Below are positions 1 to 64,000 of a stretch of DNA of 64,000 bases, one piece after another. The translations under genes and the position numbers were made by a program. Every line of letters begins with the position of its first letter. Positions within the stretch are counted from its first letter, which is position 1. This DNA is from Xanthostigma xanthostigma. Taxonomy: Eukaryota > Arthropoda > Insecta > Raphidioptera > Raphidiidae. The DNA lies in assembly GCA_963575645.1 (NCBI GenBank), contig OY754471.1:33922401-33986400 (forward strand), in the 5' to 3' direction. The notes under the pieces were generated by a model. It was given only the letters and a program-made list of their open reading frames with translations. It did not search any database and was not told where the DNA came from.

Positions 1-11
1 AGTAGTTTTAA

Positions 12-16
12 TTAAG
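12..16 (+). promoter_or_regulatory. TTAAG motif just upstream of the PPP1R15-like ORF
   Basis: TTAAG ends 3 bp before the start codon at 20. Baculoviruses and relatives start late transcripts at (A/G/T)TAAG motifs. A five-base motif in AT-rich DNA is weak evidence on its own; another TTAAG lies at 1081-1085 before the third ORF. Confidence 0.2.
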
Positions 17-19
17 AAA

Positions 20-571
20 ATGAATAAAAAAAAAGTGTGTTTTAACGATAAGGTAAAGATTAACTATATGGTTTGTTGGAATTTTGCATATCGTAAAGCG
101 CGGGTGGGAATATGGGAACAGATTGCTAGAGATCGCGATCGATTTAAAAGAAGAATTGAAAAAGTCTCTCATATTCTCACTCCGGTACTGAAAATTGTCA
201 ATTCACCGTTGTCAGTCGAGCAGAACAGAACTGTTGCTACTGCTGCTGCTGCTGCTTCTTTTGAGAATAATAACAACATGGAGATTCCTGAAGCCGGTAT
301 TACAGTTGTTGTAAGAGACAAAAACACAAACGAATTACTGCAATCAAACTATATTGATTGTTCAGATTTAAAGTCACAAAAAGAAACAATTATAGTAGAA
401 AATTTAAAAATTAAAATTATTTTCGAAACAACTGAAGATAGAGTAGATGATTCAGACGAAGACTACGACGACGACGAAGATTACGAAAACGACGAAGGCT
501 TTGAAGATGATGGAAATTATGATGACACCGGTGATTATGACGATTTTGAAATGCATGGTATAAACATATAA
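20..571 (+). CDS. PPP1R15/GADD34-like PP1-binding protein, 183 aa
   Basis: Seen: residues 5-8 (KVCF) form an RVxF-type PP1 docking motif; residues 20-46 continue with W20, AYRKAR, GIWEQ and ARDRDRFKRRI, the conserved block of the PPP1R15 family (PPP1R15A/GADD34, PPP1R15B/CReP, viral ICP34.5 and DP71L). Known: this block brings PP1 and actin to phosphorylated eIF2alpha and restores translation during stress. After it come an Ala run (75-79), an Asn run (83-86), a non-conserved beta-like stretch and a strongly acidic Asp/Glu tail (about 138-178). In animal host proteins the block is near the C-terminus of a much longer protein; here it is N-terminal, as in short viral homologues. ATG at 20 is the first in frame and leaves the motif only four residues in. 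No intron. An AATAAA follows 42 bp after the stop. Inferred: a host-derived eIF2alpha-phosphatase cofactor carried by a virus or an intronless host copy. Confidence 0.8.
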   Translation: MNKKKVCFNDKVKINYMVCWNFAYRKARVGIWEQIARDRDRFKRRIEKVSHILTPVLKIVNSPLSVEQNRTVATAAAAASFENNNNMEIPEAGITVVVRDKNTNELLQSNYIDCSDLKSQKETIIVENLKIKIIFETTEDRVDDSDEDYDDDEDYENDEGFEDDGNYDDTGDYDDFEMHGINI

Positions 572-612
572 AATTAGATTTAAGCAATTTTTAATGTATT
601 GATTTTTTTTAC

Positions 613-618
613 AATAAA
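613..618 (+). terminator. polyadenylation signal AATAAA
   Basis: A canonical AATAAA lies 42 bp downstream of the stop of the PPP1R15-like ORF and well before the next start codon, suggesting each ORF of the cluster may have its own short mRNA. Confidence 0.45.
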
Positions 619-724
619 TATATTTAAACGTAATACTGCGTTTTTATTAAAAAAATACCTTGGGGAAAATTTATATTTCAGATATTAATATTAGAGAAAT
701 GTGTAGTCGACATTCAGTGTTACA

Positions 725-1084
725 ATGGCAGTCGCCGAGTGGAGAACATTCTTCACGTTTGCAGTGTGTGGTTTGGTGAGCGCATATGTAATTGCAGACC
801 TCATAATTTTAGATTTTTGGGTTTCGGATTTAGACAACAAATGCGGATCGATTTTGAAAATAAACAGTACCTACAGTCGAATGTTTCATAAATTTCAAGT
901 GGAAAATGTTGAATATGTAATCGATGCAATGGGAAAAGTCAATAGTACATTGAATGATTTCCAAGAACAACTCAATCGATCGACCACGCATCTGTTCGGT
1001 CTACTGACTTGGAACGTGCATTACTTGAGACAGAACATAAGCGTCTTGATGGAAACGTGTATAAATTGTACATCTAATAATTAA
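725..1084 (+). CDS. Small type II membrane or secreted glycoprotein-like protein, 119 aa
   Basis: I do not recognise a family. Seen: one hydrophobic segment at residues about 8-29 (FFTFAVCGLVSAYVIADLII) close to the N-terminus, a signal anchor or uncleaved signal, then a hydrophilic domain carrying five N-X-S/T sequons (N47, N73, N84, N104, N114) and a C-terminal Cys pair (C112, C115). The mid region (52-108) is heptad-like and may be helical. It lies between the PPP1R15-like ORF and the Cys-rich ORF on the same strand, 153 bp and 17 bp away. A CAGT motif (714-717) precedes the ATG by 7 bp; CAGT is a baculovirus early initiator, but it is too short to rely on. Inferred: a small surface or ER-lumen protein, plausibly viral. 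Sequon density argues for true coding. Confidence 0.6.
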   Translation: MAVAEWRTFFTFAVCGLVSAYVIADLIILDFWVSDLDNKCGSILKINSTYSRMFHKFQVENVEYVIDAMGKVNSTLNDFQEQLNRSTTHLFGLLTWNVHYLRQNISVLMETCINCTSNN

Positions 1085-1101
1085 GAGAGAAAGAGAGAGA
1101 G

Positions 1102-1551
1102 ATGATGAAAAAAAATAAAGGTGTTGGGATACTTGTTATAAAACATGTGTTACCGTCCGGGTGCTTTTCAGTTTGTCAATTGAAGCGATTGAATATGGGA
1201 TACTTAAACATCGTTAAAGATAAACTGAACTCGTTGCTGTTTGGCGAAAACGCCTACCGCATCAAGTGTCCGAGAACTGTGCAACATTTTAAGAATTTCA
1301 AAGATAAATATGAGGACGTTGCTGTCGCCGAGTCTTTCAAGCTGATTGATAACAAAAACGGTTCACACTATGCGAATTGCGTGTGGGCTGACGATAGAAC
1401 GAGATGCGGACCAGATACCTGTCAGTGTGTTGGAATCGATAGAGAAATTGCATCTGTCGAAAAATTGATAGATCATTACAACGACTACTTCTCCGTCTAT
1501 CCTCGAAAAAATGCGAATAAAGAAACAAGCACAGACATGCAATCTCAATAA
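1102..1551 (+). CDS. Unknown Cys-containing protein, 149 aa (or 118 aa from the ATG at 1195)
   Basis: Not recognised. Two starts are possible: ATG at 1102, 17 bp after the previous stop and behind a GA-rich tract, or the internal ATG at 1195 (M32, MGYLNIV), from which the protein has a more ordinary amphipathic start. A TTTCAG at about 1166-1171 could be a splice acceptor if a spliced upstream exon exists. The body is hydrophilic and mixed-charge, with a Cys cluster at about residues 95-109 (CVWADDRTRCGPDTCQC) that could bind metal or form disulfides, and a basic C-terminal tail. An AATAAA follows 8 bp past the stop. The composition and length are not those of a random reading frame in this AT-rich region. 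Context suggests the same transfer event as the two upstream ORFs. Confidence 0.55.
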   Translation: MMKKNKGVGILVIKHVLPSGCFSVCQLKRLNMGYLNIVKDKLNSLLFGENAYRIKCPRTVQHFKNFKDKYEDVAVAESFKLIDNKNGSHYANCVWADDRTRCGPDTCQCVGIDREIASVEKLIDHYNDYFSVYPRKNANKETSTDMQSQ

Positions 1552-1559
1552 TAATAATG

Positions 1560-1619
1560 AATAAACCTGTTAGTTTTTAAGATGATCTTATAACGATATA
1601 TTATTTATGAATAAATAAA
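1560..1619 (+). terminator. Polyadenylation signals after the third ORF
   Basis: AATAAA at 1560-1565, repeated at 1610-1615 and 1614-1619, closes the three-ORF block. Confidence 0.4.
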
Positions 1620-1795
1620 AAATCTTTTTAAGATATATTATGTTTTATTTTAACATCTTTATGTTCCTATCCCACATACAACAGACAGCGACCGATGCAG
1701 ACTCGTTAACGCATGCAAGCCCCCTTGTAAAATATTAACAAGCCCCCAGTCCCCTCCCTGCTCGGAGAACGAAGCGAGCCGGAGTCGAACGCAGC

Positions 1796-2204
1796 ATGTA
1801 GGCGTGTTCCCGCGGCCATGCTGTTTGATTAGTGACGTCACTCGACTGTGAAAAATTTTTTTTTGCAAAGGGACCCCCACCCGTCTCGAGAACGGGACGT
1901 CTGACGAGCGATTGGACGACGCAGACGTGTTGGGGGCGTGCTCTAGTTTAATTAGACGCCCCACTCGACGCTGGAAATTTTCATAGGGAAAGGGTACCCC
2001 CACCCGTCTCGAGAACGGAACCTCTGCCGACCGATTGGACGCCATGGGCGTGGTCCTGCAGACATGCTGTTTAATTTGAGCTCACACTCGACGCTGGACA
2101 TTTTTTTTGGGAAAGGGTACCCCCACCTATCTCGAGAACGGAACCTCTGACGACCGATTGGACGACGCAGACGTGTTGGGGGCGTGCTCTAGTTTAATTA
2201 GAGT
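1796..2204. repeat. Tandem array, period 123 bp, about 3.3 units
   Basis: The sub-motif CTCGAC recurs at 1841, 1964 and 2087 (exact spacing 123 bp). Each unit has a G/A-rich block, ACCCCCACC, GTCTCGAGAACGG and CCGATTGGACG. GC content is much higher than the flanks. It begins about 150 bp after the last AATAAA of the ORF cluster. Could be satellite debris or a repeat region belonging to the same foreign segment. Confidence 0.75.
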
Positions 2205-2314
2205 ATAATGTTGACCATATTTTTTATTTTTTATAGCCCCTCCCTTGGCGGCCATTTTGTTTGGAGGTAGTGGAAGGGGGAGATGAGGGTCCAGAATTGG
2301 TAAAAACCAACTAC

Positions 2315-3166
2315 TAGGATGAGTCAGACCACCCGTATCAGTCGTTTTTTTCGAAAACGGTTAGTCGTAGAGAGTTGTGTCAAAAATCTGTATTATAAAA
2401 GCCCTAATGAAGAATCGAATGGTGATATTTTTTCTCCCCGGAAAGGTCGGTTTCCCTGTTAGTTTGCTCCGAAATGTTCAGAACTCAGGAATGTTAAATG
2501 GCACGATAGATCGAAAGTGGAATTGTTGAAAAGATCTTGAAAAAATAAGCAAGTTTTGTGGGACATTTTTTTTTTGTTACTGCCACCCCTGTTAAGTCAT
2601 ATTCGTTTGAAATTATTAAATTAACATGTAAGAGTAACAAACTTAATTTTAAAAGTTGGCATTTAAAATCTAGTTACCTAATTAAACAATGTCACAAATG
2701 TTCAAACTGTCTTCAATTTACTTCTAAACACTGCAGAGATCTTCTAGATATGTTATGAGTACCTGGAAGTATTTTCCGACAAAAAAAAAACAATTGCAAT
2801 TATTGTTTAATCAGGTAACTAGATTTTAAATGCCGACTTTTTTGTTATTCTGACATGTTAATTTAATAATTTCACACGAATATTACTTAACAGGGGTGGC
2901 AGTAACAAAAAAAAATGTCCTACAAAACTTGCTTATTTTTTAAAGATCTTTTCAACAATTCCACTTTCGACCTATCGTGCCATTTAACATTCCGGAGTTC
3001 TGAACATTCCGGAGCAAACTAACAGGGAAGCCGACCTTTCCGGGGGGAAAAAATATCACCATTCGATTCTTCATTAGGGCTTTTATAATACAGATTTTTG
3101 AGACAACTCTCTACGACTAACCGTTTTCGAAAAAAACGACTGATACGGGTGGTCTGACTCACCCTG
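2315..3166. mobile_element. Long palindromic (foldback) MITE, about 850 bp
   Basis: The arm from 2315 to about 2695 returns as its reverse complement from about 2795 to 3166 with few mismatches; the loop is about 100 bp. Termini read AGGRTGAGTCAGACC on both sides. No transposase is encoded. Confidence 0.8.
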
Positions 3167-3179
3167 TATAAGTAAACAA

Positions 3180-3376
3180 TCTTTAAAAAAAATTGAAACT
3201 CCTTCAAAACGGGTCACTAAAAAGCTTAAAATGACAAAGTTTTGAATTCGGTGTCTATTTAATTATTATCAAGTTTTACTTATATATTTATATTGAATTG
3301 ATGCTGATCTTACAACTTTGTTATTTTAAGTTTTTTTTGGTGATCCGTTTTGAAGGAGGTTTAATTTTTTTAAAAA
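3180..3376. repeat. Inverted repeat with about 65-bp arms
   Basis: CTCCTTCAAAACGGGTCAC on the left is answered by GTGATCCGTTTTGAAGGAG on the right, with A- and T-rich continuations. Loop about 65 bp. Probably a small foldback element or a stem-loop relic. Confidence 0.55.
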
Positions 3377-3414
3377 TGTTTTATTTTTTACTTTTTGTAA
3401 AATTTGAAAATTGT

Positions 3415-3649
3415 GGTAGTGGACTAGGTGGAATCGGCGCTGCCGTTCGAAATTCAATTCAGATTCAAATTTTTTGCTGAAATCAGTTCACGAGACCGTA
3501 CTGATGTTACCAGGCGGGGGTAACCTGGTGTGATTTTATTTAAATAATTTATTTTGACAATAAGAAGCAAATTGATTCCATGTAAAAGATGTGATTCCGA
3601 ATTTAAAATTTGGAAAAGCAGCGCCAATATCACCTGGTCTGTAGTGTTT
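3415..3649. mobile_element. Small TIR element (MITE), about 235 bp
   Basis: The left end (GTAGTGGACTAGGTGG, then GGCGCTGC) and the right end (reverse complement CACTACAGACCAGGTGA, then GGCGCTGC) form imperfect terminal inverted repeats of about 30-45 bp. Superfamily not clear. Confidence 0.5.
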
Positions 3650-4048
3650 TTTTAAGATAGTAGTTTCTCGCAAACAATTTGAAAGGATTGACGTGAAAAG
3701 TAAAAAAAAAATATCGCCCTAAATGTATGTGTTTAATTGCTTAGGTGTTATCCAATAGATTATTTTTATAAGTAATTATCGTTTGCTATTAAAAAAACAT
3801 TTACGCACTGAAAAAATCAAACAGCCACCCCTCTGTGTCAACACAGAAATGCTGTTATTCTAATGTGTTTGTTGTACATATAGCACACACTACGTGTTTA
3901 CAAACCGAAGAGCGAGTGTGATAGAATCTGGTAAGGTGTGCCCATATTCATCGGATAAATTGAAAGGCCAGTCAAGTGCGGGTGTAACTAGTTTAAATAG
4001 TTTTTTGTTCAACTCGGGATTTTCTATCGGAAACTGCTGAGATATATT
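3650..4048. other. Unassigned non-coding stretch
   Basis: AT-rich sequence without coding signal, tRNA or clear repeat end. Confidence 0.4.
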
Positions 4049-5453
4049 ACCATCCCAACCCACAAGTGGAGAATGGTACTAGTTTAGGTCAAAAATCACT
4101 TTTCAAAATTTTACAATATCTTTTCAATTTGAGGTCCCCCGAATCCAAAAAAAAAAACATATTCTGTGTGTCTGTTTGTCTGTGAGCACGATACAAGTCA
4201 AACAGATGAGCGGATTAAAACAAAATTTTGGGACGATGTTTGGTATGCAAATAGAAAGAGTCCTATTCTTTTTGTGGAAAATCGGCGCAAGCGCAGAAGA
4301 GATATATGCTATACCAGTGTTTTTAAGGCATAAATTTCTGCCGAAACGTTGACGATTAAATGATGTTCTAGTGAATAAAAATTGTTTTTATATTTAGCCT
4401 TCTATCCCGAATAATTTTATCATACCATAATATCAAGGTGTCTTATTTTATGTTGTTAATATTGTAATGCTATAATTTTCATAACGGCTTATTATTCTAT
4501 TTATTTTTTCAAGAAAGATTCGTTAAAATTTTTTTGACGTGATAACGTCTTGTAAATTGATGAATCACCAATCTTATAAATTGATAAAACACCGGCTGCA
4601 TGCACGAAAAAGTGTAACGTTCCTAACGTTCCTAACGTTCGTAACGCGTAACGTTCCGCCTGACCCTGTGCGTGCTTTTTGCTAATTTCTCGCTCAATTT
4701 AAATCAGATCGGTTTGAAACCAGTCTTAAACGAAAGAGGAGAACATTTTACATAGATTTCGTATAACAGAATTTGCCTATACAGTTTTTTTATACAAATT
4801 TATATAGAAAAATAGCTGTATAAATGCAATGTTGTCTAATGCATGGCGCGACGCGGTCGGTCGTCTTTGTTTGCCGTACATGGAAATTAGAAAATAACGT
4901 ATGTCTTGTCTTAACATGAAAACGGCTGCATTTCTAATGTTTAATTCAATTTTTTGACATTAGTATTTTGTGAAATGCAACGCCTTCTAAGTTAAGTATT
5001 GGAATAACTAATTATTATTAGAACATAATACTTTGACAGTTGCAAACGTCACTTTTGACATTTCTTATCATTCCGACACCAAGGATAAGCGGATTGAAAC
5101 CAAATTTTGGGAGGTTTAGGTTATGTATTACGGAATACGTTATCACGTAAAACTATCGTCCGTAAACCGACTTTACAGACAACCAATTTTTTTTTCTAAA
5201 CTTTATAGCTTCGGAAATATTTAGAAAATAAAAAAAAACACCTGTTCTTTTGTTGTGTATATCTGTCAGAAATAAACTAGTTAAGCATGCTTTGATTAAT
5301 TTTTACATGACGTGAACATATATAGGTAACCGTGGCAACGAATATCAAATATCCTATTGAATACTAGCCATTACCCGCGTCACCTCATCAGATATCAGAA
5401 ATTTTATTTTCTTTATTATAATCAAATGTCAACATTTTTGAAGTTGGAATGGT
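4049..5453 (+). mobile_element. Dispersed TIR family 'Z' (copy 1), split by another element
   Basis: Ends are ACCATCCCAAC and GTTGGAATGGT. Other copies are at 44266-44841 and, reversed, at 47973-48616. The interior includes the phrase AAACAGATGAGCGGATT and a GAGGTCCCCCGAATCC block, shared by all copies. Copy 1 is interrupted at 4536-5184, where the 44 kb copy is continuous. No transposase. Confidence 0.7.
4536..5184 (+). mobile_element. ACGTGATAACGT family, full copy inside family Z
   Basis: About 649 bp beginning GACGTGATAACGTC and ending ACTTTACAGACAACC before a T run. The left end and a point about 45 bp inside the right end carry ACGTGATAACGT in opposite orientation. A near-identical reversed copy is at 26758-27409 and a deleted 247-bp copy at 41400-41646. 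Family Z at 44 kb shows the uninterrupted target (TTAAATTTTTTTTCTAAAC). Flanks suggest an AATTTTTTT target duplication. Superfamily unknown. Confidence 0.75.
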
Positions 5454-6354
5454 TCCGTCGCCCAATTGGCTGGAATTTTGTATTTAAAAAATATTTTCGT
5501 AATTATGAAATTTAGAAAATAAGTACATTCTTTTTTAGTTTAGTTAGTGACTGAATACACAAAGGTGTAAAAGCCAAAAATTTATATTTAAAAAAAAGTA
5601 CATTCTTTTACAAAACTTTCTTAATAAAATAATTAGAATAATAAACCATTATGAAAAGTAGGTATACCCTTATAACAGAACTCAACAAAGTTATAACGCA
5701 TTATAAATACGTCTTACTAGTTGTTATCAGCGGCATTGCACGCGCTAACAGAAGCTTTATTTTATATATTTTGTTAAAATTAACTGGCATTTTGTCACTG
5801 AAACAATTATCTTTGATTTAATAATTTTTTATGGTTCACTCTGTATAGCGATGTGAACTTTGTGAATGAGCACACCTTGTCCGGGTGCATCGTTTGTTTA
5901 AGTATTATAAAATAGGTGAAACAAGAGCGTGTTCTGCGTGAAATCGAGGGCCACCTTGGATAAAGTAAACATGGATTTGTAGGGAAACAGAAACTGTCTC
6001 TCATCTTGGGTGGCCGCTTGTGTTCTGTCTGTCTGTGGATAAGAGAGAAATAATATGGAGATTAGCTTACTTGTTGTGCTGTACACGTTCTTCGGAATCG
6101 GCTTAAATACGTACAGAGTATTTGGATGTAATATTCTGTATGTTAGTACGTGAATCCGAGGCGCAACTCGAGCTATCAGATTATTAGATCAAACACATCA
6201 ATTCGTGTTAGTCTTATCTTTGACTGTTAACATAACCTATTTAGCTCCTACGTCAGAACTTCATTATAACGATCGATATTCAAATATAAGCTATTCGAAT
6301 TGTAATAAAATCTAAAGCTAAATCAAAATCTATCTAAAGGTCGGTCAAGTGCGA
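5454..6354. other. Unassigned non-coding stretch
   Basis: About 900 bp of AT-rich DNA; the last 25 bp (GGTCGGTCAAGTGCGAGTG) resemble a repeat fragment also seen near 3965. Nothing else recognised. Confidence 0.4.
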
Positions 6355-6357
6355 GTG

Positions 6358-8080
6358 TAAAGGTCGCTGCACGAGGCTGGTTTTGCCGCTAGATTTGGCT
6401 GCTAAATTTCAAGCATGCTGGGCGCTGGCTTTTTGGTGCTGACTTTTATGTGTTCGTCTCACGCGATGCATGTATTGAAGCTTGCTTTGTAGATAGGTTT
6501 GGTGCGTGCGCAGAGATACTTAGAATTTTAACAAAAGTGGACGTTTATAGTCTCTGAACAGAAGACACACTGCTCTCTAAACATGAATAAGTAATTTTTC
6601 ACTAATTACAAGTGCATATTCACTATTTGTCAATGCTAGAATCGTACCACGCAGAATTAGTGAATACTCACACTATGAATTAGTGAATATGAATATTCAC
6701 TAATTATATGTGGCCATTAAATGTCATTTGACATCAATGATTTTTTAAATCTTTATTCATTCGTTACTTTCACCAGTATAATTAACTTTTATATTTTTAC
6801 AAGTCGATTAAATATTGAATACAAAATAACGAATTAGAGAATTCGCGTCAAAAAAAAACGTAACTTTAATTAATTGTTAGTTATATGATCCTTTTATTAT
6901 TAATAATATTAATAATGCGTTTAACGTCCGTTTATCGACATTATGTCATAACAGACGCAATTCGCATCATTACTATGTTTTTTTTCCCTACCACACTTCC
7001 CGTTATTTTCTACAATGTTTAAACTTCAACTTAATTAATAGCAATGGGCGAATGAAGGAATTTTTAGGAAATTAGGATAAGGTAGGAAAATTTTGAGCAT
7101 AGGAGTTTGACAGGTAATCGGCCATGGCCTTGAACAAGGAATCATCTCGATATTTATCTGAAATTGTTGAGGAAAACCATGGAAAACCTCAACAAGATGG
7201 CCGGTACAGGAATGACCGTTTCTCGGCGAGAGGCAGTGGGAAAAACTCCCAGCCACATCTGCCCCGCCGGGATTTGAACCGGTACCTCCCGAATGCGAGT
7301 CTAGTGCTCTCACCGCTACGCCACCCTGCTCGGTTATATGATCCTATTAGTCATTGACTATAATTTGCTTTACTCTGAATTTATGAAAATATAATTAATA
7401 AATTATATTACTTGTTTGTTTATCGGTTTACAAGAAACTTGCTACAGAACGATCTACATTCTACATGAATAATAATTAATAAGTATCTATTATAATATAG
7501 GAATTGTTTGGAGGCGCTACCAACGACACGTATAAAATCAGGGGTATGACTATTCTGACAGTGAATTGTACTTGAATTCACTATTCCGGAAATGAATCAG
7601 AAGTCACTATTTCAAATAGTGACATTTTCAATATTTCAGTTTTAGAGAGTAAATTTATTAGTGAAAACTCACTAATTTGTTGTGAAAATCACTTACGCAA
7701 TTAGTGAAAATTTCACTAATTCATGTTTTGAGACTGGAGAGTATGACACAGTGTTTGTTTGTGGGTGTTTGCCCATGTCACCCACGAGACAAGATATCGT
7801 TTTCTGATTGGTTCTTGTTTAAAACAAGCAGACGAACAAGCAAGAAAAATAGCCCCGGTTCTAATTTTGAAATCCATCTAGTGCGGGCTCATAGTCATTT
7901 CTATCCTCGTACTCTCTAAAGATGAATTATTGAATTTTTCACTAATTGCGTAAGTGAAGCTGTATTCACTTGATAATCGGTGATTTTCACAACAAATTAG
8001 TGAATTTTTACTAATAAGTCAGCACAAGTCCCAGCAGTGATTCTAGTGGCAAAACCAGACTCGTATGCAGCGGTCTTAAC
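6358..8080. mobile_element. TIR element rich in ATTAGTGAA repeats, carrying a SINE
   Basis: Left terminus AAGGTCGCTGCACGAGGCTGG-like and right terminus (reverse complement AAGACCGCTGCATACGAGTCTGG-like) match over about 45 bp. Inside, TTTCACTAATT / AATTAGTGAAA motifs recur in both orientations (near 6590, 6660-6710, 7640-7725, 7930-8010), forming subterminal inverted repeats. A SINE occupies 6893-7332. No transposase. Confidence 0.6.
6893..7332 (-). mobile_element. tRNA-derived SINE, complete, 13-bp target duplication
   Basis: Reading the minus strand from 7332: a tRNA-like head with A box TGGCGTAGCGGTG (7311-7323) and B box GGTTCAAATCCC (about 7267-7278), a unique body, and a tail of ATT/AAT simple sequence at 6893-6920. 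GTTATATGATCCT occurs exactly at both sides (6880-6892 and 7333-7345). Pol III promoter, tail and target duplication together define a retroposed SINE of 440 bp. Confidence 0.9.
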
Positions 8081-8112
8081 ACCTGACAAACGATAAACTA
8101 TTTCTAATATAT

Positions 8113-8834
8113 TGTAACAAAACTGTTCTTGTTCGTGGTGGATAAGATTTATTTACAATAGTGAAACGTTAACAAAACAGTTAAACACACAAACAAAAGT
8201 ACTTCTCTATAACGTAGCAGAAACAAAACAACAATTCTAACTAATAAAATAAAAGAATAAGTAATAATGAATACAAAGTCACTATTTATGTACACAAAAT
8301 AAACATATCAAAGTTTACTTAGCACACTTATTTATTTACTATATACAAGATATTATTTATGTTAAACTATTTATTTCGCGCACTGTTTATTTACACAGTT
8401 AATTTACTTATTTATTTCAGCAGTTACCTCAGTACTGTTCACGGTACTGACTGTCAATTTATATCATAACTATTTGTTGACTGTTGGCTCGATGTATGAC
8501 TGACTTCCCACTGAGCTATCGTGGTGGTATATATTATATGCGCTGAATAGTCTTTCTTTTTCTTGCATTCATTGTTATCTAGAATTGGCATCAAAGCCTT
8601 AATTACCTTTGCATATTGTTATTGTTTGAACAATCATGCCAATTGTTATCCCACAACAATCCGTGTGTCATTGTTAGAATGACGAGCCGATTGTTTCCCC
8701 ATAAGAATTTGTGTATCATTGTTAGAACAACAAGCCGATTGTTGTCCCACAACAATCTGTGTGTCATTGTAAGAATGATGCGCCGACTGTTGTCTCACGA
8801 AATTCTTTGTCGTCCCAACAGAGAGCTTGTAACA
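8113..8834 (-). mobile_element. Solo LTR, family A, 722 bp
   Basis: Minus-strand LTR with TGTTACA...TTGTTACA-type TG/CA ends, flanked by a 4-bp duplication ATAT (8109-8112 and 8835-8838). The part next to the left edge matches the solo LTR at 22083-22602 in order and orientation. No internal region remains. Four- to five-bp duplication suggests Ty3/gypsy type. Confidence 0.65.
8638..8829. repeat. 48-bp minisatellite inside the solo LTR
   Basis: GCCGATTGTT recurs at 8638, 8686, 8734 and 8782, an exact 48-bp period, four units. It produces a deceptively protein-like periodic reading frame on the + strand, which I do not regard as a gene. Confidence 0.85.
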
Positions 8835-8885
8835 ATATTAAATTTAACCATATTTCCTTACTCTTTTCCACATAAATACACAAAC

Positions 8886-9130
8886 CAGTGGCGGCTGTTC
8901 AGATGAATTTCTGAAGTGACCTACACTCTTTTGCAGATGACTTACTGAAAGATGTATTTAATTTGGTGCAGATGTTCGATTGATAATAATATTGAAATTA
9001 AGAAAAAAAAATATTTTAAAGGACGATTTTATTTATTTTGTCCAAAAAGTTCACATAATAAAATCACACTATAAATACACTATATTGTCGGCAGGATTTG
9101 GCACTCCAATCCGAGTTTTCATTCAAGTAA
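8886..9130. repeat. Dispersed repeat, partner at 58860-59105
   Basis: Starts CAGTGGCGGCTGTTCAG (hAT-like end). Its right half (AATATTGAAATTAAGAAAAAAA through CTATATTGTCGGCAGG) is found reversed at about 58900-59050. Non-coding. Confidence 0.5.
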
Positions 9131-9385
9131 AGTTTACTACATAATTAACATTTAAAAATATCACGAAAAATTAAAAAATGAGTGATGAAAATCCTGAAAC
9201 AAATGCCGACGTTTTACAAGATGTATGCACAAAAAATGTTATGTGTATTAAGACTGCAATGCGATTTTCACTCCTGTGACTATTACACTTATCGAAAATC
9301 ATCTTCATTTCATCGTGGACACACAATTTACTACTGCGAATTCGTTTCTGTGGCATTTTCTTTTGTAATACGGTATGTCCTATTA

Positions 9386-11215
9386 GTTTAAGCTCCCATG
9401 ACACAAAAAGTTACCCCAAAGAACACCTCAAAATTATAAAGTGAAAATGGCTGAAAAACATGTCAGAAACATGTTACGCCCGCCAGACAAGTAAAAATTT
9501 GTTAATTGTTATTTTTTATGAATTTTTGAAATTTAAAAAAAAACATGATTTTACTTTCCAAAACACCTGCTTGAAATTTATACAATTTGTAGTAAATAAT
9601 GTACCATTTTTGAAAAAATTGGTCTGGCTGACAATTTTTGTTAATAAGCTAGCCAGACTTCATTTGTTATAAACTATTTTTTTTATGAAAATACATTTCA
9701 TAACACCTCCTTGAATTTTTTTTTAAATAAAGTTTAAGATCTCTTCTATCTAATACAACTGGTCTGGCTGACAATTTTTGTTAATAAATTGGTCAGACTT
9801 CATTTGTTATAAAATTTTTTGTTTATGAAGTCTGTCATAGTAAAAAACATTTTTTCGCTGACAAACCAATTTTTATGCATAAAATAGATGTCAAACCTTC
9901 GTTCAGAAAAAAATTAAGGTGGTGTTTTGACACGGCCCTTGTAAAAGCTAATTTGTTTATAAAAAAACGCTGTCACGGCGCTTAAAAATTGAATCTGGCA
10001 TGGTAAAAAACAATATTTTGATGAAAAATGTATTAAAGTATAAAAAAAGGATCTACCGTATTAATTTAAAATAAAAAAAAATTTTGTTTTCTAGTTAGCA
10101 ACGATTATACCATATTTTTTCATTAAAAAATGTGGTCGCAGCACTCAAAAAATGAAGTCTGTCATAGTAAAAAACATTTTTTCGCTGACAGACCAATTTT
10201 TATGCATAAAATAGATGTCAAACCTTCTCTCAGAAAAAAATTAAGGTGGTGTTTTGACACGGCCCTTGTAAAAGCTTTATTGTTTATAAAAAAAACGCTG
10301 TCACGGCGCTTAAAAATTGAATCTGACATGGTAAAAAACAATATTTTGATGAAAAATGTATTAAAGTATAAAAAAGGAATCTACCGTATTAATTTAGAAT
10401 AAAAAAAAAATTTTTTTTCTAGTTAGCAACGATTATACCATATTTTTTCATTAAATGCGACCACATTTTTTAATGAAAAAATATGGTATAATCGTTGCTA
10501 ACTAAAAAAAAATATTTGTTTTTTTATTCTAAATTAATACGGTAGATCCCTTTTATATACTTCAATACATTTTTCATCAAAATATTGTTTTTTACCATGT
10601 CAGATTCAATTTTTAAGCGCCGTGACAGCGTTTTTTTTATAAACAAATTAGCTTTTACAAGGGCCGTGTCAAAACACCACCTTAATTTTTTTCTGAACGA
10701 AGGTTTGACATCTATTTTATGCATAAAAATTGGTTTGTCAGCGAAAAAATGTTTTTTACTATGACAGACTTCATAAACAAAAAATTTTATAACAAATGAA
10801 GTCTGACCAATTTATTAACAAAAATTGTCAGCCAGACCAGTTTTATTAGATAGAAGAGATCTTAAACTTTATTTAAAAAAAAAATTCAAGGAGGTGTTAT
10901 GAAATGTATTTTCATAAAAAAAATAGTTTATAACAAATGAAGTCTGGCTAGCTTATTAACAAAAATTGTCAGCCAGACCAATTTTTTCAAAAACGGTACA
11001 TTATTTACTACAAATTGTATAAATTTCAAGCAGGTGTTTTGGAAAGTAAAATCATGTTTTTTTTTTAAATTTCAAAAATTCATCAAAAATAACAATTAAC
11101 AAATTTTTACTTGTCTGGCGGGCGTAACATGTTTCTGACATGTTTTTCAGCCATTTTCACTTTATAATTTTGAGGTGTTCTTTGGGGTAACTTTTTGTGT
11201 CATGGGAGCTTAAAC
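9386..11215. mobile_element. 1.83-kb perfect-ended palindrome with TA target duplication
   Basis: Termini GTTTAAGCTCCCATGACAC and its complement are exact, each bordered by TA (9384-9385 and 11216-11217), pointing to the Tc1/mariner superfamily. The right arm (about 10453-11215) is the reverse complement of 9386-10140. The stretch 10141-10452 is an extra direct copy of the inner 310 bp, so the inner module exists three times. Each copy holds a variant of a short Lys-rich frame (MHKIDVKPS...), one of them interrupted; I treat this as incidental. Confidence 0.85.
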
Positions 11216-11982
11216 TATATGATCTTAAAATTAGAATGAACAATTTCGACCTTCACCAAAGACGACGGCCCCGCTATTAACAAAGATTAACAAAGATTGC
11301 AGAATCGGCCAAATTACTTTTCCGCTTTGTGAAAAAAAAGTCATATTTCCAGTTTTACACCAATAAATTGCAATCTTTGACCTGGTATAGCAGTTCGTTT
11401 CTACCAACCAAACAATATGGAAATTTTTGTTTCATTAATGTATAATATTGTTAATTTGGGCTTTGTACAAATGTGTATTTATCTAGACCGGCCATTCCTT
11501 CTTGGAGGAGATTTTAACAAATATATTTGCATATTCCCAGCTGGGTGAAAATGGGTATGTTCTCGACACCTCTGCTTTTTATTTGAACATTATTTTTACC
11601 AGTGATAAAAAAACTGACCTCAAGTACATTTAAATTTCAGGGTCCAGTATGATACCTCGATGTGCCTAAATTTTGACTTTTTTTTAAGTCATAGAAAACA
11701 ATAAATTTTGACTTTCCAAAAAAAAAACTGCGAATAATTTACAAATTTCCTCAAAAATACGTAAAAGCTTTTTGTCTTTCACTGTCATTTTTTTAATATA
11801 ACCAATCAGAAATCACATATACTACACGCCATATAGACGGAGAGCTGGCTACGGAGAAAATGGGTGACTCGGTGCAGAGCTGAAAATTTGCAGAATAATA
11901 GGAGATAGTACAAGTAAGTAGCCAGCTCTTAGACCAATAGCAACTGGAGTAGAATTACTGTATTACTATATCTGACTTTGTA
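11216..11982. other. Unassigned non-coding stretch
   Basis: No coding signal. A short inverted repeat AGAGCTGGCTAC / GTAGCCAGCTCT lies at about 11839-11930. Confidence 0.4.
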
Positions 11983-12140
11983 TACACGACCCAGTAATTG
12001 TTTTTTAAACAGCTCCCCCCCCCCTAACGCCCTCCTCTTTTTACTGCGCAAAAAAATGCCATTCCATCGACACGACCCCGTAATTATTTTTTAAAGAACT
12101 CCCCCCAAACGGCTTCACCTCTTTACTGCGCAAAAAAATA
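11983..12140. repeat. Direct duplication, about 85-bp period, two units
   Basis: ACACGACC.CGTAATT, a C-run, and TTTACTGCGCAAAAAAAT recur in the same order at about 11983-12058 and 12068-12140. Confidence 0.7.
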
Positions 12141-12142
12141 AA

Positions 12143-12633
12143 TCTAATATATAAAATTCTCGTGTCACAGTTTTTGTTGCCATACTCCTCCGAAACGGCT
12201 TGACCGATTTTGATGAAATTTTTTGTGCTTATCCGGTATCTATGAGAATCGGCCAACATCTATTTTTCATCCCCCTAAATGTTAGGGGTAGTCCACCCCT
12301 AAATTTTTTTTTTTATTTTTTAGACAAAATTTTTAATTTCTATTTTTTTATGATACAACATACAAAAATACATACAATCCTCAATTTTCACCCTTCTATG
12401 ATCAACCCTTATTTTTTAATAGCCATTTTAGTAATTTAATCATTTTTCCTCTCCGGTCGAAAACTGATCAATCGTCATTTAATTAGTTATCCCCGCCAGA
12501 TGTCTACAGGTGTCACTTCGCCAACATCTATTTTTCATCCCCCTAAATGTTAGGGGTAGTCCACCCCTAAATTTTTTTTCTTCCTTCCCCATTCGTTCTT
12601 TTGCACCCGGGTGAAACCGGGCGGGACCGCTAG
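12143..12633 (+). mobile_element. Non-autonomous Helitron, about 490 bp
   Basis: Starts TCTAATATATAAAATTCTCG after an A and ends ACCGCTAG before a T, the A|TC...CTAG|T rule of Helitrons. A CCCGGGTGAAACCGGG stem-loop lies about 13 bp before the 3' end. No Rep/helicase. The interior repeats CATCCCCCTAAATGTTAGGGG twice (about 12270 and 12537). Confidence 0.7.
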
Positions 12634-12639
12634 TAATTT

Positions 12640-12981
12640 ATAAAAATTAATTTTCCGCATTTAAATGGTTGTATCTATACCAATATTTAAAGCTGAAGAG
12701 TTTTTTTGGTTGAATGCTCTAATCTCAGGAGCTACTGGTTCGAATTAAAAACTTTTTTATGTCGGATAGCCCATTTATCGAGGAAGCGGAGCATCAATGA
12801 AAAATGTTGCAAAATGTAACTCAAAATTTGTCCATTCGACAAAAACTTTTGATAACTCCGATCATCATGAAATTTGGACACAACATTCATCTCGGTAAAC
12901 TAAGATGAATATGCGTACTCATGTACCTCTCCCCCCCTAATCGTTCTTTTGCACCCGGGTGAAACCGGGAGAGTCCGCTAA
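12640..12981 (+). mobile_element. Second Helitron 3' end fragment
   Basis: TTGCACCCGGGTGAAACCGG followed by GAGAGTCCGCTAA; the preceding 150 bp recur reversed at 33654-33787. Its 5' terminus is not identified; it may be the outer part of a larger element into which 12143-12633 fell. Confidence 0.55.
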
Positions 12982-13680
12982 TGTTATATAAACTAATAAT
13001 TGTGTATTTCCAGTGGATATTTTGCTCATCGAGTTATCGTACTCCAACCTAAATTTCATATTAAACATTAACTATGCAATATAAAGTGAGGACTTGCAAG
13101 ACATGTACGCGTCATTCAACGTATACTTTTGGTGTTAGAGCTTTGATAGTTTCGTTTATGTTTGACAGCAGCCCTGCAGGCTATAATAATATACAGCCGG
13201 GACTTAAACTATGCCAGACTTACAACGCAGTTTCCAGACATCACGCGAATTTATAAGTATTATATACTACACGTACAGGATCCGTCATAAAATACGAACC
13301 AAATCATGGATTTGTTTCATTACGAGTAAGGACCTCCAATATCGAATCATCCTCAATTCCGGGACTTTTTCGATATCTGTTGAAAAGTGCCGGAATTTCG
13401 AAACTAGTTCCGATAGATATCAAGACTCGTCTACAAAAAATATTACGTGAAAAAAACAGATCTTTTTCAAAATCAAAATTTGTTTATTGACATAGAAAAC
13501 GTCAAAATAAACTTGAAGTCAGTTTGAAAAAAAAACAACAAAACAAAATCAATATGTTCGACTAGTAATAATTACAAACAATTAGGAAGTTTCCACTCGG
13601 CGAAAATACAAACAATTATAGTGTCACATCATGATGATAAAGATAACTTTAAAAGGCTAAAATCATTATTTAGATATTTT
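12982..13680. other. Unassigned non-coding stretch
   Basis: No gene, repeat end or RNA recognised. Confidence 0.4.
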
Positions 13681-14200
13681 ATAAGATTTTTAACAAAATA
13701 AAAGTATAAAATACTGCAATTGGCCATGTTGATTGAAACACCGAATGACGTCACGCCTTCTTAAATCAAAGAGAATATAAACACTTGAAGTAAATAATCA
13801 CCGTGTCACTTAAATTTTTGTTGCGATCGTTCACTTTTGCATAATTTAATTAGTTGATTTGTTGTTTATTAGTTTTTTGTGATACTAGATATCAGGCTAG
13901 TTAACTTGAAACTAAAGGAAGGTATACTATTTTTACTACTAAGTACCTACTTTTAAGAAATATAATTCATATCATTAAGTAAATTTACATACTTTTCTGC
14001 GAAATACCTCTGCACGACAGTTCTACACCCGTAAATACATCTAATGTCAGCTGTCACTAAGACGCGACGTCGCAAGCGTTTTCGTGATTACTTCAAAATA
14101 GAAAGATAAAAATGCAATAATTTGCGTTAAAATTTAATTTAATGCTGAAATAATGTTTTTTTTTTCGGAAATAGTAGACGTGTACCTATATTATAGAACT
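13681..14200 (+). repeat. Dispersed repeat family B, copy 1
   Basis: About 520 bp nearly collinear with 39526-40056 in the same orientation, from ATAAGATTTTTAA to GTAGACGTGTACCTA. Contains CGAATGACGTCACGCC and ATGTCAGCTGTCACTAA. No terminal repeats or coding seen; could be an unrecognised retroelement tail or segmental copy. Confidence 0.7.
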
Positions 14201-14479
14201 AAATTTCAAAATCTGTCATCATGCCTATTCTCGCAGAAAACTGTTTTGGACTTTTTCAATATTGCTAATGAGATTACTATTGATATGGATTCCAAACTAT
14301 AGAACCGTCTTGGGTAGAATTAAAATATCATATATAGGTATAAAATCGACGAAATATGTTGAAACTCAAAGAAATTTCTTAAATCCGTCTTGCATCACTC
14401 TTAATTTTTTCTATATGCATTTTAAATGACAGAGTTGTCTCAAGTTATATCCAAATCCTTAATTTTGATTGGTCTAGAT

Positions 14480-15094
14480 CAGTGGTTCCCAAAGTGGTCT
14501 AGGTGGACCCCCAGGGGTCCACGGGAGACTCGACGGGGGTCTACGTTGGCGTGACAAAAAAATGGGGGTTCACAATTTGTAAGCGGGGGTCCACCAAAAT
14601 TTATCTGCTTTCGATAGTGAAGAACTAAAATGTTGGCTTGACTTTACCTATCAATGTAGGCAGATAATATTTTAAGAAGCTCAGCGACTGTTCTTGGAAA
14701 AACTTGCATATTCCATATTCAGTTACCACCCTGAATGGGGAGTTTTCTAAATGAAATAAGTGAGAATTGGTTGGTTCCTTGTGCTGTGAGTAGATGTCAA
14801 AAAAGTAAAGTTGGATGGAATCACTTTTCTGATTGGCCAACTTTACTTTTTTGACATTCACTCACAGCACAATCAATTAATTAATTAACCAATCAATTCT
14901 CACTTATTTTATTTAGAAAACTCCCCAATCGTGGTTGGAACTCAGCCACAACGCAAATTTCCATATAGTTAGATCTAATCATCACATTTTTTGTCGAGTT
15001 TTGGGAATATGGTAGAAATGTAGCTGCAGGGGGTCCCCCGGAACCAGCTAAATTTTGAAAGTGGTCTATGAGAAAAAAAGTTTGGGAACCTCTG
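14480..15094. mobile_element. hAT-type non-autonomous element, 615 bp
   Basis: Left end CAGTGGTTCCCAAAGTGG, right end reverse complement CAGAGGTTCCCAAACTTT, typical hAT ends. The 8-bp flanks (GTCTAGAT / GTAGAGAC) agree in five positions. The middle (about 14735-14925) is a further palindrome with GGAGTTTTCTAAAT / ATTTAGAAAACTCC arms. Confidence 0.7.
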
Positions 15095-15357
15095 GTAGAG
15101 ACTCTAGACAGTATTGATTCATCCATCGTATAATCACGTCATATGTATTAATCATAGCGTGTTCTTTACGCAGTCACAGTTCAGACGCGTTTTTTTTTCA
15201 TCTCAACATTTTTCCCCAAAAAATGTTTTTCAAAGTGAGTTTTTAAAGTGACATTGTTTTTTTTCCACATGGTGTTTTAGTCGAACTCTAAACATCCTAC
15301 AATGTGATTTTGAGAGCAAAACATGAGATATAATTTTGTATGATCGAGCGAGCACGC

Positions 15358-15595
15358 CGATTCTTTCGCTCGAAGAGATCACCCCCAACCCAAGCCTTGT
15401 TCCATTAAATGGTAAAGGGAAGGACAATCAGGATCTCCCACCTGTTATCTCTTCAATTCGTATTCACTTTGAACTTTATGACATAATCTGACGTGAGATG
15501 GCACTGGGCTGTCTCTTTACTTTTTCTGAATTGTGGCTCCATCTCTGTGTACAAAGACATGTACTACAATGTGATCTCTTCGAGCGAAACGATCG
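15358..15595. repeat. Spaced inverted repeat with 24-bp arms
   Basis: CGATTCTTTCGCTCGAAGAG...(15358-15382) and its near-exact complement at 15571-15595, 190 bp apart. Possibly ends of a small unclassified element. Confidence 0.45.
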
Positions 15596-15730
15596 ATATA
15601 ATTACGATCATTCGCGATCATTCAATTTTGTGGTATACCTGAACGTAAATTCCCGATCTTCTAGGTACGATGCAAGAAGTTTAAGCATAGGAGCTAAGCT
15701 ATAGTAACGTAGCTTTTTCAGTAACCATAG

Positions 15731-16939
15731 AAAGGCGGAAATATAGCAAAAGCAATCTTCAGTGCAACAAACGACCTATACAACGCATGGAATAATCATG
15801 AACCAATCACAACTGTACTGCTGGACTTGTCAAAAGCATTTGACACAGTCAATCACAACATATTGATAGAGAAGCTCCACTACTATGGCATTCGGGGTAT
15901 TCCATCAAAACTAATATCATCATATCTTGAAAACAGATCTCAAGCAGTGGAAATAAATGATGACAGTCAAACTAATAATATTCCCTACATTTCAAACTGG
16001 GCAATAGTAAATCGAGGCGTACCTCAGGGCTCTATTTTAGGGCCGGTGCTCTTTATCTTATATACAAATGAATTTCCTAGAGTTGTACCAAATAGTTATC
16101 TCTTTGCCGATGACACCTGTATAATAGTAAAAAGTGACCAATTTTCTCAAATGGAAACGACAATCAAAAATATAATGAATACAGCCGCAAAATGGTTCGA
16201 GGATAATGAACTAGCACTAAATGTCAACAAAACACAGATAATGAGAGTAGGAAATTATGGCCAATTAAATAAAGAAATCTCTATCACTGCTACTAACAGT
16301 ATTAAACTACAAAATACAGTTCAATTCCTTGGGTTGACTATTGACAACAGTATGTCATTTGCTTGTCACATTGATAAGATAGTCAAAAAAATCAGCAAAA
16401 GTTCATATCTACTTCGTTCCTTAACTAGACAGGCTACTCAAGAAATTTTAATTTCCGCATATTATGCACTGATTGAGTCACGAATAAGGTATGCCATAAT
16501 ATTTTGGGGAAAGTCCCCTCACATTTACGATGTCTTCATTGCGCAAAAGAAAATTATTCGAATAATTATGGGCGTTAAGTCAAGGTCGTCCTGCAGAAAT
16601 GGGTTCAAAAACTTACGTCTTTTAACTGTTTATGGTATATTTGTGCTGGAATGTATAATGTTTTGCAAGAGTAATCAAAGTATCTTTAATCAGAGAAATA
16701 CAATACACAAGCATAATACTAGGAATAAAAATAATTTTGTAGGTATTAATTCTAATCTTTCTGTTGTACAAAATGGTACTTACAATATAATCACAAAAAT
16801 CTGCAACAAATTACCATACAAACTATTCAATTTAGATCCACTTAAACTAAAAAAACATGTTAAAAACATTTTAATTGAAGAAACTTTGTACAATTTAAAT
16901 GACTATTTTAAGATAGATTTTTATAAATATCAATTGTAA
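15731..16939 (+). pseudogene. LINE reverse transcriptase, C-terminal two thirds, frame still open
   Basis: The open frame runs through from about 15731. Seen in order: LLDLSKAFDTVNH (RT motif A, catalytic Asp), GVPQGSILGP (motif B, about 16016), FADD (motif C, 16103-16114), ALNVNKTQIM, then FLGLTIDNSMSFACHI and QKKIIRIIMGVKSR...CRNGFKNL, the C-terminal pattern of CR1/jockey-group non-LTR retrotransposons. About 400 residues remain; the endonuclease and ORF1 are missing, so this copy cannot move itself. An intact frame across 1.2 kb says the insertion is fairly recent relative to its neighbours. There is no ATG that fits; the fragment is simply entered in mid-protein. Confidence 0.88.
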
Positions 16940-16992
16940 CTTTAATATGACGCATTCTACACTGTATTTACAGTATTCCAGAATAAAGCTAC

Positions 16993-17020
<28 letters not shown>
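15731..17020 (+). mobile_element. 5'-truncated CR1/jockey-type LINE
   Basis: Contains only the second half of ORF2 from the reverse-transcriptase fingers to its natural stop at 16939, a short 3' UTR with AATAAA (16982) and an (ATT)n tail at about 16993-17020. The 5' truncation is the usual result of incomplete target-primed reverse transcription. Confidence 0.85.
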
Positions 17021-17026
<6 letters not shown>

Positions 17027-17182
17027 ACAAGCCTCATTTTAACGAATTACTTGGTATAACGAATATTTTCTAATCCACTTCAGTTTCATTATATCGAGGT
17101 TACACTGTATATACTTAAAGCTCCACCATACTATCAGTATCTGCTAGTGCTCAACACTACTTGATGAAATTTATATAAATTA

Positions 17183-18063
17183 CTAGCGGCCCGGTACGTG
17201 CTTCGCTACGTATAAAGTGAAATAATAAAAAAATTTAATTGGAACATCAAATTGATTTATTCAAACAAAAAAATATTTTATTAATTGCTAGCTATTTTAA
17301 AAGATACATGTGCGTATATGTGTGTATGGGAATATATATGACTACATATGTCAATATATATAAAAATGTCATTAAATAATTCATTTTTAAATCGACGTGC
17401 TTCCATCTGTTACAAAAGAATAAAACACCCGTATGCACACAATATGTTTTTTCAAATAAAGAAACACACATACATACATGTAATTCACTCCAACAGTTCA
17501 AAACTTACCGTTTGTGTAAATGCGTTTGACAATTTAATTCAAAGAAAGCCTGTAAACAATATGAAACACCGATGGCTCGCTAAAAAACTGAGAAAAGTAC
17601 ACGCACACATATACATAGTACATTTGAACAATTCAAGACTCACCGTTTGTATGAATGCACTCAACAATATGTTTAAAAATATAAACACAAAGCAATAATT
17701 ATCGCTGACAATTTGCTTTAATCGAAGCACGTCCAAAATGAAATAACCGCATGAATGACATAACAACATGCTTGTACTGTCAACACTGAAAAAAGTTTCA
17801 ATTTGACAGCACAGTCCCCACCCGAAAAAAGTTTCAATTTGACTGCAAAATCCCCATTAACAAAATTATCCGCCATTTATTGAATTCATTTGTTACAAAA
17901 AATGTGATAAATGAAGAACCGCTCGACCGATTTTGTGCAAACTTCACATAAACCATCTACTAAATAGTCCGAACTAAGCCTAAACATTTGGTTTGGATAG
18001 GTGAGCCCGTTCTTGAGTTATAAAATTACAACGAAAAGTGGCATTGATTTTTATAGATATAGA
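17183..18063 (-). mobile_element. Helitron-like element candidate
   Basis: Minus strand begins TCTATATCTATAAAAATC (18063) after an A and ends GGGCCGCTAG (17183) before a T, satisfying the A|T insertion rule. Contains an internal direct duplication of about 140 bp (TTACCGTTTGT..AATGCG near 17505 and TCACCGTTTGT..AATGCA near 17640). No Rep/helicase. Confidence 0.45.
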
Positions 18064-18220
18064 TAGAGAAAGATCAATATAATTATTCACATTAATTCTG
18101 CTTTAAACATTTTTTCTTCATACCTGGCAGATTTAATACTAAAAATGTATTTGATTGAAGAGAGATCTGCTAAATATGCAAAAAAAAATGTGAGAGCTTT
18201 TACAAAGTGTTCTAAAGTCG

Positions 18221-18353
18221 TTTTTTTTTTTTTTTTTTAGTAGTAGAAATTTTTATTTACAATTTTATATTTACAATTATTTACATTTGCTCAGTGTATA
18301 TTTACAAAATTTTCCAACTGATTTTGTGTTGTGTTTAATTATTAATTACAAAA
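18221..18353 (-). mobile_element. Short 5'-truncated retroposon with 10-bp target duplication
   Basis: A T18 tract (poly-A on the minus strand) opens a 133-bp insert flanked by TCTAAAGTCG at 18211-18220 and 18354-18363. Signature of LINE-mediated retroposition; source family not identified. Confidence 0.75.
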
Positions 18354-18363
18354 TCTAAAGTCG

Positions 18364-18696
18364 TTAAAATGGGTTGTATAAAAAGTTTAACATTGTCGTG
18401 GAGAGGAGAATGGATGATTCATCTCATTCAGGATGACCGTTCTACCGTGATAATTAAAGTTCAAAATTTATACAACCTGCACGTCGACATAAACGGTCAT
18501 TATTGTTAAAATCTAAATTTATCCGAATACACAATTCGTTCATGCGTTCTGCCGGATTCTGTATAAACATTATAGGTACACATCAACTCAAGTATCCTGT
18601 GTATTTTGTACCTACTCCATATACGTTTCTTGAAAGAACTGGTATTTCAAGTAAAATAAAGTTAGTTTAGTCAATGAGTGCTCATAAGGGGCATCA
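18364..18696. other. Unassigned non-coding stretch
   Basis: Nothing recognised. Confidence 0.4.
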
Positions 18697-19858
18697 AGAT
18701 GGAAAAGTCGAAAGCAGAAGATTTGACTTAGGAACTTTGTTTGGACTAGTTAGGAGATAAACATACTAAAAGTCCTTGCCCCTCTGAGGTACGCCCGAAG
18801 GGGGGGAGCACAAAGAAGGTCCCGTTTTTTGGTTTTTTGCTTTCATCTCGAAAACGGTACGTCGTACGAATTTTTGTTGGAATACATAATGAAAGCTGAT
18901 AAAATTCTCTACAACTTTAGCTTTCACACTTTTTATCTATCTCCAATCTTTGCCTAGCTATGAGCTCCGAAAAATGGTCGATTTTCAAAAATGTGTTAAA
19001 TTCTCTGTAGCACATTGTAACAATACGAATTTGTCAAAATCATTTCGTATCGCTCATCCAAACTATTAAAAACACCCACACACTATTAAAAAATAACATA
19101 AGCTTTAACCTATTGAAGGCCCTGGGCAGATTAGGATTATGGGGCCCCTATGACCTTAACAGAGCACTATTTTGTTAGAATAGACAAAGAAAATAGATAA
19201 ACAAGGTTCTAGATTCTAAGTCGCGGAATGTGATATAAAATGCATATATTTAAAATGATCACGTTCCCAATTTTAACATGAAGGACACAAAAAAAATAGG
19301 TATATGAAAAATAGTTCACTGATGATTTTTGTTTAAAACAGTTTAGGTACTTAGTATACCATTAAACTAGGGGGTCCCTATCGATTGCGAGGCCCTGGGC
19401 ACGTGCCAGAGTGCCCAGTGGGAAAGAGGGCCCTGTGTGGAGATACTCCCAGCTTATGTTATTTTTTAATAGTGTGTGGGTGTTTTTAATAGTGTGGATG
19501 AGCGATACGAAATGATTTTGACAAATTCGTATTGTTACAATGTGCTACAGAGAATTTAACACATTTTTGAAAATCGACCATTTTTCGAAGCTCATAGCTA
19601 GGCAAAGATTGGAGATAGATAAAAAGTGTAAAAACTAAAGTTGTAGAGAATTTTATCAGCTTTCATTATGTATTCCAACAAAATTTCGTACGACGTACCG
19701 TTTTCGAGATGAAAGCAAAATACCAAAAAACGGAACCTTCTTTGTGCTCCCCCCCTTCGGGCGTACCTCGGAGGGGTAAGGACTTTTAGTATGTTTATCT
19801 CCTAACTAGTCCAAATAAAGTTCCTAAGTCAAATGTTCTGCTTTCGACTTTTCCATCT
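18697..19858. mobile_element. Long palindrome, 1.16 kb, arms about 400 bp
   Basis: AGATGGAAAAGTCGAAAGCAG at the left returns complemented at the right end; the match continues through GTACGCCCGAAGGGGGGGAGC and CTGTAGCACATTGTAACAAT to ACACCCACACACTATTA. The 340-bp centre holds GGGGCCC-rich sequence. Non-coding. Confidence 0.85.
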
Positions 19859-19917
19859 AGAATTATTCGTTGCTTAAGCTAAGTGAAATAATGAAGTTTT
19901 ATAAATATTAAATATGT

Positions 19918-21340
19918 AATAATTAATGATGACTTAGAATGAATTAGCATATTTGGAGTACTTATAGGTATATAACAGAAAAAGATCCTTAAGTGAAAAA
20001 TTGAACTAAAGAAGCAAGACATTTTAAAAGGTCAATATTATTCTAAGAAATCTCAAAAGGAGTTGTTAATAATAGATACAAACATACAATTTAACAGTTG
20101 TAATGAATGTTTGAAATGCTTTTTGTATAAATTAGAGCCTTTACAACGGCCTGATTTTCACCACACAGATGTGATGTTGCTGTCGCGAAACTTAAAACAA
20201 AGCCTTTTGAGTTCCTCTGTCCATTGATACAAAATGTATGAAAATTTTATAATAAAATTTTCATACTTTTTGTATCAATGGAAAGAGGAACTCAAAAGGC
20301 TGTGGCGTTTAAAATAAATAATAAAGATAAACGCCCCGTAGATCATAAAAAAACGCAATTTAACAAAATATAAATAATAGTGTATTTGCAAAATAAAAAT
20401 AAATATACTTCCTTGGTAATTAACAAAAAAACAAAAAATAATGTTACAAAGATGAATTAATAATTAACGACAAAAATCAATTAGAAAATAAACCCCTTTG
20501 CACTCCGGGAGTGCCGGCAGAAGTGAAAACTTGAATATTAACGTCTTACAAATTTTCGATCAAAATGGTTTGTATCATAGATTGCATTTTTATGTAGGTA
20601 CGATATTTGAACGCTAGATGTCTAACGTTGTATAAATAAAAGTTTTTGTCTTACGCATTTTCGATCAGGACACGTGACCCTGACGATCTGACGCGAGTTT
20701 AACATTTTTTACCCATTACAAAAAAGTGTACAACGCCGCTAAAGAAGTTTTCACTTCAAAAAAGGAAATTCTAACAGAATTAATGACAGAATATAAATAG
20801 GATCAAATAGGATGCAAGAAACGCTTGTAATCAAAGCTCGCGAACTTCTGCCCGTAAAAATGAAAAAATATCGCTAAGGAATGTCAGGCGACCTTAGCTG
20901 CCCCTTCAATTCGTAAAATTATAGAATTTGAAGGTTTATGTAAGAAATAAAATATGATTTAAAAAAAATAAAATTAGTACTGTAAAGGTAAAGGGATTTG
21001 CCTACATACAGGCGCAAAAACAAAATTAAAAACATTTTTATATTCGCTTCAAGGCTTTGTTTTAAGTTTCGCGACAACAACATCACATCTGTGTGGTGAA
21101 AATTAGGCCGTTATAAAAGCTCTAATTTATACAAAAAGCATTTCAAACATTCATTACTACTGTTAAATTGTATGTTAGTATCTATTATTAAAAACTCCTT
21201 TTGAGATTTTTTAGAATAATATTGACCTTTTAAAATGTCTTGCTTCTTTAGTTCAATTTTTCACTCGAGGATCTTTTTTTGTTATATACCTATAAGTACT
21301 CCAAATATGCTAATTCATTCTAATTCATCATTAATTATTA
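19918..21340. mobile_element. Long TIR/foldback element, 1.42 kb, with a second hairpin
   Basis: Arms of about 290 bp (19918-20204 and 21050-21340) start TAATAATTAATGATGA / TCATCATTAATTATTA and run through CACACAGATGTGATGTTG. A nearly perfect internal hairpin occupies 20202-20300 and reuses GCCTTTTGAGTTCCTCT from the arm end. The element starts only 60 bp after the preceding palindrome. Confidence 0.82.
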
Positions 21341-22082
21341 AGATGTATTCCAAATCAGGAACATCATTTGTGCTAAGCCCGTATTAAAATAGCCTTTTCA
21401 AATATCTTGCAGTTCTTTGTCACGATTTTTTAGTCTTGTGTTTGTAAAGACTCATGGAAGTTTTATTTCTGTAGTGTGTAATGTAAATTATATACACTCA
21501 ATTTTTTTTTCATGCTAGGAACACAAGTTTTGAGACACCTTTACGCAAGCCCCTGTGTGTGTATGCAGCCCTTCGTTAACGTTGCAAGATTTAACTCGTG
21601 TTCCATTCTTGCAAAGTAAATTTATTTTGCTCAAGTGCTTTTGAATATAACAGATACCTTAAATTTCCCATAAAATCAACTGGAATTTAATTATGCATAC
21701 ATTACTCCTGCCTTATTCATGTAGTCGTCCCGTTGAAGTTTACCATTACAATAACACACATTTAGAGTTTAGACAGAACGCAGTTGGTATAGAATTCTGT
21801 TACCAGAACCGTACGCGCTTAGAGGCTAGACTTTGGGGGTCTCAGTTCCTTCAAGAGATGGAAATGGAATCGGATTAAGCTAAAGGTCAACGAAGCCACG
21901 ACCCTACGACCTCCATTAATTAAAAAAAAAACTGTACTCATTATTAATTTACTAGTACAATGGATACGAAAATCGAAATCAAAATTTTTGACTTGTAACG
22001 TCGACACTACACTATTTTTGAAAAGGAGTATGTGTGTGAATGTAGGTACTAACGTACGTGGTCATTTCTAAATAGTAGGTAC
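21341..22082. other. Unassigned non-coding stretch
   Basis: No gene or repeat end recognised. Confidence 0.4.
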
Positions 22083-22602
22083 TGTAACAAGGCTGTTCTT
22101 TGATGTGGTGGTAAATATCTATTTTCATCAATAAAACGTTAAACAAACTAACTAAAAGTACTTCTCTTATATAATGGAAATTAAATAGAAATAATGTAAC
22201 AAACAAAACAACAACTTCAAAGTAGTAAAAATAATACAGTCACTAGGTAAGTAAACAGAAATATATACACAGCCATATATACACAAAAAATATTTATGTA
22301 AGCGCTCTAGAAAATTTATATATGAACTCAATGATTTATGTCTGACGACCAAACACTGTATTGTTAGCACTACACACTTGTATCTGTATAACTGTCTTGT
22401 AAACTGCAGGCGCAGATGTATTTATACCTCTGCTGCCGCGTGATCGATCATTCTAGAAAAAATCAACCTGCGTCGATATTCTTCTTACGTAATTTTGCGG
22501 GCTTTTTCTCGAATGTTCGAAAACCCTTCTCTTCCTGCTTTTAAAAAAACCTTTTTATCTGCTATCTCCGCGCAGTATCAGTGACGGCTTGCGTGCGTAA
22601 CA
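22083..22602 (-). mobile_element. Solo LTR, family A, 520 bp
   Basis: TG...CA termini (plus strand TGTAACAAGG to GTGCGTAACA) flanked by GTAC at 22079-22082 and 22603-22606. Collinear with 8113-8834 over the segment with GGTGGTAAATAT and AAAAGTACTTCTCT. Only one LTR remains. Ty3/gypsy type is likely from the 4-bp duplication. Confidence 0.7.
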
Positions 22603-22627
22603 GTACGAAAACTTGAGAATAAAAAGT

Positions 22628-23540
22628 TATATCGTCTATGTTAGGTTACCAATCGACGCGTATTAACGTAGATACGATTTGAAAGAAAATATTTCAGTTC
22701 AGTCATACTTTTTGACTAAACAAAAAGACTGCAAAAACACAAAAATATCGTGGATAAAAATGACATAGAGTTCATTAGGGAGTTAGTCAAACCGTGTTAG
22801 CACCATTTTGAACCCAGACATGTTTTTCAATCGGGTCAGCCGTTTCATTTTGTTTGAGCAAAAATACTGCAAAAAGCTATATTTTCCATGAAATCTGGTA
22901 AATAATAAATGATATCGACTTCATTAGGGTGCCAAAAGAAGCGTTTTAGCGTCTATATGATTTTATTTTTTTTATCAAAATATTGTCAGCTGTTTTTTTT
23001 TTGTTTAAACAAAAATATTACATAAAAGTGAATTTTACACGAAAAAATTCTATCGACTTTGTTAGGGTGCCAATCGAAGCCTATTAAAAGACCGCGCACA
23101 CTTGTCAAGCGTCTACCAGCACGACTAGCACATCACAAACATGCAAACCCGTAGCTTGCACGATGTCGTACACAAGCCTATACCACAAACCAGCATGAAC
23201 CAACATTTAGATTGGGTTTCGTGTGTGGTTGACATTTTGCGAATCACTAGGACACTAAATTGGTAGTCAGAAATTGTAGAAATTGCAGGCGATTGACTGA
23301 CGGTCGTTGTCGGCTGCAGGTGCTGGTTTAATGTGCGCTACTCCGTTGAATAACATGGGTACCTTCACGAACAGGCATTTTAGTTCGTACTGCGCTGGTC
23401 ATGGTTGTTAAGAATGCGAAAGAATTTTTATCAAAATCGATCCAGCCGTTTTTTTTTTAATATAAACAAAAAGACTGGAAAAAGTGTAGTTTAAAATTTT
23501 TTGGAAAATATTTCTCTGATCTAATTTGTTAAATACCTGC
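22628..23540. repeat. Diverged tandem repeat, about 140-bp period, interrupted
   Basis: The phrase TATCGACTT.GTTAGGGTGCCAA..GAAGCG recurs near 22630, 22765, 22912 and 23049, each followed by AAACAAAAA.ACTGCAAAAA. A fifth partial unit (ATCGATCCAGCCGTTTTTTT) is at about 23437-23540 after the insertion at 23088-23410. Confidence 0.65.
23088..23410. mobile_element. Insert in the 140-bp array, related to 62640-62790
   Basis: Breaks the tandem pattern. GGTCGTTG..GCTGCAGGTGCTGG and CTCCGTTGAATAAC are found reversed and diverged at 62690-62750. Termini not resolved. Confidence 0.4.
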
Positions 23541-23578
23541 ATATTTAATATTGCACTTGTAGAGTTCTAATACACGAC

Positions 23579-24042
23579 TAGTGATGTGTCGCTCCTGAGC
23601 GAGTCATTCATAATGAGCGATTCCTTTCTCGGAGCGGAGCGAGTCGCTCTTTTTGTGAATGACTCACTCCGAGCGCCATTGCTCTGTGCTGAGCTGTTCT
23701 GTACTGTTGTATTCGCACAGTTACAGAGCGTGTGTGCGCTCTGTAAACACAGGCCACAGAGGTATTTTTGCACGTACAGAGTTATCTTTGCTGAGTCATT
23801 TAAAGTTGAATGACACACTGTAAGTGTAATAGTACTAAGCTTACAGTGACTTAAACCATTCACATTGACGTCGTTGACAAAGATATAATATTGTAACAAT
23901 AAACATTATTATTAAGCTTTTATTATACTTTATAGTTTATCCGAAATGCGAATAAAAGATCAGTATCATATTAAAATGAGCTCAGAGCAATGCTTCGTGA
24001 CTCCTTAGCATGCATGATGACAGTTCTCTTGTGTAGTGCGTA
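23579..24042 (+). mobile_element. hAT-type family 2, copy lacking its right end
   Basis: Starts TAGTGATGTGTCGCTCC and continues with GAGCGAGTCATTCATAATGAGCG palindromic subterminal blocks, then CATTGACGTCGTTGACAAAG and GCATGATGACAGTTC, ending at GTGTAGTGCGT. The same order, with the proper right end, is found in 30721-33161. Supplies the empty site for the insertion at 32564. Confidence 0.72.
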
Positions 24043-24466
24043 AACAAATTTTATACAAATGCAAATACACAAAACTTTCATTATTTAAATTTCATCGCCA
24101 CTGAGTCCAGGTCTGTACATCTAGGTAAATGAAACGTGCGAACCTTTCAAATAAAATGATATGTAAATATTTTTATGTAGGGAAGTTTTAAATATTTATC
24201 CAATATTTCTTTTCCAACAAAGTAAACATTTAATTACAATGAACTTTGCAGATCTGTGAACATTAAAACGTAAATATTTAGTGTTGGATTTGAAAAGTTT
24301 GTTTTTAAATTTAGCGTATAAAATCAGTTTGAATTACAAGTTAGACATCACCAAAAGGTTTGGGACATTTCTGGCTTCCATTAAAAGATCACTACATTCA
24401 AAACACAAGCAATTTTCTTTCAACAGTCCAGAAGTCATTCCTGTTCGACGGATTTACCTACTTTTT
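24043..24466. other. Unassigned non-coding stretch
   Basis: Nothing recognised. Confidence 0.4.
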
Positions 24467-25053
24467 AACTTCCCGCTATAAAAAAAATCAAAAAAATCGG
24501 GAAGTTATTGTTTTCACCATGATTTTCGAAAATCGAGTTGTCGTCAGATCTCGACGTTTTGAAGTCCTAAGAAGCTATTCTGACTATTTTGGCAATGATG
24601 TCCGTAGGGCTGTATGTGCGTGCGTGTGTGTGTGTGTATAATTGTAAACCTCTTATTACTTTTGAACGGGGTGTCCGATTGAAACGCGGTTTGCGGCATC
24701 TGACGTGACCTTGCTGAACTCAGATTTCCCGAAAATGTGGAATGATTCGGCCGAATAAAATTTGAGAAATCTCAAAAATACAAGTTTCAAATATTTTTAG
24801 AAATTTGTTTTTTGGAAATATTTTCTAAACTAGTAAATCTATTAATTCCAAAATCTTATCAGCTCGTCTTTTTAAAAAACTGCGTCGAGTTTCGCAAACC
24901 GCACCAAAATCGATACATTTTTTCACGAGGTATCGTGAACAAAAAATGCGTAAGAAAGTGTTTTTTTTTTTGAGCTCAAAAAGCTGAAAAATAAACTTCT
25001 TGCTATATTTTATACATATTTGAGCGTTTTGAACTCTAAAATAGCGGGAAGTT
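24467..25053. mobile_element. TIR element with CTTCCCGCTA ends, 587 bp
   Basis: AACTTCCCGCTAT at the left, ATAGCGGGAAGTT at the right, 13-bp TIRs. A second internal CGGGAAGTTATTG is near 24500 and a GTGT microsatellite at about 24617-24640. No transposase; a short frame through it is not a gene. Confidence 0.6.
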
Positions 25054-25124
25054 TCAGGGATGGCCTGCAGGGTCAAACTTCTTTTCAAATTTTTTTGTTT
25101 ACCGATGTGTGTTATCAGTAACTC

Positions 25125-25311
25125 TTCTGATTTTTAGGGTTCCGTAACCAAATACCAAAAAAACGAAACTTATAATTTCAACATGCCCATCCGTCTGTCT
25201 GTCCATATGTCACCGTTTCACAACTTTGCTATTTTCGAATGAAAATTACCCATATGTGCCTTATGTGAACCGCCATACAAGTTTGTAATGAAATTACCAA
25301 AAAAAAATATA
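25125..25311. repeat. Fragment of an insect dispersed repeat
   Basis: AGGGTTCCGTAACCAAA and CCGTCTGTCTGTCC form a phrase I know from dispersed repeats of many insects; here only a fragment is present, cut by the palindrome at 25312. Confidence 0.4.
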
Positions 25312-26057
25312 TGGGGTGCGGCAAAAGTTTGGAAACGGTCCGATATTTCCGGAGGGTTAGGTTTGCGAAAAAAAAGTTTGGTACAAAAGTTGATTGGTTT
25401 TTAGTTTGCAATCGTTTGGTCACCGAATTATCCCCCAACCCCTCACCCCCCACGTGGGGGTGAGGGTGACTTTGAAATTTCAAATGGCGACCCCAATTTT
25501 CTTTCGCGGATTCGGGTTCAGAGAGCAAAATTAGGCAACTTTTGTTCGAAAAATTTTTTGAACCGGATCATCCCCCACCCTCCAGACAATTCGCTTTTAT
25601 TCGCAATTTCATGCATTTTTCCCTCAAGAACGGTCTTGAACAAATTTCAAAAAAAAAATTTTCGAACAAAAGTTGCCTAATTTTGCTCTCTGAACCCGAA
25701 TTTGTACAAAACTTTTTTTTTGAAATTCGTTCAAGACCGTTCTTAAGGGAAAAATGCATGAAATTGCGAATAAAAGCGAATTGTCTGGAGGGTGGGGGAT
25801 GATCCGGTTCAAAAAATTTTTCGAACAAAAGTTGCCTAATTTTGCTCTCTGAACCCGAATCCGCGAAAGAAAATTGGGGTCGCCATTTGAAATTTCAAAG
25901 TCACCCTCACCCTCACGTGGGGGGTGAGGGGTTGGGGGATGATTCAGTGACCAAACGATTGCAAACTGAAAACCAATCAACTTTTGTACCAAACTTTTTT
26001 TTCGCAAACCTAACCCTCCGGAAATATCGGACCGTTTCCAAACTTTTGCCGCACCCT
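25312..26057. mobile_element. Near-perfect palindrome, 746 bp, TA flanks
   Basis: GGGTGCGGCAAAAGTTTGG at 25313 is mirrored at 26039-26056. Arms are about 350 bp with very few differences. An inner phrase AACTTTTGTTCGAAAAATTTT / complement occurs three times, including once at the centre. Highly similar reading frames on both strands are the mirror image of each other and not genes. TA on both sides suggests Tc1/mariner. Confidence 0.85.
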
Positions 26058-26314
26058 TATATTAAGGATAGCTCACCATACATAGAGGTGAGGGATTAAA
26101 ATATCTATATTTTCGGACACCCCATTGGATGAGGTATCGTTCAACAAGATCTTTAAAGATGCAATAACAGTTATTAAGTAACTTTTTTTCTTAGGCGGGA
26201 GGGGAAGTATGCTCAGCGGGCGGGATTCACCGCAAGCAACGATCGACGATTTGACGTTTAACCACAGTACCTTTAAACATTTAAACAGTAGCCTTTAAAC
26301 TGTCAGATCAATTA

Positions 26315-26570
26315 TTATAATCATAGAGATATTATATTTACTAGAGTACGCGAGTGAGCCGTGAAAGTGTCTGCGATTCAGAGAGAGAAAAGTTCCTTAT
26401 CTCTGTGGTAACTATAGATACAAAACAATGCTGATTTGAGTAAACATACCTATATCTGGTTTTCTGGACTCGCTGCATCGTTCTCTCTCTCAACTTAGGA
26501 CAGTTTCACTTATGGCAAACATACGAACTATAGCGAACTCTAGTTACTTATATCTCTATGGTTATAATAT
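26315..26570. mobile_element. Small TIR element, about 256 bp
   Basis: ATAATCATAGAGATAT..TACTAGAGT at the left, complemented at the right (ACTCTAGTTACTTATATC, then TCTATGGTTATAAT). Internal CAGAGAGAGAAA / CTCTCTCTC also face each other. Confidence 0.5.
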
Positions 26571-26757
26571 TACGGATACGGAAAAGTATTATGAGTAGTT
26601 TTAGAATCGGAGGTCCATAACATCTCAGCTCTAAATAATAATAATAATAATCATTATTAGTACCAGATTAAAGCACTAAAAGGCGGGGTTCAGCCACTGG
26701 CTGTTTTTCAACCTAACATCTTTCAGCATATCCATGAACAAAAAAAAAAAAAAAAAT

Positions 26758-27409
26758 GGTTGTCTGTAAAGTCGGTTTACGGACGATAGTTTTACGTGAT
26801 AACGTATTCCGTAATACATAACCTAAACCTCCCAAAATTTGGTTTCAATCCGCTTATCCTTGGTGTCGGAATGATAAGAAATGTCAAAAGTGACGTTTGC
26901 AACTTACAAAGTATTATATGTTCTAATAATAATTAGTTATTCCAATACTTAACTTAGCAGGCTTTGCATTTCACAATATACTAATGTCAAAAAATTGAAT
27001 TAAACATTAGAAATGCAGCTGTTTTCATGTTAAGACAAGACATACGTTTGCTTCTAATTTCCATGTACGGCAAACAAAGACAACCGACCGCGTCGCGCCA
27101 TGCATTACACAACATTGCATTTATACAGCTATTTTTCTATATAAATTTGTATAAAATATTTTTCTATATTTTGTATAAAAAAACTGTTTAGGCAAATTCT
27201 GTTATACGAAATCTATGTAAAATGTTCTCTTTCGTTTAAGACTGGTTTCAAACCGATCTGATTTAAATTGAGCGAGAAATTAGCAAAAAGCACGCACAGG
27301 GTCAGGCGGAACGTTAGGAACGTTACGTTACACTTTTTCGAACATGCAGCCGGTGTTTTATCAATTTATAATATTGGTGATTCATCAATTTATAAGACGT
27401 TATCACGTC
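26758..27409 (-). mobile_element. ACGTGATAACGT family, second full copy
   Basis: 652 bp, reverse complement of 4536-5184 throughout with few differences. Preceded by A16, corresponding to the T run after the first copy, so the run may be part of the element. Non-coding. Confidence 0.8.
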
Positions 27410-27689
27410 AAAAACAAATAATATTAATACATTTTATGACTTTGATTGAAGGATGTATGAGGCGTATTTCAAATCACCGAAAAATAAATGAAATTTTGTC
27501 GATATTTCTCATTTTCTCAATATATCTGCAACAAACACCTAAAAAACAGAACGGTTTACTAACTCGTTTAAAAAATTTAAATTATGAAAATAGGGAAAAC
27601 GCGCATTCATAGTTTTAATACATCACCGCGAAAAATTTGTAATTTAATTTAATAAGCTCTGCTCAAAATTTTATTAGTGGGTGTGTGAG

Positions 27690-28050
27690 TCGGACGAACA
27701 TGTAACTATTGTGAGCTGAAACGAGATTACCTACCCTCCCCCCACGTTTTAGAGAATGATGAACACGGTGGTGATACTAAAATAATTCCTCTTTGGGGTT
27801 GCACAACTTTCCAAAATGACTAAAAACCACCCCCAAATGGCGTTATTTCTTTTCCGAAAAAATGTTTTTCAAGGATGTTGAGGTTGTGTTGAAAATTGCC
27901 GCCGACTCTCACCAACCACTCCAAATCTCACCCCCGAAATTATTTTTCTCATATCGCTGGAAAAATTGGGTGATATTTAGCCGGTGGAGGGGTTGGTGAG
28001 AGTCGGCGGCAATTTTCAACACCACCACCGTGCTCAGCATACTTAAAAAA
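27690..28050. repeat. Foldback relic related to 52211-53233
   Basis: GTTGAAAATTGCCGCCGACTC (about 27888) is mirrored near 27998-28018; flanks CTCCCCCCACGTTTTAGAG, CACGGTGGTG and TTGGGGTTGC correspond to phrases in the large palindrome at 52.2-53.2 kb. Confidence 0.65.
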
Positions 28051-29850
28051 GAGGATGAAACATTTCTAGCAATAGTTTAATGCATTCTAGAAATTTGCCA
28101 AGGTCATAAATTTCGATAATTCTGATTTCTCTGACAGCCTGACAAATTACGTGAGGCAAATTTGGCGATTTTTCAACCTCCCACCCCCTTGGTGAGATGC
28201 CGTGAGATTTGGCTTGACTCCCCCCCCTCTAATCTCACAAACATTTTTTTATTTAATTTAACGCAGTTTTCTCGCAATTTTACACTGTTCTTTGCGGAAA
28301 AATTTCCCTGGCTCAAAAAAAACGCGAAAGTGAAATACTGAAAACAAATTATCAGCCATACTGTGTATTTTTATAACAACTTTTTCATATTTACGAACAA
28401 ATAGTACAACAAATTATACATTGCATTTTAAGTTACTAAAAATCTGTCTTGAAAAAGTGTTGGAAAATCGAATTTTTTAAGTACCGCATGTACGGAATGC
28501 TGCTATCAAAAGTTGGATCTGGAAAAAATAGTTTTAAACATATTATACATATTTTACTTATCTACCCATACCTAGCTGGATTGCACCTTATAGGTACTGA
28601 AACATAGTGTATAAACATGGTATGCATTTCACATCCCTTCTTCCCTCGACTATGACAAGTCGATCACGATACACTTTTAAGATAAAAAGTAGATCTTATA
28701 TACAGAAAAGTTGGCCACCCTAGGTATAGTGTATAGTCAGCCTAGTGTATACCCCATACATCCTTAATTACTAATTTCCTATAATAAAAAATCACTTGGA
28801 AAGAGGCCCGTTGTTTAATTTTAAAGTAAAATGCATTCAGATTTGAAGATTTAAATTCATTTGGTGGTTTATTATACCATTATACCGTCTATGTTGGTTT
28901 GTATAAATTTGAGTGGATTTTATGATCTTGTCTCAAAATAAATAAATTCGATATATACATATTTAACCCTGTATCACACTGCGTTTACCTCCGATCGAAA
29001 TGTCAGTATTTACATACATTTACGTATTTACTACACACGAGACATCTGCTTTTTACATTTTCTGAATCAACATTTCATACGGACGTGCGTTTCCTTTATA
29101 AAACTGTAATATCTTTAAATATTTATCAACATACTTATTATTTCCAAGAAACGACGATACTGAATACAAATTCTGGTAGGTAACCATTTTGGTTAGGCAC
29201 ATGAAACCGTTGCGTTTGGTGCTCTGTGATGAAAACCATCAAACTGTTTTTAAACATGAACATACTAAAAGAAAGATGATGACATTTTGGGTGGTCTTCG
29301 TCATAATTTACAGTTGGTAAATATATATTTCACCTTACAAAAAGTGCTGGAGTGGCCAAACTATAAATTACGTACAGTAGAACATCGATTAAAAGAGAAG
29401 TGTAAGTTTTTAACTTAAAGATAGTTTAGTTTAAGGAGATTTTTAAGGCCCATATATTTCATTTTTATGTTTTGAAGATTTGAGTAACAAAGACTAGATT
29501 CTCACAAACACTTTTTCGGTGAAATTATTTTGACAGCTGATTAAAAAAATCTATTTTCTTCATATCTCAATCGAAAGTACATACTTTTGGCATCAATTGT
29601 AACGCAGAAAGTCTAACATTTGGTGTTCGGGCGGCAGTAAAGAAAATAACCTCTCAACTGTTGTTTGGATGTCGTTTCCATAGCAACCCTATTACATTTA
29701 AGCTAATAATCGCGAACAGCTGTCATTCGTGTTTTTACGTATAACCTCAAAGCTGCTTTCTTGGAATTTATCTGTGTTTTTATGTATAATTAATAAATAA
29801 ATTAATGTATTTAATAAGCGTGATTACGACCGAGGTATGAAGAAAACTAG
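28051..29850. other. Unassigned non-coding stretch, 1.8 kb
   Basis: AT-rich, no coding frame of note, no terminal repeats recognised. Confidence 0.4.
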
Positions 29851-29976
29851 TATACACCACACTGGCCGAAAGTTTGATAGCCTTGCACTGCACATCATGT
29901 TGCCCTCGGCTTCGCTTCAGGCATTATGGCGCGCAGGGCAAAAATATTACACTTTCGGCCCTTGTGGTGTAATATA
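29851..29976. mobile_element. Short TIR element, 126 bp
   Basis: TATACACCACACTGGCCGAAAG left, CTTTCGGCCCTTGTGGTGTAAT right: about 24-bp inverted repeats. A second pair, CCTTGCACTGC / GCGCAGGG, lies just inside. Confidence 0.6.
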
Positions 29977-30720
29977 TTATTTATTTTTAAACAAAACGAC
30001 AAGCTATATTATTAATTATTATCAGTTAACATTAATGGATAACAGTTGCAGTAACATATCGTCGTTGGTTCTGTAATAGCTCTTATGTGCATAATTGGCA
30101 GATTTTACGTTTTTTAAATGAAAAGATTCAGGAAACGGAGCTCTATACACTAGTAATACCTCCAAATTAATTTTACAGTAACCAACAAGGGGAAGTAACT
30201 CTTATGTGAAAAGTTGTATCAAATAATTCCTCCCATGTGCCAATAAATCCGAAATTAACGTTAAATATTTTTTAAGAAAATACTTCGTCTTTATTAAGCA
30301 CGTGTAGTGAAGGTAAGAATGAATTAGTAATATACCTCTGAAATTGCTAGTTCTTACCATCCATTGCTGAAATAACCACTTTTTGGCCTTTCCTGAAATA
30401 AGAGGTATTACAGAACCAATGACGATATTCAGAACACAGATCTTTTTAAACCGGTTCAGAGATTCAGATCTTAAATGGGATCCAGATGCAAATATTCGTT
30501 TTTCCCCCAACCTTCGTCTAGCCGATTGATTTTTTTTACCTGGGAATACCGGGACTTCGTGGGCCGGTCTGGATCTTTTTCTTAGTTACATGATCACGTT
30601 GAGGTGCGATGAGTTCATTTACTTTATTTCGAACAATAATTTGACAATTTTTCCGATTTTTCCGACCCTGATATAAGCGTGGTAAAAATGTTTCTCACTC
30701 CTATCAGACTACAAAACCAT
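29977..30720. other. Unassigned non-coding stretch
   Basis: Nothing recognised. Confidence 0.4.
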
Positions 30721-31421
30721 TAGTGATGTGTCGCTCCTGAGCGAGTCGTTCATAATGAACGACTCCTTTCTCGGAGCGAGTCGCTCTTCTTTTTTGTGAA
30801 TGACTCACTCCGAGCGCCATTGCTCTGTGCTGAGCTATTCTGTACCGTTGCATTCGCACATTTGCAGAGCGCACACAGCACAGGCCAAAGAGACACTAGT
30901 GAACTTTGCACGTACGGAGTTGTCTTTGCTGAGTCGTTTAATGTTGAATGGCACACTGTTTACTGTGACCATTCACCATTCACATGTAACGCTGCTTGTT
31001 CGTGCTGGGCCCTTATTATTTTTTTTTATTAAAATACAACAGTTTCTATTGAATTGTTTATTAGAAAATTAAACTATTTTGACAATTGTATTTAGTTAGA
31101 TTTTAATTGCGAATTTTATAATTAATACATGTTTTTCATTTTTAATGTATAATTCTCAAACTTGTAAACGTCCAATATTGCACATACCGCTAAATTAGCG
31201 GTATGTGCTTTATTATCGCTTTGTGCGTCAGAGCTGACTTTCGTTCATATAAGAAGTTATATCTAAGTTAATTTCACACGAAATCCATTCAAGTTGAAGC
31301 TTTTTGAAAAGAGGAGATTCTAATCTATAAAATAGAACCATTTTTAAATCAATTCGAGTTCATAAATACTATTAAAATTGTAATTGAAAATCACAAACAG
31401 CAGACTGTTGTCGGTTGGTCT

Positions 31422-31463
31422 GTACGTATGTACGTACGTACGTACGTACGTATGTACGTACGT
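31422..31463. repeat. (ACGT)n microsatellite
   Basis: About ten units of the self-complementary tetramer TACG/ACGT with two GTATGT variants. Confidence 0.9.
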
Positions 31464-31720
31464 CACGACTCTACAGATCGCAATTTTGGTCGGATTGCCT
31501 TGGGTTATATTTTATTCACTTTGTTTACTATCAGACCAGAACCCTATTTAAATTCACTAAAATGTGTTCAGTAGTTTAATTTTTATAAACAGTTTGATTT
31601 TTTATTATTTTTGACAGCTAATAGTTTAAAAACAATATAATAATTGCTGTATAAATATAGTGTAATCCATAAAACAAGTGCTACACTTGTATACCGTGAT
31701 AACACCACTACACATATTAG

Positions 31721-31793
31721 GCAGCCGTGGCGTAATGGTTATGCCGTTGAATCCCCAAGGGCAAGGTCCTGGGTTCGATTCCTTACGATATCA
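31721..31793 (+). repeat. tRNA-like sequence (SINE head or tRNA relic)
   Basis: A box TGGCGTAATGG and B box GGTTCGATTCC about 45 bp apart, but the acceptor strands (GGCAGCC / following TTACGAT) do not pair. Followed by a T-rich stretch. No target duplication located. Confidence 0.5.
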
Positions 31794-32169
31794 TTGATAT
31801 TTTTCTTTTTTTTTCTTTTTATTTTGTTTTATTTTATTCCACTTGATATTAATTATATATTATATTATGTATAGTTCTTAATTTTTTTTATTTTTGCAAA
31901 CTTAAAAAAAAATATTGTTTCAATTTTTAATTATTTATTTCTTTAAATTTTTAAATCTTTTTAAATTTATTAAAAATATTTTTTAATTGTTATTTTTTTA
32001 TCATACAGTGGAAAACTTGCGGGATGTGCACTTTTGGTTTTGCCAACTATTTAATTATTAATATTATAATGTGGTCAACGACTCTTGTTTAAAAATAATT
32101 ATATTTGAACTAATTTGCTCGTGCACAAGAATAATTAATAATTATACTGAATGAATAGTTTGTTGGTTT

Positions 32170-32333
32170 TTAATAATTAATTGTATAATTCTTCTATCAA
32201 CTTATGTAATCATCCTAGAAAATATATGGCAATCTTTACCAGTATAATACTGGTAAAGATTTTCAACGGAATGCCATATATTTTCTAGGATGATTACATA
32301 AGTTGATAGAAGAATTATACAATTAATTATTAA
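32170..32333. repeat. 164-bp perfect-armed hairpin
   Basis: TTAATAATTAATTGTATAATT... from 32170 returns exactly in the complement up to 32333; the small asymmetric centre is GATTTTCAACGGAA. A young inverted duplication or snap-back insertion. Confidence 0.85.
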
Positions 32334-32563
32334 TAAGCAGAAGTCACAATATAGTGGCAAGTCTTCACTTCGCCACACACATTGACGTCGATGACAAAGA
32401 TATAATATTGTAACAATAAACATTATTATTGTTAAGCTTTTATTATACTTTATCCGAGCTGAGCTGAGTGTGTATTGTGCTGTGCAGTGTGCAATGCTTT
32501 GTGACTCCTGTGCATGCATGATGACAGTTCACTCCTCTGCAGTCTGCACTCTTGTGTAGTGCG

Positions 32564-33048
32564 TAGTGATGTGCCGGATATCCGCATCCGTATCCGCAGA
32601 TATCCGGGGGAGAAGAAAGATCCGTATCCGTATCCGTTAGTTTTTGGCGGATCTTTTACATTATTAATTTTCAATTCATAGATGAAATTTTATATACAAT
32701 ATAGGTGATTAGGTAATAATGAAAAACTGTTAAATTCCATTCAGATTTTTTTTTATTTTTTAAAATCGTTTTTGGCACCTTTATATTGCAAACATTTATC
32801 GTAGTGAGTACCATACCAATAGTACATAACTCAAAGGTACTAGAAAACTATCTTTATAATGAGATATTGCACACCGATCTTTGGAAAGATACAATCTGTT
32901 ATGAGAGTTAACTCTTAAACAGGTCAATAACTTTTTCCCATAACAGATAGTCTCTTTCCAAAGGTCGATGTACAATATTTACCGCCGCGTACTCTAAGAA
33001 AGTTAAGATCCGTATCCGCATCCGCGGATCTTGAAACCAAATATCCGT
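32564..33048 (+). mobile_element. hAT-type family 1 MITE, copy inside family 2
   Basis: Starts TAGTGATGTGCCGGAT with GATCCGTATCCG subterminal repeats; flanked by GTAGTGCG at 32556-32563 and 33049-33056. The uninterrupted target GTGTAGTGCGT is seen at about 24031. Compared with 50064-51522 it lacks the last 60 bp of its right end. Confidence 0.8.
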
Positions 33049-33161
33049 AGTGCGTACTGTCTAGTGTCGGTTCTTTGAACGTCTCCCTCTGAGCGACTCT
33101 TTTTAGTGAGCGGAGCGCACGGAGCCAGCTCGCAATAAAGAGTCATGTGGACACATCACTA

Positions 33162-33653
33162 AAAACCACTATTAGAGTGAACGCGGGCGATGTCATGCTC
33201 GTGACGAACTCACCTGTCAAATATAGCACACCGGCATCTGTGAGCGTACGGAGTTTATTATGTAAGTAATACGGCCTACCAGCCAACCTACGTCGCCGTA
33301 CGTCGGTCGCGTCGGTTGCATTTTCTGCCCTTCAGAGTGTGTTTCGCATTCTCATATTATTTTGACAATACATCACCCTTTTCTCGGTGACTTGTCCTAT
33401 ACTGCTTTTTAACAGAGATGAATGTGTTTTCTCTTTGCGTGTGCTTTTCACTATTTGATATCAATCTATCTTGCTTTTTTGTGTTCTTGACAACATTTCA
33501 TTATTAGATTTATAATGTTCCTGAAGAGTAGAAGCGACTCTGTGTTCAATAAATATGGTGAATGCAATCTTCACGACATCATATTTTCTTTTATTACTTC
33601 GTTTTTTTTCTGTGTAGGGTTCTCAATCCCTGCCAACTATGATGTTCCAATAT
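33162..33653. other. Unassigned stretch with a GC-richer patch
   Basis: 33180-33340 is GC-richer (CGTCGCCGTACGTCGGTCGCGTC) than its surroundings but carries no supported frame or RNA; origin unknown. Confidence 0.35.
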
Positions 33654-33787
33654 ATAGCGGTCCCGCCCGGTTTCACCCGGGTGCAAAAGAACGAATGGGG
33701 AAGGAAGGACATGAGTACACACATTCATCTTAGTTTTCCGAGATGACTTCATAATGATCGGAGTTACCGTTCAAAAGTTTTTGTCGT
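33654..33787 (-). mobile_element. Helitron 3' end fragment
   Basis: Reverse complement of 12833-12981: TTGCACCCGGGTGAAACCGG then GGGACCGCTA. 5' part absent. Confidence 0.6.
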
Positions 33788-34030
33788 TAAAAAGCAGTAT
33801 TTATACTATTTTAAGTAGTAAATTTCTTTTAATATAATAAATATTTAATTGAAAACACTGTAAGAAAATTATTTTTATATAGGTATTAGGTACCTATAAT
33901 TGTAACAGTTTTCAAATGAGCTATTAATTAGATTTATTTAATTTTAATTAGTCGTAATAAAATTTTAAAAAATTAAAATGTAAGCCTTAGAAGAAAGCAA
34001 TGTAGAAAATAAAAAATATATATATATATT

Positions 34031-34102
34031 CGCTGACGTGGGGCTTGAACTCAAGACCCTGGCATTAAGAGTCTTACGCTCTACCGACTGAGCTATCCGG
34101 GT
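34031..34102 (-). tRNA. Decayed tRNA-Lys (anticodon CTT), probable pseudogene
   Basis: Minus strand reads TAGCTCAGTCGGTAGAGC, then GACTCTTAA with CTT anticodon, AGGGTC, TTCAAGCCCCACGT, which aligns base by base with eukaryotic tRNA-Lys(CTT). The acceptor (ACCCGGA against GTCAGCG), anticodon and T stems contain several mismatches, so function is unlikely. No SINE body or target duplication was recognised. Confidence 0.7.
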
Positions 34103-35038
34103 TTGTGAACGTGACGCGCTAATATTGCAATGTTTAGTTAAGGCATTTCACCTGATAATATATGTCGAACGGACTAATTTTGAGATACATCTTGCAACAT
34201 TTTTCATTGATGTTCCGCTCCAATTGGTCGTAGCATGATATTATATAGCCTATAGCCTTCCTCGATAAATGGGCTATCCAACAAACATTTTTTTTTTGTA
34301 TTACTTTTGTTTTCATTATCTTTATGTTTATATTTCTTTCTTCTTACATTAGACTGTTCATTTCGTTCTTGAACAATTTTATAAATTAATATTTTTTTCA
34401 ATATAATAAATATTCTACGTTTAAAGTGAATAAAATTGTAAATTCATTTTAGAGTTCTTAATTTGTGATTTTTCGGGTGAATAATAACAAATTGTGACAG
34501 GAAGAAGTTTTACTTCAGTCGTGTGTTCTAAAGCACACTCGTTTTTTTCTAACAAATTTTATCTTACTTGATCTGCTAACTCAGTTAAGTACTGCAGAAA
34601 GCATATCATGATTATTCTTCAATTTTTCAAGTGTATAACTTGCGTAATTGTAAACAATAAATATTTACAAAAATACGTAACTCGCAATGCTTTACTATAT
34701 GAGACACTTTGCATAGGATAGTTCACTGAAATGTTGAGTAGATGGCGTGTGGTCGAAATAAAATCCCATTTCTATTTCTAACAGGACCTACGTTTCAAAC
34801 AGCTGCTAGTTTATCAGAGGACGAACCTTCCGGACATCATGACACACGGAAGATCCGGATATTTTGATTAATGTATAATACATACAGAAACTGGCCACTT
34901 TTCGTATATGCATTTATTATTCATTTAGAATGATATACAGGGTCTGGCAGTTGGTTTTGACGTTGTCAGAAAGCTGTTGCAGTTGATCGAGCAAAATGGT
35001 GCAGGAAGTGAAGATTACGTGATACGTGTACTCTAGAG
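34103..35038. other. Unassigned non-coding stretch
   Basis: AT-rich, no gene recognised. Confidence 0.4.
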
Positions 35039-35219
35039 CAGCGATTCCTAAAAGGTTGTCCGCGGAACCCTGGTGTTCCGAGGAGGGGTCACAGGGGTTC
35101 CACGATCTGTCCGAGAATTAAATAAGACTCATAACCGCAACACGTTTACAAGGTAAACACTTTAGTTATCAAAATAGCCAGCTAGGTATGATTAATTAGG
35201 TTCCATGGCCAAATCTCTG
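35039..35219. mobile_element. hAT-type MITE, 181 bp, exact 8-bp duplication
   Basis: CAGCGATTCCTAAAAGG left, reverse complement CAGAGATTTGGCCATGG right, flanked by CTCTAGAG at 35031-35038 and 35220-35227. Confidence 0.78.
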
Positions 35220-35250
35220 CTCTAGAGTAGCATTTCTCAGTTTTTTAAGA

Positions 35251-35924
35251 GGGGCATCTAGTGTAACAGCTCAAAAAAACGCCTATTTCAAACATTTTCT
35301 TTTTATGATATTTTAATGAATTGGGCCTTATATCTTTTAAAGTTCTTTAAAAAAAATTGTATTAATTTTTTCGGTGCAAAATGGCGGCGTGATACGCATT
35401 TCTGTCAGACGCATTGCAGTTGCAATGTCCAATTTGTGGGCGTAATTACAGCCCTTAGAATAAACCTGGAAAATCCATTCAAAAAATTTTTTATTAATAA
35501 CATTAATAATTCGTAGCTAAATATATAAACAATTGAAAAAAAAGTATTTAATTTTAAGTTTGAACATTTTTTGATTTTCCGCATAAAGTGTTGCCCTGTA
35601 GACATTTATAAATATAATTTTAAACAATAATTTACCAAACATACGAATAAAAGTTGTTGTCTGGTAAAAATTTCAGCCGCAAATCTTTAATGGTTTTTGA
35701 GATATTACGCTCACAAACTTCGAAAATAATGTTTTGAGAAAAAAAAACGCGTTAAAAAATTAGGTTTGATAATGAACAAATTTGTAATGATCAATTAATA
35801 TCTTAACCATTATCGTAACGAATATCGTTTTGCAATTTTGTAGGCATGTTCTCATAATATTTCGAATATTTTAAGCAAAAAAAAAAGTAATAAATATTTT
35901 TGAGCTGTTACAATAGGTACCCCC
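35251..35924. mobile_element. TIR element, about 674 bp
   Basis: GGGGCATCTAGTGTAACAGC left against reverse complement GGGGTACCTATTGTAACAGC right, then CTCAAAAA on both. Non-coding; superfamily unknown. Confidence 0.6.
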
Positions 35925-36225
35925 ATAAAACCCTAAGTTATGGGAGATTTAAAAAAAATCGTTTTCCCTCTCTTCTGCTGGTTCTAATTGACCCACCGCG
36001 TCCAGCGTGCAGTACAATGAGGGGGTCTTTAGTACCTTTGTAATTAAAAAATTAAGCTCCTAGCAGCCTTTGTTTTGCTAAAAAATTTTATTTAATTTTT
36101 TAAAATTTCGTCACTAAAATCGCGATATCTCGCGAACGGGTTGCCCGATCCGACCCGGTTTGGAACGAGCTTACGCGATTTATTTTTCTCTATACTTTTA
36201 TTGGAACTCCCCCCCTTCCCGATTA
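35925..36225. other. Unassigned non-coding stretch
   Basis: Contains CGCGATATCTCGCGAACGGG, a short phrase seen in dispersed repeats, but no element ends. Confidence 0.35.
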
Positions 36226-37194
36226 GAGTCATGTGGGTCAAGTGTGCGCAGCGTCTAAGTGTGCGCATTCAAAATATCTCGAAAACTATATAGAGCTAAG
36301 GAACGGCCACCCCCCTCGCGAGTACCCCGCGGGACGTCCTGCGAAGCGCTCGCATCACAGCGGCTGCTCGCGTGCCATTTTGATCTGACAGGTAAATGAA
36401 GATTTTTGCTAAAATATTTAAGATATTTTGTCACATTTGACGCGTAATCTTTTGTAGTCATGTAAACTTTTTATAAATATGCTATTTGCTATCAAGTGCA
36501 ACATAATATCTAGTTTGTTATTTGCCAGTGTTTAAGTTGTTATGATGACGCAATAATCAACGACATTCATACAATTCTGTTTCGATGGTTTGGGTTAAGT
36601 GTGCGCAGAAACCTGCCGTGTAAGTGTGCGCATGCATATCTTTGTACATTTGCTATGTTTTGTTTCAGAGTACAAATATAAATTCAAAATGCCTCGAGAC
36701 TGGATTGAATGTAGCCTTTGTGGAGCCTGGTGGCACGAACAGTGCACCAGCTTAGAACACGGCACTTTTATTTGTGATACATGTATGACGAAGTAGATAA
36801 GGATTTCTAAGTTCAAGTTGATCTCATATTTTGATTTAAGATGATTATTATGTTGATTACTTTAAGTACCTATGATGAAAATTTTAATAATTATATAATA
36901 TTGTTTATGTTCTAAAAATATATAGCTCATTATTTCTTTTTTTGTTGTTGCGTACACTTACCCACAGTGCTGCGCACACATACCCCTACACTGGGGCAAG
37001 TGTGCGCGTAAGGAACGGTCTTTGTTTTCTATAGTTTTCTTAAAATATAAGCTACTGACAATACTATTATTGTGTCTAAGTTGATTGCAAATAAACAGTC
37101 TTACTAATTAACACAGTTTTGTTTCATTCTACAAATAATTTTCGAGTTTTTGAAGCGCCAAAGTTTAAATGCGCACACTTGACCCACATGACTC
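36226..37194 (+). mobile_element. pogo-like element, 969 bp, TA duplication
   Basis: GAGTCATGTGGGTCAAGTG is exactly mirrored at the right end (CACTTGACCCACATGACTC), TIRs about 25 bp, each flanked by TA (36224-36225, 37195-37196). Subterminal GTGTGCGCA motifs recur (36243, 36260, 36600, 36625, 36966, 37006). A PHD-finger remnant is inside. Confidence 0.82.
36689..36796 (+). pseudogene. PHD-finger tail of a pogo/DDE_1-type transposase
   Basis: 35 codons encode W-I-E-C-x2-C-x3-W-W-H-x2-C, then F-I-C-x2-C and a stop. The spacing is that of the zinc-binding C-terminal PHD finger found in DDE_1 superfamily (pogo/jerky-like) transposases of insects. A TTTCAG acceptor-like site at about 36663-36668 sits just upstream, so this may be the last exon of the parental transposase. 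The DDE catalytic domain is gone, leaving a non-autonomous element. Confidence 0.65.
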
Positions 37195-37196
37195 TA

Positions 37197-37608
37197 TATG
37201 AGGCAAAAACGGGCTTTCGGGAACTTTAGCGCCATATCCCCCTCTCCCCATCGACAGTCGGCCGCAAACTATACCAAAATGTCGAGAGAGCTTGACTCTA
37301 CAGTTTTGGTAGGAAAAATTTTTCGATTCGAGCCATGAATTCAAGGCTTTTTTTACAATTTACTCTACTGTACATATTTTCAGTTAAATTAGTAAGCACT
37401 TTTGGCAATAGATAATTTATTTCAAACTTAAAACATTTTACTCTTGAACCTATTTTTTAAACATCCCATCACACTTTATTATTCAAATTGTTTATAAAAT
37501 GCAAATATGAGTTCATTACTTTATATTCTTGAGTGAATTAATCGCTTTTCTATTTAAGACATACAGTGTTTATAGTCCTATAAGGAAAACATTTATTTAT
37601 AGATAAAC
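37197..37608. other. Unassigned non-coding stretch
   Basis: Right flank of the pogo-like insertion; nothing further recognised. Confidence 0.35.
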
Positions 37609-38352
37609 TAGCGGTCCGTCCCGATTTGACCCGGGTACGATAGATATAATTCTGCAAAATGTATTTCGTTTGCGGCCCGGCGTTTGAACTAATAGCTTTG
37701 AGCATATTCTACTAGATTTCCTTCTGAACTAATAGCTTTGATCGAATTCTATCAGATGTCGCTACTTGGTACTAAAACCGTTTTTTTTTTGTTTGCTTCT
37801 GTACTAATAGCTTTAAACAAATTCTATCTATGCGGGTTACTACTTACTAATTATTTTTTTTAGAAAACACCGTAATTTTGTAAAAAATATTTAATAAAAA
37901 CTATCCTATAGCGTAAGTTGGACCAACCGAGACACATTTACAAAATTTCTTTAAAATCAGTTCAGTGGTTTTGAAGATTAGCGCGAACGAACATCGTGAC
38001 ACGGCTGCGATGGATACCTACCTATTATAATTCTACAAAATGTATTTCATTTACGGCCCAGCGTCTGAACTAATAGCTTTCAGCTAATGCTAACAGATGT
38101 CGCTATTTGGTACTAAAAATTTTTTTTTGTTTGTTTCTGAGCTATTTATAGCTTTGAGTAAATTTTATCACATGTCGTTACATATTACTAAGTCAGTTTT
38201 TTTGAGAAAATACCGTAGTTTTGTGCAACATATTTAATAAAAACTATTCTATAGCGTAAGTTGCACCACGCAAGACACATTTACAAAATTTATTTAAAAT
38301 CAGTTCAGTGGTTTCGGAGATTAGCGCGAACGAACATCGTGATTTTTATGTA
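37609..38352 (-). mobile_element. Helitron family H2, two partial units in tandem
   Basis: On the minus strand the 3' end ACCCGGGTC..GGACCGCTAG is at 37609, next to an A/T junction. Unit 1 (37609-38015) and unit 2 (about 38020-38352) share AACTAATAGCTTTGA repeats, ACACCGTAATTTTGT and ATTAGCGCGAACGAACATCG. Unit 2 lacks the CTAG end, unit 1 the TC end. Supplies the empty site for the insertion at 42464. Confidence 0.65.
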
Positions 38353-38949
38353 TATTCAGATAATCTGTTTCCTTTCAGCACCCAACATTAAGGAAAAGAA
38401 TGACTTAAACCAAATGTCACAAGACGGACATTATTACGGCGTCTAATTATAGTGGTGAATTATTAATTGCATTCCTACGGGAACATAGAGTAAAGTAGTC
38501 ACGGTCGCCGATTGATTCCCTTCAGTAACAAATTCTTTTGTAATTAACTTATATACAGTGTGTACACGGATTGTCTTCACAAGAAGTGTAAATGATAATT
38601 GTTTTTCGAAAAACCGCCTCACTCGTTTTACTGTGTTTCATAAACAGTTTTTTATCGAAAAAAAAGCCGTCTGCTGATAATGCTTCGTCGTAAACTTTTA
38701 AAACTAAAAACAACATCTAAACGATAAACATAGCGCCGAGTAGACAGACGGTTATCGGCGGGCTTTGAGTCGGTATAACTGTGATTACGTTCAGCGAGGG
38801 CTAAGAAAGTGATGTCGCTAAAAAATAAATATTGAGCGACAATCATCGTGAGCGTGAGAATTTTGTGAAAAGTGAGTTTCAAATTGGCGAAAATTGAAAT
38901 CAGGGCCGAGTAGTCACGTTAACACTGCAATTTGTGCCCCCGACTTTTT
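38353..38949. other. Unassigned non-coding stretch
   Basis: Contains the short inverted pair GCCGTCTGCTGATAATGC / CAGACGGTTATCGGCGG (about 38665-38762). No gene recognised. Confidence 0.4.
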
Positions 38950-39184
38950 ATTAGTGTATTAGCCATATACCTAAGGCACTTATAATATTGGCGATGGTCG
39001 GATGGCGGGACCTAAGAGTCGAACCAAAATTTCTCGACGTTTCATAACAGCTCCTGATTAGTTTGGCACAATTTTCAAAAATGGTTCCAAATTGTTCAGG
39101 TAGCTATAAATATTGGTCCGACCCCTAGATTCCGTCTTCCAACCGACGCCAATAGTGAATGTGCCATATGGAAAATACGCTAAT
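38950..39184. mobile_element. MITE, 235 bp; half copy at 60160-60279
   Basis: ATTAGTGTATTAGCCATA left, mirrored with changes right. Inner GGTCGGATGGCGGGACCTA faces GTCCGACCCCTAG. The left arm recurs reversed at 60160-60279. Confidence 0.6.
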
Positions 39185-39353
39185 GACCAGAACTACTGAA
39201 GATATCTTTATTTAATAGGCATGATGACAGTATAAAATAATCAAAGAATAAGTGTTTTTAGAGAAAAATATATGTTAAAACGATTCTAAAAAATGACCCA
39301 GTGTTAATATAAACTTTTAGTTAGTAGAAGTTTTGTTCCAAAAATATATTGTT

Positions 39354-39510
39354 TTGAAGGAGATTTATTTGGTTGAGGAACAATTGAAAAATAAGCTTTA
39401 CCAAAGTATTGCTTGTGCCCAACAATATATTTTTCGAAACGTTGGCCACAAGCGATACTCTGGTAAAGCTTATTTTTCAATTGATCCTTAACCAAATAAA
39501 TCTCCTTCAA
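39354..39510. repeat. Hairpin with about 70-bp arms
   Basis: TTGAAGGAGATTTATTTGGTT... mirrored by AACCAAATAAATCTCCTTCAA, with GCTTTACCA / TGGTAAAGC inside. Confidence 0.75.
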
Positions 39511-39525
39511 TAAACTTTGAGATTA

Positions 39526-40056
39526 ATAAGATTTTTAATAAAATAAAAGTATAAAATACTGCAATCAGCCATGTTGACTGAAACACCGAATGACGTCACG
39601 CCTTCTTAAATCAAAGAGAATATAAACACTTGAAGTAAATAATCACCGTGTCGCTTAAATTTTTGTTGCGATCATTCACTTCTGCATCATTTAATAAGTT
39701 GATTTGTTGTTTATTCGTTTTTTTTTGTGATATTAAACAACACTTATGTCATAGGTTATTTTTGAGGCTAGTTAACTTGCAACTAAAGAAAGCCGTACTA
39801 TTTTTTACTAAGTAGCTACTTTTAAGAAAATCATTAAGTAAAACATACATTTCTAAGAAATATCTCAAAACCACAGTTCTACACCCATAAATACAACTTC
39901 TAATGTCAGCTGTCACTAAAGCGTGACGTCAAAAGCGTTCTCGCGATTACTTCAAAATAGAAGGATAAAAATGCAATAATTTGCGTTAAATTTAATTTAT
40001 TGTTGAAATAATGTTTTTTTTCGGAATTAGTAGACGTGTACCTACATTTTAGAACT
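39526..40056 (+). repeat. Dispersed repeat family B, copy 2
   Basis: Collinear with 13681-14200 over its whole length, with scattered substitutions and small indels. Confidence 0.7.
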
Positions 40057-40252
40057 GGATTCTCATGGTAATCCGGGACGAACCCGTTAGTTGGTTTTGA
40101 ACCTCACAAGTAGGAATGTGCACGCCACTGTCTAAGTCAGCGTAGGGCATCAGAAACCAATTATGCTCAGTGAGCGTCGCTAACGATCTGTGTTGGCGCG
40201 ATGATGGTGTGCGCTCGTTCGTTCGCCAGTTGATGTCTGGCGTCCCAAACAC
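40057..40252 (-). other. Coding-like fragment of unknown origin
   Basis: On the minus strand a 65-codon frame reads GTPDINWRTNERTPSSRQH... and is GC-richer than its flanks. PDINW resembles a motif of AP endonuclease domains in LINEs, but the following residues do not fit well. It could be a LINE relic, an exon relic or chance. It begins directly at the end of family B. Confidence 0.2.
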
Positions 40253-40463
40253 GGAACATCAATTCACGTACATGGGGCACAGTTGTGTCGCTTAAGCCCA
40301 TTTCATAACGTCGTTGTGTTATGTTGTGTTACCGCAGTCCATTTGTTAACCAACAACCGCAGACTTCAATGATCTTGTCGAATACCACAAAGCAGCGTTC
40401 CCTAAACTCCTACGGACCTTCATTACTATAAACACAGTCATTAATTCATTTTTTTTAAGTGTA

Positions 40464-41052
40464 GGGAGAGGGGGCATAGTGAGGAAGCAGGGCATAGCAG
40501 GGAATCCTTGATGCATCTCGAATAAAAAAGGCCGTGCAAAGTATTAAATGGTTCGCTTTGATTGGTCGTCAGTCGGCGCGTGATCTTCATGAGCGATCCA
40601 CGGCATTTCCACAGCCGTTTATGCTATAATATAAACAACTTCTCGAAATCAGTGTTTTCGTTAAAAAACACGCGAATTTAAACAGCACTTGTTTTTTCTA
40701 ACCTGTTTATGTATAGTAGTGATTAATATTTCGTTTTAATTTTAAAAGAAAAGTTTATGATGATTGATAATAAACACTATTATGTTTGGAAGCTATATTT
40801 GTCTTTTCAATTTAAACTACTCTATATTGCCCCATAATGTATCCCACTATATACTATATACGGGACACAGCGGGGCAAAGCCAATTTTAGTTTTTGTATT
40901 CATATATCGTAGATTTCTTATCGTTATCGAGAAAAATATATCCATAGTCGTTCACAAGGCGTCAAACGATAATAAAGTGAAAATTTGTTGTTTAATCATA
41001 ATATTTTTTCTTGTAGGTTGAGTTATAAGTATCCCACTATGCCCCCCATCCT
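40464..41052. mobile_element. pogo-like TIR element, 589 bp, TA flanks
   Basis: GGGAGAGGGGGCATAGTG left against reverse complement AGGATGGGGGGCATAGTG right, TA at 40462-40463 and 41053-41054. CACTATATACTATATACGGG and similar CCCACTAT motifs lie inside. No catalytic domain. Confidence 0.6.
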
Positions 41053-41399
41053 TAACTGCTAATTTATAACATTTAGATATAGATTTTTCATAAGTATCTA
41101 TATTGGCCGCGTGCAGGATATAGACTGGGAACAACTGAATCGATCCAGCTTTGAACTAAATGAGCAATAAATCATGCAACGGTTATGATTTCATGTGACT
41201 GACACATGTCGTTTTCATTGCGCTCCCTACCATAATGTTTATTGAGAAGTTTCGAGGTTTAAAACAATAATAACAAGGCAGTTAAATCCCGCTCTATTGA
41301 CCGCTAGCGGCGCTAATAGTCTTCGCGGAAGTAAACGTCGAATAATAAGTATATGATTTTTCACTTTTTTCCAAATAATAATTATACTCAATATGTTTT
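41053..41399. other. Unassigned non-coding stretch
   Basis: Nothing recognised. Confidence 0.35.
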
Positions 41400-41646
41400 G
41401 ACGTGATAACGTCTTACAAATTGATGAAACACCGGCTGCATGCACGAAAAAGTGTAACGTTCCGAAATGTGTCACGTTCCGCCATGTGTCACGTTCCGCC
41501 TGACCCTGTGCGTGCAAGCGAGAGCGCAGTATAAGCCCAAGTTTGACAGCTACTAAAATTTAGGTTATGTATTATTAAATATGCAATTCGAGCGGAATAC
41601 GTTATCACGTAAAACTATCGTCCGTAAACCGACTTTACAGACAACC
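41400..41646 (+). mobile_element. ACGTGATAACGT family, internally deleted copy, 247 bp
   Basis: Keeps both ends of the 650-bp form (GACGTGATAACGTC and ACAGACAACC) with the middle 400 bp lost. TGTCACGTTCCG is duplicated (about 41470 and 41487). Confidence 0.8.
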
Positions 41647-42372
41647 AATTTTTTTAACTGGGTGCAAAAATATAGATAATTAAAGGTTTCGTTTAATTCT
41701 TATTACAGTAATTATTTGAAAAATTCTCATTTGATACAATGTTATAATTGCGGACGGTAGGCAGTGCTGCCATCACGTACCCACCGGCCACCAAATAGTA
41801 ACAATAACATCACTTTTTGCCGAACAACTTTATCCACTTACGAACTGGTGTTCAGATGACGGTGTTTGCCGGACGACGTTTATACTGTTCGGCCGCCGCC
41901 GACCGAACTGTAGAACTTTGCCAACTTACAAATTTGCGTTCTAGATCGCTGACTTTTTTATATAGACTTTTTGTCACAATTAAGTGACGTTATTCCTAAG
42001 TAAACTTTTTGCTAATATGAATGCGTTGTTCTGAACCTAATTTTAGCATGTCTGTAATGTCGGTACGTCATATGTTTTGCCGACGCCAGTGTTGCTAGGC
42101 AGGCTAGCCTGCTAACAGAATATGCATAATAAATTAAACATATGATCCGTGACGAGGCACATATCACTTCTCAAAAACAGAACATAAACCGCTACTGCAA
42201 TATAATATTACATTCAGTATTTGATGTCATCTCATCGCGCCGTATTTTACACTTGACTAAGAAGTTCAGTTTCAAATCGAGCAGCGAACACAAAAGCTTG
42301 AATTCGCCAATAAGCGCAATAAGCGGGGTTGGATTAATGCTGAGTCAGTAATGATCCCGTTTTATATTGTAA
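41647..42372. other. Unassigned stretch
   Basis: 41760-41930 is GC-richer (CGGCCGCCGCCGACCG) but without a supported frame. Confidence 0.35.
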
Positions 42373-43044
42373 CTAGCGGTCCGTCCCGGTTTCACCCGGG
42401 TGCGATAGATATAATTCTGCGAAATGTATTTCGTTTGCGGCCCGGCGTCTGAACTAATAGCTTCAAGGGCGTAGATAGGGGGGAGGGGGCAAAGGGGGTA
42501 ATTATCCCCCCAGGACCATAATAATACAAAAATAAAACTGAAAATAATACGAATACTTGGCTAAAAAATAAAATTTAGAAATACTTTTTGAAAAAAATTT
42601 GCAAAATTGGTTCGGGAATTAATATTTTGCTTGACACATTCCTTCGTGAGAAATCTTGCGTGATATTCATAAAACTTAAAAAAATGATTTTTTTTCGCTT
42701 TAACCCCCCCAGGAAAAAAAATATCTACGCCCTTAAATAGCTTTGAGCTAATTCTACAAGATTTGCTTTTGAACTAATAGCTTTGAGCGAATTCTTTCAG
42801 ATGTAGCTGCTTGGTAGTTAAACAGTTTTTTTTCTGACCTAATATAATAGCTTTGAGTAAATTCTATCAGATGTCGTTAGATATAACTAAAACAGTTTTT
42901 TTTTTTCAGAAAACACCGTGTTTTTGTACAAAATATTTAATAAAAACCAAGCAAGACATATTTACAAATTTTATTAAAATCTGTTCAGTGATTTCGGAGA
43001 TTAGCGCGGCTAAAATAGTGACACGGGAATTTTATATATATAGA
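42373..43044 (-). mobile_element. Helitron family H2, full ends, carrying a hAT MITE
   Basis: Minus strand starts TCTATATATATAAAATTCCC after an A and ends ACCCGGGTGAAACCGGG..GGACCGCTAG before a T: Helitron termini, hairpin and A|T insertion. Without the insert at 42464-42735 it is about 390 bp, and the same text is at 37609-38015. Confidence 0.72.
42464..42735. mobile_element. hAT-type MITE, 272 bp, exact 8-bp duplication
   Basis: CAAGGGCGTAGATA left, TATCTACGCCCTTA right, flanked by AATAGCTT at 42456-42463 and 42736-42743. The Helitron at 37.6 kb has a single GAACTAATAGCTTTGAGC at this point, the unoccupied site. Confidence 0.9.
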
Positions 43045-43393
43045 TTACTATTTTATACTCTAATTCGCCCGATAGAAGTTTAAAAAGCGTGAGTTGTAAA
43101 CTCTGTAATAGGTCATTATTCACGACCACGCTTTTGTAATTATGAACATAAATTATTAAAAATATTTTTTTTTTACTTTTTAGTACATTTCATTTACCTG
43201 AGCGTAACCGTTCTAATATAAACAGGTGAACAAACATTCTTAAAATACTTTTTTCTGTCAACATACCCAACAAAACTTTTTAATAAATAAAATTATCGAT
43301 AATTTTATTTATAGAAGAGTTCTAATCAGACGTTAATCAAAGATTTGAATACCCAAAAAACCCTAAAAATCCTGCAGAAGAAAGTGAAATTAT
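43045..43393. other. Unassigned non-coding stretch
   Basis: Nothing recognised. Confidence 0.35.
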
Positions 43394-43902
43394 TAGGGCT
43401 TCACACGAGACGAGAGTAGACGAGACTATCAAAAATCTCGTCTCGGTCTCGTCAATCCCTAGAAAATTCAGTCTCGTTCAAGTCTCGGTCTCGTCTCGTT
43501 ACCAGATGTCTCGTCTCGTCTCGCTTAATTTTAAATAATGATAATATATATTATATAAACTAAATAATAAATAATAATAAGTAGTTTTTTAAAGCTAGGT
43601 ATATTTATTACGTTATTATATAGAAATATTTGAACATATACATAAATTTTTTTATTTTACACACTCAGATTTTATATTTTGTAAAATATATTGTTTTTTA
43701 TTTCGACCTTTTCTAATTTTTCCAATAAAAACTTTATAAAAAAAAATTTAACGAGACCATAAACGAGACTCTCGGGTTGCACTGTATGTGGTCTCGGTAT
43801 CGTCCAAAATATTTACCAAAACGTATCGTCTCGTCTCGTCTCGCTTTTCCGAGACGAGAACGAGACGAGACGAGAAAAATCTCGCTCTCGTGTGAAGCCC
43901 TA
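43394..43902. mobile_element. hAT-type MITE with GAGAC repeats, 509 bp
   Basis: TAGGGCTTCACACGAGA left, TCTCGTGTGAAGCCCTA right, flanked by GAAATTAT at 43386-43393 and 43903-43910. Both subterminal regions are arrays of GAGACGAGAC / GTCTCGTCTC. Confidence 0.88.
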
Positions 43903-43910
43903 GAAATTAT

Positions 43911-44265
43911 TATGATCAAGGTATCAAATAACGGACTCTGGAAAAAAAATTATCAAAACGGTTTGAAATTAAGAATTAAGAGACAAAATGTGTGGGAAGA
44001 ATGTGGGTGGAAATGAAAACCTACTGTTCAGACCGATTAAATATGTCTAGACTCTAGTAAGTGTCTCATGTGCAACTTTTGATGTTTTATCATTACATTT
44101 ATTTTTTATTTTCACTTTGTGATCACATTTTAGAATTAGTTTAAAGAGTGCGATCATGGATAGGTAAATTTTTAAACTAAATTAAAAAAAACTAAAGCAT
44201 GAGTCGAGATTGTTGTTTAATTTTGTTAGAAACCAAAGCAAATTAGGCAGTTTCCCATATTATTA
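43911..44265. other. Unassigned non-coding stretch
   Basis: Nothing recognised. Confidence 0.35.
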
Positions 44266-44841
44266 TAATGGTACCTACTAGTTTAGGTCAAAAATCACTT
44301 TTCAAAAATTTTACAATATCTTTCCGTTTTGAGGTCTCCCGAATCCAAAAACATATTTTTGGAAAAACTCTGTGCGTCTGTTAGTTTGTTAGTCTGTGAA
44401 CACGATACAGGTCAAACGGATGAGCGGATTGAAACCAAATTTTGGTAGGATGTTTGGTATGCAAATATGAAGAGCCATATTGTTCTTGGGGAAAAACAGA
44501 TAAATGCTAAAACGGTGTTTTTTATATAATAATGGTACACTTTTAATAACGGCGTATTATTCTATTTATTTTTAAAGAAAGTTTCGTTAAATTTTTTTTC
44601 TAAACTTTATAGTTTCGGAAATATTTTGAAAATAAAAACAAATTAGCCGCTCTTTTGTTTTATGGATCTGTCAGAAATAAACTAGTTCGGCATGCTTTGA
44701 TTAATTTTTACGTGACGTGGAACATATTATGTAGGTAACCATAGCAACGAATTGCAATATCATATTGAATACTAGCCATTAGAAATGTTATTTTCTTTAT
44801 TATACTATATCAAATGCCAATATTTTTGAAGTTGGAACGGT
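44266..44841 (+). mobile_element. Dispersed TIR family Z, copy 2 (uninterrupted)
   Basis: Follows copy 1 at 4049-5453 throughout but without the 649-bp insert; ends GTTGGAACGGT. Confidence 0.7.
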
Positions 44842-44886
44842 CTCGTCGCCTAATTGACTGGAATAGTAAACTAATTAAAATCACAT

Positions 44887-45214
44887 CTGTCAAACAATTG
44901 TAGATGATCTGTCAAACCTTCTAGCAACATTGTCTATGATTAAATAAAATAAACTAGATCTTTGTACATTGAGATGATTTGATTTTGTCAAAAAAGAAAA
45001 AGAGTTTTACAACTAAACGAACATCTGTCAAACGTTTATTATAATCTGTCCAACCTTTTTATATGATTCTTCGTCAAATAAAAAAAAATTGTTCATTTTT
45101 GATTAAGTGGGGGGGCCAACTATACACTGAAAAAAGAACATAAAAAATTTGCGAAAATAAAATCTGTCAAACGTTAATTGTTTTCTGTCAAACACTGCCA
45201 AACAACTGTCAAAC
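44887..45214. repeat. Cluster of eight CTGTCAAAC-like 9-mers
   Basis: CTGTCAAAC starts at 44887, 44909, 45025, 45164, 45185 and 45206, with one-base variants at 45046 and 45195. All face the same way, with irregular spacing. Two GGGGGG(C)CAACT.TACAC phrases lie between and after them. Confidence 0.7.
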
Positions 45215-46756
45215 GATTGCAACAAATAATATTCAAAAATTCGCATTTGGGGGGCTAACTCTACACCGGTTTTTTGTTTCTTTTTTGTAAATAAACATTT
45301 TTACCACCAAGTTCAGAACTGTTTTGTCAGTTTTGTTACAATACAATAATATTGTTTCAGAAATTTCATAATTTTAATGCAGCGTAGTGTGAGCCTGTAT
45401 TCAGCAAACTTCAAACATACAGATTTCAATCTAGAGAGAATGTTCAATTTGCTCATAGGTAGATGTTTTATTTGCGAATAAACTTTGGTCTTGACTGTTT
45501 ATTATTTTTTGCATACTTTGATTTTATTCTAGAGAATTCGATTCTGATTGACTCAATAGTAAAAAATGAATTTTAAAGCACTGTATAGGTATTCTTTTCA
45601 ATGTATACCAAGAAACACAATATTGGTTTGGACTCTGTTGTCACGAGGAAATGGACTTTCGTGTAAGGTATTAGCAAATAAAAGTACAGTTGCGGACATA
45701 ATATTGAAACTTAATGTAATCAATTAAAGATTAATATTGTTGCTGTGATTAAAACTCACCTAAGTGATCATTATTATTCGAATTTAATTATTTCAAGATT
45801 TTCAGTGATGTGCAACCTTGTTAGAGAAACAGATTTCTCTCGACGATAACGTAAATAAGGACGAAGGCAAACCCTATTTTTTAAAATAAAATAAAATGTA
45901 GAATGTATGGTAATTTATACAGCAGGTTTTTAAATTTTTATACTTAAAAATTTCGACTCAATCGGATAACGGGAGTAGTTGAAAAAGCTGTTGCAAGGTT
46001 TGAAACAAAGATAGTAATCAAGAAATATACGGGGTCAAGCTTAATAAAACCGTTTAAAGCTTACATGTAACATTTTGTAAACAAAAACGGGAAAATTCTG
46101 TCAATTCACAATTTTATATAGAATACGGCCATACAATCATAGAGGTTATTTTTAGGACATAGGTAATATTCTATTTTTATATATATGGCGCGTAGAGTAC
46201 GAGTGCAACATGTCGATTTTATGAAATATTTTAGTAATTACTCAAGTCTTTCGTAATTAGGGACTTATCCCTATTATAACTAAAGCATTTGACCTTAAAC
46301 TTACATTGCAAAACCGGCACTTTAAATAAATCTGTATTAATAAGACCTTTCGTATAATGATTAGTTTAGCGATTTTTGTTAATTCCATTAATTAGATATA
46401 CTTCATTGATATTCCGGCAATCCGTAAATCAACAGATTTAACGGCAAATACAATCAGTTTTTGTAAATCAGCACTTCTTTAATAAGGCACTAAAATTAGT
46501 GACAATAAAGATTAAACGGTGTTTCAAGCATTTTTTTTTTTGCTTAACATAAATATATTCACGTGAAATACGTATTTCATTAAAATAGGTCGCAAATACT
46601 CTGATCCATCCATCTTGTATCCCAGTGTTGTTACATATTTTTTCCCTCTTTTTTTTAAATTCATTTTATTATTTAAAAGTAATTTACATAATTGAGACGT
46701 GGCTAATTACAATATCGTAGAAGCCAAAAATCAATATATTAAAAAAGAAAATTAAA
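45215..46756. other. Unassigned non-coding stretch, 1.5 kb
   Basis: No coding frame, RNA or element ends recognised. Confidence 0.4.
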
Positions 46757-47390
46757 ATGGGTATATTCGAGTCGAGATTATTGTCTAATAATCTCGACTG
46801 GAAACAACATATTGACTACATTTTGCCTAAGTTAAATAAAGCTAAATTCGTTCTTACTAACTTAAAAAAATATACTAGTACCGACATTCTGCTTAATGTC
46901 TATCATGCATATTATCCAGTATGGAATAATGGCAATTCGGTATGGGCAGAAAAAGTTTTTTTAATTCAAAAAAAGTGTATTTGTATCATAGCAGGTGTGG
47001 CACCTAGAGAACATTGTAAAAATTTATTTATTCAGTATAACATACTACCTCTAGTAGATCTTTATATTCTAAATTGTGCAAATTTTGTGCAAAACTATAC
47101 ATCTTTGTTTAATGAAAATCATAATAAACTACTAATTGTATATTAGCAGTGGCTCATAAAGGTGTGCGCAACGCTATGATACGAATACACAATAAGATAC
47201 CTACTGAAATAACTGATCCAAAGTCCAAACACAAGTTTGGAAAGAATTTAAAAAAATATTTATTAACAAAGGCTCACTACAGATTGGACGAGTTTTTATA
47301 ATTAATTGTTTTGTGTTGACGCTATTTATGTACATTTGTACCAACAAAATAAAGATCTTTATCTACCTATCTATCTATCTATTTATATTA
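46757..47390 (+). mobile_element. CR1/jockey-type LINE 3' fragment
   Basis: The frame from 46757 gives LDWKQHIDYILPKLNKAKF, then YHAYYPVWNNGNSVWAEKVFLIQKKCICIIAG and CKNLFIQYNILPLVDLYIL, the post-RT domain of CR1/jockey LINEs, interrupted by a stop at 47144-47146 and continued in another frame (NKIPTEI...FGKNLKKYLL) to about 47300. A short internal deletion removes the usual SxLxYG motif. Ends with AATAAA (about 47348) and a (TATC)n tail at 47360-47385. Different subfamily from 15731-17020. Confidence 0.8.
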
Positions 47391-47972
47391 AACAATTAGT
47401 CAGTGCTTCCTGAACAGTCGATACATTTCATGTAATCACTAGTTACATCAAATGACATACACACATACATTTAAATTTCCACATGATTTTACAGAAATCT
47501 TATATCTTGATGGAAGTCCGACAAGCTGTCATTGACGCCGATGGTGTACAGTTCCCTCTTTGATTTGTTTTGTAAAAGATGCACTACAATATTATAGACA
47601 GGTATAATACGTTGTAGCATATAGACATAGTAGAGATTCTTTTTCCATAAAACAGGAAACACAATATTATATACCTACGTGGACATTGTGACAAGTCACA
47701 TCATGGATGTATAGAAGAACTTGAACACAATGTATCAGATGTCACAATATTATACGACACGACAGGGAGCTCATTTCGCTGTTTCAGCTGTTACACTTTG
47801 TTGATGCGGGTCGCTGACTGAAACTTAATGTTGTCATACATATCACACTTTAATTACAAGACCGCACGTTGTTGCCAGATTGCAGAATGTCCCCCTTGAA
47901 TTTAAATGCTTAAGGAGGAAATTCGAGATAGGGAAGTGTTAGAAAGAAAATTCCATCCAATTAGGCGACGGT
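47391..47972. other. Unassigned non-coding stretch
   Basis: Nothing recognised. Confidence 0.35.
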
Positions 47973-48616
47973 ACCATTCCAACTTCAAAAATATTCACAT
48001 TTGAATGATATAATAAAGAGAATAAAATTTTTAATATCGCGTAAGATGACGCGGGTAATAGCTAGTATTCAGTATGATATTTGCTATTCGTAACAATGGT
48101 TACCTACATGATATGTTCCTCGTCATATAAAAATTAATCAAAGCATGCCGAACTAGTTTATTTATGACAGATCCATAAAAGAAAAGAACGGTTGATTTTT
48201 TTTTATTTTTAAAATATTTCTGAAACTCTAAAGTTTAGAACAAAAAATGTATGACTACACTTTCTTGAAAAAATAAATAGCATATTAAACTTTATGAAAA
48301 ATATACCATTATTATGTAAAAAAACAATGTTATGGCATATATCTTTTTTGCGCATGCGCCGATCTTCCCCAAAAACAATAGGGCCCTTCATATTTACGTA
48401 TCAAACATCCTCCCAAAATTTTGTTCCAATCCGTTCATTCGTTTGACCTGTATCGTGCTTACAGGCTAACAGATCAACAGACAAACACGCACAGAGTTTT
48501 TCCAAAAATATGTTTTTTTGGATTCGGGGGACCTCAAACGAAAAAATAATGTAAAATTTTGAAAAGTGAATTTTGACCTAAATTAGTACCATTCCCCACT
48601 TGTGGGTTGGAATGGT
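47973..48616 (-). mobile_element. Dispersed TIR family Z, copy 3
   Basis: Perfect 11-bp terminal repeats ACCATTCCAAC / GTTGGAATGGT, bordered by TA if the terminal A is counted outside. Reverse of copies 1 and 2, without the ACGTGATAACGT insert. Confidence 0.75.
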
Positions 48617-48688
48617 AATAAAGAATTTATTATATTCCTGGTCTAAATTAGCTCACCAACCAGTTTTTCTCTTGCATTTTAAATATTG

Positions 48689-48855
48689 AAAAAATTATTT
48701 GACTGGAGGTCATTATGTTTTCTGATGAAACGTAGGCAAGTTTTGAAATGACTAGGTCATTTCAAAACTTGCCTACGTTTCATCAGAAAACATAATGACC
48801 TCCAGTCAAATAATTTTTTCTGATGAAACGTAGGCAAGTTTTGAAATGACTAGGT
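48689..48855. repeat. Perfect hairpin plus a third partial copy
   Basis: The 66-nt arm from 48689 is exactly complemented up to 48820, and the sequence TGATGAAACGTAGGCAAG...ATGACTAGG is then repeated once more in direct orientation to 48855. Arm identity is complete, so it is recent or gene-converted. Confidence 0.88.
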
Positions 48856-49043
48856 GCTCGTAAAGTCTTCAGGAATCATTCAAAAGAAAACGCTCACTGA
48901 ATACTGAAAATCAGATGCTGGTGGAGTAGGTCAAAGTCTTTCATGGGCTGTAGCGGTTCATTGGGGACGATTTGCTGACTAGTCGACCAATCATAGAAAA
49001 GTAAACTACGACCGAGCAGAGAACACTAGCACGCTGAGCGTAA

Positions 49044-49220
49044 AAGAAGACGGAGTCGACACACTTATATGTGAACCGCCTAGAAGGGACTTCGCCCGGT
49101 GCTACATCGCCTTTGATAATGTCTACCACAGCTGTATACGCAAAGTTGGATAGAAATACCAATGGATCACGGCCTACAACTCCGAAAACCAAGAAGATCT
49201 ACACTTGGATGATACCGAGT
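49044..49220 (+). other. Coding-like fragment of unknown origin
   Basis: A GC-richer frame gives VNRLEGTSPGATSPLIMST and AKLDRNTNGSRPTTPKTKK, which reads like real protein, but no start, splice site or known domain is evident. The opposite strand also has an 83-codon frame here. May be an exon relic. Confidence 0.2.
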
Positions 49221-50055
49221 AGTTCTTTGCACACCCTAATAAAATTGGTACTAAGCATGCCTGTATAGCGTTAACCCATTTCGCAAAATAAATGTGACCT
49301 TACCAATCCAACAGTAATTTCCAAAAGCGACTCATCAGTTACCGTTTAATTCTATAAGATGAACAAAGATAGCAGAGCGACACAAAGCAGGCATAGTTGT
49401 CGTAAACAACCCGCACACAGTGTTGACACAGCTGTTGACGTTGATGACGTCAGCTGTTGAGCGTCTATAATTTACAATCTCTCTCTCTCTGACACAGCTG
49501 TCAGAAAAATTATGAAGTGAAAATCAGCTATTTATAGAAGGTAGAGGTAAATTAATTTAAGAAGAGAGTGGCAAGGTGGGGGATATGCGCAGAAACAGTA
49601 GTGGAAAGACCGATCAGTAACGGCGTGATTTGCAATTCCAGGGGCTATTATAGGAGGGGACATTAAAAATAAATGAACCTTAAAAATAACAGTTTTCCAT
49701 AAGACGCCATTTTAACAATGTGACAAAACAATTAGCATGTGTTGTCAAAATCAAACCACAAACTATTCGTCAAACTGCAAACGAGTACAGTCAAACTGAA
49801 CACGTACACTAACACGACACGTGCTTTTAATGCGTGTCGACTGGCGACACAACGGACAAACGAATAACTATATAAAACCACCTATTATTAAAAAACATAC
49901 ACTTGCCCAAAGCAAAAATAGTTTGTGCGCAGGTTTATGGTACTCTCTTCTTAAAATAATTTTCCTATACGTGCAAAAATGTTTAAACTCGCTGCAATTC
50001 GTTTTTCCATAATATAACAACTCGCACACAAAACAGTGCATTACATTTTAGATAC
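49221..50055. other. Unassigned non-coding stretch
   Basis: A short (TC)n run at about 49480-49492 and two TTCGTCAAACTG/CAGTCAAACTG phrases near 49775; nothing else. Confidence 0.35.
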
Positions 50056-50197
50056 ATAACTACTAGTGATGTGCCGGATATCCGTATCCGTATCCGCGGA
50101 TATTCGAGGGAGAAGCAAGATCCGTATCCGTATCCGTTAGTTTTATGGCGGATCTTTTGCCTTATTAATTTTGAATTCATAGATGAAATTTTATATA

Positions 50198-51117
50198 AAG
50201 GGTCTTTCAACAAGGACGGGTCGATGTTGACAGTTTGTGGCGGCCATGCTGTTTTGGCGGCATCTGTCAAATCTGTTTTTTATTTTTCAGTCATTGATGC
50301 CAAATCATCATCGCAAGTTACACGACTGAGCAGCATGTCCAAATGATAAAACTTTATTATGAAAATTCGTTAGTGCAAACGTTGCGCGCATTGCGTCAAT
50401 TTTACGGCAGACGCGGTGGCCCTTCAAAGTCGACTCTCCAACGTTTGGTGGCTAAATTCGAGACGACCGGTTCAATAAACAACCAACCAACACCCTTACG
50501 GCAAAGGATCGCCAGATCGGCCGAGAACATCGTCAGAGTGTGCAGGAGACTCCGAGGCAGTCGATTTCTCGCCGTGCACAAGAACTCGGCCTTTCGCAGA
50601 CTTCAATTTGGAGAATTTTGCGTCGGGACTTGGGCCTGCACCCGTACAACATCCAACTGACCCAGGAGCTTAAAGTTAATGATCACAGACAACGCCGTTT
50701 GTTCGCTGACTGGGCTTCGGAACGTTTGGAAGAGGACCCCGATTTTGGCCGAAAAATAATCTTTAGCGACGAGGCGCATTTTTGGATGAATGGTTTTGTT
50801 AATAAGCAAAATTGCCGTATATGGGACGACCACAACCCACATGAGGTTCACCAGGTGGCAATGCATCCACAGAAAGTTACTGTTTGGTGCGGATTTTCGT
50901 CAGATTCAGCCGGATCTATGCAGTAGAGTCATTGAAAATTGGACCTCTCGGATCCGTGCCACCGTTCGAAGCCGCGGCGGACATTTGAACGATGTCATAT
51001 TCCATACATAATGGCATAAGTGGGCCTTTCAAACAAAAAAATAATTTCGTTAATATCTCACACACAGCTTGTTTTATTCAATTTCAACATCGACCCGTCC
51101 TTGTTGAAAGACCCTTT
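50198..51117 (+). mobile_element. Tc1/mariner-superfamily transposon, defective, about 920 bp
   Basis: AAGGGTCTTTCAACAAGGAC left is exactly mirrored at the right end (GTCCTTGTTGAAAGACCCTT); the TIRs run about 30 bp. TA on both sides. Encodes remains of a transposase at 50300-51011. Confidence 0.9.
50300..51011 (+). pseudogene. Mariner-type transposase, frameshifted and internally deleted
   Basis: N-terminal helix-turn-helix: EQHVQMIKLYYENSLVQTLRA... GGPSKSTLQRLVAKFETTGS (50319 onward). The reading frame changes at about 50540, then RRAQELGLSQTSIWRILRRD (second HTH), ADWASERLEEDP and FSDEAHFWMNG (first catalytic Asp of the DDE/D triad), NPHEVHQ and KVTVWCGF. After WCGF a deletion removes the second and third catalytic acids, and the C-terminus (RVIENWTSRIRATVRSRGG) continues in another frame to the stop at 51011. 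About 230 of an expected 340 residues remain. The HTH and NxKNCRIWxxxNPH pattern match the insect mariner-like proteins often annotated with DUF4817. Inactive by sequence. Confidence 0.85.
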
Positions 51118-51530
51118 ATATAGGTGATTAGGCAATAATGAAAAACTGTTAAATTCCATTCAGATTATTTTTTATTTCTTAAAATCGTATTTGGCACCTT
51201 TATATTGCAAAAATGTATCGTATTGAGTACCATACCAATAGTACATAACTAAAAGGTACTAATAAAAAACTATCTTTATAATGAGATATTGCACATCGAT
51301 CTTTGGAAAGAGACAATCTGTTATGAGAGATAACCCTTAAAGAAGTCAATAACTTTTTCCCATAACAGATAGTTTCTTTCCAAAGGTCGATTTGCAATAT
51401 TTACCGCCGCGTACTCTAAGAAAGTTAAGATCCATATCCGTATCCGCGGATCTTGAAACCAAATATCCGTATTCAGATCCGTATGCGCGGATATGCATTT
51501 TTAACGATCCGGCACATCACTAATAACTAC

Positions 51531-52210
51531 TATTTCTTTTTTGTTACATAATTCTACATAATGTATATATTTTCATGTCGTTTTTATTATAGTTGTTATA
51601 ACGGTCAGTAAAACAGCTGGGTTGCTTCTGACGCCCCCAGAGTTTCAGTAGCTCGTCCTTGTGGCGTCTATGGCTAGAAGACGAAATATATATTTACGTT
51701 TTTAATTAAGCAATATCGTAATTTACTTTTCAATGACATATATTTGTACGCTCTCTGTAATGGTTATTAGAGTTGCACACAAAATTAATTTATGAAAAGA
51801 AACCACATCATCAACATAGCTATTATTGCATGGTAAAACACTGATACGGAACGAAATTTTCTTTTAAAAAAGTGCACGTAATCTACCTTAATTCACAGTC
51901 CGTAGGCGCGCAGAGCTATACCGCAGTGCAGGCCCTCTCACCATGCCCAAGGATGGCCAACACTGCGCTTATATATTTCTAGACGAAACACGGATGCATT
52001 CCCATTATTTGGCATACTTACTCCTTTCTCGATGTAGATTCCTTAATAAATTTCAAAATTGATGACATTCACGTGATAACGTCCCGACAAACCTTGAAAA
52101 TGACACCGATATTCTTTTTAGACTATTTACCTCTTTTAACCTTCAGAAGGGGTTGTTTTTAAAAAAGCATGAAACACATGTTTATTTATTTGTTGACAGG
52201 AGTAATTTAA
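51531..52210. other. Unassigned non-coding stretch
   Basis: Includes one CACGTGATAACGTC at about 52071, an isolated end-like motif of the ACGTGATAACGT family. Confidence 0.35.
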
Positions 52211-53233
52211 TGGCGGCTATAAGTCGGAGGACTGGTAAATAATTTGAGCCGGAATGAAACTACCTTCCCCCCCCCATTTTCTAGGATGCTGAACACGATG
52301 GCGGCGTCATAATTTCTCATTGGGGTGGCCCAACCTCTCAAACCGGTCAAAAACCACCCCAGAGAGGGGTTAAACGCGATTTACTAGGTTTCCCTGCAGA
52401 AAGAAGTACTTTACCCCCGTTTTCGAGGTTGCTGAGCACGGTGGTGGTCTTGTATATCGCGTCCAACCCCTACCAACCCCTCCACCGGCCAATACTCACC
52501 CCCGAATGGGGTGAATTTTTTTTTGCAATATCAACGGTAAATATATGATCTCTCCCCGTTTTCGAGGTTGCTGAGCACAGTGGTGGTGTTGGATATTGCG
52601 TCCGACCCCTCCACCGGCCAATACTCACCCCCGGAAGGGGTGAATTTTTTTTATTATCACCTGGGAACACATTTGTCCCCGTTTCCGAGGATATTGAGAT
52701 GGGAAAAATAATAGTACTTCTCTTCTTGGTTGTAATGGCCTTTCATTTCGGTCCAGCTGCAAAAAATATCATCAAGTACCGCCAGTAGATCTATTGAATA
52801 ATTGATACATACATTTATTTTTATATATAAATAATTCAGAACATTTATTATGATACATGAAAGTACGGTTAAACAAATCGCTACAGTTTCTTCTCATAAA
52901 TTACAATAATTAAAAAATTCACCCCTTTAGGGGTTGAGTATTGGCCGGTGGAGGGGTTGGTAGCGGTAGGACGCAATATCCAACACCACCACCGTACTCA
53001 GCATCCTCTAAAACGGGAGTAAAGTACTTCTTTCTGCAGGCAAACCTAGTAAATCGCGTTTAACCTCTCTCGGGGGTGGTTTTTGGCCAGTTTGAGGGGT
53101 TGGGCCACCCCAATGAGAAATTCTGACGCCGCCGTCGTGTTCAGCATCCTCGAAAACGGGGGGAGGGGGAAGGTAGTCTCATTCCGGCTCAAATTATTTA
53201 CCGTTTTCGTGTTTTTTCCGACTTATAGCCGGC
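52211..53233. mobile_element. GC-rich long palindrome, 1.02 kb
   Basis: GGCGGCTATAAGTCGG left, CCGACTTATAGCCGGC right; arms of about 300 bp carry CCTTCCCCC, GGGGTGGCCCAACC, AAACGCGATTTACTAGG and CCTCCACCGGCCAATACTC in mirror order. The left arm has a tandem 120-bp extension (TTTTCGAGGTTGCTGAGCAC at about 52423 and 52559). The 270-bp loop is AT-rich. Confidence 0.85.
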
Positions 53234-54240
53234 ACTAATTCTGCGCATTTTAGAACTGATACACCTATCTTATATGATTTCTTCAAGTTGAACCCCCGTT
53301 ACACCCTTTTAGGGGTTACATTTTAAAAAATCTGTTCTTAGTGGATGCCTACGTCATAATAACTATTTGTGTGCAAAATTTCAGCCAAATTCGTCCAGTA
53401 ATTTGAGCTGTTGATAGATTAGTCAGTCAATCACGGTTTCCTTTTATATATTTATACACTATTAAAGATAGACTAATCTTGGAACAAAATTCGTTTATCG
53501 TTAGAATAAAATTTACTTTCAATCTACCAAGCAAACTATCAAGTAGAAAAGTTAGTTAAAGAATAAATATACACTCCTTGCTCTTTTTGTTGATTATTTA
53601 GACGTTCACCCAAAAATCCGACCGATTGCGTTTGTGTAAACGTAAAAAAAGTTTCACAAAATAATAATGTTTTATCCTTACCCAATTGCACACAAAACTT
53701 CCACTAACTTTAATATTTTACAACTATACACTTCACAAAAGGTTAATAAACAACACATAAATAAATTTACAAGAGCAAACTGCACATATAATACTCCATG
53801 TTTATACGTTAGGTATTATGATCTGTGTGACGGCCATTATTATTTTATCAGGCGAATAAATATTTATACCCTGGAAGTAAGACAGAATAGATTTATACCT
53901 GCAGTAAATATAATTATGGTTGGTGGATTGAATTATCTCTATTTATTCGGAGGAATAGTTACCTAAAGAACAATTGAACCGAATAAATAACAACTTACGT
54001 TTAGTGAATTTGACCGTTAGTATGTCTTTACTTATACATATTATATGGCGTATACACTATTGTTGTCGCTCGAACCACGGGAGTCGAACCATAAAATCTC
54101 GTCGTTTCACATTATTACGAACAACTTCCATTTCATATAAACATTTAAATATTACTTTGCATGTGTTATCAAATCCATTATTTTGCACTGTGCCTTTAGA
54201 GTCTTTATTACTTATAAGACCCCGCTCCGGTTAATAGACT
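53234..54240. other. Unassigned, with a retroposon-like tail
   Basis: 53340-53455 (CAAATTCGTCCAGTAATTTGA, then ATTAGTCAGTCAATC) resembles 3' ends of insect non-LTR repeats, low confidence. The rest has two short open frames that I judge spurious. Confidence 0.3.
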
Positions 54241-54244
54241 GTTT

Positions 54245-54317
54245 TTAAACTATTTACTGTATTAACGTCACGTTAATACAGTAAATAGTTTAAATTCACG
54301 TTAATAACGTGAATTTA
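54245..54317. repeat. Two back-to-back perfect hairpins
   Basis: TTTAAACTATTTACTGTATT... folds perfectly on itself at 54245-54294; TAAATTCACGTTAATAACGTGAATTTA folds at 54291-54317 and reuses the end of the first arm. Confidence 0.85.
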
Positions 54318-54328
54318 GGGTGGGGATA

Positions 54329-54747
54329 AAACTGTCTAAGATTTTGAATTTCTCACTGACTTGTATCACTGGAAAGCACGCAGAGGCCAGCAAAATTAAT
54401 TATTACAGGTATATCTTTATCTCCGTCATAAATATACAGGCTCTAATTGCTTAGCTTGATAGTTAAAAAATATTGATGCGCTATGAACTCGCTGTTAAAT
54501 AGTGAGGAGAGATCATTCCAAGAGCTGCTCACTCTAGTATACTTTCTGTTCGCATGTTGTAGCGGCATCTATTTTTATCTCAGACTGCAGTTAGTTGTGA
54601 AGTTTCCAATAAAAACAGCACTTTTTAATGGATCTAACAAAGATGGATACAAATTCAAACATTGCTGACCCCATGGTTTGACGGTTCTTTCGAAGACAAA
54701 GCATTGCAGTCTGAATTTTTTTTCAATGGAAAATGCGATATTTAATG
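54329..54747. other. Unassigned non-coding stretch
   Basis: Nothing recognised. Confidence 0.35.
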
Positions 54748-54755
54748 GTAGAAAC

Positions 54756-54815
54756 CAGAGATATTTAATATATTTTATATTAAATATCTCTGGTAAAATA
54801 TATTAAATATCTCTG
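54756..54815. mobile_element. Tiny palindromic element, 60 bp, 8-bp duplication
   Basis: Starts CAGAGATATTTAATAT and ends ATATTAAATATCTCTG, with the right arm present twice. Flanks GTAGAAAC (54748-54755) and GTGGAAAC (54816-54823) match in 7 of 8. Ends beginning CAG and 8-bp duplications are hAT-like. Related to 56280-56306. Confidence 0.7.
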
Positions 54816-54823
54816 GTGGAAAC

Positions 54824-55074
54824 CTACGAAACCTTATTGTAGTAAAGATACCTACAAACAGAAGTGATAATTACTTGAGACAACAATAGATGACTGTAGT
54901 GAAATAGTGTCAGGTGATTTTTCAGTGGAGTTGCCGTTCTCAATGTCTGTTCTCTGATCACTTCACATAGAGTATCGGTTTTGTACTTTCCAGAATGAAA
55001 CAATCGGATCTCTTGTCCTCTTCTGCCAATGAGGGATAACTTTGTGGTAAGTGGTAACATTGCACTGTGTAGAG
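54824..55074. other. Unassigned non-coding stretch
   Basis: Nothing recognised. Confidence 0.3.
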
Positions 55075-55353
55075 CAGGCCTGGGCAAATGGCGGCCCGTA
55101 GGACGGATCCGGCCCGCAGCGCAATTTTGTCCGGCCCAGCATTTTATAAATCTTAGAAAAATAATAAAATGCGGAAATAGAATGTGGGGACCTTTTTTTT
55201 TACTCTCCAAATGCGAAAATAGAATGTGAGGACCTTTTTTTTTTTTGCTCTGCAAATTTTTGGCCCGCGGTGAAATTTTCATCAGCCATACGGCCCGCGG
55301 TCAAATTTTCATCACCTATGTGACCCGGCGATCAAAAGATTTGCCTGCCCCTG
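55075..55353. mobile_element. hAT-type fragment, 279 bp
   Basis: CAGGCCTGGGCAAATGGCGG left and reverse complement CAGGGGCAGGCAAATC right are typical hAT MITE ends. Inside, CGGCCCG motifs recur and a 60-bp stretch (AAATAGAATGTG..GACCTTTTTTTT) is duplicated. No clear 8-bp duplication. Confidence 0.65.
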
Positions 55354-56271
55354 CGGAAAGTATAAAAATGTGAACCGTCGTGGAACGCCTGACATGATGT
55401 GAAACATAAATTGAAGCGAAATTCCAGTAACTAAATTTTGCCCTCAAACTAAATATCGCCCTGTAACTAAATTTGACCGTCATCTATCGAAATTATACTA
55501 ACTAAATTTCGTCCTGGCAACTAACGAAGTTCTAGTACATAACTCTAAACTAAACGTATCAACTAACTCCATGTTCGCTACTCCAACGCATATACACAGC
55601 TGTTCAACGCAGAACAAGCCCAAAGAAAACGTAACACGTTCCGTTTACAGCGTCGCGCCAATGGCACGGTTTTACTCCCAACAAAACCGCCATTAGATGC
55701 TTCACATCAAAAGAGAGACAACAATACCTTCTGACAGTTATCTTTGTAGGTTCGTTTCGGATTTGCAGGATAAACTTTGGAGAACACGTTCCAGAAGTTT
55801 TAACGATTCAGTGCATCACATAGCACTAGCATTGCTAAGTTGGTAGAGCTACACCATTAGCATGTCATAAATCGTACAATTTTATTGTAAAGGAAAAAAT
55901 CGAACATTTCGATTTTGCATGGTTGATATAGGTATAACATAAATGTTTGTAGTGAAACCTACGAAAACGTATTTTGTTTCTGAATACCAAAATTTCACTT
56001 TGCGACTGAACTAAGACAATAGTACGGTATTTTGCATCATACAATAACAAAATCTAATAATACATATTCTTGATAGATTTTGTAAAAAGCAAACGAGAAA
56101 TGTTAATTTCTATTCATAATAATGCAATATAAATTTTATAATTCAATTTTAAGAATTCTTCAAAAGTTTAAAACGCTGTTCCCCATATTGAATTCCGGCA
56201 TGACGTCACTTTTAGTCTGTAAACTAATCACGTTTATGTTGTGCTGTGTGTTATTTTTAAGTTCTTTCACG
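55354..56271. other. Unassigned; degenerate AACTAAATTT repeats at 55428-55560
   Basis: AACTAAAT(T/A)T followed by CG/TGCCCT or similar recurs five to six times at irregular 20-50 bp spacing. Nothing else recognised. Confidence 0.4.
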
Positions 56272-56279
56272 TTATTATC

Positions 56280-56306
56280 CAGAGATATTTAATATAAATA
56301 TCTCTG
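56280..56306. mobile_element. 27-bp palindromic element with exact 8-bp duplication
   Basis: CAGAGATATTTAATATAAAT...CTCTG, essentially two fused 11-bp inverted ends (CAGAGATATTT / AAATATCTCTG) with five bases between. Flanked by TTATTATC at 56272-56279 and 56307-56314, exact. Confidence 0.72.
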
Positions 56307-56490
56307 TTATTATCACGTTTATAGATTTCTATCTCGTATTTTGTTGATTTTGCATCATGGAAGATGATTTCGTAAAAGCAGAAAGTAATAATCTACCAAG
56401 GATAAATATGTTTAATAAACAAATAAAGTTTTACTAACTTGTATACTTACTTACGGTAATATAATAATCATAGCAATCTTAAATATTTTT

Positions 56491-57210
56491 AATGAGCCTT
56501 TTTCCTGAGAATAGTGCAGCGAAAGTGTCACGAGAGGCAGCACTAGTAGTAGGGACAAACATAAAATATTTACATGCCAACCAATGTTATTTACGTGATA
56601 TTATTTTATTATTTAAAAATATAAATCTGAAATAAAAAAAATTTTGAACTGATAAACTTATCACTGAGAGTCATCATTTACATATGTTATCGAAATTATT
56701 TTTAAAATTAATTAAATGAATAAAAAATGAATAGTAAATTTTTGACAGTTTATTACCATTGATTAGAATGAGATATAACCTCAATCTTTTATTAAATTAT
56801 ATTCATTTATTATATTTAATTAAATTTATTTTATTACCATATATTTTTGATTCATATTTCATTTGGAAATAAATCTGAAATTCATAATTATTTTCAATTT
56901 CTCTTATTACAGTTTGAATTTATCGCTAATATTTTACTAGAGCTTGCATACTAACCTGTCTATTAATTCATTTTTTTTCCAGATACTTTTAAATTACGAC
57001 ACGCAAGCCAACGTTTTAATGTTACTACATTGTTATCTTTTACAGTTGCAAATTTTAGTTTTGTTCCAGGAACATCATCTTCTGTTAAAAACATTTTTTT
57101 TCAAGTACACTTTAATGTGTGTTTATATGGGGATTTGACAGTGTTTGTCCCTACCGAACTACTAGCGCTACTAGTGAGTGATTTTTCGTACTTCATGAAA
57201 AAGGCTCATT
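56491..57210. mobile_element. TIR element, about 720 bp
   Basis: AATGAGCCTTTTTCCTGAG left, reverse complement AATGAGCCTTTTTCATGAA right; further in, AGTAGTAGGGACAAACA faces TGTTTGTCCCTACCGAACT. AT-rich core, no transposase. Confidence 0.7.
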
Positions 57211-58338
57211 CTAAAATGTTATTATTTACAATCGCAGTGACGCGCGAAATTTCATAATAATAAATAAATATCCGTTTTTATGGCACTATTCGGTTATAAA
57301 ATATTATTATAAAAATTGCAATGTTTCTTTATTACTCTAAGAATCATTTAAAACTTTTCAAAAAACGGTGTAATAGCCCTATTGGCAAAGGGTAAGACGG
57401 ACATGACTTCGTTTAATTTTTTGGACATCCTTGATTCAACCTTATAACTACATACCTATATATAGCAGCCTACCTATACATAGACTTTTACATCTAGCAA
57501 AGTACTAATTTCACAGTGAAGGCACGTCAGACGTCAATACACGTTTCAATGAACACGCCCGTGATTGGAAGAGCTCGAAGGCATCGATCCTCAACTTTAT
57601 TTTTTATATCAAGACAAAGTTGATCAACTCGAACGTAATATACGGGTTGGCCAATAAATCGTAATGTTCAGAATGAATGCATATTTATAAGTTTCCGGTT
57701 TGAAAGATAATTATATTCCTTTCATTAAAACTTTAAAATTAAATAGCATTTTGAAAACTATTAAAAATAGTACCTTTATTTCCGTTGGCATCGTCAAATT
57801 TGTTGTAACATTTTTTTGTAATTACAGTAAATAAAACAGCTGAAGATCTCCTGCAACATAAAAGAATCATTAGGCAACAAACTTGAAATAATATCTAAAA
57901 TTATGAATTACTTGAAATTAACGAACATATAATATTAATTAATTAATTAATGTGTAACGCTTAACTTGTTAGAAAGTGATAAAAAATTAACAGCATTCTA
58001 AATTATTACATTAACCGTGAGAATAGCACCTTTGAACAGGTCTGGATTTTAGGCCTAATATTTTCAGGATAAATTACCGACACTCTTAATCTTTGTTCAA
58101 ATATAGAGTTACCGTGCATCTTACATTTATATACTTACCTTCTATTCTGATAACACAGTGAATATAACTGCTGCTCACTGTTTATTTGTTAAAATAAGAA
58201 AAAAAAACTTTTAGATTAAAGGGGGGAATATTTATTTTTTATTATGAAAAACTTGGTACGTAGATCTGGAAATGGAAATCAAAATTTAAAATATACTTTT
58301 TTTGTTTAAGGTCACTGTTTTTACGTATTTTTGAAAAG
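57211..58338. other. Unassigned non-coding stretch
   Basis: About 1.1 kb with nothing recognised. Confidence 0.4.
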
Positions 58339-58342
58339 ATGT

Positions 58343-58370
58343 CGCTCTCTCTCTCTCTCTCTCTCTCTCT
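58343..58370. repeat. (TC)n microsatellite
   Basis: About 13 CT units. Confidence 0.9.
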
Positions 58371-58859
58371 GATCAAACTAGAAAATTGGTCTTGCGAACT
58401 TTAGGGCCGTGTGTTTTAAAATTTAAAGTGACCTCTTTTCAGCGATATGTTATATGTTTTTTTTTACTTTCACTATAAGTCTGTATGTCGCAATTTTTTT
58501 TGTAGAACGAATCCTGTGAACTGTGGAATACTATAGACAGATGAACGGACAACGAAGTTTCATCTAAAAATAAGCAACTTTAAGGAAGTTTGTGGATGTC
58601 CCACGGCTGTGTAACTTATGTTGCTTTCTCTTAATTTTTTTCACTCAAAGAAATGTCCTTATAAAGATTTACGTACGAAAGTAGTTATATATTAAATGTT
58701 ACATTTCTAGTAATTATTTGATTTGTAAACAAATAAAATGTTTATTTTACATACAGATTTTAAATTAATGTTTTACATTTCTCTTGATTATTTTCAACGA
58801 ATATAATAGGTATACCCATATCTGTATTTTATTTCTATTAAATTTAATTACCGTTTATA

Positions 58860-59105
58860 TCACAAACAGAAAATAAAACTCGGGTCGCAGTGCGAAACCC
58901 TGCCGACAATATAGTGTATTTGCTTACACAGGCAGTGTGGCTTTATTATGTGAACTTAACTCTTTTGTTTTTGAGCAAAATAAGAATTTTAACCCCTTAA
59001 CACATCCCTTAAAATAATATTTTTTTCTTAATTTCAATATTACTATCAATTGATCAAATTAAATTCACGCTTCACTAAGTAAATCCATATCTACAAACTA
59101 ACGTT
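58860..59105. repeat. Dispersed repeat, reversed partner of 8886-9130
   Basis: CCTGCCGACAATATAGTG and TTTTTTTCTTAATTTCAATATTA correspond in inverted order to the 8.9-9.1 kb repeat. Confidence 0.55.
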
Positions 59106-59414
59106 TTCATAAAATTTTTAATTCCGGTCCTGTCGGGCCGATTTTAATAAAATTTGGAGCACATTTTGATCATTACTAAAGGGTTAACTTTCAATTTTGA
59201 AACGATTCGGAGGAATTTTTCGATATTTTTGGGCCCAAAAATATTTTTCAACCCCTAAAACCTACCCTTAAAGTGGCCCGATTAGGCCCATTTTAAATAG
59301 GCTTCGTGCGGTGATGGATTTCAACATGTGGTCCAAATTTCATTAAAATCAATTAATTCCTTCGAAAGTTATTGCCCGCACACTTATATATATATATATA
59401 TATACATATATATA
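59106..59414. other. Unassigned; ends in a (TA)n run
   Basis: A (TA)n/(ATAC) run at about 59388-59414 is the insertion site of the next element. Confidence 0.4.
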
Positions 59415-60147
59415 CAGCGTGTCCCATTTTAATGTCCCACCCCGGATAACTTTTGTCAGTGACCTTGAATGAAAAATTGTTTGGTACAAAAGTTGTACAA
59501 CTTGGAGGGGGACATTCGATGGCACTAATACTTTTGACCTTGGGTATAAGGTTCAAGGTCATTCAAGCTCAACTTTGTTTTTTTTTAATGGAACGTCCTA
59601 TTTTTGACATCGGCAATCGATTGCGCGTGAAAAAATATGAGACTTTTGTCTGAAACTTTTTTCGAGAACGGGCAAAACTCTGTGCGTCTGTTAGTCTGTT
59701 AGTCGGTTATTCGGTTAATCTGTGAACACTATACAGGTCAAACGGATGAACGGATTGAAACAAAATTTTGGGAGGATGTTTGGTATGCAAATATGAAAAG
59801 CCCTATTGTTTTTGAAGAAAATCTCACCATTCTCGAGTTGAAAATTCAAAAATTTTCAATTTTGAAGGCTAAATTAATTGAGAAAATTTGCCCGTTTTCG
59901 AAAAAAGTTTCAGACAAAAGTCTCATATTTTTTCACGCGCAATCGATTGCCGATGTCAAAAATAGGACGTTCCATTAAAAAAAACAAAGTTGAGCTTGAA
60001 TGACCTTGAACCTTATACCCAAGGTCAAAAGTATTAGTGCCATCGAATGTCCCCCTCCAAGTTGTACAACTTTTGTACCAAACAATTTTTCATTCAAGGT
60101 CACTGACAAAAGTTATCCGGGGTGGGACATTAAAATGGGACACGCTG
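59415..60147. mobile_element. Long palindromic element, 733 bp, TA flanks
   Basis: CAGCGTGTCCCATTTTAATG left, mirrored exactly right, each bordered by TATA. Arms about 265 bp, nearly identical. The 210-bp loop carries GGTCAAACGGATGAACGGATT, a phrase of family Z, and ATGTTTGGTATGCAAATATGA. TA plus CAG ends suggest Tc1/mariner. Confidence 0.87.
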
Positions 60148-60159
60148 TATAAACATTTC

Positions 60160-60279
60160 CAAAAATGGTGCCAAACTTCTTAGGAGGCTATGAAACGTCG
60201 AGAAATTTTGGTCCGACCCCTAGGTCCCGCCATCCGACCGACGCCAATAGTGTAAGTGCCTTATGGCAAATACACTAAT
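60160..60279 (-). mobile_element. Half MITE, related to 38950-39184
   Basis: TATGAAACGTCGAGAAATTT, GACCCCTAGGTCCCGCC and GCCAATAGTGTAAGTGCC match the left arm of the 38.9 kb element in reverse. It abuts the preceding palindrome. Confidence 0.6.
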
Positions 60280-60432
60280 AATGATAAATTCATGTTTACA
60301 ATAGTGGCCAAAAGTTATGACGGGTAGCCGCTTTAGCTGTAAAAAGAAGACATCAACTACCAGTATTGTTTTATTGTACAGTGACAAACAAACAAAATAA
60401 CAAAGAAAGTTTCGCTAAAATCTTATGGTTGT

Positions 60433-60475
60433 ACTAGGATTCCGTCCTGGTTTCACTCGGGTGTAATCCATTTTT
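60433..60475 (-). mobile_element. Helitron 3' end fragment
   Basis: CTAGGATTCCGTCCTGGTTT..CACTCGGGTG: reversed Helitron tail like those at 37609 and 42373. Confidence 0.5.
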
Positions 60476-60674
60476 TTTTAGATGAGGGCTTCGTCAGTAT
60501 GGCCCGCTCCAGGTATAAAATAGGTTACTGCAAATAACGAGGTAGCAATTTCACTAATACAAAGCATATTTGAACGAGTTTTAATAGACTTGTATCAAGC
60601 GGATTTAATAAAAAAAAAAACATAAGACGAGCTTTTGTAAAATAATTTTAAATGACAGGTCGGAAGGTCCAATC

Positions 60675-61092
60675 GAATAAAATATAAAACAAAATTAATA
60701 ATTTTGAAAAAACCCACGACGGATGTAAACATTGTCATAGAAAAAGGTTTAAATAAAATTTTAAAATGCCCCGACTTAAAAGAGGTAATTAACCAAAGAA
60801 AATCCGTCGGGGGCTGCCGTTCACTGCCCTGAAATGAACTAAAATATTTCAATTTTAGAGTAGGTTGAAATCACGTTGGGTACGTAAATAATAAATTGTA
60901 ATAGTCTTCAATTGATATTTTCCTATTCTTAATTCAGGGCAGCGAATGGCGGCTCACGACGGTATTTCTTTGGTTACTTACCTCTTTTAAGTCGGGGCAT
61001 TTTAAAATTTTATTTAAACCTTTTTCTATGACAACGTTTACATCCGTCGTGGGTTTTCTCAAAAAAATTAGATTTCGTTTTATATTTTATTT
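60675..61092. mobile_element. Palindromic element, 418 bp
   Basis: Left arm 60675-60833 and right arm 60933-61092 mirror each other through CCCACGACGGATGTAAAC, AATGCCCCGACTTAAAAGAG and CTGCCCTGAA; 100-bp centre. Confidence 0.82.
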
Positions 61093-62845
61093 TAAACTTT
61101 TTAGAGATCTTCTAAAAGTGTGTTCAGATGGATTAGCCGAACTAGCGTACACAGTGTATGTGTAGCTATATTATGTGATAGCCTAGCTGTCGAATCGCGT
61201 TGTGTGCGAGAGTGCTCATAATGTATTGCTGTAAAAAGTACTAGTTGTTAGATCTGTTCGTGCGTAGCACGTTTGTTATGATTTTTGTGATTATTTTTTT
61301 GTGCAGTGTAGCGCCCCCCTGGGCGTTACCATCGTTATATCTATCTAAGAACCATCGCAGATGAAGTACAAATCATTTACATAAAACCGCATCTAAATCC
61401 ATTAAACCGTTTTCGAGATAACATTCGAGAGGGCACAAACAAACAATCTCTCACCCTAAACGCATATACCTGCTCCGTTCCGCCGTGGGTAAAAATGTAT
61501 TAATATTGTAGTATTTTCAAAATTATGATGATTGATTTTTGTGAACATTTAAACGTGAAATCTTTTGACCGTGAAAAGAAATAACTAGGACGAGGGACTA
61601 GTGGATTTTTCTTTTCGAGATTAGTATTTTAATAAATACTCGGTTTTTGAGGACATTGTGTAGGTATTAGTTATCGCAAGTATTGTATAGAAAATGGAAC
61701 GAATTGGAAAACAATAATTCAGTTTATATTCTCGGTAGGATGTTTCCTCTTTTGTTCGAGAGATTTTATGAGAATTAAATTTATTTAAAATTTTATTTGA
61801 TTACGTACCTATAAAATTAATTAAAGCTTCCCTTGCATATTTTTAAAAGATCAAAAGTGGAATAAAAGACTAGAGAAGACGAAAAATACAAGCAAGCACT
61901 TTTCAATTACTCGCACTATGTATCCGTTGTTACTTTGATCATTACATATTACGTATTAATAAGTGACAAAATATTTCCAAGGTGCGTAAAAATGTCTGTG
62001 TGTAAATTGAAAAAAAATTAATCCTCCTTTAAAAAAGGCCACTAACGTCGATCTCAGAACTTTTTAATTTCAAACTTTTCAGTAACCCATTTTAAGAGAA
62101 GTTCCATTTTTTTAAAGTTTTTTTTTGCAATACGTAATTCAATAGTTAATTATCCAACTTCTTCCATTTTATTACTAAACTGCAGGATTAATTTAAGTAT
62201 TTGTGTGAGACCAACCTGACGATATGTACTACTAATAGAAAAAAATCGTTAAAATCGCTTCACAAATGCTAGGGATATGAGGTAATCTATAAAAAAGTCT
62301 CCTATAAAAACTGGTTTTAAAAAAATATATATTTGGTATAAATATTCTGAACAAAATGGTATCAACATTTTCAAAATCGGTTAAACCCTCAATAAGTTAA
62401 GGCTGAAAACTGTCAAACTCTGTGAAAATACTAGATACCAAAATCGAAATTCCGATCATTGGAGGTTGAAAATTTTTATTTTTCAAAAAATGTTCGGTCT
62501 TTGGTATTTAAAATGAAATTCAAATAAAATGAAATTTTAAAATTTTTTAAATAATGAATTAACCTACTTATATTTTTGACCAGTTAAAACAACTTTCAAA
62601 AATTTGTTTTTTACCGAAAAATGCACTATAAAAGACAGTGCACTTCTATTAAACACGATTAGCACAGCATGGACCAGAAAAACCTGCACATGAAGGTAAC
62701 CACTAACCACGTTATTTAACGGAGCAGCACCTGCAACCAGCAACGACCGTGGGTCGAAGCGATCTAGTGTGCTTGTGATGTGTCGTTTTCATCAATTAAT
62801 TTTCATTGATAAACTGCTTAAAAACTGCAAAAGGTCTATTGCATA
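61093..62845. other. Unassigned; contains repeat debris at 62640-62790
   Basis: 62640-62790 is the diverged reverse of part of 23088-23410. 61300-61500 (GCGCCCCCCTGGGCGTTACC, CGTTTTCGAGATAACA) looks like dispersed repeat text. No gene. Confidence 0.35.
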
Positions 62846-63397
62846 TAGGGTTGCCAGGTCCTAAAATACAAAAGCCGGATTCGGCGCTATATTAGGCTGG
62901 ACATTTTACCCTAAAAGCCGGATATATTTTTTTACGTACCTTTTTAAAGTTGGATATCACATTTATAATAAAAAGAACTCTGTTAGGTTCGTATTAAAGT
63001 TGTTTATTAATTAATTATTATTATTTAATAAGTAAATCACAGTTTTGTTACAAAATTAACAACATTCAACAAACAGTCCTACCTATCATTATTTGTATTT
63101 TATACCTATGTTATTGATGAAGTCAAAAATATTCAGTCTTCTGACTATTAGTAGATGAATTAGAAAAAAAAAACAAACAAACAAACAAATATAACTCTCT
63201 TTTAACAAAATACAAGAAACTAAAAGTTCTCGTTAACCCAATCAAAAATATATCCATTCTTTTGGATAAAAACGAAAAGATCTTTATTAAATAATAACAA
63301 TTTCAAACTCTTGAAAAATATAAAAAAGTATATAATTAAAAGTACACAAACCAAAAGCCGGACACGACCGTAAAGAGCCGGACACCTGGCAACCCTA
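62846..63397. mobile_element. hAT-type MITE, 552 bp
   Basis: TAGGGTTGCCAGGTC left, ACCTGGCAACCCTA right; flanks ATTGCATA and ATTACACA agree in 6 of 8. AAAAGCCGGA motifs repeat near both ends. Confidence 0.78.
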
Positions 63398-63544
63398 ATT
63401 ACACACGAAACCTGTGCTAAAAGTTGCTTATCAATGATGTCGAATTCACGCGGCTTTAATTTAATGAAACACCGCAATTGAAATAATGCTTTGCATATGA
63501 AATGAAATTATTGATGAATACTCGATTATAATATTGTTTCTGAC

Positions 63545-64000
63545 TAGGGTTGCCAGGCCTTAAAATACAAAAGTCGAACTCGGTGCTGTTGCTGTATTAG
63601 GCCAGACATTTTGCCCTAAAAACTGGACGTACCTTTTTTAAAAGACAAACATATCTTTTTAAAGCCATACATACATTTTTAAAGCCGGACATCATATTTA
63701 TATAATAAAAAAAACTCTGTTAGGTTCGTATTTTAATATAGTAATCACAGTTTTGTTAAAAAATTAACAACATTCAACAAACAGTTTACCTCTGATACTG
63801 ATGAAGTGAAAAATGTTCAGTCTTCTGTAGACTATTAGTAGATTAATTTAAAAAAAACTAAGAAACAAAAAAATATAGCTCTCTTTTAACAAAATACAAA
63901 ACACTAAAAGTTTTCGTTAACCAAATAAAAAATATATCCATTTTTTTGAATAAAAGCAAAAAGATCTTTATTAAAAAAAAAAATTTAAAATTCTTGAAAT
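63545..64000. mobile_element. Second copy of the same hAT MITE, cut by the window edge
   Basis: TAGGGTTGCCAGGCC start, then collinear with 62846 onward (AAAATACAAAAG, ATTAGGC.GGACATTTT.CCCTAAAA, TTAACAACATTCAACAAACAG). Confidence 0.75.

Follow-up and report, generated by a model that had tools for sequence, protein, structure and literature searches.

A Polinton/Maverick element of Xanthostigma xanthostigma carries an intronless, multicopy PPP1R15-like gene

The open reading frame (ORF) at positions 20–571 of the window, the whole 64,000-nucleotide stretch of Xanthostigma xanthostigma DNA analyzed here (C8:33922401-33986400, within a searched genome of 623 Mb in 28 contigs), belongs to a Polinton/Maverick element and codes for a PPP1R15-like (R15-like) protein. 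Judging from the residues it shares with PPP1R15 proteins, this is probably an accessory (counter-defence) gene of the Polinton/Maverick lineage, whose product would recruit PP1 to dephosphorylate eIF2alpha. The element and its features are as follows, in window positions unless a contig is named:

C8:33905945-33924715, Polinton, 18,771 bp, both ends present; its right-hand 12% is window 1..2315 (+)
20..571, plus strand, R15-like gene, 183 aa, ATG to TAA, no intron; 57 near-full-length genome matches, including its own
26..190, plus strand, PPP1R15-type core, residues 3-57; profile and structure-sequence matches, with corresponding human and mouse residues (passages of PMC4394352)
32-43, plus strand, RVxF motif, here KVCF, residues 5-8, from the alignment to 7nzm, 4xpn and 9nb9
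Within the core, the Arg/Trp/Phe/Ile positions R28, W32, F42 and I46, and LTPVL at residues 53-57
296..460, plus strand, strand-rich tail segment, residues 93-147; shared by the A, B and C sublineages and database protein P0001
434..547, plus strand, acidic tail, approximately residues 139-176
725..1084, plus strand, element ORF, 119 aa, no Pfam match; hydrophobic N-terminal stretch by eye
1102..1551, plus strand, element ORF of 149 aa with several cysteines and no Pfam match
1710..2315, minus strand, right terminal inverted repeat (TIR), ~600 bp; 550 bp align at 99.3% to the left copy
1801-2202, internal 123-bp repeats within the right TIR
2316..2321, plus strand, 6-bp target-site duplication AGGATG; identical six bases lie immediately left of the element in locus L034

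Polintons are recognized by polymerase B, integrase, ATPase, PLA2 and double-jelly-roll (DJR) capsid genes, together with TIRs and a 6-bp target-site duplication. The element begins 16.5 kb upstream of the window, finishes at window position 2315 and is bounded by AGTAGT...ACTACT (AG...CT); the right end ACTACT recurs, with different flanks, in four of 16 other fetched copies of the same sublineage (A), and in 12 of the 16 the similarity stops earlier. Upstream of the window, its genes match an A32-type ATPase (PF04665, E 4.4e-7), an rve integrase (E 1.2e-12, with a weak chromodomain match), PLA2 (PF08398, E 3.4e-14) and the DJR capsid protein (PF21738, E 1.3e-94). The polymerase B gene runs for 1121 aa without a stop in locus L030 and reaches a stop in L009; its C-terminal part matches DNA polymerase phrog_1907 (E 1.4e-5) and holds the motifs DANNLY and DTDS, and the ORF gave no polymerase match in Pfam or PDB. 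The same ORF (L030:3737-7099) has an N-terminal C2H2 zinc-finger match, below cut-off, and an endonuclease VII-like stretch (PF02945, E 4.5e-6). No protease or penton gene was seen among the ORFs of at least 110 aa between PLA2 and capsid in this copy; the same interval of a sublineage B copy holds a protease-like ORF (PF00770, E 0.00057, below cut-off) and a 238-aa ORF without a Pfam match.

The R15-like gene starts 4 nt after a 284-aa element gene, and the two small ORFs and the inverted repeat come next. The 119-aa ORF also adjoins the R15-like gene in L026, and a decayed copy in L033, and the 149-aa ORF has a database relative, P0002 (63% identity over 65% of the protein). The preliminary description had suggested a translation-control gene acquired by a virus or retained by the host; a virus-like owner is what we find, but its identity as a Polinton, with dozens of copies in the genome, had been overlooked.

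Several other features lie in the window. Positions 2316-3172 form a palindromic repeat (arms 2316-2574 and 2907-3165, 97%), with ends reading TATACAGG...CCTGTATA once the L034 left flank is added; the Polinton inserted in its first dozen bases. A 128-aa minus-strand ORF at 1659-2045, most of which falls within the inverted repeat and its 123-bp repeats, is probably no gene. Farther right are a reverse transcriptase ORF (15827-16939, PF00078, E 2.3e-20) and a helix-turn-helix ORF (50343-50660, DUF4817, E 1.3e-17), each probably of a transposon.

The N-terminal core of the ORF product was recognized in comparisons with solved structures. As a single sequence, the protein matches human PPP1R15A in the PP1-actin-PPP1R15A complex over residues 4-57 (7nzm_C, E 2.7e-8), 4xpn_B (E 6.2e-6) and ASFV DP71L (9nb9_B, E 0.0021); as a profile built from the protein and 24 database relatives, it matches the same three chains at 1.3e-15, 1.2e-11 and 1.9e-11, respectively. 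Against Pfam PF10488 the ORF scores 17.3 bits, below the curated gathering cut-off of 26.1. The PPP1R15/GADD34-type core that the preliminary description had placed at the N-terminus is thus borne out, as is, through DP71L, the likeness to short viral R15 proteins, and the ORF has the layout described there: domain first, acidic tail last, 183 aa and no intron.

The RVxF motif heading the core is KVCF in A and VRF in B, and LTPVL in A corresponds to LSPVL in B. Twenty-two residues are invariant among A, B, C and the core exon of the host PPP1R15 gene, including V6, F8, R28, W32, F42 and I46. Residues 27-46 of the 183-aa product read ARVGIWEQIARDRDRFKRRI, and R28/W32/F42/I46 are spaced as R658/W662/F672/I676 are in passages of PMC4394352. 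By sequence comparison, the element protein lacks HRxxxYxxRF, the C-terminal end of the host type (a proposed actin contact in its human counterpart), and for this reason we call the product R15-like rather than a full PPP1R15. Beyond the core, a variable spacer leads to the strand-rich segment (residues 93-147), which has no Pfam match. The AlphaFold model (mean pLDDT 64, pTM 0.29) is confident only around a helix at residues 31-61 and places low-confidence strands at 94-99 and 106-112.

The host's PPP1R15 gene lies on another contig. A genome search with PF10488 gave two matches, of which C11:3102611-3102739 passes the cut-off and a broken element copy falls below it. On C11, an ORF with an acidic end, ~458–460 codons long counted from the first ATG, precedes a GT-AG intron, and the last exon behind it codes for 69 residues with the core. 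This exon and the window ORF have a YRKARxGxWEQ block in common, as they would if the ORF were the ordinary host PPP1R15 or its last exon, the case which the preliminary description held would overturn its reading. However, given that the host gene sits elsewhere (C11) in the usual layout with an intron, and that the window ORF has no intron, exists in many copies and lies between the TIRs of an element, we regard this as excluded for practical purposes. A chance ORF was also rejected as a reading of 20-571. The core as a separate exon is a conserved feature of mammalian PPP1R15 genes, according to passages of PMC4394352, and a single exon would make an easy unit for capture.

Six-frame searching of the genome with the R15-like protein returned 124 matches, comprising 57 near-full-length ones and 67 partial rows, some of the latter being pieces of one locus. 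By identity, the near-full-length matches comprise 17 at 97–100% (the window copy included), one at 81% and 39 at 58–64%. The capsid search gave 56 rows, 46 full-length (18 type A, 28 type B) and 10 partial, and each of the 46 full-length capsid matches is followed within 7 kb, on the same strand, by an R15-like gene (near full-length in 45, broken in one); the capsid and R15 counts are lower bounds and cover these sublineages. By our filter, a full ORF from its own start is present in 12/17 A copies and in 24 of the 35 B copies fetched from the 39 matches. Five of the 17 A copies have no in-frame ATG before M17, beyond the RVxF motif; two of these have a stop at codon 3, and in three the match begins at residue 4. 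At 11 loci, including L033 (C4:12104000-12111500), a decayed A-type R15 and a B-type copy lie on one strand, ~6 kb apart, and this paired arrangement may have been amplified as a unit.

Divergence between the sublineages speaks for a shared history. Between A and B, dS is 0.75 for the R15-like gene and 0.73 for the capsid gene (other genes 0.36 to 0.85), which fits one common history of both genes. With dN/dS taken from simple Nei-Gojobori counts on one pair per comparison, the R15-like gene gives 0.33 for A-B (Fisher p 2.8e-7), and the comparison by region gives 0.31 (A-B) and 0.35 (A-C) over the whole gene; A-B values for other element genes are 0.068 (capsid), 0.13 (integrase), 0.20 (PLA2) and 0.24-0.43 (three others). 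The core has a dN/dS of 0.19 in A-B (window-L027) and 0.43 in A-C, and the strand-rich segment 0.33 and 0.23, so that constraint is strongest on the core in A-B, which does not hold for A-C. The R15-like gene predates the A/B split and is under purifying selection, and its capsid-like dS combined with a dN/dS of 0.33 marks it as an old, selected part of the element.

These values bear on whether the gene does anything for its owner. Many R15-like copies are broken, and the middle and tail of the gene diverge fast, both of which would suit a captured exon carried along without function. Yet a dN/dS of 0.33 maintained over a split of dS ~0.75, and the retention of the gene beside every full-length capsid match (46/46), leave such a passenger very improbable. 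We give just as little credence to domestication, in which the host would tune its own stress response with element-borne copies: several copies are intact, but the copies track the element sublineages and decay in both.

We return to the reading of a PP1 adaptor acting on eIF2alpha, for which the conserved residues suggest the following course. During element replication, the R15-like protein would wrap PP1 via KVCF and R28, and the W32-F42-I46 helix and LTPVL would position eIF2alpha. With eIF2alpha held dephosphorylated, element proteins would still be made when eIF2alpha kinases, in insects GCN2 or PERK, would otherwise halt translation. The conserved tail may, conjecturally, replace the function of the missing N-terminal half of cellular PPP1R15.

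Published work, in the passages cited here, is divided on whether the R15 core alone suffices for this activity (PMC4394352 vs PMC7615683). R658/R571, W662/W575, F672 and I676 of R15 matter for actin-stimulated dephosphorylation of phosphorylated eIF2alpha; in cells, clear impairment of R15A was seen only for the R571 and W575 mutants, mouse R15A F585A and I589A behaved as wild type, and the conserved C-terminal core, whether from R15A or from R15B, was enough to damp the stress response (PMC4394352). DP71L requires LSAVL for bridging PP1 and eIF2alpha (PMC10807198). By contrast, a later study argues that the C-terminal PP1-binding fragment brings no rise in activity on eIF2alpha, and that recruitment depends on an upstream region with helix H1, which its authors see in ICP34 and DP71L as well (PMC7615683). 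The acidic ED motif of R15B was replaceable with eIF2alpha capture kept (same source); this makes a simple role for the acidic tail less likely, and the idea of that tail as a copy of the ED motif was dropped.

The H1 argument and the dispensable ED motif led us to weight the eIF2alpha reading lower and to raise a rather unlikely, though not negligible, alternative, a PP1 adaptor with another substrate, in which the core recruits PP1 but the element-specific tail would direct it to something else, such as an immune signalling, chromatin or element protein. The N-terminal part of cellular R15, which recruits the substrate according to passages of PMC7615683, is absent here, the conserved 55-residue segment and the acidic tail stand in its place, and the host-type C-terminal end is gone. 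Nevertheless, the region C-terminal to RVxF, found specifically in eIF2alpha phosphatase adaptors, shows good conservation and matches DP71L, which has only 71 residues in its solved chain. Also counting against the eIF2alpha explanation are the M17 starts, the 11 of 35 fetched B copies without a full ORF, an R15 dN/dS above those of capsid and integrase, the missed PF10488 cut-off, the absent HRxxxYxxRF end and an A-C core no more constrained than the gene as a whole. On balance, dephosphorylation of eIF2alpha is still the function we consider probable.

The core probably came by capture from an arthropod PPP1R15 gene, in which it occupies one final exon, and was joined to a tail specific to the element. 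Searching with a profile built from A, B, C and the core exon of the host returned 125 proteins, and the 120 listed include named genes from six beetles, an ant, a wasp and a moth. Among the matches listed, 116 database rows cover most of the core: 38 are stand-alone, with at most 12 residues before the core and no host-type end by our pattern, 16 are stand-alone with a host-type end, 50 are N-terminally extended and 12 start inside the core. Because gene prediction on short contigs can produce artificially short proteins, the 38 stand-alone rows are a hint only. Two relatives place this gene family in other assemblies: P0003, a 75-aa protein with 81% identity across 33% of the query, and P0001, which matches the tail only (78% over 27%).

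In a quick tree of 112 rows (eight of the 120 listed, shorter than 50 aa, having been dropped), the element rows and P0003 fall together (SH-aLRT 99) within a group of 11 (88) completed by P0017 and six short stand-alone proteins; the host PPP1R15 is placed with P0037 and P0020 (Coccinella) at 94. The group of 11 was not recovered in a tree of 47 rows, from which rows below 55 aa or 74 bits, P0020 and P0037 among them, were dropped, and an AU test on these 47 rows did not reject element and host as one clade (p 0.60). We accordingly make no firm claim on the donor; the nesting inside insect PPP1R15 with viral sisters envisaged in the preliminary description did not emerge from a 58-column tree, in which the donor was not resolved. 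IMG/VR gave no confirmed relatives for the R15-like protein, the 149-aa ORF, two R15 alignments, P0094 or the capsid protein (single and aligned), and the capsid profile found no matches among PDB sequences. Among the database proteins, P0056 (300 aa, ENA contig of 2,693 bases) has an R15 core at 17-73 followed by a C-terminal RING finger (PF13920, E 6e-11), and the R15-like P0094 and P0104 (169 aa) lie on JGI contigs of ~16.4 kb, a Polinton-like size.

More tentatively, and with less confidence than in the adaptor function itself, we suggest that insect Polintons and their viral relatives may carry distinct, long-lived, domain-first stand-alone R15 genes, passed between elements and not recaptured in each host, so that eIF2alpha phosphorylation would be a general barrier to insect Polinton replication. 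If the adaptor reading is right, Polintons, long treated as transposons, would hold a lineage-wide translation counter-defence gene, as expected of real viruses, and insects, which are not known to have PKR, would seem to use eIF2alpha phosphorylation against DNA viruses that integrate. The protein would also be a compact, naturally occurring PP1 adaptor whose tail is new, and could help define the minimal eIF2alpha phosphatase adaptor.

No earlier report of a Polinton-borne R15 gene was found within the literature searched. Known Polinton/Maverick elements and the Adintoviridae/Eupolintoviridae have the same polymerase B, integrase, ATPase, PLA2, DJR capsid, TIRs and 6-bp target-site duplication as the element described here; they differ in that PPP1R15 and GADD34 are absent from the text of three adintovirus papers covered by a term search. 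Cellular insect PPP1R15 has the same core residues, in this host on a separate last exon, but differs in having ~460 residues before the core (in this host), the C-terminal HRxxxYxxRF and one gene above the PF10488 cut-off. Viral R15 proteins are already known from a herpesvirus, ASFV and one insect virus. The last of these, coGV-gp036 (Q1A4R0), stems from what we take to be a granulovirus, a baculovirus. It is given as an insect virus PPP1R15 in passages of PMC4394352, and we liken it to the present protein by description rather than by sequence; its owner is not a Polinton. HSV-1 gamma34.5 (ICP34.5), likened in the same way from passages of PMC10807198, also has a PP1/eIF2alpha core of this kind, but bears it at the C-terminus and has a herpesvirus as its owner. 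Likewise with its core near the N-terminus is the short form of ASFV DP71L (70-72 aa), which has the RVxF motif, the W/F/I helix and an LSAVL-like end, but is a 71-residue chain without the strand-rich or acidic tail and is owned by a large cytoplasmic DNA virus rather than an integrating Polinton.
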